Source of the DNA: a virus | Strand: one strand, 5' to 3' | IMG/VR virus record: IMGVR_UViG_3300032242_000714 | Span: 1 to 58,878 of that record | Length of the DNA: 58,878 nucleotides | Shown here: one piece after another, positions 1 to 58,878 of the stretch | Numbering within the stretch: position 1 is the stretch's first letter | Layout: every line of letters begins with the position of its first letter | Made by a program: the position numbers and the translations under genes | Notes under the pieces: model-generated | Told to the model about the DNA's origin: nothing | Databases searched by the model: none | Seen by the model: only the letters and a program-made list of their open reading frames with translations

Positions 1-465
1 AATCCAGCATATGTTAAGATGTATGAGACTTGGCGAGAAGAAGAAGCAAAAGAAATTATAGATCCAGAATGGCAAAAAGACAATATGGAATACGATCTAC
101 GTAGCACCAAATGGATCTGCGACAAAGTCAAGGCCAGTGAGAACTATGCTCAAAACTTGTATGCGGCCATGTGTAATATGCAGTTTCAAAAATTGGATGT
201 TATGCCAATCCTAAAAGATCAACGTTGGTCGTGCTCTTGGCGAAGTGCTGGTGGCATTGTTGCCGACATGCGTGAACAAGGTGATTATATCGACTGGTAC
301 TGTTCAGGTATTGGTAGTCAAGGACAAGGATATGGATTAGACAGCCGTACTCCAGATTTAGATCCCGATGGTAGAACTTATGTACCAGAAGGCGTAGTCA
401 CTGAAGAAATTAAAATGGATTTACAACAATTGGGCTGGGTGCCCGTAGAATGGGAAGAAGAATAA
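1..465 (+). CDS. Conserved phage hypothetical protein, 5'-truncated by the window edge
   Basis: The frame is open from base 1, so the gene begins upstream; an internal ATG lies at 19. The visible part is acidic and Trp/Tyr-rich, with a central Gly-rich stretch (about residues 82-110 from that ATG) and no membrane segment or catalytic motif I can name. I know similar uncharacterised proteins from T4-like marine phages. The stop overlaps the next start (TAATG), so the two are probably translationally coupled. Function unknown. Confidence 0.75.
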   Translation, partial: NPAYVKMYETWREEEAKEIIDPEWQKDNMEYDLRSTKWICDKVKASENYAQNLYAAMCNMQFQKLDVMPILKDQRWSCSWRSAGGIVADMREQGDYIDWYCSGIGSQGQGYGLDSRTPDLDPDGRTYVPEGVVTEEIKMDLQQLGWVPVEWEEE

Positions 466-704
466 TGGATATTGATAATGCCGCAGAAATTCTAGCAGGA
501 AGTATTTTAACCGGGTTGGCTCTTGTAGTTGCTATAATCACTATTGTGGCAATTAACAATATTTTACACAAATATTGGAAGCCTGTTCGTGTATTTACAG
601 ACGATAGTTTTTCACACTACACCACTCCAAAACGCTTCTTAAGCCAGGAAGAAGAAGCCAAAATTCCGCCTAAATTGGACAATTCTGGTAAAACCAGTAC
701 TTGA
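465..704 (+). CDS. Small single-pass membrane protein, hypothetical
   Basis: I place the start at 465, where ATG overlaps the previous TAA, rather than at the in-frame ATG at 450. This gives 79 residues. Residues about 8-35 form one strongly hydrophobic helix (ILAGSILTGLALVVAIITIV), followed by a basic stretch and a polar acidic tail, suggesting an inner-membrane protein with a cytoplasmic C-terminus. The function is unknown. The gene ends just inside the -35 region of a consensus promoter, so it probably closes an upstream transcription unit. Confidence 0.7.
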   Translation: MDIDNAAEILAGSILTGLALVVAIITIVAINNILHKYWKPVRVFTDDSFSHYTTPKRFLSQEEEAKIPPKLDNSGKTST

Positions 705-729
705 CAAATCTCCAAAACTCCTGTATAAT
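701..729 (+). promoter_or_regulatory. Sigma70-type promoter, consensus match
   Basis: TTGACA at 701-706 and TATAAT at 724-729 are separated by exactly 17 bases. The expected transcription start is near 736, giving a leader of about 22 bases that contains the AAGGAG ribosome site (748-753) before the ATG at 759. It is an ideal host-type early promoter, driving the operon that runs to clpP and beyond. Confidence 0.85.
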
Positions 730-758
730 TAAAACTTATACAACACTAAGGAGCAGAT

Positions 759-1925
759 ATGGCTACAAAGCAATCTACACGTACTCGCAGTAAACAAGAC
801 CCAAGTCCAGATTGGACAGGCTATGAAGAATGGACTAGTCAATATTTTGGACAGTTCTTTCATCGTGCTATGGAATACTATCGTTTAGAATCCACAGGCA
901 AAGACCTAAAACCCAAGGTTATCAACTGGATGGCACTAAATGGCTACGATACCAAGACAGTTGCCGCTTTTAAGAAGACCAAAGATAATCGGTGTAATGG
1001 CACAATGGGCGGTGTTGCCGCTAATCTGCTTCGCGGAATGCCAGAGTCTTACGCAGGGTTTAATAATGGTGCTAATACCGCAGATTGGTTGCGTGAGGCA
1101 ATTGCTACTGTAATTGACGATGGTCGCAATGATGTTGAACCAGAGATAGCGGCAGTTAAAGAAAAAACTCCTGTCAACCCAATCACTAACATTCAGGATC
1201 GTATCCGCGAACAAGCAGGTGAGATGAGTGAGGAGTTGGACTATGCTATCGACAAATGGATTACAGATCCAGAGGCGTTCAATCTCAAAGAGTTCAAAGT
1301 CGTTAATCTGTTAAAAGGCAAGGGAGTCAAAGCCGCTCAAAGCCGACACATCAAACAAATCTTCAAACGCAATTATGAAGAATTGTTAGAGTTAGCCAGT
1401 GGCAATGCAGACGAACAGTTGCGTGAAGGCTACAAACATGTCAGTCGTAAAAATGTAAAGAAACTGATTGAATTTTATGAAAGCATTATGGCGGCTTGTG
1501 ATCAGATTGCCGCAGAAGCCAAAGTGCTCAAGAAGCCTCGTACTGCTAAGATCAAACCCGCAGAGGACTTGGTCAAGAAGCTCAAATTCTTGTTGTCAGA
1601 CACTAAGTTAGGAATTACGTCAGTGCCTCCCGCAGGTCTAATCGGTGCTCAAGGTGCTGTTGTTTATAATACCAAGACTCGTAAGATTGGCCTGTATGTT
1701 AGCAAGACATCAGCAGGACTTGGTGTTAAGGGTACAACAATTACAGAATTTACTGACAAGAGTTTCCAACGCACTTTGCGTAAACCTCTAGAACAACTCA
1801 AAGAGTTCAAAGAGCAGAATACACAGAAGCGTATTGAAACTTGGTTTAGTAAGATCAAGACAACAGAAACAGTCCTTAATGGACGTATGAATGAAGACAT
1901 TGTATTATTGAAAGTGTTTAAATGA
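759..1925 (+). CDS. Conserved phage hypothetical protein, 388 aa
   Basis: First gene behind a consensus promoter, with a strong AAGGAG site, so likely highly expressed early. The N-terminus is basic and low-complexity (residues 1-17). The middle (about 190-260) is Lys-rich and helical, including a region rich in SRHIKQIFKR-type basic residues, and the C-terminal third looks alpha/beta. No enzyme motif is evident. The charge pattern would suit a nucleic-acid-associated protein, but that is inference. It overlaps the next gene by four bases (ATGA). Confidence 0.75.
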   Translation: MATKQSTRTRSKQDPSPDWTGYEEWTSQYFGQFFHRAMEYYRLESTGKDLKPKVINWMALNGYDTKTVAAFKKTKDNRCNGTMGGVAANLLRGMPESYAGFNNGANTADWLREAIATVIDDGRNDVEPEIAAVKEKTPVNPITNIQDRIREQAGEMSEELDYAIDKWITDPEAFNLKEFKVVNLLKGKGVKAAQSRHIKQIFKRNYEELLELASGNADEQLREGYKHVSRKNVKKLIEFYESIMAACDQIAAEAKVLKKPRTAKIKPAEDLVKKLKFLLSDTKLGITSVPPAGLIGAQGAVVYNTKTRKIGLYVSKTSAGLGVKGTTITEFTDKSFQRTLRKPLEQLKEFKEQNTQKRIETWFSKIKTTETVLNGRMNEDIVLLKVFK

Positions 1926-2203
1926 TGGACTCAAAAACTAAAGAAGTAATGGACATCCTCCAAGAGGAATGTGCGGAAGTTATACAAGCAGTAAGCAAGA
2001 TCAGCCGCTTTGGCTTAGACAACTTCAAACCCGGTAAGCCAAAGACTAACCGAGAGCATCTTGAAGAAGAACTAGGCGACCTGTACGCAATGATCAATAT
2101 CCTACAAGAAATGGACATTGTGTCTTGGAGTGCCATTGAGAAGGCCAGTGATGCTAAAATTGAGAAGTTAAAAAAGTGGAGCACTATCTATGACCCTGCC
2201 TGA
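1922..2203 (+). CDS. mazG: MazG-like nucleotide pyrophosphohydrolase
   Basis: A 93-residue all-helical protein with the two metal-binding motifs of the MazG/dUTPase-like superfamily: ExxE at residues 16-19 (EECAE context) and ExxD at 50-53 (EELGD). This family hydrolyses nucleoside triphosphates to monophosphate and pyrophosphate. Phage MazG proteins have been linked to nucleotide-pool cleaning or host alarmone control. ATGATG offers two adjacent starts (1922 or 1925); both overlap the preceding stop. The length fits a single MazG domain. The family call is good; the substrate is unknown. Confidence 0.75.
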   Translation: MMDSKTKEVMDILQEECAEVIQAVSKISRFGLDNFKPGKPKTNREHLEEELGDLYAMINILQEMDIVSWSAIEKASDAKIEKLKKWSTIYDPA

Positions 2204-2453
2204 TGAGAGATATCGTGCTGTAGCAATGACACGACGATTCTTAGAGTCAATTGTTGATCGGCGCAGTGGGCTAAGTGAAGACATGATAAATGAAGCACGT
2301 GGTTTATTAAGACATTACCCTACCGACTACGATCTCGATCAAGCAGGTGAAGCCGCTCCTATGATATTTCAAAAACGCATGGAGCCCTTGTACCGAATGG
2401 TTAAACAATACAAACAGGATAAAGAAAATGGCAACGATAATCAGACACGGTGA
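2190..2453 (+). CDS. BPSL0761-family-like small protein
   Basis: An 87-residue helical protein beginning MTLPDERYRAV, with a central LLRHYPTDYD segment and a PMIFQKRMEPLYRMV segment. This pattern resembles the small BPSL0761 family known mainly from betaproteobacteria, of unknown function. It overlaps the MazG gene by 14 bases, and a GGAG ribosome site lies inside that gene. If the resemblance holds it hints at exchange with a betaproteobacterial host. I recognise the family by pattern only. Confidence 0.65.
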   Translation: MTLPDERYRAVAMTRRFLESIVDRRSGLSEDMINEARGLLRHYPTDYDLDQAGEAAPMIFQKRMEPLYRMVKQYKQDKENGNDNQTR

Positions 2454-2667
2454 TACCTGTACAATTAAAATGTCTAAGAGTTCTAAGACTGTAGAGGCTG
2501 TTGTACATAACTTTGTTTTTGAAAAAACACTTGACGTAGTACTGAATAAGAGTGTAAAATTAAGTTTAAAGTGGAACGGTAGGATCTACGAAGGCCGAGG
2601 TGCCGGAATGGATGTAGAGAGTACTGGTCCAGAAATTTACAAAACACAAACTGGTATTAGAGGTTAA
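2428..2667 (+). CDS. Small beta-rich hypothetical protein
   Basis: 79 residues. The ATG sits inside the end of the previous gene (26-base overlap) behind an AGGA motif. The predicted character is beta-rich with alternating hydrophobic residues and Gly turns towards the end, and there is no Cys or membrane segment. It is part of the same early operon. No function can be assigned; small nucleic-acid-binding beta-barrels have a similar composition but the sequence does not prove this. Confidence 0.6.
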   Translation: MATIIRHGDTCTIKMSKSSKTVEAVVHNFVFEKTLDVVLNKSVKLSLKWNGRIYEGRGAGMDVESTGPEIYKTQTGIRG

Positions 2668-2668
2668 A

Positions 2669-3100
2669 ATGAAAATTGGACTAAGTTTTAGCCGTTGTAT
2701 GTTAGATATCTACAAAGGCCTTGTTGATAGTCACGATGTATTGGTTATCATTGCTCGTACAGATTTTGATCCTCACAATGACGAACAGTGGAAAGACATC
2801 TGGGCCGGATACGGTGGTGGTGGTAGATTTGGACATGGAATGACCTACCCCGAGTGGATGGGTATTCCAGCAGAGGAAGAAGAACAGTTTAGACATATTG
2901 TATTAGAAATGTACGATGCAGGACTGATCCATCAACCACGTAAGTTTGGTGCTCATCCAAGACGTCGTTCAGAAATTTGGCTTGAGACTGTACTACCTAG
3001 TGAAGAACTAGAACACAACCAAGCCGCAAAGAAAGCCTGGGACAATTTCCAGACTATAGCAGGTTTAACTAATGTTAGTTTAGATAAGGAATACAAATGA
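2669..3100 (+). CDS. Conserved T4-like phage hypothetical protein
   Basis: 143 residues, starting one base after the previous stop behind an AGAGG site. The N-terminus (MKIGLSFSRCMLDIYKG) followed by VLVIIARTDFDP and a WxxIWxGY segment is a pattern I associate with a conserved uncharacterised protein of marine T4-like phages. A Gly-rich loop (about 48-58) precedes helical, basic and Trp-containing regions. It overlaps the next gene by ATGA. Function unknown. Confidence 0.7.
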   Translation: MKIGLSFSRCMLDIYKGLVDSHDVLVIIARTDFDPHNDEQWKDIWAGYGGGGRFGHGMTYPEWMGIPAEEEEQFRHIVLEMYDAGLIHQPRKFGAHPRRRSEIWLETVLPSEELEHNQAAKKAWDNFQTIAGLTNVSLDKEYK

Positions 3101-3639
3101 TCACAATGAAAGAATTTATGGAGTTAATAGACTACCGTATTACTGAAGGTAGTGAATATACTTGGAGTTGCTACGGCGATAATGCTTATCAACTGTCAAG
3201 TTGGAACGGCATCCACGGTAAAGGTGGATGGAGTTTAAACATTGTGTTTAGCACAAAGAGTCAAAAGGTCTATCAAGTAGAAGTGTGTGATTACACCAAT
3301 GACCGTGCTTATCGCATGATCCATCCAGACAAAATTGAGAAGTTTGAGAAAGAAGCAAAGAATCGAGATTCCGATCCCTATGAAGCCTGGGATAATATTA
3401 ACTTTATAGATTTAGGAGTCGATGATGATTTCATTCAAAAGGCACTGGCTATTGTAGCAGGTGAAGAATATGACACAGGTGTTATGGTCGAATTAGATTT
3501 GCCAGATGATCTTTTACTAAAAGCCGCACTGAATGCACATAAACAGAACATCACACTTAACGACTACATCAATCAAGCATTAGCAAGTATGGTTGAAGTC
3601 TATAAAGCAGAAGGTCGATATAAAGGTATAGATATATGA
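3097..3639 (+). CDS. Hypothetical protein with C-terminal ribbon-helix-helix-like segment
   Basis: 180 residues. The first 120 are an acidic, aromatic-rich domain without recognised motifs. Residues about 130-168 have the layout of a ribbon-helix-helix unit: a beta strand (VELDLPDDLL) followed by two helices (KAALNAHKQNITLNDYINQAL), as in HicB/CopG-type proteins. That would allow DNA binding as a dimer, possibly as an early regulator. Both ends overlap neighbours by ATGA. The RHH call is inference from pattern. Confidence 0.6.
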   Translation: MITMKEFMELIDYRITEGSEYTWSCYGDNAYQLSSWNGIHGKGGWSLNIVFSTKSQKVYQVEVCDYTNDRAYRMIHPDKIEKFEKEAKNRDSDPYEAWDNINFIDLGVDDDFIQKALAIVAGEEYDTGVMVELDLPDDLLLKAALNAHKQNITLNDYINQALASMVEVYKAEGRYKGIDI

Positions 3640-4088
3640 AACAAGAGAATGACGAATACCTATGTAAGGTATTCCCTAAGATGACAGCCAACCGCAATCT
3701 GCCGATGACCGAAACTGCTATGTGTTGGGGATTTGAATGTGGCGATGGTTGGTTCCCGCTTATAAATCAATTGATGAGCAATATCCAACATCACCTTGAT
3801 TGGAAAAATAAAGATAGCGAAGTTGTTCCACAAGTAACGCTGGACCAAGTTAAAGAAAAGTTTGGCACACTAAGATTTTATTACACAGGCGGCGATGACT
3901 ATATTAGAGGGATGGTTGCAATGGCAGAAGCAATGTCAGGGATCCTTTGTGAGAAGTGTGGGAAACCTGCTACTACCAATTGGCCTACACTCCCCAAAGG
4001 AGGATGGGTCAGAACTTTATGTGTAGAACACGGTGGTGAAGATTACAGTATGTCAGAAGAAGAATTTTTAGAAAAGGAAAAAGAATGA
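3636..4088 (+). CDS. Conserved phage protein with C-terminal zinc-ribbon-like motif
   Basis: 150 residues. The N-terminal half has the conserved string [14 protein letters not shown] and the middle has [12 protein letters not shown], hallmarks of an uncharacterised family seen in many phages and some bacteria. The C-terminal part has CEKCGK and, about 25 residues later, LCVEH, which could form a CxxC...CxxH zinc site. The overlap with clpP (ATGA) implies co-translation. A role in nucleic-acid or protein binding is plausible but unproven. Confidence 0.65.
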
Positions 4089-4675
4089 GTTTAATTCCAA
4101 TGGTCATTGAAAAGACCAGTACAGGTGAGCGAGCATTTGACATTTATAGCCGTTTGTTAAACGAGCGTATTGTATTTTTGAACGGACCAGTTGATGATCA
4201 CTCAGCCAATGTGATTGTAGCACAGTTCCTGCATCTTGAAAGTTCGGATAGTGAAAAGGATATTCACTTTTATATCAATTCACCCGGTGGGGTTGTCACA
4301 GCAGGTATGAGCATTTATGACACAATGCAGTTCATCAAACCCGATGTTTGTACCTATGTCATGGGTCAAGCCTGTTCTATGGGTTCATTGTTGGCCCAGG
4401 CAGGATCTCCCGGCAAACGCTACATGTTGCCTAATGCTCGACATATGATTCATCAACCATCAGGCGGTGCTGGCGGGCAGGCCACAGACATGGAAATCCA
4501 AGTTAAAGAAATCCTAAAGATGAAAGAAATCCTAACTAATATCTATGTTAAGCACAATTCTGCAGGAAAAACATTTGCTCAACTGTCTTTTGACATGGAA
4601 AGAGATAAATTTATGAGTGCCACAGAAGCATTAGACTATGGACTTATAGATGAAATTGTTGAAAAGCGTACTTAA
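4085..4675 (+). CDS. clpP: ClpP ATP-dependent protease proteolytic subunit
   Basis: A 196-residue full-length ClpP. The catalytic triad is visible: Ser98 in the [10 protein letters not shown] nucleophile elbow, His123 in the [11 protein letters not shown] motif, and Asp174 in the [12 protein letters not shown] motif. The INSPGG substrate-binding strand is also present. ClpP forms two stacked heptamers that degrade proteins fed by a AAA+ unfoldase. The N-terminus starts directly at mature-like IPMVIEKT with only a few preceding residues. A phage ClpA lies 40 kb downstream with a matching docking tripeptide, so it may serve a phage ClpAP. It overlaps the next gene by 26 bases. Confidence 0.95.
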
Positions 4676-5468
4676 TGTATTACTGATTGTTTGCGTATTC
4701 TCAGGAGCGGCTTGGGCCAAAAAAGCCCCTGCTCCTCATATTCTTGCCACCAGTTATGCAGTAATGGATCTTGAAACTGGAGAAATGCTCAAAGAGCAGA
4801 ACTCTACCGAGGTCCGTAGTATAGCCAGCATCACCAAGATGATGACTGCTATCATTACTCTTGATGCTCATTTAGATATGGATGAGTTAATTCGAGTAGA
4901 AGCAGTTAGAGGCATCAGTACCCACCTACATATCGGACAATTAATTAGCAGAAGCGATCTTTTACATATTGCCCTAATGAGCTCTGATAACCTAGCGGCG
5001 AAAACCCTGGCAATGACTTACCCAGGAGGAGAATATACGTTTATTCGCCGCATGAATGACAAAGCATACAGTCTAGGTATGACTAATACAACATTCACAG
5101 ACCCCACCGGACTTGAAGAAACTAATGTTAGTACAGCACAAGATTTAATTAAAATGTTAATTGTTGCTGGTACATATGATACTATTCGAATTTATAGTAC
5201 TAGCGAATCGGCACAGATCGCCGTTCCTACAAAGAAAAAAGTTCAAATGGTACGATTTGGAACTACTAATACTCTTGTAAAAAAGTACAAAGATATCATA
5301 GTCAGTAAAACTGGCTGGATACAAAAAGCAGGAGGATGCTTAATTATGCTAGTTGAAGATCCTTCTAGCAAGCGAGCAATTGTTGTACTAAATAGTAGAA
5401 ACACCCACACCAGGTTGGTGGACGGGGATCTACTACACGGAATATACAACAATGGTAAAAGTTTTTGA
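4650..5468 (+). CDS. Secreted D-alanyl-D-alanine carboxypeptidase/endopeptidase (PBP7-like, S11)
   Basis: 272 residues with a Sec signal peptide (hydrophobic core about residues 7-20, likely cut after AWA at 23). All three penicillin-binding motifs are present: SxxK at Ser60-Lys63 (SITK), SxN at Ser112-Asn114 (SDN), and KTG at 220-222. The compact size without a PBP5-type C-terminal anchor resembles E. coli PBP7, a D,D-endopeptidase that cuts peptidoglycan cross-links in the periplasm. It starts inside clpP without a clear ribosome site and overlaps the next structural gene, so expression is probably coupled. Possible roles are wall remodelling during infection or aiding lysis. Confidence 0.9.
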
Positions 5469-6531
5469 TGGTCAAACACTTGACAATATAACACGAGATA
5501 GTCTACAACTAAACCCCGGAGACTTTTCCGGCGACCTAATAGCAGGTGGTACAATTGCCAATTTTGGTAGTACCGGTATTAAAGACCTTGCTACAAAACA
5601 AACACTGGTAGTAGAAGATGGTAAAATTACCGTTGATTCTATAACAGTTTCTACTATTAACAGTAATTTTACTGTACGTGGGGATGTTAAAGTCTACGGT
5701 GTTCTAGATGCAGGATTTGTTCGCACCACAGAACTTATCACAAATCAACGATACGAAAAACAATATTTAGAGTTTGGACCTGGAGAAAAAGGCACAAATG
5801 TAGGCACAGGGTTAATGTGGCCAAACGATCCATACAATAAACAATTTGTATTGATGAACAATCCAGATCGATTCCTTAGTACAGAAAGTTTAGAATTAAT
5901 AGAAAATCGTAATTACATAATTAATGGTAATTGGGTACTTGGTGAAACTTCTCTAGGTCCTACAGTTGTAAACAGTAATTTAACATCAGTAGGCACATTA
6001 CACGGTTTGTCTACCTCAGGTGATCTAAATATAGATGATCAAATTTTTTACAATAGTACCTCAAAGAGATTCAGTATTGGTGTAGAAGATGCAAGTGCCA
6101 TTTTTACTGTTCAAGACGAAAAAAATAACATCGAAATCATTATTGACGGTTCTGGCAATGGTGCCAGAATTGGACCAAGAAATACAAAAAATCTAGAACT
6201 GATCACAGACGATCAAGCACGTATTACAATTGGACTAAATGGAGATATTACATTTGGACATGAGTACAAAGATTCAACTGTAACTCGAGCATACGGAAAA
6301 CTTTCTGTAGGTGTTAAGAACCCTAAAGAACAGTTTGAAGTAATGGGCAACATACGTTTTGCTAATAAATTAATGGCCACAGGAACTGAGCCTCCAACAG
6401 AAGGTTCCTATAATACTGGTGATATAGTTTGGCATGCTACTCCTATCCCCGGAGGTAATATTGGTTGGATCTGTATACAAGGCGGTAGTCCTGGTCAGTG
6501 GGTACGCTGGGGATCAATCGACTACTCATAA
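5452..6531 (+). CDS. Putative virion structural / tail fibre protein
   Basis: 359 residues, beta-rich, Gly/Asn/Thr/Ser-heavy with many short strands and turns. The first 60 residues name a fibre-like repeat region (SGDLIAGGTIANFGSTG). The C-terminus ends in a compact Trp-rich segment (GGNIGWICIQGG, then GQWVRWGSIDYS) that resembles the terminal strands of other marine phage fibre proteins. No cleavage or enzyme motif is seen. It overlaps the D,D-peptidase gene by 17 bases. Tail fibre or baseplate decoration is the best guess. Confidence 0.65.
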   Translation: MVKVFDGQTLDNITRDSLQLNPGDFSGDLIAGGTIANFGSTGIKDLATKQTLVVEDGKITVDSITVSTINSNFTVRGDVKVYGVLDAGFVRTTELITNQRYEKQYLEFGPGEKGTNVGTGLMWPNDPYNKQFVLMNNPDRFLSTESLELIENRNYIINGNWVLGETSLGPTVVNSNLTSVGTLHGLSTSGDLNIDDQIFYNSTSKRFSIGVEDASAIFTVQDEKNNIEIIIDGSGNGARIGPRNTKNLELITDDQARITIGLNGDITFGHEYKDSTVTRAYGKLSVGVKNPKEQFEVMGNIRFANKLMATGTEPPTEGSYNTGDIVWHATPIPGGNIGWICIQGGSPGQWVRWGSIDYS

Positions 6532-6599
6532 TCTGCGTAGAAATAATGTGTCTAATCCTGAGTAAATATTCTACTTAGGGCATCATCAAGGAAAACATT

Positions 6600-6779
6600 A
6601 TGGAAACAATAATTCTTATTTTAGGCGCATTAGGCATTCTTCTAGCATTTGTTTGGTGGGTATGGACTATGAATACCATCAACAAAGTAATCGAACATCG
6701 TGTTGAAGAACAACATCTTATACGAAGTATCTTAGAAGATATCCGAGAATTGAAGAAACTTTTTAGAGAAATCCGTTGA
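6600..6779 (+). CDS. Small membrane protein with coiled-coil tail
   Basis: 59 residues, begun by ATG at 6600 behind AAGGAA. One N-terminal transmembrane helix (IILILGALGILLAFVWWVW) is followed by a charged amphipathic helix rich in Glu, Arg and Ile/Leu. The layout suits a small inner-membrane protein with a cytoplasmic coiled coil, possibly oligomeric. An AGTAAATA box about 30 bases upstream could be a late promoter. The TTGACA of the next promoter overlaps its stop. Function unknown. Confidence 0.65.
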   Translation: METIILILGALGILLAFVWWVWTMNTINKVIEHRVEEQHLIRSILEDIRELKKLFREIR

Positions 6780-6804
6780 CAGTTAAATACTAATCTGTTA
6801 TATT
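6776..6804 (+). promoter_or_regulatory. Sigma70-type promoter upstream of the queD-like gene
   Basis: TTGACA (6776-6781) and TATATT (6799-6804) are 17 bases apart. The predicted start is near 6811, leaving an untranslated leader of about 80 bases before the ATG at 6892, the longest leader behind any promoter of this type in the window. Confidence 0.75.
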
Positions 6805-6891
6805 AACAGTTAGCGGTCTTTAACGACTTTCAACCCGCTTTATAAATTCTGCATGTCGTCAAACTTGCTACTTTTTAAAAGGAGACTAGAG
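6805..6891 (+). promoter_or_regulatory. Long 5' leader of the queD-like gene, possible structured RNA
   Basis: This non-coding leader contains a short hairpin whose arms are AGCGG and CCGCT (about 6812-6836), then an A/T-rich single-stranded stretch and the AAAAGGAG ribosome site. Because queuosine-pathway genes are often controlled by preQ1 riboswitches, I compared it with the preQ1-I layout: the stem is present but the loop is too long and the diagnostic A-rich tail is missing. I therefore call only a candidate structured leader. Confidence 0.3.
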
Positions 6892-7341
6892 ATGGCAAAA
6901 TTTTTCTCAACAAAACATTACGGACACAACATTGGTCTGTCAGCGGTATTCCGTCAACCAAACGCAGATCACAGTCACTGTCACCTGCTACATGGTTATA
7001 GCCTAGCATTTACATTTACATTTGGTTGTGACACACTAGACAACAAGAACTGGGCAGTGGACTTTGGCGGACTTAAGACACTCAAAGCATGGCTAGAAGA
7101 TCATTTTGATCACAAGTTGGCTCTGGATCTTGCTGATCCACACCTGGCTAAATTTCAAGAATTAGAAGCATTAGGTCTAGCAGAGATTAGAATCTTTGAT
7201 GGAGTGGGTGCAGAGAAGTTTGCCGAACACGCTTTCAATTTTGCCAACACACTGATACGTGAAAAGACCAATAATCGTTGTTACTGTGTACGAGTTGAAT
7301 GTGCAGAACATGGCGCTAATTCAGCAACATACGAAGGATAA
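6892..7341 (+). CDS. queD: QueD-like 6-pyruvoyl/6-carboxy-tetrahydropterin synthase
   Basis: 149 residues from the ATG at 6892 (strong AAAAGGAG; the in-frame ATG at 6853 lacks one). Family features: a HSHCHLLHGYS segment (27-37) where Cys30 matches the catalytic Cys and His34 a zinc ligand, VDFGGLK (56-62), FDHKLAL (72-78), and a C-terminal VECAEHGANSA motif. QueD makes 6-carboxy-tetrahydropterin in the preQ0 pathway. The usual HGH is HGY and the AAH motif is AVF, so zinc may instead use His27/His29; similar variants occur in marine T4-like phages. A DpdA-like gene at 58 kb makes DNA deazaguanine modification its likely purpose. Confidence 0.8.
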   Translation: MAKFFSTKHYGHNIGLSAVFRQPNADHSHCHLLHGYSLAFTFTFGCDTLDNKNWAVDFGGLKTLKAWLEDHFDHKLALDLADPHLAKFQELEALGLAEIRIFDGVGAEKFAEHAFNFANTLIREKTNNRCYCVRVECAEHGANSATYEG

Positions 7342-7343
7342 TA

Positions 7344-7685
7344 ATGAAAAAATATAGTACAATGGATATAGGTGGTGAGGTTGTAAAAGACAACGAAACC
7401 TATCTATTAAAAGACAATAAAACTTTAAAGAATTTAGTATTAAGTAGCACTCAACTAAGAGTTGGACAGCAGACACGAGGACATCGTCATCCCGGACAAG
7501 AAGAAGTTTATATCTTTGTACAAGGGCATGGACAGATGATTGTAGGAGATGAAACAGATGAACCATTCTTTGTCACTGCCGGAGATATTATTTTAATTCC
7601 GGACGGGGCATTTCATCGTGTAATCAATGATGGCGAAATGAATCTTTTATTCAATTGTGTATTCGATGGGAAGCGCAATCATTAA
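7344..7685 (+). CDS. Cupin-fold protein
   Basis: A 113-residue single-domain cupin. Metal-ligand motif 1 is HRHPGQEEVYIFVQG (His47, His49, Glu53/54) and motif 2 supplies His91 in the PDGAFHRV turn. Such small cupins include sugar isomerases/epimerases, dioxygenases and mere binding proteins. Being placed just before a UDP-sugar decarboxylase, it could act on a nucleotide-sugar or glycan, but the reaction cannot be read from sequence. It starts three bases after queD with AAGGA. Confidence 0.8.
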   Translation: MKKYSTMDIGGEVVKDNETYLLKDNKTLKNLVLSSTQLRVGQQTRGHRHPGQEEVYIFVQGHGQMIVGDETDEPFFVTAGDIILIPDGAFHRVINDGEMNLLFNCVFDGKRNH

Positions 7686-7845
7686 ACGCTTCTGGCGTAT
7701 TTGGGCAAAAGCATTAGGGGAAAAATCAGGCAATACGGATAAGGAATCGGACCGTATTGCTTGTATTCGCACCGTAATTGTGCTATCATATATTATAACA
7801 AATTGCTTTATCATAGCAGGTGTAATCAGGCATTGGAACCAATAA
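7666..7845 (+). CDS. Conserved small membrane protein of T4-like phages
   Basis: 59 residues from the ATG at 7666 (an upstream in-frame ATG lies at 7657). The N-terminus is an amphipathic basic helix ([16 protein letters not shown]), a polar linker follows, and a C-terminal transmembrane helix ([21 protein letters not shown]) ends RHWNQ. I recognise this layout from an uncharacterised protein common in marine T4-like phages. It overlaps the cupin gene by 20 bases, and its stop overlaps the next start. Function unknown. Confidence 0.7.
7761..7789 (+). promoter_or_regulatory. Possible sigma70-type promoter inside the preceding gene
   Basis: TTGTAT (7761-7766), a 17-base spacer and TATCAT (7784-7789) lie within the small membrane protein gene, upstream of the nucleotide-sugar decarboxylase. 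The boxes are imperfect (one or two mismatches each), so this is a weaker candidate than the others. Confidence 0.4.
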
Positions 7846-8780
7846 TGAAAAAAATATTAGTAACCGGCGGTGCCGGATTTCTTGGATCACATTTATGTGA
7901 AAGATTAGTTAACGAAGGGCATCATGTTCTTTGTGTAGACAATTATTTTACAGGTAGTAAAAAGAATATTGAACATTTACTTGACCATAAGAACTTCGAA
8001 GTTTTACGTCAAGATGTCTGCTTTCCCCTATACGTAGAAGTTGATGAAATTTACAATCTTGCCTGTCCAGCAAGTCCGTTCTATTATCAATGGGATCCAA
8101 TTCAAACAATGAAAACTTCTGTGTTAGGAAGTTATAATTTGTTAGGATTGGCAAAACGTACAGGTGCTAAGATCTTACAAGCATCAACTAGCGAAGTATA
8201 TGGTGATCCTCAAGTTCATCCACAAACTGAAGACTATTGGGGCAATGTAAACCCAATCGGTATTCGTAGTTGTTACGATGAAGGCAAAAGAGCCGCAGAA
8301 ACTCTGTTTATGGATTACTGGCGTGTTCACTCTGTTAGAGCCAAGATTGTGCGTATCTTCAATACATATGGTCCCAGAATGGCAGAAGGAGATGGCCGTG
8401 TAGTTTCAAACTTTGTAGTACAAGCACTACAAGGCAAGCCAATTACCGTTTACGGATCAGGCGAGCAGACTCGTTCATTCTGTTATGTTGACGATCTTGT
8501 AGACGGGTTAATCAAGTTTATGGCTGACGATGATGACGAGTTTATTGGTCCGGTCAATATGGGCAATCCCGGGGAGTTTACTATGAACGAACTTGCCCAA
8601 AAAGTAATCGAGTTAACAGGTAGTCAGAGTATCCTCCTACAACAACCTTTACCAAAAGACGACCCACAACAAAGGCGTCCAGATATCAGTTTGGCCAAAT
8701 CAAGACTTGGTTGGGAACCTAGTATTGATTTAACAACAGGTCTACAAAAAACAATTGACTTTTTTCGTAAAACAATGTAA
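7845..8780 (+). CDS. UDP-glucuronate decarboxylase / UDP-xylose synthase-like (extended SDR)
   Basis: 311 residues from the ATG at 7845. NAD-binding Rossmann motif GGAGFLGSH (8-16), the family-diagnostic CPASP (74-78), catalytic Ser/Thr-Glu in STSEVYG (114-120), and the YxxxK pair Tyr144-Lys148. CPASP separates UDP-glucuronate decarboxylases from ordinary UDP-glucose 4-epimerases. The product UDP-xylose could feed glycosylation of virion or DNA or alter host surface glycans. The start codon overlaps the previous stop (TAATG). Length is normal for the soluble bacterial form. dTDP-glucose dehydratase is a less likely alternative. Confidence 0.85.
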
Positions 8781-8783
8781 AAT
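8755..8783 (+). promoter_or_regulatory. Sigma70-type promoter placed for a leaderless transcript
   Basis: TTGACT (8755-8760), 17 bases, then TAAAAT (8778-8783). Only six bases separate the -10 box from the ATG at 8790, so transcription would begin at or next to the start codon. The -35 lies in the end of the sugar-decarboxylase gene. Confidence 0.6.
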
Positions 8784-8789
8784 AGTATT

Positions 8790-8972
8790 ATGACAAAGAA
8801 ACTCTGGACAATCATACCCGAAGAAGATCCCCAAACAGGCGACCTTGTCATTACCTTTCCGCCAGAAGCACTTGAAGAAGTAGGCTGGAAAGAAGGCGAT
8901 ATTTTAACATGGACCATGAAAACAAATGGATCAATAATTCTTAGCAAGAAAGAAAACGATGAATCAATTTAA
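8790..8972 (+). CDS. AbrB/MazE-like (SpoVT-AbrB fold) small DNA-binding protein
   Basis: A 60-residue protein matching the swapped-hairpin beta-barrel pattern: GDLVITFPPEALEEVGW then KEGDILTWTMKTNGSIILSK. Proteins of this fold bind DNA as dimers and include transition-state regulators and toxin antitoxins. No toxin partner is adjacent, so a regulator is more likely than an antitoxin. No Shine-Dalgarno precedes the ATG and the promoter is so close that a leaderless mRNA is expected. Confidence 0.75.
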   Translation: MTKKLWTIIPEEDPQTGDLVITFPPEALEEVGWKEGDILTWTMKTNGSIILSKKENDESI

Positions 8973-9123
8973 TTACACATTTCCAGTTCCTATGCCTCAA
9001 GGTGCTTTTCAAGCATGGGCTAATCATTATCAAGCAATGAGAGACGAACTTGTTGAGCAGTGGGTTGAAACTAGCGATTACGCAGATGCCCTTTCCGTAA
9101 TCGAAAAAATTAAAAATCTATGA
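8959..9123 (+). CDS. Small conserved-looking protein, 54 aa
   Basis: The ATG lies inside the end of the AbrB-like gene (14-base overlap) and the TGA overlaps the start of the UV endonuclease gene (ATGA), a coupling pattern typical of real phage genes. The N-terminus is aromatic and Pro-rich (FNYTFPVPMPQGAF), followed by amphipathic helices with several Glu and Trp. No family recognised. Confidence 0.6.
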   Translation: MNQFNYTFPVPMPQGAFQAWANHYQAMRDELVEQWVETSDYADALSVIEKIKNL

Positions 9124-10148
9124 CCAAACGCATAGGCTTTGCCTGTAAGTGGATCGATCGTGCAGATCAAGTAGACGGTATTAAATCATCAGATGATTGT
9201 AAACAATTCAACACAGGTAGTACAACTGTCACCTGGCTTAACCGTCAAACCCGTGAAGTAGCAGAACAAAAACTTTGGGACTTAATGGTACAAAACATTG
9301 AGTCAGTTCGTAAACTTATAGAAAGAGTAGGAACCCTAGATGACCATTTACGCATGGTACGTATTGGCAGTGATATACTGCCTGTGTACACTCACGATGA
9401 TTGGATGTATTTCTGGCGCAGGACTGATGTCATTAACTACTGCGAAAAACACTTCCGAGAGGCAGGCGATATTGCTCGGCTACGGAACGTTCGCTTGTCT
9501 TTCCATCCTGGCCAGTTTACTGTCCTGGCATCGGACAATCCAGATATTGTCAACAGAAGTATAATGGAGTTTGAGTATCATGCAGATATGGCCCGTTGGA
9601 TGGGATTTGGTAGACAATTCCAGGACTTCAAGATCAATGTACACATTGCCGGACGTAGAGGCCCCCAAGGTATCCGAGACGTCCTCCCTCGACTCTCTCC
9701 AGAAGCCAGAAACTGTCTTACAATCGAAAACGATGAAATGTCCTGGGGCCTGGACGCCAGCCTTGAGCTTGGTCGAGATGTCGCCTTGGTTTTGGACATA
9801 CACCACCACTGGATCAATACAGGAGAGTATATATCACCACAGGATGATAGATGTTTACGTGTAATTGATAGTTGGCGTGGTGTCAGACCTGTAATACACT
9901 ACTCTGTTAGTAGAGAAGATGTTGTAGTAGGACATGAGTTGGTTACTCGCCCTAATTTGCCTGTATTATTAGAATCTGGCTACAAAAAACAAAAACTGCG
10001 GGCCCATAGTAATTTCTATTGGAACACCGCAGTTAATGAGTGGGCACTTGAGTTCACAGATAATTTTGATATTATGTGTGAATCCAAAGCCAAAAACTTA
10101 GCAAGTTTTGCTCTTGCCAAGCAGGCTAAAGAATTAAATCTTCTTTGA
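9120..10148 (+). CDS. uvsE: UV-damage endonuclease UvsE/UvdE
   Basis: 342 residues of the TIM-barrel UVDE family, which nicks 5' of pyrimidine dimers and other lesions. Seen: the N-terminal IGFACKW strand, RIGSDILP, the metal-ligand segment LSFHPGQFTVLAS, NVHIAGRRG, LTIENDEMSWG, and ALVLDIHHHWIN, followed by IHYSVSRED. These His/Glu/Asp clusters match the three-metal active site. It probably replaces T4 DenV for repair of UV damage in sunlit water. It overlaps the preceding small gene by ATGA, and its last 15 bases overlap a minus-strand gene. Confidence 0.9.
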   Translation: MTKRIGFACKWIDRADQVDGIKSSDDCKQFNTGSTTVTWLNRQTREVAEQKLWDLMVQNIESVRKLIERVGTLDDHLRMVRIGSDILPVYTHDDWMYFWRRTDVINYCEKHFREAGDIARLRNVRLSFHPGQFTVLASDNPDIVNRSIMEFEYHADMARWMGFGRQFQDFKINVHIAGRRGPQGIRDVLPRLSPEARNCLTIENDEMSWGLDASLELGRDVALVLDIHHHWINTGEYISPQDDRCLRVIDSWRGVRPVIHYSVSREDVVVGHELVTRPNLPVLLESGYKKQKLRAHSNFYWNTAVNEWALEFTDNFDIMCESKAKNLASFALAKQAKELNLL

Positions 10149-10478
10149 TTTTGTTCTTGCTTTAGGAGTAGCCTTGGCCTTTGGTGCTGCCTTTGGCTTG
10201 GCTACTTTAGGAGCGGCGGCTTTAGGAGTACGTGGCTTGCGTGGCTTCTTGGCAGGTTCTGCAACCTGAACTGTTTCAAGGTCAAGTGCAACAGATACTG
10301 GATCTAGTGTAGTCTTGGCCTCTACCTGCACTTCTTCTTTAGCGGCAAACTTAATACCGTTGTCAGAAGATACTGTTTCTACTTTATAAGGTGCTTCTGT
10401 TGTTTTAGTTGATCTTGTGCTCTTAATAAGCAAATAACCAATAACGAGAATAAAAGCACCACCGATAAATAATTCCAT
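10134..10478 (-). CDS. Membrane-anchored protein with histone-H1-like Lys/Ala/Pro tail
   Basis: The start at 10478 has an AAAGGAA ribosome site on the minus strand; longer in-frame starts lack one. 114 residues: an N-terminal transmembrane helix (about 3-18), an acidic/polar middle, then from residue 75 a Lys/Ala/Pro repeat tail (KPRKPRTPKAAAPKVAKPKA...). Such tails bind DNA or RNA non-specifically. Together this suggests a protein that tethers nucleic acid to the membrane, an inference. It is convergent with and overlaps the UV endonuclease gene, and divergent from the superoxide dismutase gene. Confidence 0.75.
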   Translation of the reverse strand: MELFIGGAFILVIGYLLIKSTRSTKTTEAPYKVETVSSDNGIKFAAKEEVQVEAKTTLDPVSVALDLETVQVAEPAKKPRKPRTPKAAAPKVAKPKAAPKAKATPKARTKSKKI

Positions 10479-10542
10479 GATAGGATTCCTTTCAATTAAG
10501 TACGTATATTTATAACACTGGAAATTATAGGTAAATATTTTC

Positions 10543-11103
10543 ATGTATAATTTTATAAAACGAGTCATTCAGGAAGGAAAGGGCCACGAGCCGTTAAAAC
10601 AAATTACGTTAGACTACGATCGGAAAGAGTTAGATCCGGCACTAAGTGAAGACACCTTAGATTATCATTTTGGTAAATTATACAAAGCCTATGTTGATCG
10701 ATTTAACAAAGGCGAAGGTGATCCAGATTTTAATGAAGCAGGTGCTTTCTTACATAGCATTTACTTTAGTCAGTTTCAAGAGTACAGCACAGGCAATAAA
10801 CCGTCAGGAATTGCCTTAGAATTCATTGAAAAGCATCACAAATCTTGGGATAAATTTAAAGAATCCTTTGAAGAAATTGCTATGAAGATACAGGGTAGTG
10901 GCTGGGCCTATCTTGCCAAAGACGGTAAAATCAAAACAATTATCAACCACGAAATTAAAAATGATATTATTCTATTGATAGATTGGTGGGAACACGCATG
11001 GGCTCTCGACTATCAAGCAGATAAAAAGAAATATCTTACCAACCAATGGAAGATTATAAACTGGGAAATCATCAACATAAGACTTCTGCCAATTTCCAAA
11101 TAA
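10543..11103 (+). CDS. Fe/Mn-family superoxide dismutase with N-terminal extension
   Basis: 186 residues. Metal ligands are intact: His42 (YHFGK), His71 (FLHSIYF), Asp147 and His151 (DWWEHAW). The GSGWAYL strand and the C-terminal NQWKIINWEI are also typical. The outer-sphere position usually Gln or Ala appears as His136 (NHEI), as in some Fe-type enzymes. Residues 1-20 are an extension not found in normal enzymes; MYNFIKRVIQEGKG resembles T4 capsid-targeting leaders cut after I/L-x-E. A GTAAATA box (10531-10537) precedes the ATG by five bases and there is no clear ribosome site. The role would be to remove superoxide during infection or in the virion. Confidence 0.88.
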   Translation: MYNFIKRVIQEGKGHEPLKQITLDYDRKELDPALSEDTLDYHFGKLYKAYVDRFNKGEGDPDFNEAGAFLHSIYFSQFQEYSTGNKPSGIALEFIEKHHKSWDKFKESFEEIAMKIQGSGWAYLAKDGKIKTIINHEIKNDIILLIDWWEHAWALDYQADKKKYLTNQWKIINWEIINIRLLPISK

Positions 11104-11149
11104 ATACTTGTTAAGCGACATTTGCTAATAACACAGCAGTTTAAGCCTG

Positions 11150-11157
11150 AATAAATA
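11150..11157 (+). promoter_or_regulatory. T4-type late promoter box
   Basis: AATAAATA, one base from the T4 late consensus TATAAATA, sits 18 bases before the ATG of the giant fibre gene and just before its AGAGGAA ribosome site. A second similar box (AATAAATA) lies near 11098-11105. Confidence 0.55.
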
Positions 11158-11175
11158 TGGCTAACAGAGGAAATT

Positions 11176-14100
11176 ATGGCTACTAATCAACAACTGATCA
11201 ATATCGGAAGTCAACCAAATGACGGGACAGGCGACAGCATTTATACCGCCTTTCAAAAGGTAAATCAAAACTTCACTGATGTTTACTCATTGCTTGGATT
11301 TGGTGCGAGTTTCAGTTTTTTACGATTAAAAGAAGCACCCACAAGTTTAACTCCTGGTGCATTGTTAGGTGTTAACCAGTACGGTACAAAGATACAAAAT
11401 GTTACTTTGTACGAAAGCACCGGTATTCATATTGTTACCAGTGCTACCGGTCTTGTAATTTCAAACTCAGCCAGTAGTCTCAAATCTGATACAGCGCCTA
11501 CTTTAGCAGGTGACTTAAATGCACAAGGTACATTTAATTTAGTTAATATCTATCCAGGTGCTCCTACCAATGATTACGATGCTACTACCCGTAGATGGGT
11601 CTATGATCATTTTGTATCAAGAAACGGTTATGTATTGACAGGCACTAACAGTATCTCATCTAGTACAATCAACGAAAATATTGAACTACTACAGTATCCA
11701 CCAACTACTTCTACTCATCTTGTTAATAAACAATATGCTGATACTAAGATTGGCCTAGCAGGTATATCTACTATCGACGAATTTACTGGCATGGCTAATT
11801 CCATATTTGGAACAATGACTGGTGCATTATATCTGTTTAGAGATCCTATCGAAACTGATCATCCTAGCCAAGCGGCTACAAAGGCTTATGTTGATTCATC
11901 TAGTTTTGTAAGTCCAGTAAACTATTATGTTTCTTTAAGTGGCGATGATAACCAGTTTAGTACTCCGGTGCGTAAGAGAGGTAGAGGGCCTGCGTATTCA
12001 TTTAAGACTATTAACAGAGCCGCAAGAGCCGCTGAACAGTTTATCGAAGCCAGTCAAATTATCCTAGGCCCTTATAAGAAAACAATCACATACAATAATA
12101 CTATAAATGCCGCCACTATCGGAACTATTGTTGCAAGTCCTGTACTCGATGCTACCCTATTTGGTGTTAGATTGACTTTATTAGGAATGGGTGCTAATGG
12201 CTCTGACCCATATAAAAATAGCAGTATTTTTCCTGGACAGTATATCATTGGTGATGAAAGCGAAGCAGTTGCCTTAATTGAAGCAATTAATGTCGATATC
12301 AATGGAAACGAAATCTATGATGTTGTTCCTGTAGACTATGCTAAAACATATAATGTTCCAATTTCACCAAACGGTGTAAACACAGTTACAACATTTACGT
12401 TTATGCCAAGTGACTTAATAGAAGTGCAAGACTTCTGGGTAGGTTATAAATTTACAGTTTCAAATGGTTCAGGCAGTGTTTTAAGTTATGGATACATTAC
12501 AGCAGTCAGTGATGCAGTTGACGGATCAGGTAATCTTGTAAACACTATTACTGTAGATTTTACACTAGGAGTTGGTTTACAAAGCAGTAATCAAATTGCT
12601 GGAGACCGTTGGCATGTGTTTGCTGGAGATTTCCAAACTAACGAACAATTGCAATTTGGTCAGTTAGAACAACTTAACCAATGCTGTATTTTCTTAGAGT
12701 CAGGCGATCATGCAGATCAATATCCAATTAGACTAGCAGATAATGTGTCTGTTCGTGGCGATGAATTTAGACGAAGCATTATTCGTCCAGGTGTTGTTCA
12801 AGGAACTCGTAAACCTAGTATTTCTTCAAGTAAATGGGTTAACACTTATTTCTATAGAGATACTCAAATTGATGGTATTATTACAACACAACTGAGTACA
12901 GGTACAAATTATGCCCCAGTTGGTGCTAGTATCAAAATTAATTCTTTAACCAACGATCCAGTAACTGGTGTTGTAGTTGTTTCTGTGTATGACGGTAGTG
13001 GCAATCCTTTAACTGTATCAAACAGTTTTATAGGTAAGGTTTTAGTATTAGGTGGTAGTTCATTAGGCAACGGTGTTATCAGTTCTGTCAGTGCTAATAC
13101 ATTCTCTGTTATACTTGCTCAAAATTCTAACTTTAATCAACAGATTGAAAACTATACCGTTGGCAATTCAATTGCTACAGGTAATTGGTATATCTACAGT
13201 CCTATAAGTTACGGTTATCATTACTTACGTGATGCTAGTCGTCCACTTAATCTGTTAACCACTGTCACCAACTATGGTGGATTAAATCAAGCGGCTCAGT
13301 TATTAAATGATAATAAATCATTTATTCAAAATCAAACAGTTGCCTATATTAAACATTTTTATCCAGGTTTTACTTCTACAGCAACTTACAGCACTGATAT
13401 AGGATATATTGTTGATGCTCTTGTTCACGATATGCAGACTGGAGGAAACAATTGGACCATTAATGTAGGGGATCAATATAAAACAATATCTTCAACTGCA
13501 ACTGATTATATAAATGTACTTGGCCAACAGATCATTCAAAATACTACTTCTACTGTTTATGATACATTATCTCATCAGGTATTTGACTACACACTGATGG
13601 CAGAAGATGTTGCTCCTGCTGTATTGACTGACCTTGTGCAAGCATGTAGCAGAATTATTGATAACAATCCTGCATTTAACCCTTCTTTATATAACGACCA
13701 ATTAGACGTGTTCTTAATGAATGACGCTACAATGTTGCGTTATCTCAGTGGACAAGGTCACGGTGGTTTCATGAAGGTGTTAGATCCGTTTGGTCAGATT
13801 AAAGCCAAATCTCCTTACACACAAACTGCTTCTTCATTTAGTAAGAGTTATAACAGACATGTGTTCAGTGGCGGTATATTTGTTGACGGCTTTGCAGGAA
13901 ACTTACCTATTGTTCCGGCAACTGTTACAAACGATAGTAACAATAATCCTGTGCAAGTTAATGTTACCGCTCATGGTGGATTAGGGAGGCCAGCAATAAC
14001 AACCAGTACATCTGTAATGTACGAAAAACCAGAAGCACCTTGTTTCTTTGTACAGAATGGTGTGACTTATGAAGTAGACTTTATTAGTAATTTTAGTCCA

Positions 14101-17100
14101 TTGAACGGTACTGGTACATTAAACTTAAACCCTCATAGACCGGGAGGTATCAGTGTTGTAACAGGTATTGTAGCAACAGGATTTCAAACCAGTGCTGGTA
14201 ATATTTCGATTCCAGTTAGATTCGGCAATCCAACTCAAGCAGGCGGATTAACCTCAACAGGTACCGCAACATTAAATGCCAGCGGTAATGTAACTGCCAT
14301 TAATATCAGTTTTCCAGGCAGCGGATATGTTAATGGAACATTCAATCAAAGTAACGCAAACTGTCCAGTTATAATTTTTGGCGGTGCTCGTTTAAGTTGG
14401 ACAATTAATAACACTGGCGGTATTTCAAACTACTCAATTATTGACGGCGGTGCTGGTTATGCTGTGGGAACACAAATCAATTTCCCACAAGAAGGAAATG
14501 GTACTCCGGCCACTGCTACTGTAAACGGTGTAGATGTTAATGGTGCTATCACTTCAATATCTATTAGTTCTGCAGGAACAGGATATACAACTGATCCTCA
14601 GGTAACATTTGGTACAGGACTAGCATATACTGTAACAGTTAAACCTGGTTTGATTACAACAACAAACTATCCATTACCAAGTAGCATAACATTGGTCACT
14701 GCTGGTAATCGTAGTATGTTGGCTAATGACTATACTCAGATTAACGATTTAGGTTATGGTATCTTTGTTACTAATGGTGGTTTCATGGAAAACGTTTCCA
14801 TGTTCACTTATTATTGCCATAGTTCATATTATGCACTAAATGGCGCCCAGGTTAGAACTATTACAGGTTCTACTGCTTACGGACAATATGGTATTATTTC
14901 TGAAGGTAGCGATCCTACTGAAGTACCCATTCCTGTTAGAAACAAATATGCAACTACTCAAATTGGTACAGTTAATGCTACAGGAACCTATACCAACACT
15001 CTTAACGAAGCAACAATTTATGTTGGTAGTTTAAGTTATCCACCTTTGGCACAAAGTCAATTAGAAATTAATCACAGTGGTGTATGGAAAACTTATAACA
15101 TTAAGAGTGCGGCACAAGATCCTATTACTACAGGATTGTATAATTTAAGTATCGACGACGGCGCAGGCAACGGATTATATGCGGCAGTAACAAACGGTAC
15201 AAAGGTAATTGTTCGTCAATATTATGATCAAATATTAATGGACCTTAATGCTTCAACATTAACTCGTCCTAGTACTGTTCTTACATACAACGAAGATCCT
15301 ACTCATGTATATAGAGTTCTTCAATTTACAGACCAGGGTGGAAATAATGCCTTAGCAGAAGGAGATGCTCCTTACAATTATATTATATTAAGCCCATACA
15401 CAGAAGGCGGCTTATATAAACAAGGTCTAGGAAATATAACATTTACAAATACAGGATCTGGATATACACCAGGTGCTCATGTAACTGCGGTTATTCCTGC
15501 ACCAAACTTTACTAGTCAAACTGCTAGCGTAACATCGAGTTCAATAGCAATTGATTTAATTACTATCAGCGGCAGGGCTGGGCCTATCCATATTGGTTCT
15601 AGAGTAACAGTTGCTGGAGGCGGAGATCCAGGCGGTGTACCAACTTACGTAAATTGGGTTAATTCTAGTCAAACTCAGATCAGAGTCAGTAATGCTACTA
15701 CCTGGGCCGCAGGCACATTAACATTTACAAATGTGCAGGCCAGCGGTTATGGTATTGCCGATAGTAATGGTCATATTTCACAATTAGTATTAACTGAATC
15801 AGGAGTAGGCTACGATTACACTTCTCCAGTAAGTATTACATTCACCGGTAGTGGCGGATCAAGTGCCGCCGCAACTGCAAAGGTAGCAGGTATTGCTGGA
15901 AGTAAAACAATTAAGGTAGTTGAATTATCATCTACTGACCAAGCAAGAATTGCCGGAGGCACTACTTACATATTTGGTTTTGAAGGCGATATCTATCAAA
16001 TTACAAGTTACACTTCTCAAAGTGCAACAGGCAATGCTTGGGCAGAAGTAGGTGTTCAAAGATATAGCGATTCAGCCGCACTACAATACGAAGTCGGAAG
16101 CAATGTATTAAAAGCAGGTATTACTGGGAATCAGTCAGGTGGTATTACTGTAAGAATATCTACTATACGTGCTACATCACACGATATGATTGATGTAGGT
16201 ACTGGCGGATACGCAGACAGTAAGATTCCAAATGATCTGTATGGTCCTCCATTAAATGCTCCTGATTCTTCTAAACAGGTTAGACAAATTGGAAAAGGTC
16301 GTGCTTATTATGTAACAACTGATCAGGACGGTAATTTTAGAGTTGGTAATTATTTCTCAGTTGATCAAGGACGCGGTACTGTAAGTATCAGTGCTCCGAT
16401 CAGTTTGACCAATGTTGATGGTCTAAGTTTCAAACGTGGCCAAACACTTGTTCAAGTATTCAGCGTTGACGGTACAATGGGTAACGAATCTAATAACTCT
16501 GTTCCAACAGAGAAAGCAATTGTTACCTACGTTGATAGTCGATTAGGCCTAAACAAAAATAACACCACAGCAGGTATTACTCCAATAGGATCTGGATACC
16601 TAGACTTAGGCGGTATACGAGCCATGGCTGCTGATTTGAACATAGGCGGATTTCGTCTTAAAAATCTTGCGGCGCCGGTAATAGGTGCAGATGCGGCAAC
16701 CAAATCATATGCTGATACCAAGTTAAGTCGTTCAGGAACATTTGATGTATTAGGTGTAGGTGCTGGTACAATCAGCGGTCCTATCTTAACAAACGAAATT
16801 ACTCCAAATGCTGACAATACATACTGGCTAGGAACAAATTCTAATAGATGGAGTAATATTGCTACAGTAAATCTCAGTGCTGATAAACTGTACGATAATG
16901 GAATAAGAGTAATTACAACAGTTAATACAGGAACTGGTGTATATGGCGGCGGAACTGGCCCGTCAATTACGTTAAGTATAGGACAAAATGTTACTACAGA
17001 CTCTACACCTACATTTGCAGGTATTGCTAAATCAGGAACTAACGGTACTGGAGACATTGGCCAAACCGGAAATAGATTTGGTACAGTATGGGCAACAACA

Positions 17101-17502
17101 TTTAGTGGAGTAGCAACAACAGCACAATATGCTGACTTGGCAGAAAAATATATGCCAGATCGTGAATACGAGCCAGGTACAGTATTAGTATTCGGCGGCG
17201 ATGCTGAAGTTACTATTGCTAATAGTTATATGGATACAAGAATAGCGGGAGTTGTTTCTACAAATCCTGCTTACATGATGAACTCGGATCAGGAAGGCGG
17301 TGTGTATGTTGCACTACAAGGACGAGTTCCATGTAAAGTAACAGGTAAAATACGAAAAGGTGATATGTTAGTTGCCGCAGGTGGATTAGGTGTAGCAACA
17401 GCCAGTGACAATCCTAAGATGGGATCTGTTATAGGCAAGGCTTTAGAAAACTATGACAGCCATGATATAGGTATCATAGAAGTTGTAGTAGGGAGAATCT
17501 AA
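11176..17502 (+). CDS. Giant tail fibre / adhesin-like virion protein with C-terminal self-cleaving chaperone-like domain
   Basis: 2108 residues. The N-terminus carries an attachment-like module (INIGSQPNDGTGD, then FQKVNQNFTDVY) shared with the next gene. The body is Gly/Ser/Thr/Asn-rich beta repeats, with KAYVDS/KSYADTKL segments typical of phage fibres at about 220-240 and 1785-1860. The last 150 residues (ADLAEKYMPDREYEPGTVLVFGG onward in short motifs, RIAGVVSTNPAYMMNS, LQGRVPCKVTGKI) match the intramolecular chaperone/Peptidase_G2-like C-terminus of marine phage fibres, which assists trimer folding and may be cleaved off. Probably host recognition. A late box and good ribosome site precede it. 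Confidence 0.85.
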   Translation: MATNQQLINIGSQPNDGTGDSIYTAFQKVNQNFTDVYSLLGFGASFSFLRLKEAPTSLTPGALLGVNQYGTKIQNVTLYESTGIHIVTSATGLVISNSASSLKSDTAPTLAGDLNAQGTFNLVNIYPGAPTNDYDATTRRWVYDHFVSRNGYVLTGTNSISSSTINENIELLQYPPTTSTHLVNKQYADTKIGLAGISTIDEFTGMANSIFGTMTGALYLFRDPIETDHPSQAATKAYVDSSSFVSPVNYYVSLSGDDNQFSTPVRKRGRGPAYSFKTINRAARAAEQFIEASQIILGPYKKTITYNNTINAATIGTIVASPVLDATLFGVRLTLLGMGANGSDPYKNSSIFPGQYIIGDESEAVALIEAINVDINGNEIYDVVPVDYAKTYNVPISPNGVNTVTTFTFMPSDLIEVQDFWVGYKFTVSNGSGSVLSYGYITAVSDAVDGSGNLVNTITVDFTLGVGLQSSNQIAGDRWHVFAGDFQTNEQLQFGQLEQLNQCCIFLESGDHADQYPIRLADNVSVRGDEFRRSIIRPGVVQGTRKPSISSSKWVNTYFYRDTQIDGIITTQLSTGTNYAPVGASIKINSLTNDPVTGVVVVSVYDGSGNPLTVSNSFIGKVLVLGGSSLGNGVISSVSANTFSVILAQNSNFNQQIENYTVGNSIATGNWYIYSPISYGYHYLRDASRPLNLLTTVTNYGGLNQAAQLLNDNKSFIQNQTVAYIKHFYPGFTSTATYSTDIGYIVDALVHDMQTGGNNWTINVGDQYKTISSTATDYINVLGQQIIQNTTSTVYDTLSHQVFDYTLMAEDVAPAVLTDLVQACSRIIDNNPAFNPSLYNDQLDVFLMNDATMLRYLSGQGHGGFMKVLDPFGQIKAKSPYTQTASSFSKSYNRHVFSGGIFVDGFAGNLPIVPATVTNDSNNNPVQVNVTAHGGLGRPAITTSTSVMYEKPEAPCFFVQNGVTYEVDFISNFSPLNGTGTLNLNPHRPGGISVVTGIVATGFQTSAGNISIPVRFGNPTQAGGLTSTGTATLNASGNVTAINISFPGSGYVNGTFNQSNANCPVIIFGGARLSWTINNTGGISNYSIIDGGAGYAVGTQINFPQEGNGTPATATVNGVDVNGAITSISISSAGTGYTTDPQVTFGTGLAYTVTVKPGLITTTNYPLPSSITLVTAGNRSMLANDYTQINDLGYGIFVTNGGFMENVSMFTYYCHSSYYALNGAQVRTITGSTAYGQYGIISEGSDPTEVPIPVRNKYATTQIGTVNATGTYTNTLNEATIYVGSLSYPPLAQSQLEINHSGVWKTYNIKSAAQDPITTGLYNLSIDDGAGNGLYAAVTNGTKVIVRQYYDQILMDLNASTLTRPSTVLTYNEDPTHVYRVLQFTDQGGNNALAEGDAPYNYIILSPYTEGGLYKQGLGNITFTNTGSGYTPGAHVTAVIPAPNFTSQTASVTSSSIAIDLITISGRAGPIHIGSRVTVAGGGDPGGVPTYVNWVNSSQTQIRVSNATTWAAGTLTFTNVQASGYGIADSNGHISQLVLTESGVGYDYTSPVSITFTGSGGSSAAATAKVAGIAGSKTIKVVELSSTDQARIAGGTTYIFGFEGDIYQITSYTSQSATGNAWAEVGVQRYSDSAALQYEVGSNVLKAGITGNQSGGITVRISTIRATSHDMIDVGTGGYADSKIPNDLYGPPLNAPDSSKQVRQIGKGRAYYVTTDQDGNFRVGNYFSVDQGRGTVSISAPISLTNVDGLSFKRGQTLVQVFSVDGTMGNESNNSVPTEKAIVTYVDSRLGLNKNNTTAGITPIGSGYLDLGGIRAMAADLNIGGFRLKNLAAPVIGADAATKSYADTKLSRSGTFDVLGVGAGTISGPILTNEITPNADNTYWLGTNSNRWSNIATVNLSADKLYDNGIRVITTVNTGTGVYGGGTGPSITLSIGQNVTTDSTPTFAGIAKSGTNGTGDIGQTGNRFGTVWATTFSGVATTAQYADLAEKYMPDREYEPGTVLVFGGDAEVTIANSYMDTRIAGVVSTNPAYMMNSDQEGGVYVALQGRVPCKVTGKIRKGDMLVAAGGLGVATASDNPKMGSVIGKALENYDSHDIGIIEVVVGRI

Positions 17503-18125
17503 TGGCATTAGTTTATATCAATACTGGCTCATCATCGAACGCAGGCAACGGGGATACATTAAGAGTTGCTTTTACAAAAATCAACGGAATGTTTAGAGAA
17601 TTATATTCTTCTTTAATTCCACAAGTTGCTACTGCATCAACCGCGGGTCTAGTTAAACCAGGTATAGGATTAAGCGTTGGCGGAGATGGATCTTTAAGTG
17701 TAACAGGTGAAGCATCTACATCAACACTAACAATATTAGACAATCAAGGAATTGCCCGTATAGACATTGTTTCGTATTCGGGTACAGCAACACTATCTAA
17801 CAATACAATTACTCCTACACCATTGTTCACATTTGATAAAACAAAATATTACAATGCCAGTATAGATATATTTGCTACAGATACTACAGATAATACTCAA
17901 GATATAGGGAGTGGCTATACTGTATCTTGGTGGGGAAATAGTGCCAGTGTAATAGGTCCAGGAATAATCAGTATGGACAATAATGGTCGTACAGACAACG
18001 CTACATGGGATTTAACCAGTGCTACTGTTACTGCTACTGCGGTTACTGTAATAGCAAATAATGTTTCAACTTCAACGAGCCATACAATTAATTGGAAAGC
18101 CAAAGTAAGTTTGTTTAGGATTTAA
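17502..18125 (+). CDS. Small structural protein sharing the fibre N-terminal module
   Basis: 207 residues, start overlapping the previous stop (TAATG) behind GGGAG. Residues 1-40 repeat the layout of the giant fibre N-terminus (IN.GSSSNAGNGDTLRVAF.KIN..F.ELY), suggesting attachment to the same baseplate or fibre site. A Gly-rich linker (TAGLVKPGIGLSVGGDGSLSV) follows, then a Thr/Asn-rich beta domain. It is likely an accessory fibre or adaptor. No enzyme motif. Confidence 0.65.
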   Translation: MALVYINTGSSSNAGNGDTLRVAFTKINGMFRELYSSLIPQVATASTAGLVKPGIGLSVGGDGSLSVTGEASTSTLTILDNQGIARIDIVSYSGTATLSNNTITPTPLFTFDKTKYYNASIDIFATDTTDNTQDIGSGYTVSWWGNSASVIGPGIISMDNNGRTDNATWDLTSATVTATAVTVIANNVSTSTSHTINWKAKVSLFRI

Positions 18126-18127
18126 AT

Positions 18128-20710
18128 ATGGCGGCTCCAACATGGGTAACATATAATAGTTTTTTAGGAACAATTACACAGCGCACACCTGTTAATATTC
18201 CTATTACTACTAACGGCACAGAAACTAATTTTAGGTTGATTGCTGGAGATTTTCCTCCAGGTCTCCAATTAGACGTAACAACAACTTCAACTTCGGCAAC
18301 AACTACTGCATTTGTTTTTGGATTTGCTGAAACCGTTCCTACACTTACTTCAAACAAATTTGTTATACGTGCATCAAACACCGATGGTATAAATGATAAA
18401 ACATTTCAAATAGATGTTGCAGGAGGAACTCCGCCACTTTGGTCAACTCCGTCAGGATTTTTACCATTAGGTACTAGCGGGGAACAGTTTGTTATTAATC
18501 ATCAAATAGTAGATTATCAACTAATAGCAGAACCTAATTCATTATTAGATGGTATGAAGATGCACTATTATATCCAAGATGGCGATGGTGTATTACCTAA
18601 CGGATTAACATTAACTGAAGATGGTAGGATTATAGGAACAGTAAAGGAAATTACTGTTCAAGATGTTGATGCTAGTCTAAGGCAAAATTTTGGCTACGAT
18701 GGACTTCGCTATGACGGATACGGATATGACAGTGTTAATGTTATTACTGGAATAGCCAATGTACCAAAATTTATTCCAGCAACTCAACAATTTTATGTCA
18801 CAGCATCAGATGGATTTAATACTTCACGACGTTTATTCAAAATACAGGTAGTCGATGCTAATAGTCTAAGAGCAGATACAGCATACATTACTGCCGATGA
18901 AACTTATTTTTTAAGCAACGACAGTTACCTGTTTACACCTAATTGGTTAAATCCTGCAAACCTAGGTGTAAGACGTGCATCTGCTTATCAAATTATTCCT
19001 ATCAATTTATACGATCCTACTCCAAATGAAGGTCCAGTAACCTATAATTGGGATTCTATTACAGTTAATCCAGAAATTCAATGTAGAGCCAGTTCAGCAA
19101 TCAACCCTAATACATATTTTCAAACTACTAATTTAGCAGGACAAAATATACTGACAATAAAAAATGTCAGTAGTTTGCCTCAGATAGGACAACAATTTAG
19201 ATTTGATACTTACTTAACAGGCGTTACGACTACAACATATTCAATAACATCTGTGTCAGGTAACACAAAATTGTGTCGATTAGGTTTTACACAACTAAAC
19301 ACAACTACTAATACACTTGTTGATGACATACCAGATAATAGTTTATTTTATATAGGTAGCCCTAGTGTTCATCCTAAAGGATTTAATTTAGATACAACTG
19401 GCGGGAATCTTTATGGTCAAATTCCTTTCCTACCTTCTTACAGTATTAATTACAAATTTACTGTTAGAATGACAAGAAAGAATAACACTTACGGAGATGT
19501 TACAAAATACGATCGTGTGTTTAGCCTAACATTACAAGGTAATGAAAATAATGATATACAATGGCTAACAACTTCTACTGTTGGTGTTGTTAAAACAGGT
19601 TATCAATGTGAATTATTTGTGCAGGCTCAACATACAACTGCCCCTGACATAAAAATGATCTATAAGTTAGTTGATGGAAATCTACCACCAGGACTAATAT
19701 TTAAGTCAGACGGAACCATTGTAGGAAAAATTCCTTATCAAAATTCAATTACCACTCTTGATGCCGATACAGGTAAATTTGACGAAGGCAGTTTAGATTT
19801 TACAATAGACGGCGGATCTAGTACCATTGACCGCGATTACACATTTACGGTAGAAGCAACTGATGTCTATAGTTCAAGTGCTATTAGTAAACAATTTACA
19901 ATTATCATAGGTGACAATAGTCTAACTCCATTCAGTTCTTTATATGTCAAACCGTTTATGTATAGAGATAAGCGTAAATCTTATCGAAACTTTGTAAATG
20001 ATACAAGCGTCTTTGATCCTCGTGTAATGTACAGACCAAGCGATCCTGCATTTGGTATACAACCCGAAATCAGACTTATTATAGAACACGGATTAGAAAC
20101 ACTGAACCTGGCAGAATATGTATTAGGATTTCAACAATATTTTTACAACAAACGATTCTTCTTTGGTGATATTAAAACACTACCTGCAGAAGATGAGCAT
20201 AGAAATTATGTCTATGATGTTGTCTATGTAGATATTATAGACAGTCAAATGATTGCTAATCGTAGTCCCAATTCTATGAAATTTTTGATAAGTCAAAATG
20301 TTGCATCATACCAAATAGCCAGTATCAATAATTGGCAGAAGGCATTAGAATCTATTCCTATTTTAGGACGTACTATTATGGTAGACGAATACCTGCGTCC
20401 TAGATTTATGCGTACATTACAAAAATCAACAGGTGCTCCTTTGGGATTTATCAAGGCTGTTCCTATTTGCTATACTAAACCGGGACAAGGTGCTACAGTA
20501 GTTGAAAAAGTTAATCTTAGTGGATTTGATTTTAAATTATTAGACTTTGAAGTAGATCGTCTCATTATCACAAATACTATAGATTCCGCTGTCGATAAAT
20601 ATCTCAAGTTCCCAATTACAGATGTAGACAGTCAACGTGTAATAGACGTTATTGCTGGACCAGACGGTATTATTCTACAGACAGAAGACGGACAGGATCT
20701 ATTTACATAA
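18128..20710 (+). CDS. Large virion protein with Ig-like repeats
   Basis: 860 residues. Repeated segments of the type [39 protein letters not shown] and [25 protein letters not shown] are putative Ig/cadherin-like (He_PIG type) units often found in adhesins. Residues after about 600 ([21 protein letters not shown]...) switch to a mixed alpha/beta, charged domain that may dock on the tail. The stop overlaps the next start. It probably forms a long stalk or wedge-linked fibre; the exact position on the virion is unknown. Confidence 0.7.
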
Positions 20711-22932
20711 TGAGTGCAATAAGCAATTTACCTCCATATACAGCATCAAACACTGCAACTTTATTAGTTCCTGTTGCTGATATTTCTGTCCAACCTGCTA
20801 AAACTTATGCTGCCACATTTGGAGATATAGCAACCTTTGTTGCTAATACTGTATTAGCAGGCGGTACAGGCGCTACTGGTCCTACTGGAGGATTTGGTCC
20901 TACAGGTCCAATTGGCGGTACCGGTTCAACTGGGGCAACTGGTGCTACCGGAGCAACAGGCCCTATTGGTAGTACTGGTTCTACAGGTGCTACTGGAAAA
21001 ACAGGTGCTACTGGTCCTCAAGGTCTCCCAGGGACTGTTGCACAAGCAGGCGGAACTGGTGCTACAGGTGCCACTGGTGCTACAGGAAATCCCGGTGCTA
21101 CTGGCGCAACTGGATCAACAGGTGCTACTGGTCCCATAGGATCAACTGGTGCTACTGGACCTCAAGGTATACCAGGAACATTTGCAGGTCTAGGTGGAAC
21201 AGGTGCTACTGGTGCTACAGGACCAATTGGATCAACTGGTGCTACAGGACCGATAGGAACTACAGGTGCTACCGGGCCTGCTGGAGCCACAGGTAATGGT
21301 TACCCAACGGTTACATCTAACACAACTAATACCATAGGTACAGGCAATCTTACATTTACTACAAATGTATATGATATTTCAAACACTGCCTATACAGTTG
21401 GTATTACTCTTATTATCAATGCTTACCTAACACAAAATTCCATGTATGCAACTATTGTTAGTTGGAATGGATTTACACTGATTGTTAATGTATTCGGCAC
21501 TAACGGGTCAGGAACATTCTCAGATTGGCGAATAGTTGCTTCAGGTCCTCAGGGTGCTACAGGCGCTCAAGGTATACCAGGTACCGCCGCTAATTTTGGC
21601 GGAACAGGTGCTACAGGTGCCACTGGTGCTACAGGACAGCAAGGATCAACAGGTGCTACTGGTTTTGGATTCCCAGGCGCATCTGGTGCTACAGGCAGTC
21701 CGGGGGCTACAGGCGCCACAGGCGCCACCGGTATAGGATCAACAGGAGCCACAGGCCTACAAGGACAATTAGGCTTAACAGGCGCCACAGGTGCCACCGG
21801 TAGTGGTGCTACAGGTGCAACAGGTGCTACTGGAAGCACTGGGCCCCAAGGTGCTACAGGACAATTAGGTAGCACAGGTGCTACGGGACCGCAAGGTGCT
21901 ACTGGAGTAAGTAATGTTCCAGGTGCTACCGGGGCTACAGGTGGACCTGGTTCTACAGGTGCTACAGGTTCAACTGGTGCTACTGGGCCTGCTGGGCCTC
22001 CTGGTGCTACAGGTAGTGGTGCTACAGGTGTACAAGGACAACAAGGTAACCCAGGTTCAACTGGGGCTACCGGCCCTGCTGGTAGTGGTGCGACAGGTGC
22101 CACCGGTGCTACTGGTGCAACAGGTCCTTTAGGCAACGACGGTGCTACTGGAGCCACAGGAATTGGAGCATCTGGACCAACTGGTGCAACAGGTCCATTA
22201 GGTCCAATTGGAGCAACTGGTGCCACTGGACGAGACGGTGTTGCCGCCATGCAGGGTGGAACAGGATCAACAGGAGCCACAGGTGCTACTGGTGCTACTG
22301 GACCGCAAGGTGATATAGGCGGAACTGGTGCTACTGGTGCTACTGGTGCAACAGGTGCTACTGGACCTATAGGGGCTACTGGGGCTACTGGTGCAACAGG
22401 TTCTACAGGTGCTACTGGCTACATTGGTGCTACTGGCGCTACAGGAGCATACGGAGTTGCTGGCGGGTATGTGTTTATACAATCTACCCCTTCAACAACT
22501 TGGAATATTCCGCATAATCTAGGTTATAGATATGTTCAAGTTGAACCAATTGATTCAAGCAATAATAGTTTTGTCGGACGTTATGATTACCCCACAATCA
22601 ACTTTGTTGATAGTAATAATTTAACTCTAACATTTAGCACAGCCCAATCTGGTTATGCTAATGTTAGTTCAGGTGGTGGACAGCAAGGACCTCAAGGTGC
22701 AACTGGATCAGTAGGTCCTCGAGGTGCTACTGGTGCTACTGGTGCTGTTGGTAATGACGGAGCAACTGGTGCAACTGGTCCAACTGGTGCTACAGGTGTT
22801 GTTACCGGAGCCAGTGGAGTTCCTTATAGTCCTGCAAATCCTACTGTATGGTCTGGTACACCGCCTGATAATATACAAGATGCAATAGACAGATTAGCCT
22901 ATCATTTATACCTAACATCAGGAGTAAGTTAA
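20710..22932 (+). CDS. Collagen-like fibre protein 1
   Basis: 740 residues. An N-terminal head ([25 protein letters not shown]...) of about 50 residues is followed by long Gly-X-Y collagen repeats, mostly GAT and GPQ/GPI triplets, interrupted by a beta module near 200-275 and by a second beta module (about 590-655, [14 protein letters not shown]...). A short C-terminal tail ends with an amphipathic helix ([15 protein letters not shown]). Collagen-like stretches form triple-helical stalks in phage fibres. The second beta module is duplicated in the next gene. ATG overlaps the previous TAA. Confidence 0.85.
20857..22463 (+). repeat. Collagen-encoding GGT-GCT-ACT type repeats, tract 1
   Basis: Degenerate 9-base units encoding Gly-Ala-Thr and Gly-Pro-X fill most of this tract apart from a non-repetitive island at about 21300-21540. 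Third-position variation is high, which limits slippage. On the opposite strand the same repeats give long Pro/Val/Ala frames that are not genes. Confidence 0.8.
22464..22680 (+). repeat. Duplicated beta module, copy 1
   Basis: Encodes a segment with [29 protein letters not shown] and LTLTFS motifs. The same protein module appears at 24541-24765 in the neighbouring collagen-like gene with high similarity, indicating duplication or recombination between the two fibre genes. Confidence 0.8.
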
Positions 22933-25900
22933 TTGAGCGCAATAACAAACCTAACACCGCTTAACACCGTAACTGGTGGTATGCTGTTGCCTATTGTAGA
23001 TACTACAGTAGAGCCATATACCACCAAACAGGTCAATATTGACAAGTTAGGGCACTATGTTAACAATGCTTTATTAAGCACAATTATTCCGCCTGCTACA
23101 ACAAGTACCTTAGGAGGTGTTATTGTAGGTGGCGGATTATCAGTTACTACCGCAACTAATACAGGAACCTTATCCCTAATTCCTGCTACTACAACCACAC
23201 TTGGTGGTGTTATTGTTGGGCAAGGACTCACAGTAACTACCAGCGGTGTATTAGTGGCTGTAAGTCAAATTCAGACAACTACTTGGGCAACACTAGCACA
23301 CGTTAATGACGGCCAAGGTCCGCTACAGGTAAACATAGGGCGTAATGCTGGTATATCAGGACAGGGTACATATTCTATAGCAATTGGATATCAGGCAGGT
23401 GAATTTAATCAAGGTATTACTCAAGGTGCTCCCTACGGAAATGCTGTTGCTATTGGTACACAGGCAGGACAAACTAATCAAGGTAATTCATCTGTTGCTA
23501 TAGGTAACAATGCAGGTACCACAAATCAAGCAGTCGATGCTATCGCTATTGGATGCTTTGCTGGTAATACAGGTCAAAACACTATGTCTGTTTCAATCGG
23601 TATTAGTGCAGGGCAATTTAATCAAGGCCGTGAGTCTATAGCAATTGGGCATAATGCAGGTGTTAATCATCAGGCGGCTAATTCCATTGTTTTAAATGCT
23701 ACAGGAATTACACTAGATACAGCACAAACTGGATTTTATGTTGCACCATTAAACATTAACAGTGGTAGTGGATTGATTTTATACTACAACACCACAACCA
23801 AAGAAGTAAGTTATGGAGTTATAAGTACCGCACTTATAGGTGCAACTGGATTTGGAGGTGCAACTGGTGCTACCGGTCTTTATATTACAACTGGTACTAT
23901 TGTTAATGGAACTGATTTACAACTAGTTTTTAATAACGGAAACGTAGCCAACGTTGGTCGTGTCATTGGGCCAATTGGCCCAAAAGGAGATCCAGGTACT
24001 ACAGGTGCTACTGGACCTGCAGGACAATCATTACCCGGGTCTACTGGTGCTACTGGCCCGCAAGGACCTTCGGGACTTGCTACATATCAAGGTGCTACAG
24101 GACCAAATGGTGCTACTGGTGCTACTGGACCTAAAGGTGATCCAGGCGGACCTATAGGATCAACAGGTGCTACTGGACCTCAGGGTATTCCCGGAAGAGG
24201 ATATGCAGGTCCAAAAGGTGATATGGGTACTTCAGGAGCCACCGGATCAACAGGCGCTACTGGATATTCGGGCAGTACTGGAAGTACAGGTTATCAGGGA
24301 GCAACAGGTGCTACTGGACAATATGGTTCAACAGGTGCTACTGGACCACAAGGTGCTATTGGATCAACAGGACCACAAGGTGCTATTGGATCAACAGGAC
24401 CACAAGGTAGCACAGGTGCTACCGGACCACAGGGGGTTATTGGATCAACAGGACCGCAAGGTTCTATAGGTAGCACAGGTGCTACTGGTATGGGTTCTAC
24501 AGGAGCAACTGGTTTAACTGGTGCTACTGGCGCCGCGATGCTCGCTGGCGCATACATATATACTCAATCTACTGCTACTACAACTTGGACCATAACTCAT
24601 AATCTAGGTTATCAATACCTACAAGTTGAGCCAGTTGATTCTAGCAATTATAGTTTTGTTGGTCGTTATGATTATCCATCAATTGATTTTATTGATACTA
24701 GTACACTAACATTAACATTTAGTTCACCACAAACAGGATTTGTAAATGTTAGTTCTGGAGGCGGACCAGTTGGTGCTACTGGTGCTGGGGCTACAGGTGC
24801 GTATGGATCTACCGGTGCAACAGGTTTACAAGGACAATTTGGATCTACCGGTGCAACTGGATTGGGAGGATCAACAGGTGCAACTGGAATAGGAACCACA
24901 GGTGCAACTGGAATAGGAACCACAGGTGCAACTGGATTGGGAGGATCGACAGGTGCAACTGGACAATTAGGTAGCACAGGTGCTACGGGAATTGGATCAA
25001 CAGGAGCCACAGGTGCTACAGGTGCTACTGGACTTAAAGGCTCTACAGGAGCAACTGGTTTAGGTGCTACTGGTGCTACTGGAAACAATGGCGCAACTGG
25101 TTCTACTGGACCACAAGGAGCAACTGGTCCTTCAGGTATTAACGGAGCGGCAGGTTCCCAAGGAGAATTAGGTGCTACTGGTGCAACTGGACCTCAAGGA
25201 GATCCAGGTGGTGCTACTGGCAATGACGGTGCTACAGGTGCGACTGGATTTACAGGGTATGACGGTGCTACCGGAGCCACAGGCCCTGCTGGATCAGGTG
25301 CCACTGGAGCCACAGGTAGTTGGGGGAGTTCAGGTGCTACGGGTGCTACCGGACAAACAGGTGCTACCGGAGCACAGGGAATATCTGGTGTTAAAGGAAC
25401 AACCGGTGCTCAAGGATCTACCGGTGCTACTGGACAGACAGGTGCTACTGGAGTTAGTAATGTACCCGGCGCAACGGGTGCTACTGGTCCTGCTGGTGCG
25501 ACAGGATTACCAGGAACATTTGCTGGTCAAGGCGGAACTGGTGCTACAGGAGTTCCAGGTGCTACTGGACAAACAGGTCCTGCAGGTGCAACTGGCGCAG
25601 GTGCAACTGGTGCCCAAGGATTAAAAGGTACTACTGGTGCCACAGGACCTGCGGGTATTAATGGTACTCAAGGTGCTACAGGTGCTAGTGGATATGTAGG
25701 AATGGACGGTGCTACCGGCGCGACTGGAGCCACTGGACCGCAAGGTGCTACTGGTATTCCGGGTGTTGCCGCTATGCAAGGTGGAACTGGTGCTACGGGA
25801 CCACAAGGTAGTACCGGTGCTCGGGGATCTACTGGTGCAACAGGTCCACAGGGGCAAATTGGTGCTACAGGTGCACAAGGTCAGATCGGTGCTACTGGCT

Positions 25901-26487
25901 CGCAAGGAGCAACTGGAGCAGGTGCTACCGGTTCACAAGGACCTATAGGATTTACAGGTGCATCAGGTTCAATTGGATTCACAGGTGGAACTGGGGCAAC
26001 TGGAGCAGGTGCTACAGGTGCCACTGGCGCACAAGGTGCTACAGGACCTGCAGGTGCAACTGGATTTGGATTAACTGGTGCATCAGGTTCAACTGGTGCT
26101 ACAGGGCCTGCTGGTGCTACAGGCAGTGGTGCTACAGGTGCAACTGGTGCTAGCGGGCCACAAGGTGCAACTGGAAATACAGGAACTGTTACTCTTGTAG
26201 GAAATACATACACTGTACAAACTCTAGTAGTGAGCACGTTGACAGTAGGCACAATAGGATTAGGTTCAATTGTATCTGGTAACGATTTAGCACTTAAAGC
26301 CGCAGGTCAAATTACTACAAATGCTCCATTTGTTTTAACAACTGCTACAACAAGTACATTAGCAACTGTTGCAGGTATAACGCAAAGAGGTGCTATGGTA
26401 TTTGCTTTGGACGCTGTTGGAGTTGCTCAACCTGTTTATTACGATGGAACATATTGGTGGACAATGAATAGAACAAGGATCTATTGA
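22933..26487 (+). CDS. Collagen-like fibre protein 2 with trimeric-adhesin-like head
   Basis: 1184 residues, started by TTG at 22933 directly after the previous stop with AGGAG nine bases upstream; the N-terminus [11 protein letters not shown] parallels [11 protein letters not shown] of the neighbour. Residues about 125-260 carry repeated AIAIGxx[11 protein letters not shown] units as in YadA-type trimeric adhesin heads. Then come long collagen Gly-X-Y tracts, interrupted by the shared beta module (about 537-610). The C-terminus (about 1085-1184) is a non-collagen beta tail ending [17 protein letters not shown] paralogue of the preceding gene; likely a trimeric host-binding fibre. Confidence 0.85.
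23986..26180 (+). repeat. Collagen-encoding repeats, tract 2
   Basis: Gly-Ala-Thr, Gly-Pro-Gln and Gly-Ser-Thr triplets repeat across this tract, broken only by the beta module. Near-identical sub-blocks occur at about 24340-24410 (ATT GGA TCA ACA GGA type units in tandem) and 24880-24950, which are the places most prone to length change. Confidence 0.8.
24541..24765 (+). repeat. Duplicated beta module, copy 2
   Basis: Second copy of the module at 22464-22680: [33 protein letters not shown] and LTLTFSSP motifs. It sits between collagen tracts just as copy 1 does. Confidence 0.8.
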
Positions 26488-28061
26488 TGCGTAAGTATTA
26501 TGTCGTTGCTGATCATCCTACTCACAAACCAACAGTACATGCTGAATTAATAGCACCAACAGGTAGTGATACAATTCCTCACAGATCTGTCGAAGTTATT
26601 GATTCAATGCCAGGTAGTGAGCACAATGGTACATTTTATCTTACAGATCAAGAAGCAGAAACTCTTAAAGCAGATCCTAGAATTAGAGATGTCTGTCTCA
26701 GTGCAGAAGAACAAGGTCTTGTAAAAGGTGTTACAAAAGTTCGACCTGGCTTATTTGATAAGGCAACTTCTGCTACAACATCATCCCACAATTGGGGACT
26801 TATCAGATGTATTAACACAAACAGTGATGCAACATTTACTCAAGGTTATGGAAGTACTACTACAAACTACACCTATAACTTAGACGGTACAGGTGTGGAT
26901 ATTATTTTTATCGATACAGGGATAGAACCAGGACACCCAGAGTTTGCTGTTAACTCAGATGGTACAGGCGGATCCAGAGTTGTTAACATAGATTGGACAC
27001 AATTTGGAATCATAACTACTCAACCAACTGGCGGATTTATGGGAGACTGGGACGGACACGGAAGTAATTGTGCCAGTATAGCCGCAGGAAATACGCAAGG
27101 ATGGGCAACTGGTGCTTCAATTTATAGCCTTAGATGTATTCCCAGTGAGACTGGTGGTGTTACAAGTATATACAGCGGTGCAACCTTAGGTGCTGTCGAT
27201 AATTTGCAAGCATGGCAAACTATTAGGGCATTTCATTTAGCCAAACCTATTACATCAACAGGGTACCGTAGGCCAACAATTGTTTCATGTAGTTACGGTT
27301 ATAGTACAGGTTATACTCGATTATCCAGTATTACCTACAGAGGAACTACTCACGTAGTATCTACAACTACTGCCGCATATGGCACAATAGGTGCTCCACA
27401 AGGTGGCACAGGGTCATTCAATCAATTTTACTCTCCAGAAGATGCAGATATACAAAGTGCAATCAATGCGGGAGTTATTGTAGTAGGTGCCGCTGGTAAC
27501 AACAGCCACAAATGCGATGTACCCAGCGGACTAGATTATAATAACTATTGGACAGAATTTGGAACAGGATTTAATTATTACTATCATCAAGGCGGTACAC
27601 CCGGATCTACTCCCGGAGTAATTTGCGTAGGATGTATAGCCGCGTTTACAGCAGATACTGCAAGCGGTGAGGAACACAAACGCCAGTTTAGTGAAACTGG
27701 GCCACGTATTAGTATTTTTGCTCCCGGTGATTATATTATGGGTGCTTATGCTAACAGAGCATATGCTGGTGCCGCAGTTGCTGACTACAGAAATAGTGGA
27801 TATTATCTAAACAAAATATCAGGAACAAGCCAGGCTACTCCGCAGGTAGCAGGAGTGCTGGCATTAGTCTGTTCAATTAGACCCTGGTTCACTGCTACCA
27901 ATGCCTTAAATTTTATACAGGCTTCTGCAACTACATGGAACGTAAATGAAAATTATTATTCAGTAGCAACTGATTATAGTAATTTAGGTTTGTTACAAGG
28001 TGCTCCTTATAAGGTATTGTACAATCCGTTTAACTCTGCAACAGTGCTTAAAATTGACTAA
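26487..28061 (+). CDS. Subtilisin-like serine protease (S8), virion-associated candidate
   Basis: 524 residues from ATG 26487 (AAGGA site eight bases upstream). The full catalytic set is visible: Asp143 (FIDTGIEPGH), His191 (DWDGHGSNCASIAAG), oxyanion Asn338 (VGAAGNNS) and Ser448 (ISGTSQATPQVAG). Residues 1-100 look like a short propeptide-type domain (VRP...). No signal peptide. Sitting in the middle of the fibre block and overlapping the collagen gene, it may be a tail component that processes fibres or degrades a host surface protein. Both uses are inference; the protease family is clear. Confidence 0.88.
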   Translation: MRKYYVVADHPTHKPTVHAELIAPTGSDTIPHRSVEVIDSMPGSEHNGTFYLTDQEAETLKADPRIRDVCLSAEEQGLVKGVTKVRPGLFDKATSATTSSHNWGLIRCINTNSDATFTQGYGSTTTNYTYNLDGTGVDIIFIDTGIEPGHPEFAVNSDGTGGSRVVNIDWTQFGIITTQPTGGFMGDWDGHGSNCASIAAGNTQGWATGASIYSLRCIPSETGGVTSIYSGATLGAVDNLQAWQTIRAFHLAKPITSTGYRRPTIVSCSYGYSTGYTRLSSITYRGTTHVVSTTTAAYGTIGAPQGGTGSFNQFYSPEDADIQSAINAGVIVVGAAGNNSHKCDVPSGLDYNNYWTEFGTGFNYYYHQGGTPGSTPGVICVGCIAAFTADTASGEEHKRQFSETGPRISIFAPGDYIMGAYANRAYAGAAVADYRNSGYYLNKISGTSQATPQVAGVLALVCSIRPWFTATNALNFIQASATTWNVNENYYSVATDYSNLGLLQGAPYKVLYNPFNSATVLKID

Positions 28062-28067
28062 TAAATA
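28060..28067 (+). promoter_or_regulatory. T4-type late promoter box very close to a start codon
   Basis: AATAAATA ends only six bases before the ATG at 28074. With T4 spacing, transcription would start at about the ATG, giving a leaderless or near-leaderless late mRNA; upstream readthrough may also cover the gene. Confidence 0.45.
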
Positions 28068-28073
28068 TATAAT

Positions 28074-30503
28074 ATGAAAAGTAAAATATCTAGGTATACC
28101 GTTAATATTGACACTGCATTCCCGGTAGCAGGGCAGGACAATGATCCACAGGGATTTAGAGATAACTTTTCTAATATAAAATTTGCTCTTACTCAAGCAT
28201 CTATAGAAATAAATACCGCATCTCAAAATCTAAATCCTATAATTCATACTGATCTAATTATAGATCCGCCTACAAAATCATTAAACATAAATTCTGCTAC
28301 AATTGCATTAAGTCAAACTTTAAATGGAACGCCCATATTAAATATTTCTGGTGTTCATGATATATCGTTAAACAACGAAAAATTAGCAGCCAGCATTTCT
28401 TTAGGTAACATAAGTTTGCAATATCCTGAAATTGGACAAATGGCGTTATCTCCTACAGGTTCTTATATTGCCACAGGTAGTACAGGAACCGTAAGTCTAG
28501 GTACAGGAACATGGACAAAATTAAATTCGGGCATAGAAAGTAATAGACTTATTGTTGTTAAACCAACAGCATCGGTTAGTGCAATATCTCCTATACCAAA
28601 TGTTACCTGCGATGTATCAATGGGTACAAGATTTTATATACCTAATCCGGGAACAAATATTGCATTGAATTTTATAAATTTACCTCCTTCACCGTTTGAA
28701 GTAGAAGTATATGTTACAGTTAAATTAGCCCCTAATACATATAGCGCAATAGAGGGAATATTTATAAATGGTGGTGCTATTCAGACCACTATGACTGATA
28801 ATCCTGGAAGGTTTGTAGATGGGGGTGGGGGTGGTTTAACATATAGTTTAGACTCTCCGGGATGGGGATTCAAACAAAAAATTACAATTATGTCTACTGA
28901 AAAAGATCAGTATAGCATTTTTAGTACAGAAGACATATTCTTATCTCCTAGATCAGTATATTCATCTCAGTTAACACAAGATCAACTTACAAGTTATGTA
29001 CCTCCAGCAGGCGGATATGTTCCTCCTTTAGCAAATAACATACCTGGACAACAAGCATTAACAATAAACGGAGTAGGAGATGGCGGAACGCTAAATCTAC
29101 CAATTGCATATGGCGGGGTTCCATATTCATATACATTTACAATTGGAGGGACACAGTTTAATCCAAACATAAACTATGCTATAACTAGTGTAGGATCTAT
29201 AATTTCGGGACTATCATTAGCAATAGGAAAAAATAGTGCCACGCTACAGGGAGCGGCTGGATTAACTCTTGTAACTTCAAATTTTGATATAATTGTTTCA
29301 CCAAAGTATAATCCTACAGGTATTTCGTGTAGGGTACATGTTTCATTGCCAAATGCCAATGCACAAACCCAATCAACAAGAGTTGTAGAAGATGTCATTG
29401 CATCGGCTCCAACACCACCTCCAACACCATATACACCAGAACCTCCGCAGAAACCTTTTGTACAAGCATCTGCTGTTGCTGTTTCTAAACTGGATCCTAA
29501 GCCAGCACAACCTGTTGTAACTAATAATGTAACACCACCTGTGGCACCATCACAGGCAACAATAAAGCCTGGAGATCCAGTACCTGGTCAACCAGGGTTG
29601 GTTTACACAGGTGTAAGCAGTATTGGAACAGATAAAAACGGAAACGTTGGACTGATCCCTCAAACTGCAACCATAGAGCAAATGAGGCCGATATCGATAG
29701 AGGAGGGGAATGCACGGCTGGCGGCAGCGTTGGCGATAGTAGCGCCTTCCCAAAAGGTGGTCGATGTAAAATTAGAGGCTATTAATACTTATGGAGCACC
29801 ATTACCCGGATCAACTCCATACGATGACGGTACTTATGGATCACAATATCTTAACTATAATACAACAAATGCTGTCAAAATTCAAGCAACAATAAAAACA
29901 GCAGACGGCAGAACTAGAATACAGACTCTTGACTCAATAGATGCTGGTGGCTCATCCACCGTAGTCGGTGATGGGTTGCCCGGATTGGACGGAAAAGTCA
30001 TTGACTATAGGTATAGCAGTACGGCTGCCCCTGGAGGAGGGGTCTATTTACAGAACGGTGGTAATCTTACATATACCGTGCGTGATAATACAACTCAACC
30101 AACAGTAAATACTGTACCATTAAACAATATCTCAGCACCAACTACAGTAGCAGTAAATGACAACACTAGTGTTAGTGTAAATGCAGGTTCATCATATGCT
30201 GGTGCAACTTTAAACTTAATTACCACTACACCAGATAATACTAAAACTACTCAGCCAGTTGTAGCAGACAGTTCTGGAAATATTAATATTACAGGAATAC
30301 CTACTAGTCAACCAGGTAATGTTAATGTTACAGTTGTAGCAGATAACAGTAATCAGGTTTCTGCTAATATAGGCGTGGGTTATCGATCGCAACAGCAGAT
30401 CATACATCAGCAATACTTAGATTCTTTAACCACTCCTAGCACGAGCGGTGACGGGGGTGGTAGCGGTGACGTCTCAGGTGGTGGTGGCAGCGCAGGCAAT
30501 TAA
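28074..30503 (+). CDS. Structural protein with GQDN..GFRDNF attachment module, form A
   Basis: 809 residues. N-terminal module: VNIDTAFPVAGQDNDPQGF then RDNFSNIKFALTQA, the same layout as the next-but-one gene, implying a common docking partner. A beta domain follows (to about 300), a Pro-rich linker (about 440-530, PTPPPTPYTPEPPQKP), and a C-terminal beta-rich region with Ig-like VNVTVVADNSN strands and a Gly/Ser-rich end. Likely a baseplate-attached fibre or decoration protein. No catalytic motif. Confidence 0.7.
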   Translation: MKSKISRYTVNIDTAFPVAGQDNDPQGFRDNFSNIKFALTQASIEINTASQNLNPIIHTDLIIDPPTKSLNINSATIALSQTLNGTPILNISGVHDISLNNEKLAASISLGNISLQYPEIGQMALSPTGSYIATGSTGTVSLGTGTWTKLNSGIESNRLIVVKPTASVSAISPIPNVTCDVSMGTRFYIPNPGTNIALNFINLPPSPFEVEVYVTVKLAPNTYSAIEGIFINGGAIQTTMTDNPGRFVDGGGGGLTYSLDSPGWGFKQKITIMSTEKDQYSIFSTEDIFLSPRSVYSSQLTQDQLTSYVPPAGGYVPPLANNIPGQQALTINGVGDGGTLNLPIAYGGVPYSYTFTIGGTQFNPNINYAITSVGSIISGLSLAIGKNSATLQGAAGLTLVTSNFDIIVSPKYNPTGISCRVHVSLPNANAQTQSTRVVEDVIASAPTPPPTPYTPEPPQKPFVQASAVAVSKLDPKPAQPVVTNNVTPPVAPSQATIKPGDPVPGQPGLVYTGVSSIGTDKNGNVGLIPQTATIEQMRPISIEEGNARLAAALAIVAPSQKVVDVKLEAINTYGAPLPGSTPYDDGTYGSQYLNYNTTNAVKIQATIKTADGRTRIQTLDSIDAGGSSTVVGDGLPGLDGKVIDYRYSSTAAPGGGVYLQNGGNLTYTVRDNTTQPTVNTVPLNNISAPTTVAVNDNTSVSVNAGSSYAGATLNLITTTPDNTKTTQPVVADSSGNINITGIPTSQPGNVNVTVVADNSNQVSANIGVGYRSQQQIIHQQYLDSLTTPSTSGDGGGSGDVSGGGGSAGN

Positions 30504-30524
30504 ATATACATAACGAGACCAAGA

Positions 30525-31715
30525 ATGATTAGCACAATCACAAACTATAGCAATAATATTGACACACTATATCCTATCTCCGGACAGGACAATAACTCAC
30601 AGGGTTTTAGAGATAACTTTGCTAATATCAGGCAGGCCCTAAATATTGCGGCTAATGAAATTGACACATTAAATTTAAACCTTTCGCCTGTTGTTAACAA
30701 AACTGTGGTCCTACAAAATAGTTTAGGGCCTATACAGGGTACAACACTGGCACTAAGTAGTGCTACAATAAGTCTTGGACAAAACGAAGTTGATCCATCT
30801 CGAAGCCAACCTGTACTTAACATTGCCGGAGTTAAAGGAATATCTCTCAATGACGGATCAGTTTCACAGGTAAAGATTGTAAATTTACAACCTAGTGGAA
30901 CATGGCCGTATTCTAGTGCATTTGCTGTTGACAAACCAAATTTAGTTACAATAGGTGCAACGTTTCGGTTTTTTGGAAACGATACAACCTATACAATTCT
31001 TGATGTTAACTCAACTACAGTTTATCTAAACGGAGAATTTGATCCTGTTTATCTTTATAGCAAAGGAGTTAATACTGGTACAACGTTAACTCTTAACAAC
31101 GGAAAATTAGCAGGCAGTGTTTTCCAAACTAGAAATATTCCTGCGTCACCTGTCGGAAACGTTGGTGATCAGAAAGGGGCTATTAGCATTTCAACAAACT
31201 CTGTTCATATTTGTACAGCAAATTTTGATGGAACAACAAACATTTGGCAACCGCTAAACACTAACATAGAAAACAATGTGTTAGGTATTCTTAAGGCATC
31301 TTCAAGCACAATAAGTACATACCAAATTGGTAATACTGTGTTCACTTGTACATACGGTGTTTATACATGTGATTTATCTCAATATACAAGATTTCATATT
31401 CCCAGTCCCGGAAATGATACAGGTGCATTCCTTAATTTTATCAATGTGCCGCCAAGTCCTTGTCAGGTAGAAACTTCTATTACCATCAGTGTTCCTGAAA
31501 CTACCAGTCAATTATTCAGTGCAACGTCAGTACCAAAAATATTTGTCAACGGTGGCATTCCATTATCTTCAATTGATCGAGGGTTTGGATCAGTAAGCGG
31601 AGCGGCATGGCAATTAGCAACTCCTTCAACTGGCGGATATTATAAACACCGAATAACAATTTTATCAGAGACTCCTGGATCATACACTGCATTTTTAACC
31701 ACTAATGTATTCTAA
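30525..31715 (+). CDS. Structural protein with GQDN..GFRDNF attachment module, form B
   Basis: 396 residues. It begins NNIDTLYPISGQDNNSQGF then RDNFANIRQALNIA, paralogous to the preceding large protein. The rest is beta-rich and ends in a compact domain also shared with it (FLNFINVPPSPCQVE in B; LNFINLPPSPFEVE in A). So B looks like A without the Pro-rich extension. An ATTAAATA-type late box lies about 20 bases upstream. The stop abuts the next ATG. A tail or fibre role is likely. Confidence 0.7.
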   Translation: MISTITNYSNNIDTLYPISGQDNNSQGFRDNFANIRQALNIAANEIDTLNLNLSPVVNKTVVLQNSLGPIQGTTLALSSATISLGQNEVDPSRSQPVLNIAGVKGISLNDGSVSQVKIVNLQPSGTWPYSSAFAVDKPNLVTIGATFRFFGNDTTYTILDVNSTTVYLNGEFDPVYLYSKGVNTGTTLTLNNGKLAGSVFQTRNIPASPVGNVGDQKGAISISTNSVHICTANFDGTTNIWQPLNTNIENNVLGILKASSSTISTYQIGNTVFTCTYGVYTCDLSQYTRFHIPSPGNDTGAFLNFINVPPSPCQVETSITISVPETTSQLFSATSVPKIFVNGGIPLSSIDRGFGSVSGAAWQLATPSTGGYYKHRITILSETPGSYTAFLTTNVF

Positions 31716-31957
31716 TGTTCAATCCACTACTTGAAGATCTTACACAACTGAAGGATTCTGAAATAGAAGCCAAAATAAACGAACTGTCTACAAAATATAG
31801 ACAGGCCGCTCGATTCAGTAGTATTAGTGTAACTCAACAATTGGCTATTGTGTACGAAGCATATAAAACAGAACAAAGTCGGAGACAGCAAGAAGCACTC
31901 AAACGAGCATTTTCAACCTCCAATAAGAGTCTAGATGGCTTGATTAAAAAAACTTAA
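31715..31957 (+). CDS. Small helical conserved phage protein
   Basis: 80 residues, almost all helix, charged and without Cys: LLEDLTQLKDSEIEAKINELSTKYRQAAR then QLAIVYEAYKTEQSRRQQE. A coiled-coil oligomer is likely. I know similar uncharacterised small proteins near structural genes of T4-like phages. It starts at the TAATG junction with the structural gene. The next promoter lies in its last codons. Confidence 0.65.
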   Translation: MFNPLLEDLTQLKDSEIEAKINELSTKYRQAARFSSISVTQQLAIVYEAYKTEQSRRQQEALKRAFSTSNKSLDGLIKKT

Positions 31958-31968
31958 CCTGTTATAAT
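31940..31968 (+). promoter_or_regulatory. Sigma70-type promoter placed for a leaderless transcript
   Basis: TTGATT (31940-31945), 17 bases, TATAAT (31963-31968). Only five bases separate the -10 from the ATG at 31974. There is no room for a ribosome site in the transcript. Confidence 0.7.
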
Positions 31969-31973
31969 AGTTC

Positions 31974-32495
31974 ATGAGAACTGACAAATACGGACAGGTA
32001 GTTTTAGATAAAGATGAAATATTTGCTGGATTGTATTCTGGTAAAATTACAAACTTGACTAACTTATTGATTGAAAATCCAGAATTGGTTAAAGAATTCA
32101 ATCAAGCCCTGCGATCAAATTACGATCATATTCCCCAAATAAAAGAATATGTTGATCCCAATATCACTGTAAAAGAATTTGATAAACTTAATCAAAATCA
32201 GTGGTATATGCCCGATAGGTACAGAACATATGATATTGTAGATTGGTTATATTGTGAATGCCATACAATTGAACAAAAAGAACGTGTAACACAAGAGTTG
32301 ACACTTTTTGCCCAACATAATATGATTGACCTTCTCAAGTATATTAAATACTTAGTAGACACAATGCGTGAACACAAAATTGTGTGGGGTGTAGGACGAG
32401 GTAGTAGTGTAGCAAGTTACGTACTATTTCTAATAGGTGTTCATAAAATTGACAGTATAAAATACGAACTCAATATAGAAGAGTTTTTAAGATAA
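31974..32495 (+). CDS. DnaE (DNA polymerase III alpha) palm-fragment-like protein
   Basis: 173 residues. Residues about 103-173 follow the bacterial replicase DnaE around its GPGRGS motif: an ER..xEL helix, a YIKYLVDTMREHKI segment, GVGRGSSVASYVLF (139-152), then IDSIKYELNIEEFLR where DnaE has LDPLEFDLLFERFLNPER. The protein ends just before the position of the DxDxD catalytic aspartates, so it cannot be a polymerase by itself. Residues 1-100 have no recognised motif. It could be a nucleotide- or clamp-binding accessory, or a competitor of the host replicase; unproven. Confidence 0.6.
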   Translation: MRTDKYGQVVLDKDEIFAGLYSGKITNLTNLLIENPELVKEFNQALRSNYDHIPQIKEYVDPNITVKEFDKLNQNQWYMPDRYRTYDIVDWLYCECHTIEQKERVTQELTLFAQHNMIDLLKYIKYLVDTMREHKIVWGVGRGSSVASYVLFLIGVHKIDSIKYELNIEEFLR

Positions 32496-32505
32496 GGAAA
32501 ATAAA

Positions 32506-32817
32506 ATGGCAAGAACTGTAAAAACAATGATGGGCAGAGAAATTGATATGGATGCTTTATTAGAAAGAAACCAAACAATGCCTGCTGTAGGTAATGTACG
32601 TATGAACGCTCGCGGGGACGAATTAGGACCCGGAGGTAAAATTGTTAAAAAGCGTGAAGAACAAGTTGCCGCTTATTATGAAAATAATCCAATGGCAAGA
32701 CCAGTTGTTAAAACTCCTGCTCCAGCAACCGCAGTTCAAACTGAGACTGCTCCAGTAGCCCCAGTTGTTACTGAAATCAAATCTGAAAAGAAGAAAGGCG
32801 ATACTAATGGCAGTTAA
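32506..32817 (+). CDS. Conserved T4-like phage protein (MGREIDMDALLERN type)
   Basis: 103 residues behind AAGGAAA. The first half has a highly conserved-looking string, MMGREIDMDALLERNQTMPA and ARGDELGPGGKIVKKREE, known from small proteins of marine T4-like phages. The second half is a low-complexity Pro/Ala/Thr/Val tail. It overlaps the co-chaperonin gene by 11 bases, so the two are probably made together. Function not established; I have seen relatives annotated as structural or hypothetical. Confidence 0.7.
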   Translation: MARTVKTMMGREIDMDALLERNQTMPAVGNVRMNARGDELGPGGKIVKKREEQVAAYYENNPMARPVVKTPAPATAVQTETAPVAPVVTEIKSEKKKGDTNGS

Positions 32818-33142
32818 AGGTAAAATTATGCCCCTAGGGGCTAAGGTAATGGTCACTGGAATAGAATTTGGTATGACCAAAACTTCATCGGGCCTATTCA
32901 TTCCATCCACTGATGGTAAGACTACAGGTATTCATCCACGTTGGGGCAAGGTCTATGCAATCGGACCAGACCAGACAGATGTAGAAGTAGGACAGTGGAT
33001 TCTTATAGAACACGGTCGTTGGACACGTTCTATCAAGGTAGTAGAAGAAGATGGCAAAGAGATTAAAATTCAAATGATCGATAACGATGCTATTATGGTC
33101 ATTTCGGACGAACAGCCAGCAACTGGCGATATTATTGCTTGA
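32807..33142 (+). CDS. 31: gp31-like co-chaperonin (GroES fold)
   Basis: 111 residues from the ATG at 32807 (AAAGG upstream), the same length as T4 gp31. It has the GroES start KIMPLGAKVMVTG, a mobile loop (about 20-33, FGMTKTSSGLFIP) ending in the hydrophobic LFI contact for GroEL, a GKVYAIGPDQ roof-like segment and closing strands VGQWILIEH and AIMVI. gp31 replaces GroES on host GroEL so that the major capsid protein can fold. The family assignment is by pattern and length. Confidence 0.8.
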   Translation: MAVKGKIMPLGAKVMVTGIEFGMTKTSSGLFIPSTDGKTTGIHPRWGKVYAIGPDQTDVEVGQWILIEHGRWTRSIKVVEEDGKEIKIQMIDNDAIMVISDEQPATGDIIA

Positions 33143-33167
33143 CATGAGAGCCTGTACAACGTATAAT
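33139..33167 (+). promoter_or_regulatory. Sigma70-type promoter, perfect match, leaderless position
   Basis: TTGACA (33139-33144), 17 bases, TATAAT (33162-33167). The ATG of the next gene is at 33173, only five bases after the -10, so initiation at the start codon is expected. A GGAG lies between but would not be transcribed. Confidence 0.75.
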
Positions 33168-33172
33168 GGAGT

Positions 33173-33415
33173 ATGGGCTACAAATATAATTACAACATCA
33201 CAGACGCAATCATCCAAGTCAATAAGGCTCAGAGAGAGTGTTGCGGTCCAGGGGTAGATGGATTCATCGCCTTTGGTATTAAACAAGACCTATATCAACT
33301 AAAATTTATTTTAGAAGACGCACTTCGGCGATGTCCCACATTTGCCGGAGAAGCAGAATGGCTTAGGGAACAAGAAAAAGAAAAAGTTATGAGGATACTT
33401 AAAGATGAAATGTAA
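33173..33415 (+). CDS. Small hypothetical protein, 80 aa
   Basis: Directly behind a perfect promoter. Tyr-rich start (YKYNYNITDAI), a CCGPGVDGFIAFGIKQDL loop, then a helical Glu/Arg-rich C-terminus. No later Met could act as an alternative start that keeps the fold. It overlaps the zinc-finger microprotein gene. No family recognised beyond a general likeness to small phage proteins. Confidence 0.65.
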   Translation: MGYKYNYNITDAIIQVNKAQRECCGPGVDGFIAFGIKQDLYQLKFILEDALRRCPTFAGEAEWLREQEKEKVMRILKDEM

Positions 33416-33554
33416 TATTTGTCGGCAAGAATATAGTCCTACGTGCGATTGGAGGCAAGGTCGTTGCCCCGGTCATCCATCTTTATGGTCAAGATTTAAG
33501 GAATGGTTAAATGAAAGAAAAAATAAAAGAAATAGCATTACAAGCGGGCGGTAG
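33405..33554 (+). CDS. Zinc-finger microprotein, 49 aa
   Basis: The ATG at 33405 overlaps the end of the previous gene. Four Cys and a His are spaced C-x2-C-x7-C-x6-C-x2-H (CNICRQEYSPTCDWRQGRCPGHP), a compact zinc site, followed by a basic tail. I know similar Cys-rich microproteins in marine T4-like phages. The final 44 bases overlap the next gene. Likely a nucleic-acid or protein adaptor; role unknown. Confidence 0.65.
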   Translation: MKCNICRQEYSPTCDWRQGRCPGHPSLWSRFKEWLNERKNKRNSITSGR

Positions 33555-33771
33555 TCATTACCCGGAGGTAGGAGGAGACATCCTTGAACTGTTTGCTGAC
33601 TTGTTGGTCAAAGATGTGTTGCGTGAAATTGAGGGATGCAATATTAAACCTGGATGCACAACTACATATGATTATAGTGTAGCAGAAGGCACAAAAGAAA
33701 GAATTATGAAACACATCAAAGATTCATATGATATCAAATACAAATTTTTGGAGAGAGTCAATGATCTTTAA
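33511..33771 (+). CDS. Conserved small phage protein (GGSHYPEVGG type)
   Basis: 86 residues beginning KIKEIALQAGGSHYPEVGG and continuing ELFADLLVKDVLREI, a pattern I associate with a conserved uncharacterised protein of T4-like marine phages. The C-terminal half is Tyr/Lys-rich and helical. It overlaps the microprotein upstream and the cytidylyltransferase start downstream (11 bases). No catalytic motif is evident. Confidence 0.65.
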   Translation: MKEKIKEIALQAGGSHYPEVGGDILELFADLLVKDVLREIEGCNIKPGCTTTYDYSVAEGTKERIMKHIKDSYDIKYKFLERVNDL

Positions 33772-34234
33772 TAAAATTAAATCAATCAAAGCCAAAGGAA
33801 TGAAAGTAGGAATTGTATTTTCTACTTTTGATCTGCTTCATGCAGGGCATATTGCTATGTTGGCAGAAGTTAAAAATCATTGCGATTACCTAATTGCTGG
33901 ATTACAAACTGATCCAACTATTGATCGTCCTGATACTAAAAATAAACCTATTCAAAGTATTGTTGAACGTCAAATCTGTTTGAGTGCTACTCGTTATGTG
34001 GACGAAATTGTAGTTTATCAAACTGAAAAAGATCTTGAAGACATCTTGCTTACACTACCTATTGATGTTAGAATTTTAGGTGTAGAGTACGAAGGCAAAG
34101 AATTTACTGGTAGAGATATTTGTTTTGATCGAGGAATTGCAATTGTTTTTAACAGTAGAGATCATTCCTTTAGTTCAAGTAGCCTACGCAAACGTGTAGT
34201 ACAAGCAGAGGTACAAAAAGGATTAACACAATGA
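33761..34234 (+). CDS. Glycerol-3-phosphate cytidylyltransferase-like nucleotidyltransferase
   Basis: 157 residues from ATG 33761 (GGAGAG upstream). HxGH motif at 27-30 in FDLLHAGHIAMLAEVK, LGVEYEGKEFTGRD in the middle, and the second motif as SFSSSSLRKRVV near 135-147 (ISSTxxR type). This is the TagD/GCT class, which makes CDP-glycerol or similar activated alcohols. The sugar or alcohol substrate is not readable. With the UDP-xylose enzyme it could support glycan or DNA modification. It overlaps both neighbours. Confidence 0.8.
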   Translation: MIFNKIKSIKAKGMKVGIVFSTFDLLHAGHIAMLAEVKNHCDYLIAGLQTDPTIDRPDTKNKPIQSIVERQICLSATRYVDEIVVYQTEKDLEDILLTLPIDVRILGVEYEGKEFTGRDICFDRGIAIVFNSRDHSFSSSSLRKRVVQAEVQKGLTQ

Positions 34235-34563
34235 GCAGACATGGTATAATGGTAGGAGCAAGACTATCAACAGTAAGAGCAAGACCTATGAAATTAACTT
34301 TAAAACAACGTATCCGTAATTGGTTAAACAATGATGACGACTCTATTGAAGCGATTTCATCCGATGATGAAACAAATGTTCATTTAACCAGAGAGACGTC
34401 CTTGAGGTTTGAAGTACATCAAGCACAAGGTGGTCGGGTTGTACAAACTCGCAGATATGACGAGCGTAAAGATCGTAATATTGAAAACTTATATATTATT
34501 ACACCAGATCAAGACTTTGGTAGAGAAATTGACAAAATTATCACAATGGAAGCATTACGATGA
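34231..34563 (+). CDS. Conserved hypothetical phage protein preceding the clamp loader
   Basis: 110 residues. The N-terminus is Arg-rich (RHGIMVGARLSTVRARP), then acidic (NNDDDSIEAISSDDE), then a beta-rich conserved-looking stretch HLTRETSLRFEVHQAQGG and IENLYIITPD. An alternative start at Met20 (34288) cannot be excluded. ATGA couplings on both sides tie it to the cytidylyltransferase and gp44 genes. Function unknown. Confidence 0.65.
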   Translation: MSRHGIMVGARLSTVRARPMKLTLKQRIRNWLNNDDDSIEAISSDDETNVHLTRETSLRFEVHQAQGGRVVQTRRYDERKDRNIENLYIITPDQDFGREIDKIITMEALR

Positions 34564-35483
34564 AAGAACTATGGGTAGAAAAATATCGTCCTAAGACCAC
34601 AGACGAATATGTGTTTAGAGATGAAGCACAACGCAGACAGATTAAAGGCTGGATTGTTGATGGTTCAATTCCACACTTGTTGTTAAGTGGTAGCCCAGGC
34701 ATTGGTAAAACTACCCTTGCTAAGGTTCTGCTCAACGAACTTGAAATTCCAGAGTTTGATATTTTAGAAATTAATGCATCACGTGAACGTGGGATTGATG
34801 AAGTTAAGAAACGTATCACTAACTTTATCAGCATGATTCCGTTTGGTCCGTTTAAGTGTGTGCTATTAGACGAAGCAGATCGACTGACTCCGGAAGCACA
34901 GGACGCACTTAAAGGTGTGATGGAAGAATATTCTAGTACCAGCAGATTTATCTTAACTTGTAATACACCTAATCGTATTGTGCCAGCACTACACAGTCGT
35001 TGCCAACAGATGCACTTTGCGTCTATTGACCAAACTGAGTTTACTGCTCGTGCCGCAACTATTCTCGTTGAAGAAAATGTAGAGTTTGATTTAGACACAC
35101 TGGATTTGTATGTGCGTAGTGTATATCCAGATTTGCGTAAGTGTATCAATCTGCTACAACAAAACAACGTCGGTAGCAAGTTAATCAATCCTAAAGCAGA
35201 AGACAGCGGTGTCAGCGACTATAAGATTGAAATGGTTGAATTGTTCAAGGCAAGAAAATATCGAGAAGCACGTAAATTGTTATGTGCCAAAGCCACAGCA
35301 GATGAAATGGGCGAGATCCTTCGCTGGTGTTATGACAACATTGAACTGTTTGGCTCAGATGAAGAAACAATGGATCAGGCTGTGATTGTTATTAAACAAG
35401 GTTTGTGTGATCATGTAATCTGTGCTGATCCAGAAATTAACTTGAGTGCTGTGCTTATTAAACTAGCGAGGTTAAATCAATGA
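34560..35483 (+). CDS. 44: Clamp loader large subunit, gp44-like AAA+ ATPase
   Basis: 307 residues. Start ELWVEKYRPKTTDEYV (RFC box II), Walker A GSPGIGKT (44-51), Walker B VLLDEAD (101-107), sensor 1 TCNTPNRI and the SRC arginine finger (146-148, HSRCQQ). The loader opens the gp45-like clamp and places it at primer ends. In T4, gene 62 (small subunit) follows 44; here a membrane protein follows instead and no gp62 is recognised in the window. Polymerase and clamp lie 20 kb downstream. Confidence 0.93.
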   Translation: MKELWVEKYRPKTTDEYVFRDEAQRRQIKGWIVDGSIPHLLLSGSPGIGKTTLAKVLLNELEIPEFDILEINASRERGIDEVKKRITNFISMIPFGPFKCVLLDEADRLTPEAQDALKGVMEEYSSTSRFILTCNTPNRIVPALHSRCQQMHFASIDQTEFTARAATILVEENVEFDLDTLDLYVRSVYPDLRKCINLLQQNNVGSKLINPKAEDSGVSDYKIEMVELFKARKYREARKLLCAKATADEMGEILRWCYDNIELFGSDEETMDQAVIVIKQGLCDHVICADPEINLSAVLIKLARLNQ

Positions 35484-35830
35484 CACAAGAACAAATACTA
35501 TATGCTGTAGGTATATGGTTAGTATTAATGGTTATCTGTTATACACATAGCGGTTGGCGCAATATGCGAGACTGTTATATGATGTGGTTTACAAAAGAAT
35601 ATTGGACTGCTTATAACACAGTTGAATTTGTAAGTTGGTTAGCAAAAGCCATTATTATTATTCCAGGATTAATATTTGGCATTAATATATGGGAATTGTA
35701 TTATCTTACTCTATTAACAAGTGTAACGCTTATATGGGCTAGCAGGAAAAAAGCACTACCAACACTTGTAGGATTTAATACCATGTGGGCTTGGCTAAGT
35801 CTTATGGTCCTGTGCCAACACTGGTTCTAA
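35480..35830 (+). CDS. Polytopic small membrane protein
   Basis: 116 residues with three to four hydrophobic helices (about 5-22, 50-70, 73-90, 95-113). It is Trp- and Tyr-rich (WRNMRDCYMMWFTKEYW between helices 1 and 2). It starts by ATGA overlap with gp44 and is followed by a strong hairpin terminator. It could be an inner-membrane effector; it lacks the charge pattern that would make me call a holin. No family recognised. Confidence 0.65.
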   Translation: MTQEQILYAVGIWLVLMVICYTHSGWRNMRDCYMMWFTKEYWTAYNTVEFVSWLAKAIIIIPGLIFGINIWELYYLTLLTSVTLIWASRKKALPTLVGFNTMWAWLSLMVLCQHWF

Positions 35831-35832
35831 AC

Positions 35833-35876
35833 AAAAACCGCATAGTCGATTGCAGGTCGTTTACTATGCGGTTTTT
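35833..35876. terminator. Bidirectional intrinsic terminator between convergent genes
   Basis: A 13-base perfect inverted repeat, arms AAAAACCGCATAG (35833-35845) and its complement (35864-35876), with an 18-base loop. The A-run on one side and T-run on the other make it work in both directions, separating the clamp-loader operon from the minus-strand phoH gene. Confidence 0.88.
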
Positions 35877-35902
35877 CCTTGAGTGTTCGTTTAGTTTATA
35901 AC

Positions 35903-36679
35903 TTATTCGATAGAATCTTCCTTATAGATTTTAAGTATTTCTTTTACCACAGGGTGACGTTCTACGTCTTTTGCCTCAAACCTTGCCATCGCAATCATAC
36001 GATACTCACCTCCTTGGCCGTATAATTCGCAAAATTGTAGCAAGCCGTTCTCTGTAGGACGGTCCGCTTGATTTAAATCTCCTGTGACTACCATGCGGGA
36101 GTTTTCTCCCAATCGAGTTAATAACATTTTCATCTGTGACGGTGTGGCGTTTTGCATTTCGTCTGCTATTACAAACGCATTTTTAAAAGTTCGTCCACGC
36201 ATATATGCAAGTGGGCTAATTTCAATTATGCCATCCTCAAGCATTTCTTGAATTTCTTTTGGATGATAATACTCTTCGAAAACATCAAATATCGGTCTTG
36301 TCCACGGTTCCATCTTTTGGTTAAGAGTACCGGGTAAGAATCCATGTTCTTCATCCACACTGACTGCTGGCCTTGTGACTATAATCTTAGAGATTTCTCC
36401 CTCTTTGTATAGTTTAATAGCCATTTGTACAGCCAACATTGTTTTACCTGTTCCCGCGGGACCAATGGCAAACACAATGAATTTTTTAGGATTTTTTAGG
36501 AATTCTACGTAGTGCTCTTGAGATAGATTACGTGGAACAACAACGACTTGTTGTTTTCTGCGCAGATAATGCTTGATTTGAATCAAATTTTGATCCTGTT
36601 GTTCAGGACGAGTATTTGTGAATACTCTTTCTTTTCGTTTGGCTCTGGACAATATTGCCTCCTTTTGAGCGACCTGCAT
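35903..36679 (-). CDS. phoH: PhoH-like ATPase
   Basis: 258 residues on the minus strand. Walker A GPAGTGKT (73-80), VTRPAVSVDEEHGFLPG, Walker B FVIADEMQN (169-177), and VVTGDLNQADRP are the PhoH signature. PhoH is a superfamily 1-like ATPase/helicase-type domain widespread in marine phages, of debated function (RNA metabolism or phosphate stress). It lacks an added nuclease domain. It is one of few minus-strand genes here and is isolated by terminators at both ends. Confidence 0.93.
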   Translation of the reverse strand: MQVAQKEAILSRAKRKERVFTNTRPEQQDQNLIQIKHYLRRKQQVVVVPRNLSQEHYVEFLKNPKKFIVFAIGPAGTGKTMLAVQMAIKLYKEGEISKIIVTRPAVSVDEEHGFLPGTLNQKMEPWTRPIFDVFEEYYHPKEIQEMLEDGIIEISPLAYMRGRTFKNAFVIADEMQNATPSQMKMLLTRLGENSRMVVTGDLNQADRPTENGLLQFCELYGQGGEYRMIAMARFEAKDVERHPVVKEILKIYKEDSIE

Positions 36680-36699
36680 AGATATTTACTTCCAAAACT

Positions 36700-36726
36700 A
36701 AAAAAGCATATCAAATAGGCTTTTTT
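36700..36726. terminator. Weak bidirectional hairpin upstream of phoH
   Basis: Arms AAAAAAGC and GCTTTTTT enclose an 11-base loop. The stem is mostly A-T, so termination would be weak. It lies between the divergent phoH and the next + strand gene. Confidence 0.35.
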
Positions 36727-36733
36727 CAAACAA

Positions 36734-36741
36734 CATAAATA
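36734..36741 (+). promoter_or_regulatory. T4-type late promoter box
   Basis: CATAAATA, 21 bases before the ATG at 36763, with AAGAG as the ribosome site in between. It would start a late unit covering the conserved pair and lysis genes. Confidence 0.6.
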
Positions 36742-36762
36742 ATACTACTTAAGAGATTCCTT

Positions 36763-37335
36763 ATGCACGATATTGTTGATGTTATAAAAAATATTCAGAC
36801 CTTGTCCGCTAACGACAGTTCTTTCAACATCCTGAAAGATTTTGAACGTGTGTTAGACGAACTTGATCTGTATGTTTTTAAGAATTGGGAAGATGGCGAA
36901 CTACTTGCTGGACCACAGGTAGAGCGTTATGCCGTTACCTGTAAATTCTTATGGCCCAGAGAAGACATGCCAGATCCCGATGGCGCAAAAAGATTATTAG
37001 ACTACGGCTGTAAAGTAACATATCAAAAAGAAAATATGTTAGTTCCACGCAAGGTTCGTAGCCCAGGCGACTTCCGTCCAGGTACAAAGAAAGGCAAAAT
37101 AGATGCTCATCCTATTTGGGTTGTATCTATTACTATTCCTAAAAAATTAATGCAGGATATTTTCCAAGGCTTTGTGGATCGTGAAAATAGAGAAATTGCA
37201 GACCATATGCACACTGAGCAGATCAATCAACAGATGAATCAAGCCAATGCCGCACAAGAAACAGCCGGTGGAGCACCAGAGCCCACACCAGCACCAACTC
37301 CAGGAGCAACTGATGTACCGCCGCCGACTGCTTGA
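36763..37335 (+). CDS. Conserved phage hypothetical protein with Pro-rich tail
   Basis: 190 residues behind a late box. A helical N-terminus (IVDVIKNIQTLSANDSSFNIL) leads into a mixed domain with KFLWPREDMPDPDGAKRLLD and IWVVSITIPKKLM, then a Gln/Asn-rich helix (HMHTEQINQQMNQANAAQE) and a Pro/Ala tail. It overlaps its neighbour by 23 bases, so the two are likely partners. I know similar pairs in marine T4-like phages, without a function. Confidence 0.65.
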   Translation: MHDIVDVIKNIQTLSANDSSFNILKDFERVLDELDLYVFKNWEDGELLAGPQVERYAVTCKFLWPREDMPDPDGAKRLLDYGCKVTYQKENMLVPRKVRSPGDFRPGTKKGKIDAHPIWVVSITIPKKLMQDIFQGFVDRENREIADHMHTEQINQQMNQANAAQETAGGAPEPTPAPTPGATDVPPPTA

Positions 37336-38062
37336 AGGCCTTAGAGCCAAGGACCTAAAAGGGTTCGTTGAAAATACTTTTACTGTTGATCAATATACCA
37401 GTAAGATGGGCGAGGATCGAGATGTAGTTGTTATTGGATTCAAAGTCAATGACAAAGCACCTGCACTTGACCTAATGGAGTTCATTGAAAAAGGTTATAA
37501 ATTTGTTCTCGATGCTGACATGAGTTCAGGCGAAGAACGTGATGGACACTATCAGGTGTTTGTTGAAATGGAGCGCACTCGACATGTTCCTATCTATCTT
37601 AAAGATTTATTAAACGGTATCAGTCAATTAACTGACAACTATGATTGGCGTTTCCGTTATCACAAAGAAATGAAAAGTCATGAATTTACAGAACAGACAA
37701 TCGTAGAGCATGTGCCTTTAGATCAAACCAGTTACAAAATGAAAATGATGGAATCTAGAACTGAAGCAGTTCGTAGATTCTTTAATCAGACTGCGTTTGA
37801 CAGTATTCAATTAGATGAGGACAATACTATAACAATTACCAAACCTTATTCAGGTTCAGTGACCTTACAGTTATTGGCATTTGGAAATTATTCAGAAGTT
37901 AAAGACAGTATTCAAGGTGGACTTCAATTAGACGAAACAAGTCAAAGTCAAGTTACATTCCTTGAAAAGTATTTGGGCAATTACGAACTACACAAAATTG
38001 CCGATAAATTTTTAATTAGAAACGGTAACAAAGCAATGATCTTTGCAAAGGAACGTTGGTAA
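37313..38062 (+). CDS. Conserved phage hypothetical protein, partner of the preceding gene
   Basis: 249 residues from the ATG at 37313, with AGGAG seven bases upstream; a longer in-frame start at 37247 lacks one. Mixed alpha/beta: LDLMEFIEKGYKFVLDADMSSG, QVFVEMERTRHVPIYLKDLL, then helical LQLLAFGNYSEVK. No nucleotide or metal motif. TAATG overlap at the end couples it to the spanin-like gene. Late expression next to lysis genes suggests a virion role, but the sequence does not say which. Confidence 0.65.
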   Translation: MYRRRLLEGLRAKDLKGFVENTFTVDQYTSKMGEDRDVVVIGFKVNDKAPALDLMEFIEKGYKFVLDADMSSGEERDGHYQVFVEMERTRHVPIYLKDLLNGISQLTDNYDWRFRYHKEMKSHEFTEQTIVEHVPLDQTSYKMKMMESRTEAVRRFFNQTAFDSIQLDEDNTITITKPYSGSVTLQLLAFGNYSEVKDSIQGGLQLDETSQSQVTFLEKYLGNYELHKIADKFLIRNGNKAMIFAKERW

Positions 38063-38529
38063 TGTGGTTCTTGAGTTTTATTCCAGATAGCATTTTATTA
38101 ATGGCTATCTATTCAGTTATAGCCGCCGGAGCAGGACTATATCTGTTAGGAATGTTTTTAAAATTCTTTCCAGCACTGACTCTTTATAAAGAACCAATTA
38201 GAATTTTAGCCACCCTACTTATAATTGCCGGAGTTTATTTTTACGGTAGTTACGATACAGAAATGAAATGGCGAGCAAGAGTTGCCGAAGTACAGGCTAA
38301 GGTAGAAGAATACAAAAAAGAAAGTGACGATGCTAATACAAAATTAGCCGCCAAGAGCAAAGAGAAACAAAAAGTTCGTGTTGAATATTACTCACAGGTT
38401 AAAGAACGTATTGTAGAAAAAGCAGTACAGATAGATGCCAAGTGTGAGTTAGATCCCGAAGTTGCTAAACTACACAACCAAGCGGCCGGTAATCCAGCAG
38501 GTAAAGTAACTGTAGGAGAAGTTAAATGA
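38062..38529 (+). CDS. i-spanin-like inner-membrane protein (Rz-type candidate)
   Basis: 155 residues from the TAATG start. Two N-terminal hydrophobic helices (about 8-30 and 48-64) are followed by a long charged coiled coil (RARVAEVQAKVEEYKKESDD onward). This is the layout of an inner-membrane spanin, although Rz usually has one helix. The next gene encodes a small lipoprotein overlapping its stop, as Rz/Rz1 pairs do. Spanin pairs fuse inner and outer membranes at the end of lysis. It is also conceivable that it doubles as a holin. Confidence 0.6.
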   Translation: MWFLSFIPDSILLMAIYSVIAAGAGLYLLGMFLKFFPALTLYKEPIRILATLLIIAGVYFYGSYDTEMKWRARVAEVQAKVEEYKKESDDANTKLAAKSKEKQKVRVEYYSQVKERIVEKAVQIDAKCELDPEVAKLHNQAAGNPAGKVTVGEVK

Positions 38530-38795
38530 TGAGATACTCAATCATTGCCGTAGTATTATTACTAACTGCCTGTTCAACTCCTGTGCCTGTGGTCCCGCCC
38601 TGGCCTAATACTCCAGATGATCTAAAGGTCACCTGTCCTAATCTAAAAACAGTAGATGAAACTACTACAAAGTTAAGTGATATAATCAGTACAGTTACAG
38701 CCAATTATCAACAATACTATGACTGTAAAGGCAAAGTAGACGATTGGATTGAATGGTACAACACACAAAAATCTTTACAAAGTATAATAAAATGA
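38526..38795 (+). CDS. o-spanin-like lipoprotein (Rz1-type candidate)
   Basis: 89 residues with a signal sequence and lipobox LLTAC (Cys16), so it would be lipidated and sorted to the outer membrane. After a Pro-rich start (STPVPVVPPWPNTP) there is CPNLKTV, then a helix and YYDCKGKVDDWIEWYNTQK. Similar small lipoproteins follow the coiled-coil protein in other T4-like phages. ATGA coupled to the i-spanin candidate. Supports a two-component spanin. Confidence 0.65.
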   Translation: MMRYSIIAVVLLLTACSTPVPVVPPWPNTPDDLKVTCPNLKTVDETTTKLSDIISTVTANYQQYYDCKGKVDDWIEWYNTQKSLQSIIK

Positions 38796-39199
38796 AAAAA
38801 CTACTGTTAGTATTGGCATTGTCCTTATCTGGTTGTTCAAGTATACAGACACTTAAAGAAACATTCTTTATGACCTATGATCCAAACGAATACGCACAGA
38901 TTACCTCAATTAGAACCAATGCTCAACTAGCAACAGCATCTTGTGATAAACCCGATGATGCCAAAGTTAACGCACAGGTACTATCAAAACAAACTGCTCT
39001 GTTTAAAAATCAAACAGAATTCTTACCATACAACACAAAAGTTATTGCTTCTGCGGGAGAACTGGATGCAATGGCACAAGGGTTGATAACACAGTACCAA
39101 AAAGGACCAGTAAGTCCTGTATTTTGTAAAATTAAATTTGAATCAATAGCCAAATCGGCTGAGATAATTCAGAAAACCGTAGGAGCGAAACCAAGATGA
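38792..39199 (+). CDS. Second small lipoprotein of the lysis region
   Basis: 135 residues from ATG 38792. A short hydrophobic signal (KKLLLVLALSLSGC) with lipobox LSGC at Cys15. The mature part is helical and contains Cys residues (ATASCDKPDD and VFCKIKF) that may pair. Function unknown; outer-membrane anchoring is expected. Its start overlaps the o-spanin stop and its stop overlaps the next start, so it belongs to the lysis cassette. A superinfection or lysis-timing role is possible. Confidence 0.6.
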   Translation: MKKLLLVLALSLSGCSSIQTLKETFFMTYDPNEYAQITSIRTNAQLATASCDKPDDAKVNAQVLSKQTALFKNQTEFLPYNTKVIASAGELDAMAQGLITQYQKGPVSPVFCKIKFESIAKSAEIIQKTVGAKPR

Positions 39200-39459
39200 G
39201 CCAAGAACAAATACACTACAATCAAAGCCTGTTGGCCAGTATCAGCAGTCAAAACCCAGATGTAATGTCTGCGGCCGCAACTGTTAATCAATATACAGAA
39301 ATGTGTAAATCAGGACAGATTACACCAGCAGAGTATGCTGAACTGATCAAAGACATACAACGTCAGATTAATATACAAGCAAACATGGCAGAACTTGAAG
39401 CCATGGAAAAATTAAATACAGCCATCAACGGTCTTATCACTGTTGCTGGAATGGCATAA
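39196..39459 (+). CDS. Small helical hypothetical protein in the lysis cassette
   Basis: 87 residues, Gln/Asn-rich and helical: HYNQSLLASISSQNPDV, then EYAELIKDIQRQINIQANMAELEAMEKL. No membrane helix or signal. The stop is ten bases before the endolysin start. It might regulate or chaperone the endolysin, or be a minor virion protein. No family recognised. Confidence 0.6.
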   Translation: MSQEQIHYNQSLLASISSQNPDVMSAAATVNQYTEMCKSGQITPAEYAELIKDIQRQINIQANMAELEAMEKLNTAINGLITVAGMA

Positions 39460-39469
39460 AGGAGATAAC

Positions 39470-40093
39470 ATGGCAGATTTTATTTTATCAAGAGATCAAT
39501 TAGCACAGATTATACCAAAAAATCCTTATATCGATCATTGGTATCACGCACTATCACAGGCATTACCTGATTATGATATTAACACAACACCACGTGTTGC
39601 GGCTTTCTTAGCACAATGCGGACACGAATCAGGCGACTTTATATTCTTACAGGAGAATTTAAACTATAAAGCAGAAAGTCTGATGCGTGTATGGCCTAAA
39701 TATTTCCCTAACATGGAAATTGCCAATCAGTATGCTCATAACCCTGAAAAGATTGCCAACAGAGCCTATGCAGGACGTATGGGTAACGGCCCAGAAGAGT
39801 CAGGTGACGGTTGGGCACACTGCGGTCGTGGCTTAATTCAACTAACCGGTCGTGCTAACTATCAAGCATTTGCTGACAGCATAGAAACTCCTATCCAAGA
39901 TATTCCACACTATTTGGCTACATTTGAAGGAGCAGTTCAATCAGCATGTTGGTTCTGGGAATCAAACAATCTAAATGCTGTAGCCGATGCCGGTGATATG
40001 GTTAAGATGACTAAAATTATCAATGGCGGAACATTAGGATTAGACGATCGAGTAGCCCGCTTTAACAAAATCACAAACATTTTGAGAGCCTAA
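39470..40093 (+). CDS. Endolysin, GH19 chitinase/lysozyme-like
   Basis: 207 residues from ATG 39470 (AAGGAG). Likely catalytic Glu53 in AQCGHESGDF, followed by the family strings NRAYAGRMGNG and GWAHCGRGLIQLTGRANY, then WFWESNNLN and INGG. GH19-like phage endolysins hydrolyse peptidoglycan glycan strands. No signal peptide, so it would need a holin to reach the wall. A hairpin terminator follows 27 bases after the stop. Confidence 0.9.
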   Translation: MADFILSRDQLAQIIPKNPYIDHWYHALSQALPDYDINTTPRVAAFLAQCGHESGDFIFLQENLNYKAESLMRVWPKYFPNMEIANQYAHNPEKIANRAYAGRMGNGPEESGDGWAHCGRGLIQLTGRANYQAFADSIETPIQDIPHYLATFEGAVQSACWFWESNNLNAVADAGDMVKMTKIINGGTLGLDDRVARFNKITNILRA

Positions 40094-40119
40094 ATAAAGT
40101 ACCAACTTTAATTTATTAT

Positions 40120-40161
40120 AAACCGCTTTAAATATTAAGTTATAATATTATGGAGCGGTTT
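40120..40161 (+). terminator. Hairpin terminator that also holds the ribosome site of the next gene
   Basis: Outer arms AAACCGCT (40120-40127) and AGCGGTTT (40154-40161), inner arms AATATTA (40131-40137) and TAATATT (40143-40149), then a T-run (TTTTTT to 40163). GGAG at 40152-40155, the only ribosome site for the ATG at 40166, touches the right arm. Readthrough RNA would hide this site. Confidence 0.7.
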
Positions 40162-40165
40162 TTTA

Positions 40166-41047
40166 ATGGACCCACTAACACTCTTTGCTTTAGCAAATGG
40201 CGCTGTAGCCGCTGTTAAAAAAGGGTGCCAACTCTACAAAGACATCAAAGGTGCCGCTGGGGATGTGAAAGCAGTCCTCAAGGATCTTGACGAGCAATTC
40301 AACGCAAATCACCCACCAGATAAACCTGCCACAGTTACTCAACGTAATGCTTACATTGAAGAAAAGAATCGTGTCATTGAGTTAAACAAAAAGCAAGGTG
40401 AAACTGCTGGTATCTATCAAGAACTTGCTAACTACCTTGGTGACTTCTTTGACAACATGAATAAGTGTATAGCAGTTATTGAAGAAGAAGAACGTAAAAA
40501 TCGTGAAGAAATATATGAAGGTGATCAAAGTTTAGGGCGCCGTGCCCTACAACTTGTTATAATGAAAAAACAATTAGAACAGATGGAAACTGAATTACGT
40601 GAGATGCTGGTTTATAATTCTCCCCCTGAATTAGGTGGATTATGGACCGATGTAAGTGAAATGATGGAATCAATGGGTGGTCAACAAAAAGTGCTACTCA
40701 CTAGAAAAATGCGTGAAGATGCCCGAATTGCAGAAAGAAGGCGTGCCAAGATCAAACATTATATGGAAGAATTAGTGTTGGGCGGTCTAGCCTTTGTGTT
40801 AGCAATCACAGTAGTGCTATTGATGTGGTATGTGTCTTATGATAGAAAACAAAGATGGCCGGAATTAGAACCTGATGTGGTCAAGCAACGTCAAGAACAA
40901 AGACATCGAGATCATTTGATATGGTTACAGGCACAACAGGAAAGAATTGCCAAGGAAGATCAGGAGTTTAATCAACGGCAAAGAGATTTCATTACGAATC
41001 GTCGTGCTAATGATGAAACCCAAAATGAAGATACAACAAAAGAATAG
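40166..41047 (+). CDS. Membrane-anchored coiled-coil hypothetical protein
   Basis: 293 residues. N-terminus hydrophobic/basic (LTLFALANGAVAAVKKGCQLYKDI), then long coiled-coil helices rich in Glu/Lys (about 70-200), one transmembrane helix (about 210-232, LVLGGLAFVLAITVVLLMWY) and a charged Arg/Gln-rich C-terminus. I have seen related uncharacterised proteins in T4-like marine phages. The start lies directly behind a terminator hairpin. A structural or lysis-associated membrane role is possible; unproven. Confidence 0.65.
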   Translation: MDPLTLFALANGAVAAVKKGCQLYKDIKGAAGDVKAVLKDLDEQFNANHPPDKPATVTQRNAYIEEKNRVIELNKKQGETAGIYQELANYLGDFFDNMNKCIAVIEEEERKNREEIYEGDQSLGRRALQLVIMKKQLEQMETELREMLVYNSPPELGGLWTDVSEMMESMGGQQKVLLTRKMREDARIAERRRAKIKHYMEELVLGGLAFVLAITVVLLMWYVSYDRKQRWPELEPDVVKQRQEQRHRDHLIWLQAQQERIAKEDQEFNQRQRDFITNRRANDETQNEDTTKE

Positions 41048-41153
41048 CCATAGTAACAGTCCATAGTCCTATTCCGCTCAGCAGAACAATAACAAAAAAC
41101 TTTTTTGTTGGCATATATACTATTTCATCCATAAAGGTTTGTTGCTCTGTCAT
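41007..41153 (-). CDS. Candidate 48-aa membrane microprotein
   Basis: Frame open on the minus strand from ATG (41153-41151) to TAG (41009-41007). It encodes a polar N-terminus (TEQQTFMDEIVYMPTKK), one long hydrophobic helix and a short HFGFHH end: a small single-pass membrane protein. No ribosome site is seen, and its end overlaps the opposite gene by about 40 bases. It fills most of an otherwise empty gap, but AT-rich sequence can give such frames by chance. Confidence 0.35.
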   Translation of the reverse strand: MTEQQTFMDEIVYMPTKKFFVIVLLSGIGLWTVTMAILLLYLHFGFHH

Positions 41154-41286
41154 AAAAATATTTAATACTAAATTACACATACTTTACATAGTAGATAATT
41201 TAATAAATAATAGTAACATGTTGATTGGAGTATACAACGATCAAAAGAAGATTTTTGAAAGTGTGAAATAAAACTTTATATTGGCA
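41154..41286. other. Intergenic AT-rich region
   Basis: Very AT-rich DNA between the coiled-coil protein and the lipoprotein gene. It has several TAAATA-like boxes (for example near 41200-41208) but no frame with a start and ribosome site. Probably promoter region for the late unit that begins at 41323. Confidence 0.5.
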
Positions 41287-41294
41287 GATAAATA
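41287..41294 (+). promoter_or_regulatory. T4-type late promoter box
   Basis: GATAAATA, about 28 bases before the ATG at 41323, with GGAGCGAG as the ribosome site. The position fits a late transcript with a short leader. Confidence 0.55.
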
Positions 41295-41322
41295 AAACTA
41301 TACATAACACTGGAGCGAGCCA

Positions 41323-41619
41323 ATGTCATCACACAACGACATAAGATTAGTAAAATATCTATTCCTACTTATGCTATTTCCTTTGGCGTTAGCAATGTGT
41401 AGTGGAGATAGATTCCGTTACCCTTGCCAAGACCCGAGTAACTGGGACAAGGATATGTGTAAATTTCCTGTATGTGATGTGACAAGAACTTGTCCAGAGC
41501 ACATATTTAAAGGTCAAAGAGACCCAAGATTAGGACCACCAAAAGATGATAACTCTAAACCAGATATTAAGCCGATGGCTTCCGTCGCACCATCACAAGG
41601 AGCAAACTGTGGAAAATAA
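41323..41619 (+). CDS. Conserved phage lipoprotein
   Basis: 98 residues: hydrophobic signal (LVKYLFLLMLFPLALAMC) with a lipobox ending at Cys27, then SGDRFRYPCQDPSNWDKDMC and CDVTRTCPEH, a Cys-rich stretch likely held by disulfides in the periplasm, and a disordered C-terminal tail. I recognise the SGDRFRYPCQ string from marine T4-like phages, where the role is unknown. It overlaps the next gene's GTG start by 11 bases. Confidence 0.75.
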   Translation: MSSHNDIRLVKYLFLLMLFPLALAMCSGDRFRYPCQDPSNWDKDMCKFPVCDVTRTCPEHIFKGQRDPRLGPPKDDNSKPDIKPMASVAPSQGANCGK

Positions 41620-42271
41620 TAACAATCAACCACACCAACATATTTTTTACACAGAAGAGCAGTTAATGGCTCGTCTGAAATTCTTTATCGGTATTTGTTT
41701 ATCATTAACATTGTTCGGTATTGTTTTTGTTGTGCTGTATTCATTAATTTTTGTAACACAACCATTGAATGCCATTAGCCCAATTGATCAAAAGTTTTTT
41801 GAACTTATTGTTCCTATTGCTACATTCTTAACAGGTACACTATCCGGTATTATGTTAGCAGGTAATGATAAGGACTCTCAAGCGGCAGCATTGAAGGCCG
41901 CAAACTCAGGGTGGGATCGACCACCAACACCAGTAAGTCCATCACCTGGAGGATTAAGCAATGGCGGATTCAGTTCAACGACATCAGCAACAGGATTTGG
42001 CGGCGGGGCTACAGCATTTGGCGCACCTGCGGCAGGAGGATTCGGAGCACAAGCCAGTGGTTTTGGCTCAACACAACCCGCAGGAGGCTTTGGCGCAAAT
42101 CCAAGCACTGGAGCGGCAGCGTTTGGGGGTAGCGGAGGCGGCTTTGGAGGCACACCTGCACCAGTTAGTACGCCAGCGTTTACAGCACCAACAGAAACAT
42201 TAACAGTACAAGTAGTAGCAGGATACGGTGGAAAACCAGCACCAATCCAACCAGACCAACCAGTAATTTAA
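41609..42271 (+). CDS. Two-helix membrane protein with FG-rich low-complexity tail
   Basis: 220 residues from GTG 41609, chosen for its AAGGAG site; an earlier in-frame ATG (41546) lacks one. Polar Asn/His/Gln start, transmembrane helix 1 (about 26-50, FFIGICLSLTLFGIVFVVLY), helix 2 (about 68-86), then a Gly/Ala/Ser/Phe tail in which GFG, AFG and FGG recur many times (about 115-185), like nucleoporin FG repeats, ending in a short beta segment. Coupled to the lipoprotein upstream. It could be a holin-like or condensate-forming membrane protein; function unknown. Confidence 0.65.
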   Translation: MENNNNQPHQHIFYTEEQLMARLKFFIGICLSLTLFGIVFVVLYSLIFVTQPLNAISPIDQKFFELIVPIATFLTGTLSGIMLAGNDKDSQAAALKAANSGWDRPPTPVSPSPGGLSNGGFSSTTSATGFGGGATAFGAPAAGGFGAQASGFGSTQPAGGFGANPSTGAAAFGGSGGGFGGTPAPVSTPAFTAPTETLTVQVVAGYGGKPAPIQPDQPVI

Positions 42272-42280
42272 GGATATAAC

Positions 42281-48737: not shown

Positions 48738-51661
48738 TGAGTGGCGTAGCAGGTGCCGATCGTGTAAAAAGTCGTCAAGACTTTCAACAGTTCTTAAAAT
48801 CTTACAAAAGTCTGATCAGTCAGTTCCCTGGATTTGTAAGTTTAAATCCCAGCGGTAGTTATAACAGCAATCTTGAGAAGAATGACTTTGGTGATATAGA
48901 TCTTATTGTTCATATCCAAAGCGATCAAGACAAAGCCACAGTTAAAAAACAACTACAGGCATTCTTTATGAAACAGCCTGAAACAGTTATTGTTCCTTTC
49001 AGTTCTGCCAAACACGCAGGTAAGCGTAGTTATAATGCAGGCGAATTGGTCAGTGTTCGGTATCACGATGATCATTTAGGTTATTCAGCACAGATTGACA
49101 ACATAGTAGCATTAGATCAAAAGGAAGCAGGATTTAAACAACAATTCTTAGATTGGCCTGCAGAAAAGCAAGGCTTAATTTTAGGTTTAATTAAAATTGC
49201 CGCAATTGAAACTGATCCAAGAATTCTGTTTAAGAAATTAGGCATACCTGATCCAGGTCCTCTTGAAGAAGGTCAGGAATATGAATTTAATCTTAGTTCA
49301 GTAGAACTACAGTTAAGAAGAATTACCTACAAGCCAGGTACCTACGAACAATTAGGCAGAGAAGTCCTTTGGAATAGTAGAGACTTTGAAGACATACAAA
49401 AGTTATTGTATCAATATAACTTAAACGCAGACTTTGACCAACTATTAGCACAGGCTAAACAGGTAATAAAGAATCCACGTAGTAATGCAAGGATGCAGGG
49501 TGTGTTCTCAAGTATGATCACAGTCAAAAGCGGAGAAGTAGGTACAGCCAAAGGTGCTGGCAAAGAAGCCGCATTGGCCAAAATACAAAATACATTTAGA
49601 GAATCACGTAGCCTACTACATGCTCTAACAGAATCTGCCAATCCAGGAACAATCGTATTTGCGTTTGGAAGACTACAGCCTCCTACAATTGGACATGAAC
49701 TACTTGTCAATACTGTTAAACAGGTAGCAAAACAAAATGGTTGTCCTTACATTATCTATATCAGCAAAACAGTTGGCAAGAGTCCGGCAGATAAATTAAA
49801 GAATCCTCTCACTGTAGATCAAAAGATGATGTACTTAGGAAAAATGTTCCCAGGTACACACTTTGCTCCGGCTACTGATCAAGTTCGTACTCCTATTGAA
49901 GCCGCTAAATTTCTAAATCAAAAGTATCAAAATCTTATTCTTGTAGCAGGCGGTAGCCGTGCTGAAGAATTTGATAAACTATTAAATGACTACAATGGCA
50001 GAGATTATAATTTTGATAGCATTCGTGTTGTTAAGATTGATAGAGACCCAGACGCAGATGATGCTTCGGGTATGAGCGGAACTAAAATGCGTCAAGCGGC
50101 CATGGCTGATGACTTTGAAGCATTTAGATCAGGACTGCCAGGAGCATTAGATGATGCTACAGCACAACAACTTATGCAGGATGTGAAAGCCGGTATGACT
50201 CCAACACCTAAAATTAAAAAAACAAAAGAAGCAATGTTACCTACAAGTGCGTTTGCAGGATCTAAGAAAAACAAATTAGGGCCAGCAGGACAGTGGAAGA
50301 ACACAGGACCAAGTAAGAATCGTCCAGCCAAGGCAGGCGACTTAGTAGGCGGTGCCGCTGAAAGCGTAGAACAGAAGAAACCAGAAGAGAAAAAGAAATC
50401 GTGGGATGATTATGGCCTACCACGAGGTACAGGTAAAACAGAACCCAAAGAAAAAGTCTATCGCGGTTGGAATGATTACGAATATTCAAAGAAAAAAGAA
50501 AAAGAAGTAGCAGAATCTAACGATGTAAAAGGCACATTAAGAACAATTGCTAATGATATCGGCGAGCCTGTTACCAATGTATACGAAACACTAAAACATA
50601 TGGCCAAACGTTTCTATGATAGTCACGGAGACTTAAAAGGTTTTGGCATGGTCGCAGGCGGTGTAGGAGGTCGTTGGTTCCAGACATTCTATTTTAATAG
50701 ATTACAAAATGAACTATTTGATTTAACCAGACAGAGTCCAAAACATACAGTACCTTTACAACAGTTTTTACGAGGTGTAGAAGTCAAAGGCAAAATTGAA
50801 AATGCCAAAGGTTTTAGTACTATCAGTAAAGAACTTCCAGATATACTTGCTGATATAGGTACTAAAATAGGATATCCACCGTTGGCTCACAATGCTCGTC
50901 GTTGGATGCAGAACAGAGAAGATTACGAACAGTACCTAAGTGATTTAGAATTAAGTGATTATGAAGACGACGATGACTTTGATTCTGTACCCAAAACTCC
51001 TAAAGATCCAGAGATGGGCAAACAGCGTAGTCAAGCAGAAGACATTGTCAACGATGTTTTAAGAAAATTACCAAGCAGAATTGCTGGCGATATTCGTAAT
51101 GCTATTGCTCGTGCGCCAAACAAACTACAGGCTTTACAACAAGAACTACAAAAACGTGGTGTCAAGGTTCCTATGGAAAACATGGCTGGTGTAGGTGATA
51201 TGGATAATCCAGAATTAAACGCTGTGTATGAAGCCAAAGCCACAAAAACAAGACTTGATCCAAGTTGTTGGAAAGGCTATCATAAAGCAGGTACCAAAGT
51301 CAAAGGTGGTACAAGAGTCAATAATTGTGTGCCCAATGAAGCCGCTAATCCTGCGCAACAGGCCGCTATTGCTATTGCTAAAAAGAAAAAGCGAGGCACA
51401 ACAGAAGCAGACGATATAGAACATGGATACCCTATGATGGCTACAGAACACAAGAAGGGTGTTAAGGCTGTGAAGTATACCAAGAAACCTAAAGGTATTG
51501 AACCACCGAAACCCAGAAATTTTGTTGCCAAAAACGCAGTAATGGGAGGTGCTGGTGCTCATAAGAATAAGAAAAAAGAAGCAAAGCATAAACATGTAGA
51601 GATCGGTGAGGCTTGGGAACGAGAAATGGCTCGTGCTATTAGACTTTTGGAAAATAAATAA
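48737..51661 (+). CDS. Multidomain virion-type protein: nucleotidyltransferase + NMNAT-like domains + basic tail
   Basis: 974 residues. Domain 1 (about 1-240): nucleotidyltransferase fold with PSGSYNS (GS at 40-41) and DIDLIVH (53-59). A helical, LTE-ended linker (297-299) precedes domain 2 (about 303-470): adenylyl/cytidylyltransferase with FGRLQPPTIGHELL (PTIGH 316-320) and MSGTKMR (446-452), as in NMNAT/NadR. The remainder is Lys-rich, with a helical domain (about 590-730), an acidic patch (DYEDDDDFD) and a LDPSCWKGYHKAGTKVKGG segment known from marine phage virion proteins. It looks like a polyprotein of internal head proteins. Reaction products unknown. Confidence 0.75.
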   Translation: MSGVAGADRVKSRQDFQQFLKSYKSLISQFPGFVSLNPSGSYNSNLEKNDFGDIDLIVHIQSDQDKATVKKQLQAFFMKQPETVIVPFSSAKHAGKRSYNAGELVSVRYHDDHLGYSAQIDNIVALDQKEAGFKQQFLDWPAEKQGLILGLIKIAAIETDPRILFKKLGIPDPGPLEEGQEYEFNLSSVELQLRRITYKPGTYEQLGREVLWNSRDFEDIQKLLYQYNLNADFDQLLAQAKQVIKNPRSNARMQGVFSSMITVKSGEVGTAKGAGKEAALAKIQNTFRESRSLLHALTESANPGTIVFAFGRLQPPTIGHELLVNTVKQVAKQNGCPYIIYISKTVGKSPADKLKNPLTVDQKMMYLGKMFPGTHFAPATDQVRTPIEAAKFLNQKYQNLILVAGGSRAEEFDKLLNDYNGRDYNFDSIRVVKIDRDPDADDASGMSGTKMRQAAMADDFEAFRSGLPGALDDATAQQLMQDVKAGMTPTPKIKKTKEAMLPTSAFAGSKKNKLGPAGQWKNTGPSKNRPAKAGDLVGGAAESVEQKKPEEKKKSWDDYGLPRGTGKTEPKEKVYRGWNDYEYSKKKEKEVAESNDVKGTLRTIANDIGEPVTNVYETLKHMAKRFYDSHGDLKGFGMVAGGVGGRWFQTFYFNRLQNELFDLTRQSPKHTVPLQQFLRGVEVKGKIENAKGFSTISKELPDILADIGTKIGYPPLAHNARRWMQNREDYEQYLSDLELSDYEDDDDFDSVPKTPKDPEMGKQRSQAEDIVNDVLRKLPSRIAGDIRNAIARAPNKLQALQQELQKRGVKVPMENMAGVGDMDNPELNAVYEAKATKTRLDPSCWKGYHKAGTKVKGGTRVNNCVPNEAANPAQQAAIAIAKKKKRGTTEADDIEHGYPMMATEHKKGVKAVKYTKKPKGIEPPKPRNFVAKNAVMGGAGAHKNKKKEAKHKHVEIGEAWEREMARAIRLLENK

Positions 51662-51665
51662 TATT

Positions 51666-52544
51666 ATGAAAATAGATCAATTATTCGAATCAGGTGACGA
51701 TTTAGCATCTCAGTTTGCTCAGATGGCTAAAGATAAAGGCATGAATGTTAGAGTTCGTGGAACCCCAGACCAAGAACGACAACGTACACAAGATATGTTG
51801 GCGCAACGTCGTGCTGATCAAGAAAAACAAAGTCAATTAGCAGGTGAAAAAGATTTTGCTAATCTTGACCAACTTGAAGCCGAATACGCAAAAATGAAAG
51901 ACGAATATCAATCATTAGGCGGATCTAATTGGCAGTATGCTGATCGTGAACAGAATCTATCAGCCAGCGAACGTAAGGCCCGCAGTATGGAAGATGGATT
52001 AAGAGCACTATGGTCGAGAATCCAACGTGCTAAGAAATATGGTGGAGGTTTAGCGGAAGGTGATGCTCTTGCTGACTTTTTAGCAAAGGGCGGAAAAATT
52101 CATCAATTACCTTACAAAAACCCACGTAAGGCCGATAAAACAGATTATGGTAGTAAACATATTGGTACATTAGGCGGCAAAGGTACAAAAGGTAAAGTCA
52201 CCGGCAAGGCGGCAAATGTAGGAAAAGTAGGGAAACCTGTTGTAAGTGCCGAAAGTTCACATCCTGACGAAAAAGAAGATAAAGCACTTATTCGTAAAAT
52301 GGTTAAACAACAGGCATTGAAAAAAGAAAACATGATGGCAAAAGAACAGCATGAAGATCATGAAATATCAATGGCCACAAGCGAATTAAAAAATGTTTAC
52401 ATCAATGCTAAAAAATTGTTTGATATTATTAAACAACGCAGTGAACAAGAAGGATTAGATGCTTGGCAACAGAGCAAGATTACCAAAGCCTCAGATTACT
52501 TAAATAGTGTATTAACAGCCATTAGAGGCGAACCACGTAGATAA
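51666..52544 (+). CDS. Basic helical phage protein, likely virion-associated
   Basis: 292 residues from ATG 51666, five bases after the preceding stop; a longer in-frame start (51606) lies inside the previous gene. Leader MKIDQLFESGDDLASQF, then a coiled-coil region (DQERQRTQDMLAQRRADQEK), a Lys/Gly-rich centre (GGKIHQLPYKNPRKADKTD), and C-terminal helices. No ribosome site. The basic middle resembles DNA-associated internal head proteins of marine T4-like phages. Confidence 0.65.
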   Translation: MKIDQLFESGDDLASQFAQMAKDKGMNVRVRGTPDQERQRTQDMLAQRRADQEKQSQLAGEKDFANLDQLEAEYAKMKDEYQSLGGSNWQYADREQNLSASERKARSMEDGLRALWSRIQRAKKYGGGLAEGDALADFLAKGGKIHQLPYKNPRKADKTDYGSKHIGTLGGKGTKGKVTGKAANVGKVGKPVVSAESSHPDEKEDKALIRKMVKQQALKKENMMAKEQHEDHEISMATSELKNVYINAKKLFDIIKQRSEQEGLDAWQQSKITKASDYLNSVLTAIRGEPRR

Positions 52545-52545
52545 T

Positions 52546-52917
52546 ATGAGAGCAAAAGAATTCATAGTCGAAACTAAACCAGAAGGCAAGATGCACCCAC
52601 ATCACGCGAATGTAGGACAAGGCGTATCAAGATCACGTGATGTAGGCGGATATGATCGTGTGTATCACATGAATCGACTAATGATGGCTATGGGAATGGC
52701 AGACGGTAAAAGTGAAAAACCTGTAGAGATGGATTCTGCATCATGGACAGAAAAATACAATACACATCATCCATATACAGAAGAAGAACATACCATGATC
52801 AAGTCTGCATTGAACACAATTCCTACAGACAGTAAAGAAATTACTCCTTGGTCAAAGAGTATTGAACCAGATGATACACATAAAGTAAGTCCTGTTGCAA
52901 ATTGGATGAAGAAATGA
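52546..52917 (+). CDS. Conserved small phage protein with capsid-targeting-like leader
   Basis: 123 residues starting MRAKEFIVETKPEGKMHPHH, where IVE (7-9) fits the I/L-x-E pattern of T4 prohead protease sites. Then RDVGGYDRVYHMNRLMMAMGMADG, a conserved-looking string, and an acidic/aromatic C-terminus. I recognise this kind of protein from marine T4-like phages. ATGA-coupled to the sigma-like gene. Internal head protein suggested. Confidence 0.7.
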   Translation: MRAKEFIVETKPEGKMHPHHANVGQGVSRSRDVGGYDRVYHMNRLMMAMGMADGKSEKPVEMDSASWTEKYNTHHPYTEEEHTMIKSALNTIPTDSKEITPWSKSIEPDDTHKVSPVANWMKK

Positions 52918-53909
52918 GAGCATCTGAAATTATTATCAAAACCAAACGTAAAAGTTCTGCTGTAAAACTACAGAGTGCTTGGGAAAAGCAACAGGCTAAA
53001 TCTACTGCCAGTCGCAAGCGTGGCGAAGAATATATGGCCAAGATCAAACAAGATATTGCTAAGAAAAATCAAGGTGTGGAAGAAGCATTTCCTAATCAAC
53101 AAATGTCACTATATAATCCAAATGGAAAAACATATAGAACCGACAAGAAAATGCCAACATTAGATCCAAATGATCCAGTACATAACGCTGATCGTTATGG
53201 ACAAGAACACGACGAGCCTTACCAACAAGATTTTAATCGTGAAGAAATAAAAAGATTAGTTAAACAACATTTAGACGAACTTAATGATCGTCAAAAGCAA
53301 GTCTTAAAACTGATGTATTGGGAAGAAATGACCCTCGAAGAAATAGCAGTCGAACTAAAGGTTACTCGAGAGCGTGTTCGTCAAATATGGGCCAGAGCCA
53401 TGCGAATGTTAAGACAGAATATGAAATCTAAAAACTATGACTTTGATATGTCAGAAGATTGGCAAAAGGTCAATAGACACGATAAGACAGACGGTCTAAG
53501 CAAAAAGGCTGTTAGTGCTTATCGTAGAGAGCACCCCGGTTCAAAATTAAAAACTGCTGTCACAACCAAACCTTCAAAATTAAAGAAAGGTTCTAAGTCT
53601 GCTAAACGCAGAGCAAGTTTTTGTGCTCGTATGAGCGGTATGAAAAAACACCGAACTGGTGCTAAAACAAAACGTGATCCAGATAGCAATATTAATAAAG
53701 CACTTCGCCGTTGGCATTGTGAAAGTATCGAAGAGATGCAGGAACTAATTATGATTGGAGAACAATATATCTCCCAATTACGAGAGTCAGCAACTGGCGG
53801 TGCTACTTCATCTGGTTCAGTTGCAAGCGTGGCAATGCCCTTAGGCGGCAAAAAGAAAAAGAAAGGCGGCGGAGTAAACTTACTCGGCGGACCTGTATTC
53901 AAACGCTAA
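52914..53909 (+). CDS. Fusion of sigma70 region-4-like helix-turn-helix with DUF6321-like phage domain
   Basis: 331 residues. Basic N-terminus with leader MRASEIIIKTKRKSS. Residues about 108-170 match sigma70 region 4 (LNDRQKQVLKLMYWEEMTLEE then IAVELKVTRERVRQIWARAM), including the DNA-recognition RERVRQI helix. Residues about 185-270 (TDGLSKKAVSAYRREHPGSK, AKRRASFCARMSGMKK, DPDSNINKALRRW) form a Cys/Lys-rich domain I associate with DUF6321 of marine phage proteins. C-terminus Gly/Lys-rich. No region 2. Could be a promoter-recognition adaptor, possibly packaged. Coupled by ATGA. Confidence 0.75.
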   Translation: MRASEIIIKTKRKSSAVKLQSAWEKQQAKSTASRKRGEEYMAKIKQDIAKKNQGVEEAFPNQQMSLYNPNGKTYRTDKKMPTLDPNDPVHNADRYGQEHDEPYQQDFNREEIKRLVKQHLDELNDRQKQVLKLMYWEEMTLEEIAVELKVTRERVRQIWARAMRMLRQNMKSKNYDFDMSEDWQKVNRHDKTDGLSKKAVSAYRREHPGSKLKTAVTTKPSKLKKGSKSAKRRASFCARMSGMKKHRTGAKTKRDPDSNINKALRRWHCESIEEMQELIMIGEQYISQLRESATGGATSSGSVASVAMPLGGKKKKKGGGVNLLGGPVFKR

Positions 53910-53922
53910 TTTGTCCAGAGAC

Positions 53923-53951
53923 TTGACTTCCGCAGTCAAGCAACGTATAAT
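53923..53951 (+). promoter_or_regulatory. Sigma70-type promoter of the dsbA-like gene
   Basis: TTGACT (53923-53928), 17 bases, TATAAT (53946-53951). Transcription from about 53958 leaves a 14-base leader with AGGAG before ATG 53972. Confidence 0.85.
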
Positions 53952-53971
53952 TAAACGCATAGGAGAATTAT

Positions 53972-54241
53972 ATGAGCAAAGTTTTCGGCACCCCTGAACA
54001 AACAAAAATCAAACAAATTATTTCTGAAGGCATGACTGTAATGCAGGAAATTCAAGATCTCACAGAAGGTCTAAATGAAACAATCAAAGCAGTAGCAGAA
54101 GAATTAGAAGTTAAACCAAGTGTTATTAAAAAAGCAATTCGTATCGCACAAAAAGATCAATGGGATCAAGTATTCCGTGAGTTTGATGATCTTGAAACCA
54201 TTGTTGATATCAGTGGACATGCTAATCGCAGGGAAGGCTAA
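53972..54241 (+). CDS. dsbA: T4 DsbA-like dsDNA-binding late-transcription regulator
   Basis: 89 residues, the size of T4 DsbA (unrelated to the disulfide oxidoreductase). It matches the phage family at FGTPEQTKIKQIISEG, MQEIQDLTEGLNETIKAVAEELEVKPSVIKKAI and the acidic C-terminal helix DDLETIVD. T4 DsbA binds double-stranded DNA at late promoters. Mostly helical. Driven by its own promoter and coupled to the next gene. Implies late transcription machinery like that of T4. Confidence 0.85.
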   Translation: MSKVFGTPEQTKIKQIISEGMTVMQEIQDLTEGLNETIKAVAEELEVKPSVIKKAIRIAQKDQWDQVFREFDDLETIVDISGHANRREG

Positions 54242-54537
54242 TGAATGACCTACTCTACGGAATCTTCCGCTGGATTAGAGAAGATTACAGAAGTCATCCA
54301 TTACGTTTTTGTCTTGAGATCATTGCTTGGGCTATATCTATTGGCTGTTCTATCACAATGGCCCTCACCGTGCCTAATCCTCCTCTTCTCATCTTGTACC
54401 CAATCTGGATTACAGGTTGTGTTATCTATGCTGGGTGTGCTTATAGTCGGCGTTCCTTTGGTATGCTGGCTAATTATGGACTTCTTGTCTCCATCGACTC
54501 AGTCGGACTTGTGAGAATGATGTTAGGGTTACAATAA
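54241..54537 (+). CDS. Membrane protein upstream of DNA polymerase
   Basis: 98 residues. Cytoplasmic start (NDLLYGIFRWIREDYRSHPLRF), then three hydrophobic segments (about 24-44, 48-66, 74-94) with Pro and Gly kinks. Conserved small membrane proteins occur at this place in T4-like marine phages. Overlaps the DsbA-like stop by TAATG, so it is expressed with it. Function unknown. Confidence 0.7.
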   Translation: MNDLLYGIFRWIREDYRSHPLRFCLEIIAWAISIGCSITMALTVPNPPLLILYPIWITGCVIYAGCAYSRRSFGMLANYGLLVSIDSVGLVRMMLGLQ

Positions 54538-54614
54538 ATAATCTTGAGTAAGGTTCGATCAGCCACAAATGATCAAATTGGTATTTGTCTGCCGCAAAAG
54601 ACAAGGAGAAAAAT
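54533..54614 (+). promoter_or_regulatory. DNA polymerase leader with late box and hairpin, possible translational operator
   Basis: AATAAATA (54533-54540) overlaps the membrane-protein stop. Hairpin with arms CAG/CTG and ACAAAT/ATTTGT (54560-54591), 12-base loop, lies just before AAGGAG. T4 gp43 represses its own mRNA at a hairpin next to its ribosome site, so a similar operator is possible. Confidence 0.45.
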
Positions 54615-57284
54615 ATGAGTTATGTTGATGCCATTTGGGATCGCGAAAAGGACATTGTCCACGTCGTTGAAAGAGATCCTAAAAAAGGTAGAGTATATAC
54701 GGACTATCCAGCCCGCTATGTATTTTACTATCCAGATGCTAAAGGTAAGTATCGTTCAATTTTTAATGAACCACTTAACCGAGTCACAGCAAAAAATTAC
54801 AAAGAATTTGTAAAAGAACAAAAAACATTTTCCAGCACTCGACTGTACGAAAATGATATCAATCCTATCTTCCGTTGTTTAGAAGAAAACTATCTCGGCA
54901 AAGATGCTCCAAAACTAAATGTAGCATTTTTCGATATTGAGGTGGACTTTGATCCAGAGCGTGGCTACGCATCACCCGATGATCCGTTTATGCCAATTAC
55001 TGCGATTGCGGTTCACTTACAATGGATGGATACAATAGTCTGTCTTGCCCTTCCTCCCAAAACACTAACAATGGAACAGGCTAAAGAACAGGTCAAAGAA
55101 TTTCCTAACACACATCTGTTTGATAACGAAGGCGATCTGTTAGAAACATTCTTACAACTCATTCAAGATGCAGATGTACTAAGTGGTTGGAATTCAGAAG
55201 GCTTTGATATTCCTTATACAGTTAATCGTGTTATCAAAGTTTTAAGCAAAGAAGATACAAGACGTTTTTGTTTGTTTGACAAGTTTCCTAAGAAACGTGA
55301 ATACGAAAAATACGGCAAGACCGCAGAAACTTATGACTTGATTGGTCGTGTACATATGGACAGTTTAGAATTGTATCGCAAGTATACATATGAAGAACGA
55401 CACAGTTATAGACTTGATGCTATTGCTGAACATGAATTAGGTGAACATAAAACACAGTATGAAGGAACACTTGATCAATTATATAACAATGACTTTAAAA
55501 AGTTTATCGAATATAATAGACAAGACTGTTTGCTTCTTGACAAATTAGATAAGAAATTAAAGTTTATCGATCTTGCTAATACAGTTGCTCATGAGAATAC
55601 TGTGTTGCTAGCAACTACAATGGGTGCTGTGGCGGTTACTGAACAGGCTATTATTAACGAAGCACATCATAGAGGTATGATTGTACCAAGTCGCCCTAAG
55701 CGTGATGAAGATATCAGTAATCAGGCCGCAGGTGCTTATGTTGCTTATCCTAAAAAAGGTTTACATGATTATATCGGATCAATGGATATTAACTCATTGT
55801 ATCCTTCTGTGATTCGTGCGCTAAACATGGGACCAGAAACTATTATCGGTCAATTACGACAGGATTATACCAAAGCAGAAATTGAAGCCAAGATTGCCAA
55901 AGGTAATAGTTTTGCCGCGGCATGGGAAGGTAAGTTTGGCAGTAATGAATACGAACTTGTCATGAGTAAAGATCGTGCCAAAGAAATTATCATCGACTGG
56001 GAATCAGGCAGTACAGATATTTTATCGGGCGCACAGATATATGAACTTATCTTTGAAAGCAATCAACCTTGGATGCTGAGTGCTAATGGTACAATCTTTA
56101 CACACGAAACAGAAGGAGTTATTCCCGGACTGCTAAAACGTTGGTATGCTGAACGTAAAGAGATGCAGGCCAAATTAAAGGAATCAATTAAGGCGGAGAA
56201 TAAAATTGAAGAAGAATACTGGGACAAAAGACAACTCGTTAAAAAGATTAACCTTAATAGTTTGTATGGTGCTATTCTTAATGTTGGGTGTCGTTTTTTT
56301 GATAATCGTATCGGGCAGTCAACCACCCTTACAGGCCGAGGAATTGCAAAACATATGGCCGCTAAAATTAACGAAGTAATTACAGGAGAATACGATCATA
56401 TAGGCAAGTCAATTATCTATGGCGATACAGACTCTGCTTACTTCTCAGCATATAGTACACTGAGACGTGAGATTGAAAAGAAAGAAATCCCCTGGGACAA
56501 AGACAATGTCATTATACTGTATGACACAATTGCCTCGGAAGTTAATTCAACATTCCCACAATTTATGTTGGATGCTCATCATTGTCCAAAATCAAGAGGC
56601 GATGTTATTAAAGCCGGTCGTGAAATTGTTGCTATCAAAGGTCTGTTCATTACTAAGAAACGATATGCCGTACTTTATTATGACAAAGAAGGCAAACGTC
56701 AAGACGTAGAAGGCAAACCAGGTAAGATCAAAGCCATGGGCTTGGATTTGAAACGTTCAGACACTCCTGAATTTATGCAGAAGTTCTTAGAAGAAGTTTT
56801 AACTAAAGTTCTAAATGGTAGCCAAGAAGCAGAAATTCTCGATATGATTGCTGAATTTAGAACTGAGTTCAAGGCTCGTCCAGGTTGGGAAAAAGGTAGT
56901 CCCAAACGTGCTAACAACATTACTGACTATCAGGATAAAGAAAAGAAATCAGGCAAAGCAAACATGCCCGGCCATGTACGTGCGTCTATTAATTGGAATA
57001 CACTAAAACGCATGAATGGCGACAAATACAGTCAGCAGATTGTTGATGGTATGAAAGTTATTGTCTGTAAGGTAAAAGATAATCCACTGGGATTTACAAG
57101 TGTTGCCTATCCTGTAGATGAACTTAGACTACCTAAATGGTTTCAGGATCTGCCATTTAATCATGCAGAGATGGAAGCAACCATTATCAACAACAAATTA
57201 GAAAATCTAATCGGCGTTCTGGAGTGGGACTTAGAATCCACTACGCAGAACAATACATTCAACCAACTGTTCAGTTTTGAATAA
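54615..57284 (+). CDS. 43: DNA polymerase, gp43-like family B
   Basis: 889 residues from ATG 54615 (AAGGAG; in-frame ATG 54585 lacks it). Exonuclease DIE (107-109), GWNSEGFDIPY (191-201) and YNRQDC (300-305). Polymerase motif A DINSLYPS (391-398), motif B KKINLNSLYGA (543-553) and motif C YGDTDS (602-607). The C-terminus NNTFNQLFSFE looks like a clamp-binding peptide. Replicates phage DNA with 3'-5' proofreading. Length close to T4 gp43. The gp45-like clamp follows directly; the clamp loader is elsewhere. Confidence 0.97.
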   Translation: MSYVDAIWDREKDIVHVVERDPKKGRVYTDYPARYVFYYPDAKGKYRSIFNEPLNRVTAKNYKEFVKEQKTFSSTRLYENDINPIFRCLEENYLGKDAPKLNVAFFDIEVDFDPERGYASPDDPFMPITAIAVHLQWMDTIVCLALPPKTLTMEQAKEQVKEFPNTHLFDNEGDLLETFLQLIQDADVLSGWNSEGFDIPYTVNRVIKVLSKEDTRRFCLFDKFPKKREYEKYGKTAETYDLIGRVHMDSLELYRKYTYEERHSYRLDAIAEHELGEHKTQYEGTLDQLYNNDFKKFIEYNRQDCLLLDKLDKKLKFIDLANTVAHENTVLLATTMGAVAVTEQAIINEAHHRGMIVPSRPKRDEDISNQAAGAYVAYPKKGLHDYIGSMDINSLYPSVIRALNMGPETIIGQLRQDYTKAEIEAKIAKGNSFAAAWEGKFGSNEYELVMSKDRAKEIIIDWESGSTDILSGAQIYELIFESNQPWMLSANGTIFTHETEGVIPGLLKRWYAERKEMQAKLKESIKAENKIEEEYWDKRQLVKKINLNSLYGAILNVGCRFFDNRIGQSTTLTGRGIAKHMAAKINEVITGEYDHIGKSIIYGDTDSAYFSAYSTLRREIEKKEIPWDKDNVIILYDTIASEVNSTFPQFMLDAHHCPKSRGDVIKAGREIVAIKGLFITKKRYAVLYYDKEGKRQDVEGKPGKIKAMGLDLKRSDTPEFMQKFLEEVLTKVLNGSQEAEILDMIAEFRTEFKARPGWEKGSPKRANNITDYQDKEKKSGKANMPGHVRASINWNTLKRMNGDKYSQQIVDGMKVIVCKVKDNPLGFTSVAYPVDELRLPKWFQDLPFNHAEMEATIINNKLENLIGVLEWDLESTTQNNTFNQLFSFE

Positions 57285-57291
57285 AATTTAT

Positions 57292-57320
57292 TTGACTCTG
57301 ACCAAAATTCTAAATATACT
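57292..57320 (+). promoter_or_regulatory. Sigma70-type promoter of the clamp gene
   Basis: TTGACT (57292-57297), 17 bases, TATACT (57315-57320). Start near 57327, leaving about 11 bases with AAAGGAAA before ATG 57338. Confidence 0.7.
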
Positions 57321-57337
57321 TAACAAAAGGAAATTAT

Positions 57338-58878: not shown

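Follow-up and report, generated by a model that had tools for sequence, protein, structure and literature searches.

A superoxide dismutase of T4-related giant phages with a leader that probably targets it into the prohead

The window, by which we mean the whole stretch of DNA analysed (58,878 nucleotides, a 58.9 kb virus record), is the source of a gene for an iron/manganese superoxide dismutase (SOD) that begins with an N-terminal leader. No tRNA or Rfam matches were found within the window. The features of the gene, together with two other genes whose products start in a similar way, are given below by their positions in the window.

10532 to 10537, plus strand: TAAATA, a T4-late-promoter-like core that starts 11 nt before the ATG
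10543 to 11103, plus strand: Fe/Mn SOD gene with N-terminal leader, 186 aa, placed by its ATG start, Pfam and an AlphaFold2 model
10543 to 10575, plus strand: leader MYNFIKRVIQE, a predicted capsid-targeting propeptide with a predicted cut after Glu11 (codon 10573-10575)
10576 to 10605, plus strand: variable linker from the predicted cut site to the SOD core, of low conservation in the alignment
10666 to 10995, plus strand: metal-ligand codons for H42 (10666-10668), H71 (10753-10755), D147 (10981-10983) and H151 (10993-10995), invariant in phage and cellular SODs
51666 to 52544, plus strand: protein with the leader-like start MKIDQLFE^SGDD and with TAAATA at -11
52546 to 52917, plus strand: protein with the leader-like start MRAKEFIVE^TKPEG, similar to a start at 72617 in the relative G001

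The reading of the gene product as an SOD with every metal ligand, made in an earlier note on this DNA, was borne out. Both Pfam domains passed their curated cut-offs on the window protein (Sod_Fe_N, 1.8e-09, 38.3 bits versus a cut-off of 27; Sod_Fe_C, 1.7e-21, 76.6 bits versus a cut-off of 20.9), and H42, H71, D147 and H151 were invariant in an alignment of 83 phage homologues. Sod_Fe_N begins at residue 22 and Sod_Fe_C ends at residue 178, with the leader outside both. The best relatives in the PDB were Fe/Mn SODs, and the AlphaFold2 model (82-sequence alignment; mean pLDDT, 91.8) had the SOD fold, with Foldseek TM scores of about 0.8 to 1ues, 8avm and other PDB SODs; residues 1 to 13 of the model were disordered (pLDDT < 50).

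Phage SODs share with cellular Fe/Mn SODs, such as those of Porphyromonas gingivalis and Bacteroides fragilis (SodFM2), the fold, the four ligands, Tyr34 and the Trp and Glu of the WEH motif. The cellular enzymes differ from them in having no leader, in a hairpin that is longer by about 19 residues (35 cellular SODs compared) and in their second shell, which has His30, Tyr174/166 and Gln146 (or Ala), in the residue numbering of E. coli and human SOD. At these positions the phage SODs have Leu (83/83), Trp or Phe (82/83) and His (83/83), respectively, and Leu or Ile stands two residues before the Asp ligand. The second-shell residues that are not kept in the phage clade are typical of catalysis and do not define it, and superoxide dismutase activity of the phage enzyme is likely, because it retains both the metal ligands and Tyr34.

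When viral contigs were scanned, at least 597 stretches with relatives of this SOD were among the matches listed; two further scans, based on different alignments, yielded similar counts. Cultivated relatives are found in the Pseudomonas jumbo phages PA5oct, MIJ3, Callisto, Paride and others (43% identity) and in Vibrio phage 2.275.O (35% identity to the window SOD); several other matches of this search seem to be bacterial sequence within phage records. PA5oct and MIJ3 infect the laboratory strain PAO1 or relatives of it. The SODs of PA5oct and MIJ3 (Arenbergviridae, Wroclawvirus) resemble that of the window over nearly their full length and likewise carry an I-x-E leader. A protease of the gp21 family (S77, PF03420) was present in all 10 of the related records longer than 280 kb, and MIJ3 has an S77 protease; no S77 protease gene was found in the 58.9 kb window fragment or in several shorter, possibly partial, related records. 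A gene for a ClpS-like adaptor adjoins the SOD gene or lies within a few genes of it in three lineages (L082, which is MIJ3; L083, which is Vibrio phage 2.275.O; and L129). A narrow exact-phrase search of the literature found no paper on phage SOD.

The earlier note had also claimed that the protein begins with extra residues, and that these resemble the leaders of T4 internal proteins. Phage SODs have a median of 22 residues ahead of the conserved LPY, whereas cellular SODs mostly have 3 to 13, so that the phage extension is about 11 to 15 residues longer than cellular N-termini; where a cellular N-terminus is longer than this, it resembles a signal peptide or the result of a wrongly set start. 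A T4-like leader was not found in the 35 cellular SODs, which start close to LPY and form a small sample, collected by means of patterns derived from phage sequences. The earlier note had named conservation of the extension in cellular homologues as evidence against its reading; such conservation was rejected in this sample.

The T4 internal proteins IPII and IPIII begin MKTYQEFIAE^A. The T4 protease gp21 cuts after L/I-x-E, and the first 10 residues of IPIII suffice for targeting (PMC9026906; also PMC5694885, PMC3012670). With its predicted cut, the window leader reads MYNFIKRVIQE^GK, the motif being I9-Q10-E11. Leaders in 89 non-redundant phage SODs (<85% core identity to each other) diverge widely in sequence and length; examples are MAYNFIQKFIVE^GK, MKLHDFLTE^DK, MREIITLIE^SR, MRDIIDLVE^AT and MKIRLLLE^SK, and the MIJ3 leader is MNDSIKKYISIAE^AA. 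The motif [ILV]xE was present in 85 of these 89 leaders, versus 37 ± 4 by shuffling (SD 4.4; maximum, 52; 2000 shuffles), and one of the four exceptions reflects a mis-set start, which brings the count to about 86 of 89. In the alignment of 83 sequences, picked for clear starts and lengths, Glu was present in all 83, at a residue number between 8 and 23 (a few at 8 to 9 or as far as 23), P3 was L, I or V in 81 and P1' was G, A or S in 68, with a flexible linker after the motif; since this set leaves out the exceptions, 85 to 86 of 89 is the fairer figure. These properties support the likeness to T4 leaders.

An I-x-E near the N-terminus of a single protein is common by chance, as in ClpP at 4085 (MSLIPMVIE), and the significance of the motif therefore lies in its conservation across divergent leaders and not in a match in one protein. 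The explanation that the I-x-E of the SOD is such a chance match, in an extension without function, was rejected as very improbable, the Glu being invariant in 83 divergent sequences and the motif count lying far outside the shuffle range. When applied to whole proteomes with Glu at positions 8 to 14, the loose motif gave 101 matches versus 63 expected, and was rejected as a cargo list by itself, being too noisy and yielding false positives such as ClpP.

The leader might instead dock to a membrane or to a host or phage partner, the SOD being an auxiliary metabolic enzyme that works in the infected cell's cytoplasm and is neither packaged nor cleaved; the intact metal site is in keeping with this. 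However, [I/L/V]-x-E is the only element strongly kept in the divergent leaders, a pattern expected of a protease site rather than of a docking surface. Two further properties of the SOD genes, their promoter core and their fusions, also argue against a cytoplasmic enzyme.

Of 81 SOD genes, 55 have TAAATA no more than 35 nt from the ATG, mostly starting at -11, versus 4.3 in shuffles. Starts of TAAATA spike at -12 to -10 genome-wide (29, 26 and 27 starts in the related genomes G001, G002 and G006, respectively), and the window genes with TAAATA at that spacing are those for the SOD, for an 809-aa protein at 28074 and for the leader-bearing protein at 51666. The core resembles the T4 late promoter, TATAAATA, with T4 geometry, and late transcription of the SOD gene, driven by a T4-type late promoter beside its start codon, is probable. 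With this geometry transcription would start at or near the ATG, so that late mRNAs may be leaderless. The SOD genes of PA5oct and MIJ3, unlike that of the window, encode the leader MNDSIKKYISIAE and have TAAATA at -29 and none at -11. Co-occurrence of leader and late promoter across all genes was not significant. Next to the SOD gene and divergent from it, a membrane protein whose tail is rich in Lys, Ala and Pro is encoded at 10134-10478 on the minus strand; upstream of this gene, on the minus strand, is a perfect T4-late-like TATAAATA, in the form TATTTATA at 10507-10514.

Five loci (L011, L042, L062, L071 and L073) encode an SOD whose C-terminus is joined to an SGNH-like domain, for which the Pfam match is weak and confined to L011. 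A [V/I]-x-E motif is kept at the junction of SOD and SGNH in these fusions. The junction in L042, FTKVISE^SKFSKIVVVGDSIALG, can be aligned to the N-terminus of a G002 protein that stands alone and bears a leader, FKLVLKE^NKQS-VVIIGDSIAVG (BLASTP, 1e-4 in a single comparison), as if the SGNH partner's own leader had been kept in the fusion as an internal cut site. The SODs that have no N-terminal leader, those of L083 (Vibrio), L053 and L256, carry C-terminal extensions, with KMLDES in L083 (19998-20567; Vibrio phage 2.275.O) and LIVKES in L053. C-terminal propeptides have also been reported for Alt and gp21 of T4 (PMC9026906), so a C-terminal tag on the leaderless phage SODs is possible, if speculative.

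As to the virion, the SOD homologue of PA5oct (EST35_0261) carries the note ESI-MS/MS in its GenBank record. Exactly 93 coding sequences of that record carry the note, and the omics paper on PA5oct reportedly gives the same number of virion-associated proteins in its abstract. The marked proteins also include cytoplasmic enzymes, namely ribonucleotide reductase, thymidylate synthase and ligase, so that the SOD may have copurified, and its mark is supportive of packaging but not proof. The loose leader motif was not enriched among the marked proteins of PA5oct (14/93 versus 36/264); a strict motif, chosen after looking, was found in 6/93 marked proteins versus 2/264 others (P = 0.005). In the MIJ3 paper, four virion proteins only were identified, from gel bands, and the SOD was not among these. 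Packaging of the enzyme in the head, as the earlier note had proposed, thus gained support from a marked homologue where absence from virions would have counted against it, and copurification is the qualification that stays with it. That leaderless enzymes are on the PA5oct list, where detection may mean copurification, also fits a purely cytoplasmic role for the SOD, which we nevertheless consider unlikely given the motif, the promoter core and the fusions.

Like T4 IPI, IPII, IPIII and Alt, the phage SOD has a short leader at its N-terminus that ends in L/I-x-E and is followed by a small residue, and the likeness to T4 extends to the S77 protease (gp21 family) of the large related phages and to the late-type promoter core. 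Similar starts are found on other proteins of related phages (MKTFKDYLRE^A, MTSFKQILSE^S and MKVKEILTE^G). The two systems differ in that the cargo of T4 is an anti-restriction or unknown protein and the cargo here is predicted to be a catalytic SOD, and in that the length of the SOD leader varies more than that of T4 (Glu at 8 to 23).

We hold it very probable that this is a late-made SOD of T4-related giant phages, which a T4-like leader directs into the prohead, where it is trimmed. Points that count against this reading are the possible copurification in PA5oct, the loose motif not being enriched among the marked proteins, the leader and late promoter not co-occurring significantly across genes, and the search of the window fragment finding no protease gene. 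Packaging in the head, which is a prediction for the phage of the window, is well supported; for cleavage after Glu11, ejection with the DNA and a benefit to the phage, we infer the following course. The SOD would be made late from the T4-type late promoter next to its start codon, and its disordered leader would bind the prohead core in the manner of the capsid-targeting sequence of T4 internal proteins. The S77 (gp21-type) protease of the phage would then remove the leader after [I/L/V]-x-E, here after Glu11, leaving the mature SOD inside the head, from which it would be ejected into the host along with the DNA. There it may remove superoxide during the first minutes of infection, ahead of phage gene expression; alternatively, the benefit may be protection of the packaged genome.

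The SOD may also be packaged and not ejected, staying with the virion and shielding the packaged DNA or the capsid from oxidation outside the cell. The evidence for packaging is identical for both readings, but T4 leader proteins, and foreign proteins fused to a T4 leader, are delivered into cells (PMC9026906); by this analogy, which is all that separates the two, we regard retention in the virion as a real but lesser possibility. We give about even chances to the full proposal that a widespread lineage of giant phages carries in its capsid a specialised and compact SOD clade with a remodelled second shell (His30 to Leu, Tyr to Trp) and injects it with its DNA against early superoxide.

In function, the nearest precedent is a Cu/Zn SOD of chlorovirus PBCV-1 (A245R), the product of a late gene, which is packaged in the virion and has been proposed to lower superoxide in infection (PMC7019647). 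Unlike the phage SOD, it is an unrelated Cu/Zn enzyme of an algal virus, for which that source describes no T4-type leader or prohead protease system.

T4 is the precedent for a phage that preloads its head with anti-restriction proteins. Injection of an antioxidant enzyme, if true, would extend such preloaded cargo to the physiology of the host, and it would become directly testable whether superoxide plays a part in early defence against phages. The conserved I-x-E leader, applied family by family, would provide a rule for finding head cargo in uncultivated giant phages.

Follow-up and report, generated by a model that had tools for sequence, protein, structure and literature searches.

Architecture of a modular gene in a phage cargo cluster

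The window, by which we mean the whole 58,878-nucleotide stretch of viral DNA analyzed here (IMG/VR record IMGVR_UViG_3300032242_000714, positions 1 to 58,878), contains at 52914-53909 on the plus strand an intact open reading frame (ORF) of 331 amino acids from its ATG. This ATG overlaps the stop codon of the preceding gene (ATGA); an upstream TTG would put the start at 52902. The encoded protein consists of a start resembling a capsid-targeting sequence (CTS), a basic module, a sigma-4 cassette, a DUF6321 domain and a Gly/Lys tail, all on the plus strand. The CTS-like N-terminus, MRASEIIIK (52914-52940), is followed by the basic module (TKRKSSAVKLQSAWEKQQAKSTASRKRGEEYMAKIKQD.., 52941-53069) and by a left linker, QGVEE/A (CAAGGTGTGGAAGAAGCA, 53070-53087; here and below the slash marks the presumed cut), which is a degenerate version (14/18) of the 18-base repeat CAAGGTGTGGCGGAAGGC. 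The exchangeable cassette, delimited by the break in blastn homology to a related contig, L002, spans 53085-53456. Within it, Pfam, AlphaFold2 and Foldseek place a sigma-70 region 4 (PF04545, 53271-53417), including a -35 recognition helix, VTRERVRQI (residues 150-158, 53361-53387). The DUF6321 domain (PF19846, 53478-53714), assigned by Pfam, and a conserved tail, GSVASVAMPLGGKKKKKGGGVNLLGGPVFKR (53814-53906), which is retained in the orthologues of contigs L002 and L023, complete the protein.

The initial annotation had proposed that a sigma-70 region 4 helix-turn-helix (HTH) is fused to DUF6321 in a single ORF, and both domain calls are confirmed: Sigma70_r4 matches residues 120-168 with 64.6 bits (cut-off 24.1, E 5.9e-18), and DUF6321 matches residues 189-267 with 43.2 bits (curated cut-off 28.5, E 6e-11). 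It had also stated, correctly, that region 2 is missing: the protein has no Pfam match to Sigma70_r2 (PF04542) and, lacking this region for core binding and -10 recognition, it is not a sigma factor. For comparison, the sigma factor of Vibrio phage D506 carries both regions. The YlxM/UPF0122 profile scores 23.1 bits against a cut-off of 22.7, over positions 8-63 of 101 only, which is weaker than Sigma70_r4.

A phmmer search of the PDB retrieved primary sigma factors, matched in their region 4 (best E 6e-8). In an AlphaFold2 model of the cassette, computed from the single sequence, the helices of region 4 reach pLDDT values of 83-92 and confident helices occur nowhere else; the N-terminal 50 residues of the cassette, modelled at low confidence, are probably disordered. 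Foldseek aligned this model with region 4 of Taq SigA on -35 DNA (1ku7, TMt 0.72) and with YlxM, at E-values that are weak (best 7e-3), as expected for about 65 residues. The HTH is a genuine sigma region 4. Its VTRERVRQI helix agrees with that of primary sigma factors where E. coli sigma-70 has R584, E585, R588 and Q589, the residues that contact the -35 element there; TRERxRQI is invariant in an alignment of the cassette with two other phage sigma-4 segments. The protein therefore resembles the sigma-70 family in its complete region 4 and its primary-sigma-type recognition helix, and differs from it by the absence of region 2. YlxM/UPF0122 and the phage ArpU, RinA and Q-like HTH proteins likewise have a region-4-like HTH without region 2; unlike the protein studied here, they are single-domain regulators with no DUF6321, and belong to no CTS-bearing family.

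Phage proteins having a sigma-4 segment alone, without region 2, are common. A profile search recovered 80 phage sigma-4 proteins, none of which (0/80) has DUF6321 or GVAE links, and a search of other viral contigs with the cassette found no close relative. A survey for further HTH-DUF6321 fusions, as the initial annotation had suggested, returned none among these 80 proteins or among 133 ORFs scanned with Pfam (the ORF under study and 132 carrying the link described below), so that the architecture has no second example in everything sampled. We found no published fusion of this kind either, in line with the claim that it had not been described before. Since neither the scanned polyproteins nor the 80 sigma-4 proteins provide another sigma-4 cargo, conservation gives no gauge of selected function.

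Upstream, on the same strand, lies a run of genes with comparable features. Two neighbours have CTS-like starts, MLLNEFFG (47375-47749), which is like the T4 Alt start without its E, and (V/M)FLNELFNN (47751-48737). They are followed by a cytidylyltransferase-like multi-module protein (48737-51661), in which a 50-residue module ending in VAE/S is a difference from L002, by a multi-module protein starting with MKIDQLFES (51666-52544), which has about 270 extra residues in L002 at a GG(V/L)AE site, and by a small protein with a strict CTS, MRAKEFIVE/T (52546-52917). A SutA-like RNA polymerase-binding motif in the 51666-52544 gene was considered and dropped: it covers 14 residues, falls below the cut-off and is weak also in L179 and L077. 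Downstream, at 53923-54241, a sigma-70 promoter matching 11 of 12 consensus positions (TTGACT-17-TATAAT) precedes a gene for an 89-amino-acid 'transcriptional regulator', conserved at 78-99% in relatives, with the cargo cluster on one side and the DNA polymerase gene on the other. The number of sigma-70-like promoters in the region is not above chance, and the window shows no enrichment of the T4 late promoter, TATAAATA. Elsewhere, this fragment of a T4-like freshwater phage carries QueD-like (6853-7341) and nucleotide-sugar epimerase (7761-8780) genes.

Cassette exchange and an 18-base repeat at module joints

A whole-protein search retrieved 53 loci, the closest being L002, a sister of the window on a 57 kb contig. 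The two are collinear over 31.7-58 kb at 92-97% identity, interrupted by a gap at about 40.7-41.3 kb and by the cargo cluster; the genes neighbouring the ORF are 93-100% identical in L002. Inside the ORF, blastn homology ends at 53072 and restarts at 53454, where L002 has two unrelated modules. The ends of its orthologue are conserved: the N-terminal 57 residues are 78% identical, and DUF6321 and the tail are nearly identical. In the L023 and L024 orthologues, both ends are joined directly, with no cassette between them. The sigma-4 segment is an exchangeable cassette inside a modular cargo protein. This is where the initial annotation has to be amended, as it described a dedicated two-domain protein, and the site holds different cassettes, or no cassette, in the nearest relatives. 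An assembly artefact, which it had named as a possible cause of the fusion, is unlikely, since the flanking halves lie together in one gene in the independent contigs L002, L023 and L024, the sigma-4 junctions themselves being present in the window contig only.

Three more module differences separate the window from L002, at about 50.4, 52.06 and 52.2 kb; they fall in the two upstream multi-module genes and mostly adjoin VxE motifs. In L002, one module (DDRTVANIKNYERELAKY..KSKQGVAEG) is present in two neighbouring genes, which is direct evidence of gene-to-gene copying. The basic N-terminal module also resides within larger polyproteins (L079, of 1776 amino acids, L080 and L082), and both it and DUF6321 are recurrent modules with many different partners. 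A single polypeptide thus combines at least two unrelated domains in a composition that varies between relatives, as is the case for polyvalent proteins. Next to the basic module, the polyprotein at 667-3237 of L080 (found also in L081) has an HD domain that by eye is like those of (p)ppGpp hydrolases, which makes it a possible stringent-response cargo.

Many relatives consist of unrelated modules in a row, held together by QGVAEG, a V-x-E/G link with 23 occurrences where shuffling the proteins predicts 0.02. Its DNA is nearly always (C)AAGGTGTGGCGGAAGGC, and conservation is confined to that stretch. In the viral collection, the exact 18-mer is present in at least 120 stretches, and 154 of 154 copies among the matches listed are in the QGVAEG frame. 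Within the link, Val is encoded by GTG in 93% of cases (background 12%) and Ala by GCG in 100% (background 7%), a contrast that is large even though the copies are related and hence not independent. A control pattern using the common Val and Ala codons (about 59% background usage against less than 1%) yielded 42 copies in the whole collection, compared to the at least 120 stretches of the repeat. This skewed spelling indicates that not only the peptide but also the DNA of the link is maintained, as expected of a recombination joint. It may at the same time be a protease site, as its fit to a hydrophobic-x-E pattern suggests; with V at P3, where T4 gp21 prefers L or I, it is near, though not identical to, the prohead-protease motif [LI]-x-E. 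The repeat links unrelated modules across a great many phage proteins, such as the L039/L041 polyprotein (3868-6348) and those of many loci from L083 to L202. Our literature searches, which covered few subscription journals or preprints, returned one unrelated paper for GVAEG and no paper mentioning DUF6321.

With up to 3 mismatches allowed, the repeat is absent from the window itself, and the links on either side of the sigma-4 cassette are degenerate (QGVEE/A and MSE/D); this copy might be packaged but incompletely cut, or it might be decaying.

Cargo recognized by Pfam in the 133 ORFs includes DUF6321 (20), GNAT acetyltransferases, GP88, cytidine deaminase, ParB_N, methyltransferase, Polbeta-type nucleotidyltransferase, NT5C, LysM and a DnaJ-type zinc domain, and the ORF of the window is the only one with sigma region 4. 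Modules recur at differing positions in different chains, and 195 of the 442 modules in the sample are singletons. Modules resembling ParB/Srx nucleases and ADP-ribosyltransferases (YHATDANGLKGMLSSG..) were noted in L039/L041 (3868-6348), L172 (7468-10377) and L193 (3-2153), by eye and mostly under the Pfam cut-offs. It is conceivable that the sigma-4 cassette is no more than a transient passenger, in a process where domains land at recombination-prone links and remain mostly functionless until they are lost. That it was found once among all sampled relatives, that the links and the CTS of this copy are degenerate and that singletons are so numerous would all fit such a scenario; against it stand the open frame, the intact recognition helix and the enrichment of recurrent cargo in plausible effectors (GNAT, ParB-like, cytidine deaminase, methyltransferase), and we regard it as highly improbable.

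Capsid-targeting-like starts and virion content in relatives

A CTS-like motif, M[KR]xx[EQD][FILV][FILVN]x[ESN], opens 31 of 40 distinct DUF6321 relatives, with starts such as MRFTEFISE, MRFNEIISE, MKINDLLVE and MKTYQFITE, and the T4-style form M[KR]xxE[FI]IxE is found among them. The T4 proteins cut by gp21 begin in a similar manner: MKTYQEFIAE for IPII and IPIII, MELITELFDE for Alt, MAKINELLRE for gp24 and MLKEQLIAE for gp22. T4 gp21 is specific for L/I-x-E, and packaging of IPIII needs no more than its first ten residues (PMC9026906). In the window copy, the P1 Glu of the CTS is a Lys (MRASEIIIK), and the orthologues keep the Glu (MRINDLLVE in L002, MRASEIITE in L023).

Neither gp21 nor gp23 is encoded in the window, a 59 kb fragment without head genes. 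The six relatives that measure at least 190 kb all (6/6) carry both a gp21-type protease (PF03420) and gp23 (PF07068); these carriers include the nearest large relatives by polB (81-82%), L051 in genome G008 and L053 in G009. The N-termini of gp23 in the large relatives have L/I-x-E before A or S. A gene at 4085-4675 was examined as the phage's own head protease and rejected, its PHROG name, 'head maturation protease', being misleading for a ClpP-like sequence that is not gp21. This ClpP-like gene and a ClpA-like gene (43893-46166) both appear to be present in the window.

Further evidence comes from cyanophage S-CREM2, whose DUF6321 protein is ORF137 (108049-109521). According to Table 3 of PMC10665884, ORF137 was detected by mass spectrometry (MS) in purified virions, as were the ORF154 cytidylyltransferase and other hypothetical proteins; the evidence for ORF137 amounts to 4 peptides and 4.1% coverage, and its authors warn of possible carry-over. 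ORF137 (gp137) has no canonical CTS. A CTS pattern derived from T4 sites picked 7 of 218 S-CREM2 proteins, 5 of them among the virion proteins in that table (Fisher p 0.009), this T4-only pattern being the second tried, after a narrower one that matched none of the virion proteins. The five are a SAM hydrolase, a kinase, gp13, gp136 and the cytidylyltransferase. T4-like starts (MKDFDSFLEE, VKRFDAFLTE, MKNFSSFLTE) are visible on the non-structural proteins gp6, gp13, gp14, gp136 and gp154 (L205-L208), listed there as MS-detected, and RFASFMAEA lies near the N-terminus of the Cas9-annotated gp12. The passages of PMC10665884 consulted make no mention of these starts. Packaging of DUF6321-type modular proteins is thus supported by homology and by the proteomics of a relative. 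The idea in the initial annotation that the protein is perhaps delivered with the DNA gains independent support from the capsid-targeting N-termini, the gp21-type protease of relatives and the DUF6321 protein in virions.

The protein could instead be an unpackaged intracellular transcription regulator built on a sigma-4-like HTH, comparable to ArpU, RinA, Q-like proteins or YlxM, with DUF6321 perhaps as an RNA- or DNA-binding half. Such HTH proteins without region 2 abound in phages, among the PHROG matches are a Q-like antitermination family and further transcription regulators, the promoter at 53923-53951 precedes a next gene (53972) with a 'transcriptional regulator' PHROG, and the P1 Glu of the CTS is lost. 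However, the gene sits in a run of CTS-like genes and has orthologues with an intact CTS and no HTH; relatives of DUF6321 and of the cytidylyltransferase are present in S-CREM2 virions; and phages that are 93-97% identical would be expected to keep a regulator in common, whereas the HTH is missing from L002. We consider this explanation unlikely.

The family resembles the internal head proteins of T-even phages (T4 IPI, IPII, IPIII and Alt) in the N-terminal CTS, intact in the orthologues, in a T4-type phage with a gp21 protease, encoded by the large relatives, and in a diverse, non-essential cargo. The T4 internal proteins have one cargo each, unlike the chains described here, in which cargoes follow one another across a repeated VxE link and are exchanged as cassettes, and no T4 internal protein has a sigma region 4. 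There is also a likeness to polyvalent proteins, multi-domain phage proteins with diverse anti-host domains that are predicted to be packaged and proteolytically released (PMC5512222). Their release was proposed to proceed via embedded peptidase domains, reported for some members (Iyer et al. 2017, PMC5512222), and the ADP-ribosyltransferases of T4-like Alt were set apart from genuine polyvalent proteins in the same study, the text of which does not mention a sigma factor. No peptidase domain was detected in the protein of the window, nor among the Pfam families listed for its relatives; in contrast to polyvalent proteins, the present family has head-protease-like links with a DNA-level repeat in a T4-like phage setting.

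A candidate sigma-4 mimic and its proposed delivery by the capsid

With moderate confidence, we favour the view that the gene encodes a capsid-delivered modular cargo whose sigma-4 mimic engages host RNA polymerase or -35 DNA. The product would belong to a family of modular internal head proteins, ejected by T4-like aquatic phages. A short N-terminal CTS would bring the protein into the prohead, where a gp21-type protease would cut the string of modules at V/I/L-x-E links, and the released modules would be ejected into the host alongside the DNA. Exchange of modules between genes and between phages would take place at the in-frame 18-base repeat that encodes the link. Once free, the sigma-4 module could reach the polymerase of the host ahead of all phage gene expression and would most likely bind the tip of the beta-flap, TTGACA-like -35 DNA, or both. 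In doing so, it would displace or compete with the host sigma factor, or bias the polymerase, within minutes of entry, and a free region 4 might reduce host initiation or shift it between promoter types.

Host RNA polymerase as a target has precedents. Xp10 P7 binds both beta (flap) and beta' and in this way displaces sigma (PMC3985653), and T4 Alt is ejected with the DNA and modifies RNA polymerase (note in the T4 record), a target that the cassette is proposed to share. Both are functional analogues acting on the host enzyme with folds unrelated to the cassette, and P7 is not known to be packaged.

Another role within the head can be imagined, in which the cassette is a DNA anchor that condenses the packaged DNA or retains the cargo, and has nothing to do with host promoters. 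Region 4 is a DNA-binding fold, and the surrounding modules, short and rich in Lys and Arg, are suited to DNA contact; but the exact -35 contact residues, TRERxRQ, are kept, which non-specific condensation does not necessitate, and the fold recurs in none of the other cargo sampled. Such a role appears improbable to us.

Beyond this one cassette, we tentatively propose, as a possibility that is still rather doubtful, that T4-like phages have a cassette system for ejected effectors. The 18-base repeat would serve both as a recombination joint and as an in-frame prohead-protease site, shuffling acetyltransferases, ParB-like nucleases, deaminases and a sigma-4 mimic into capsid-targeted polyproteins.

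An odd, isolated fusion thereby becomes a testable system, and the repeat offers a simple handle for gathering very many undescribed effector modules from metagenomes. If the proposal is true, sequence alone would tell which proteins a T4-like phage injects, as which fragments, and how it renews them. The sigma-4 cassette, in that case, would be the first sigma-factor mimic known to be delivered by a virion, and a new route by which a phage reaches host transcription at entry.
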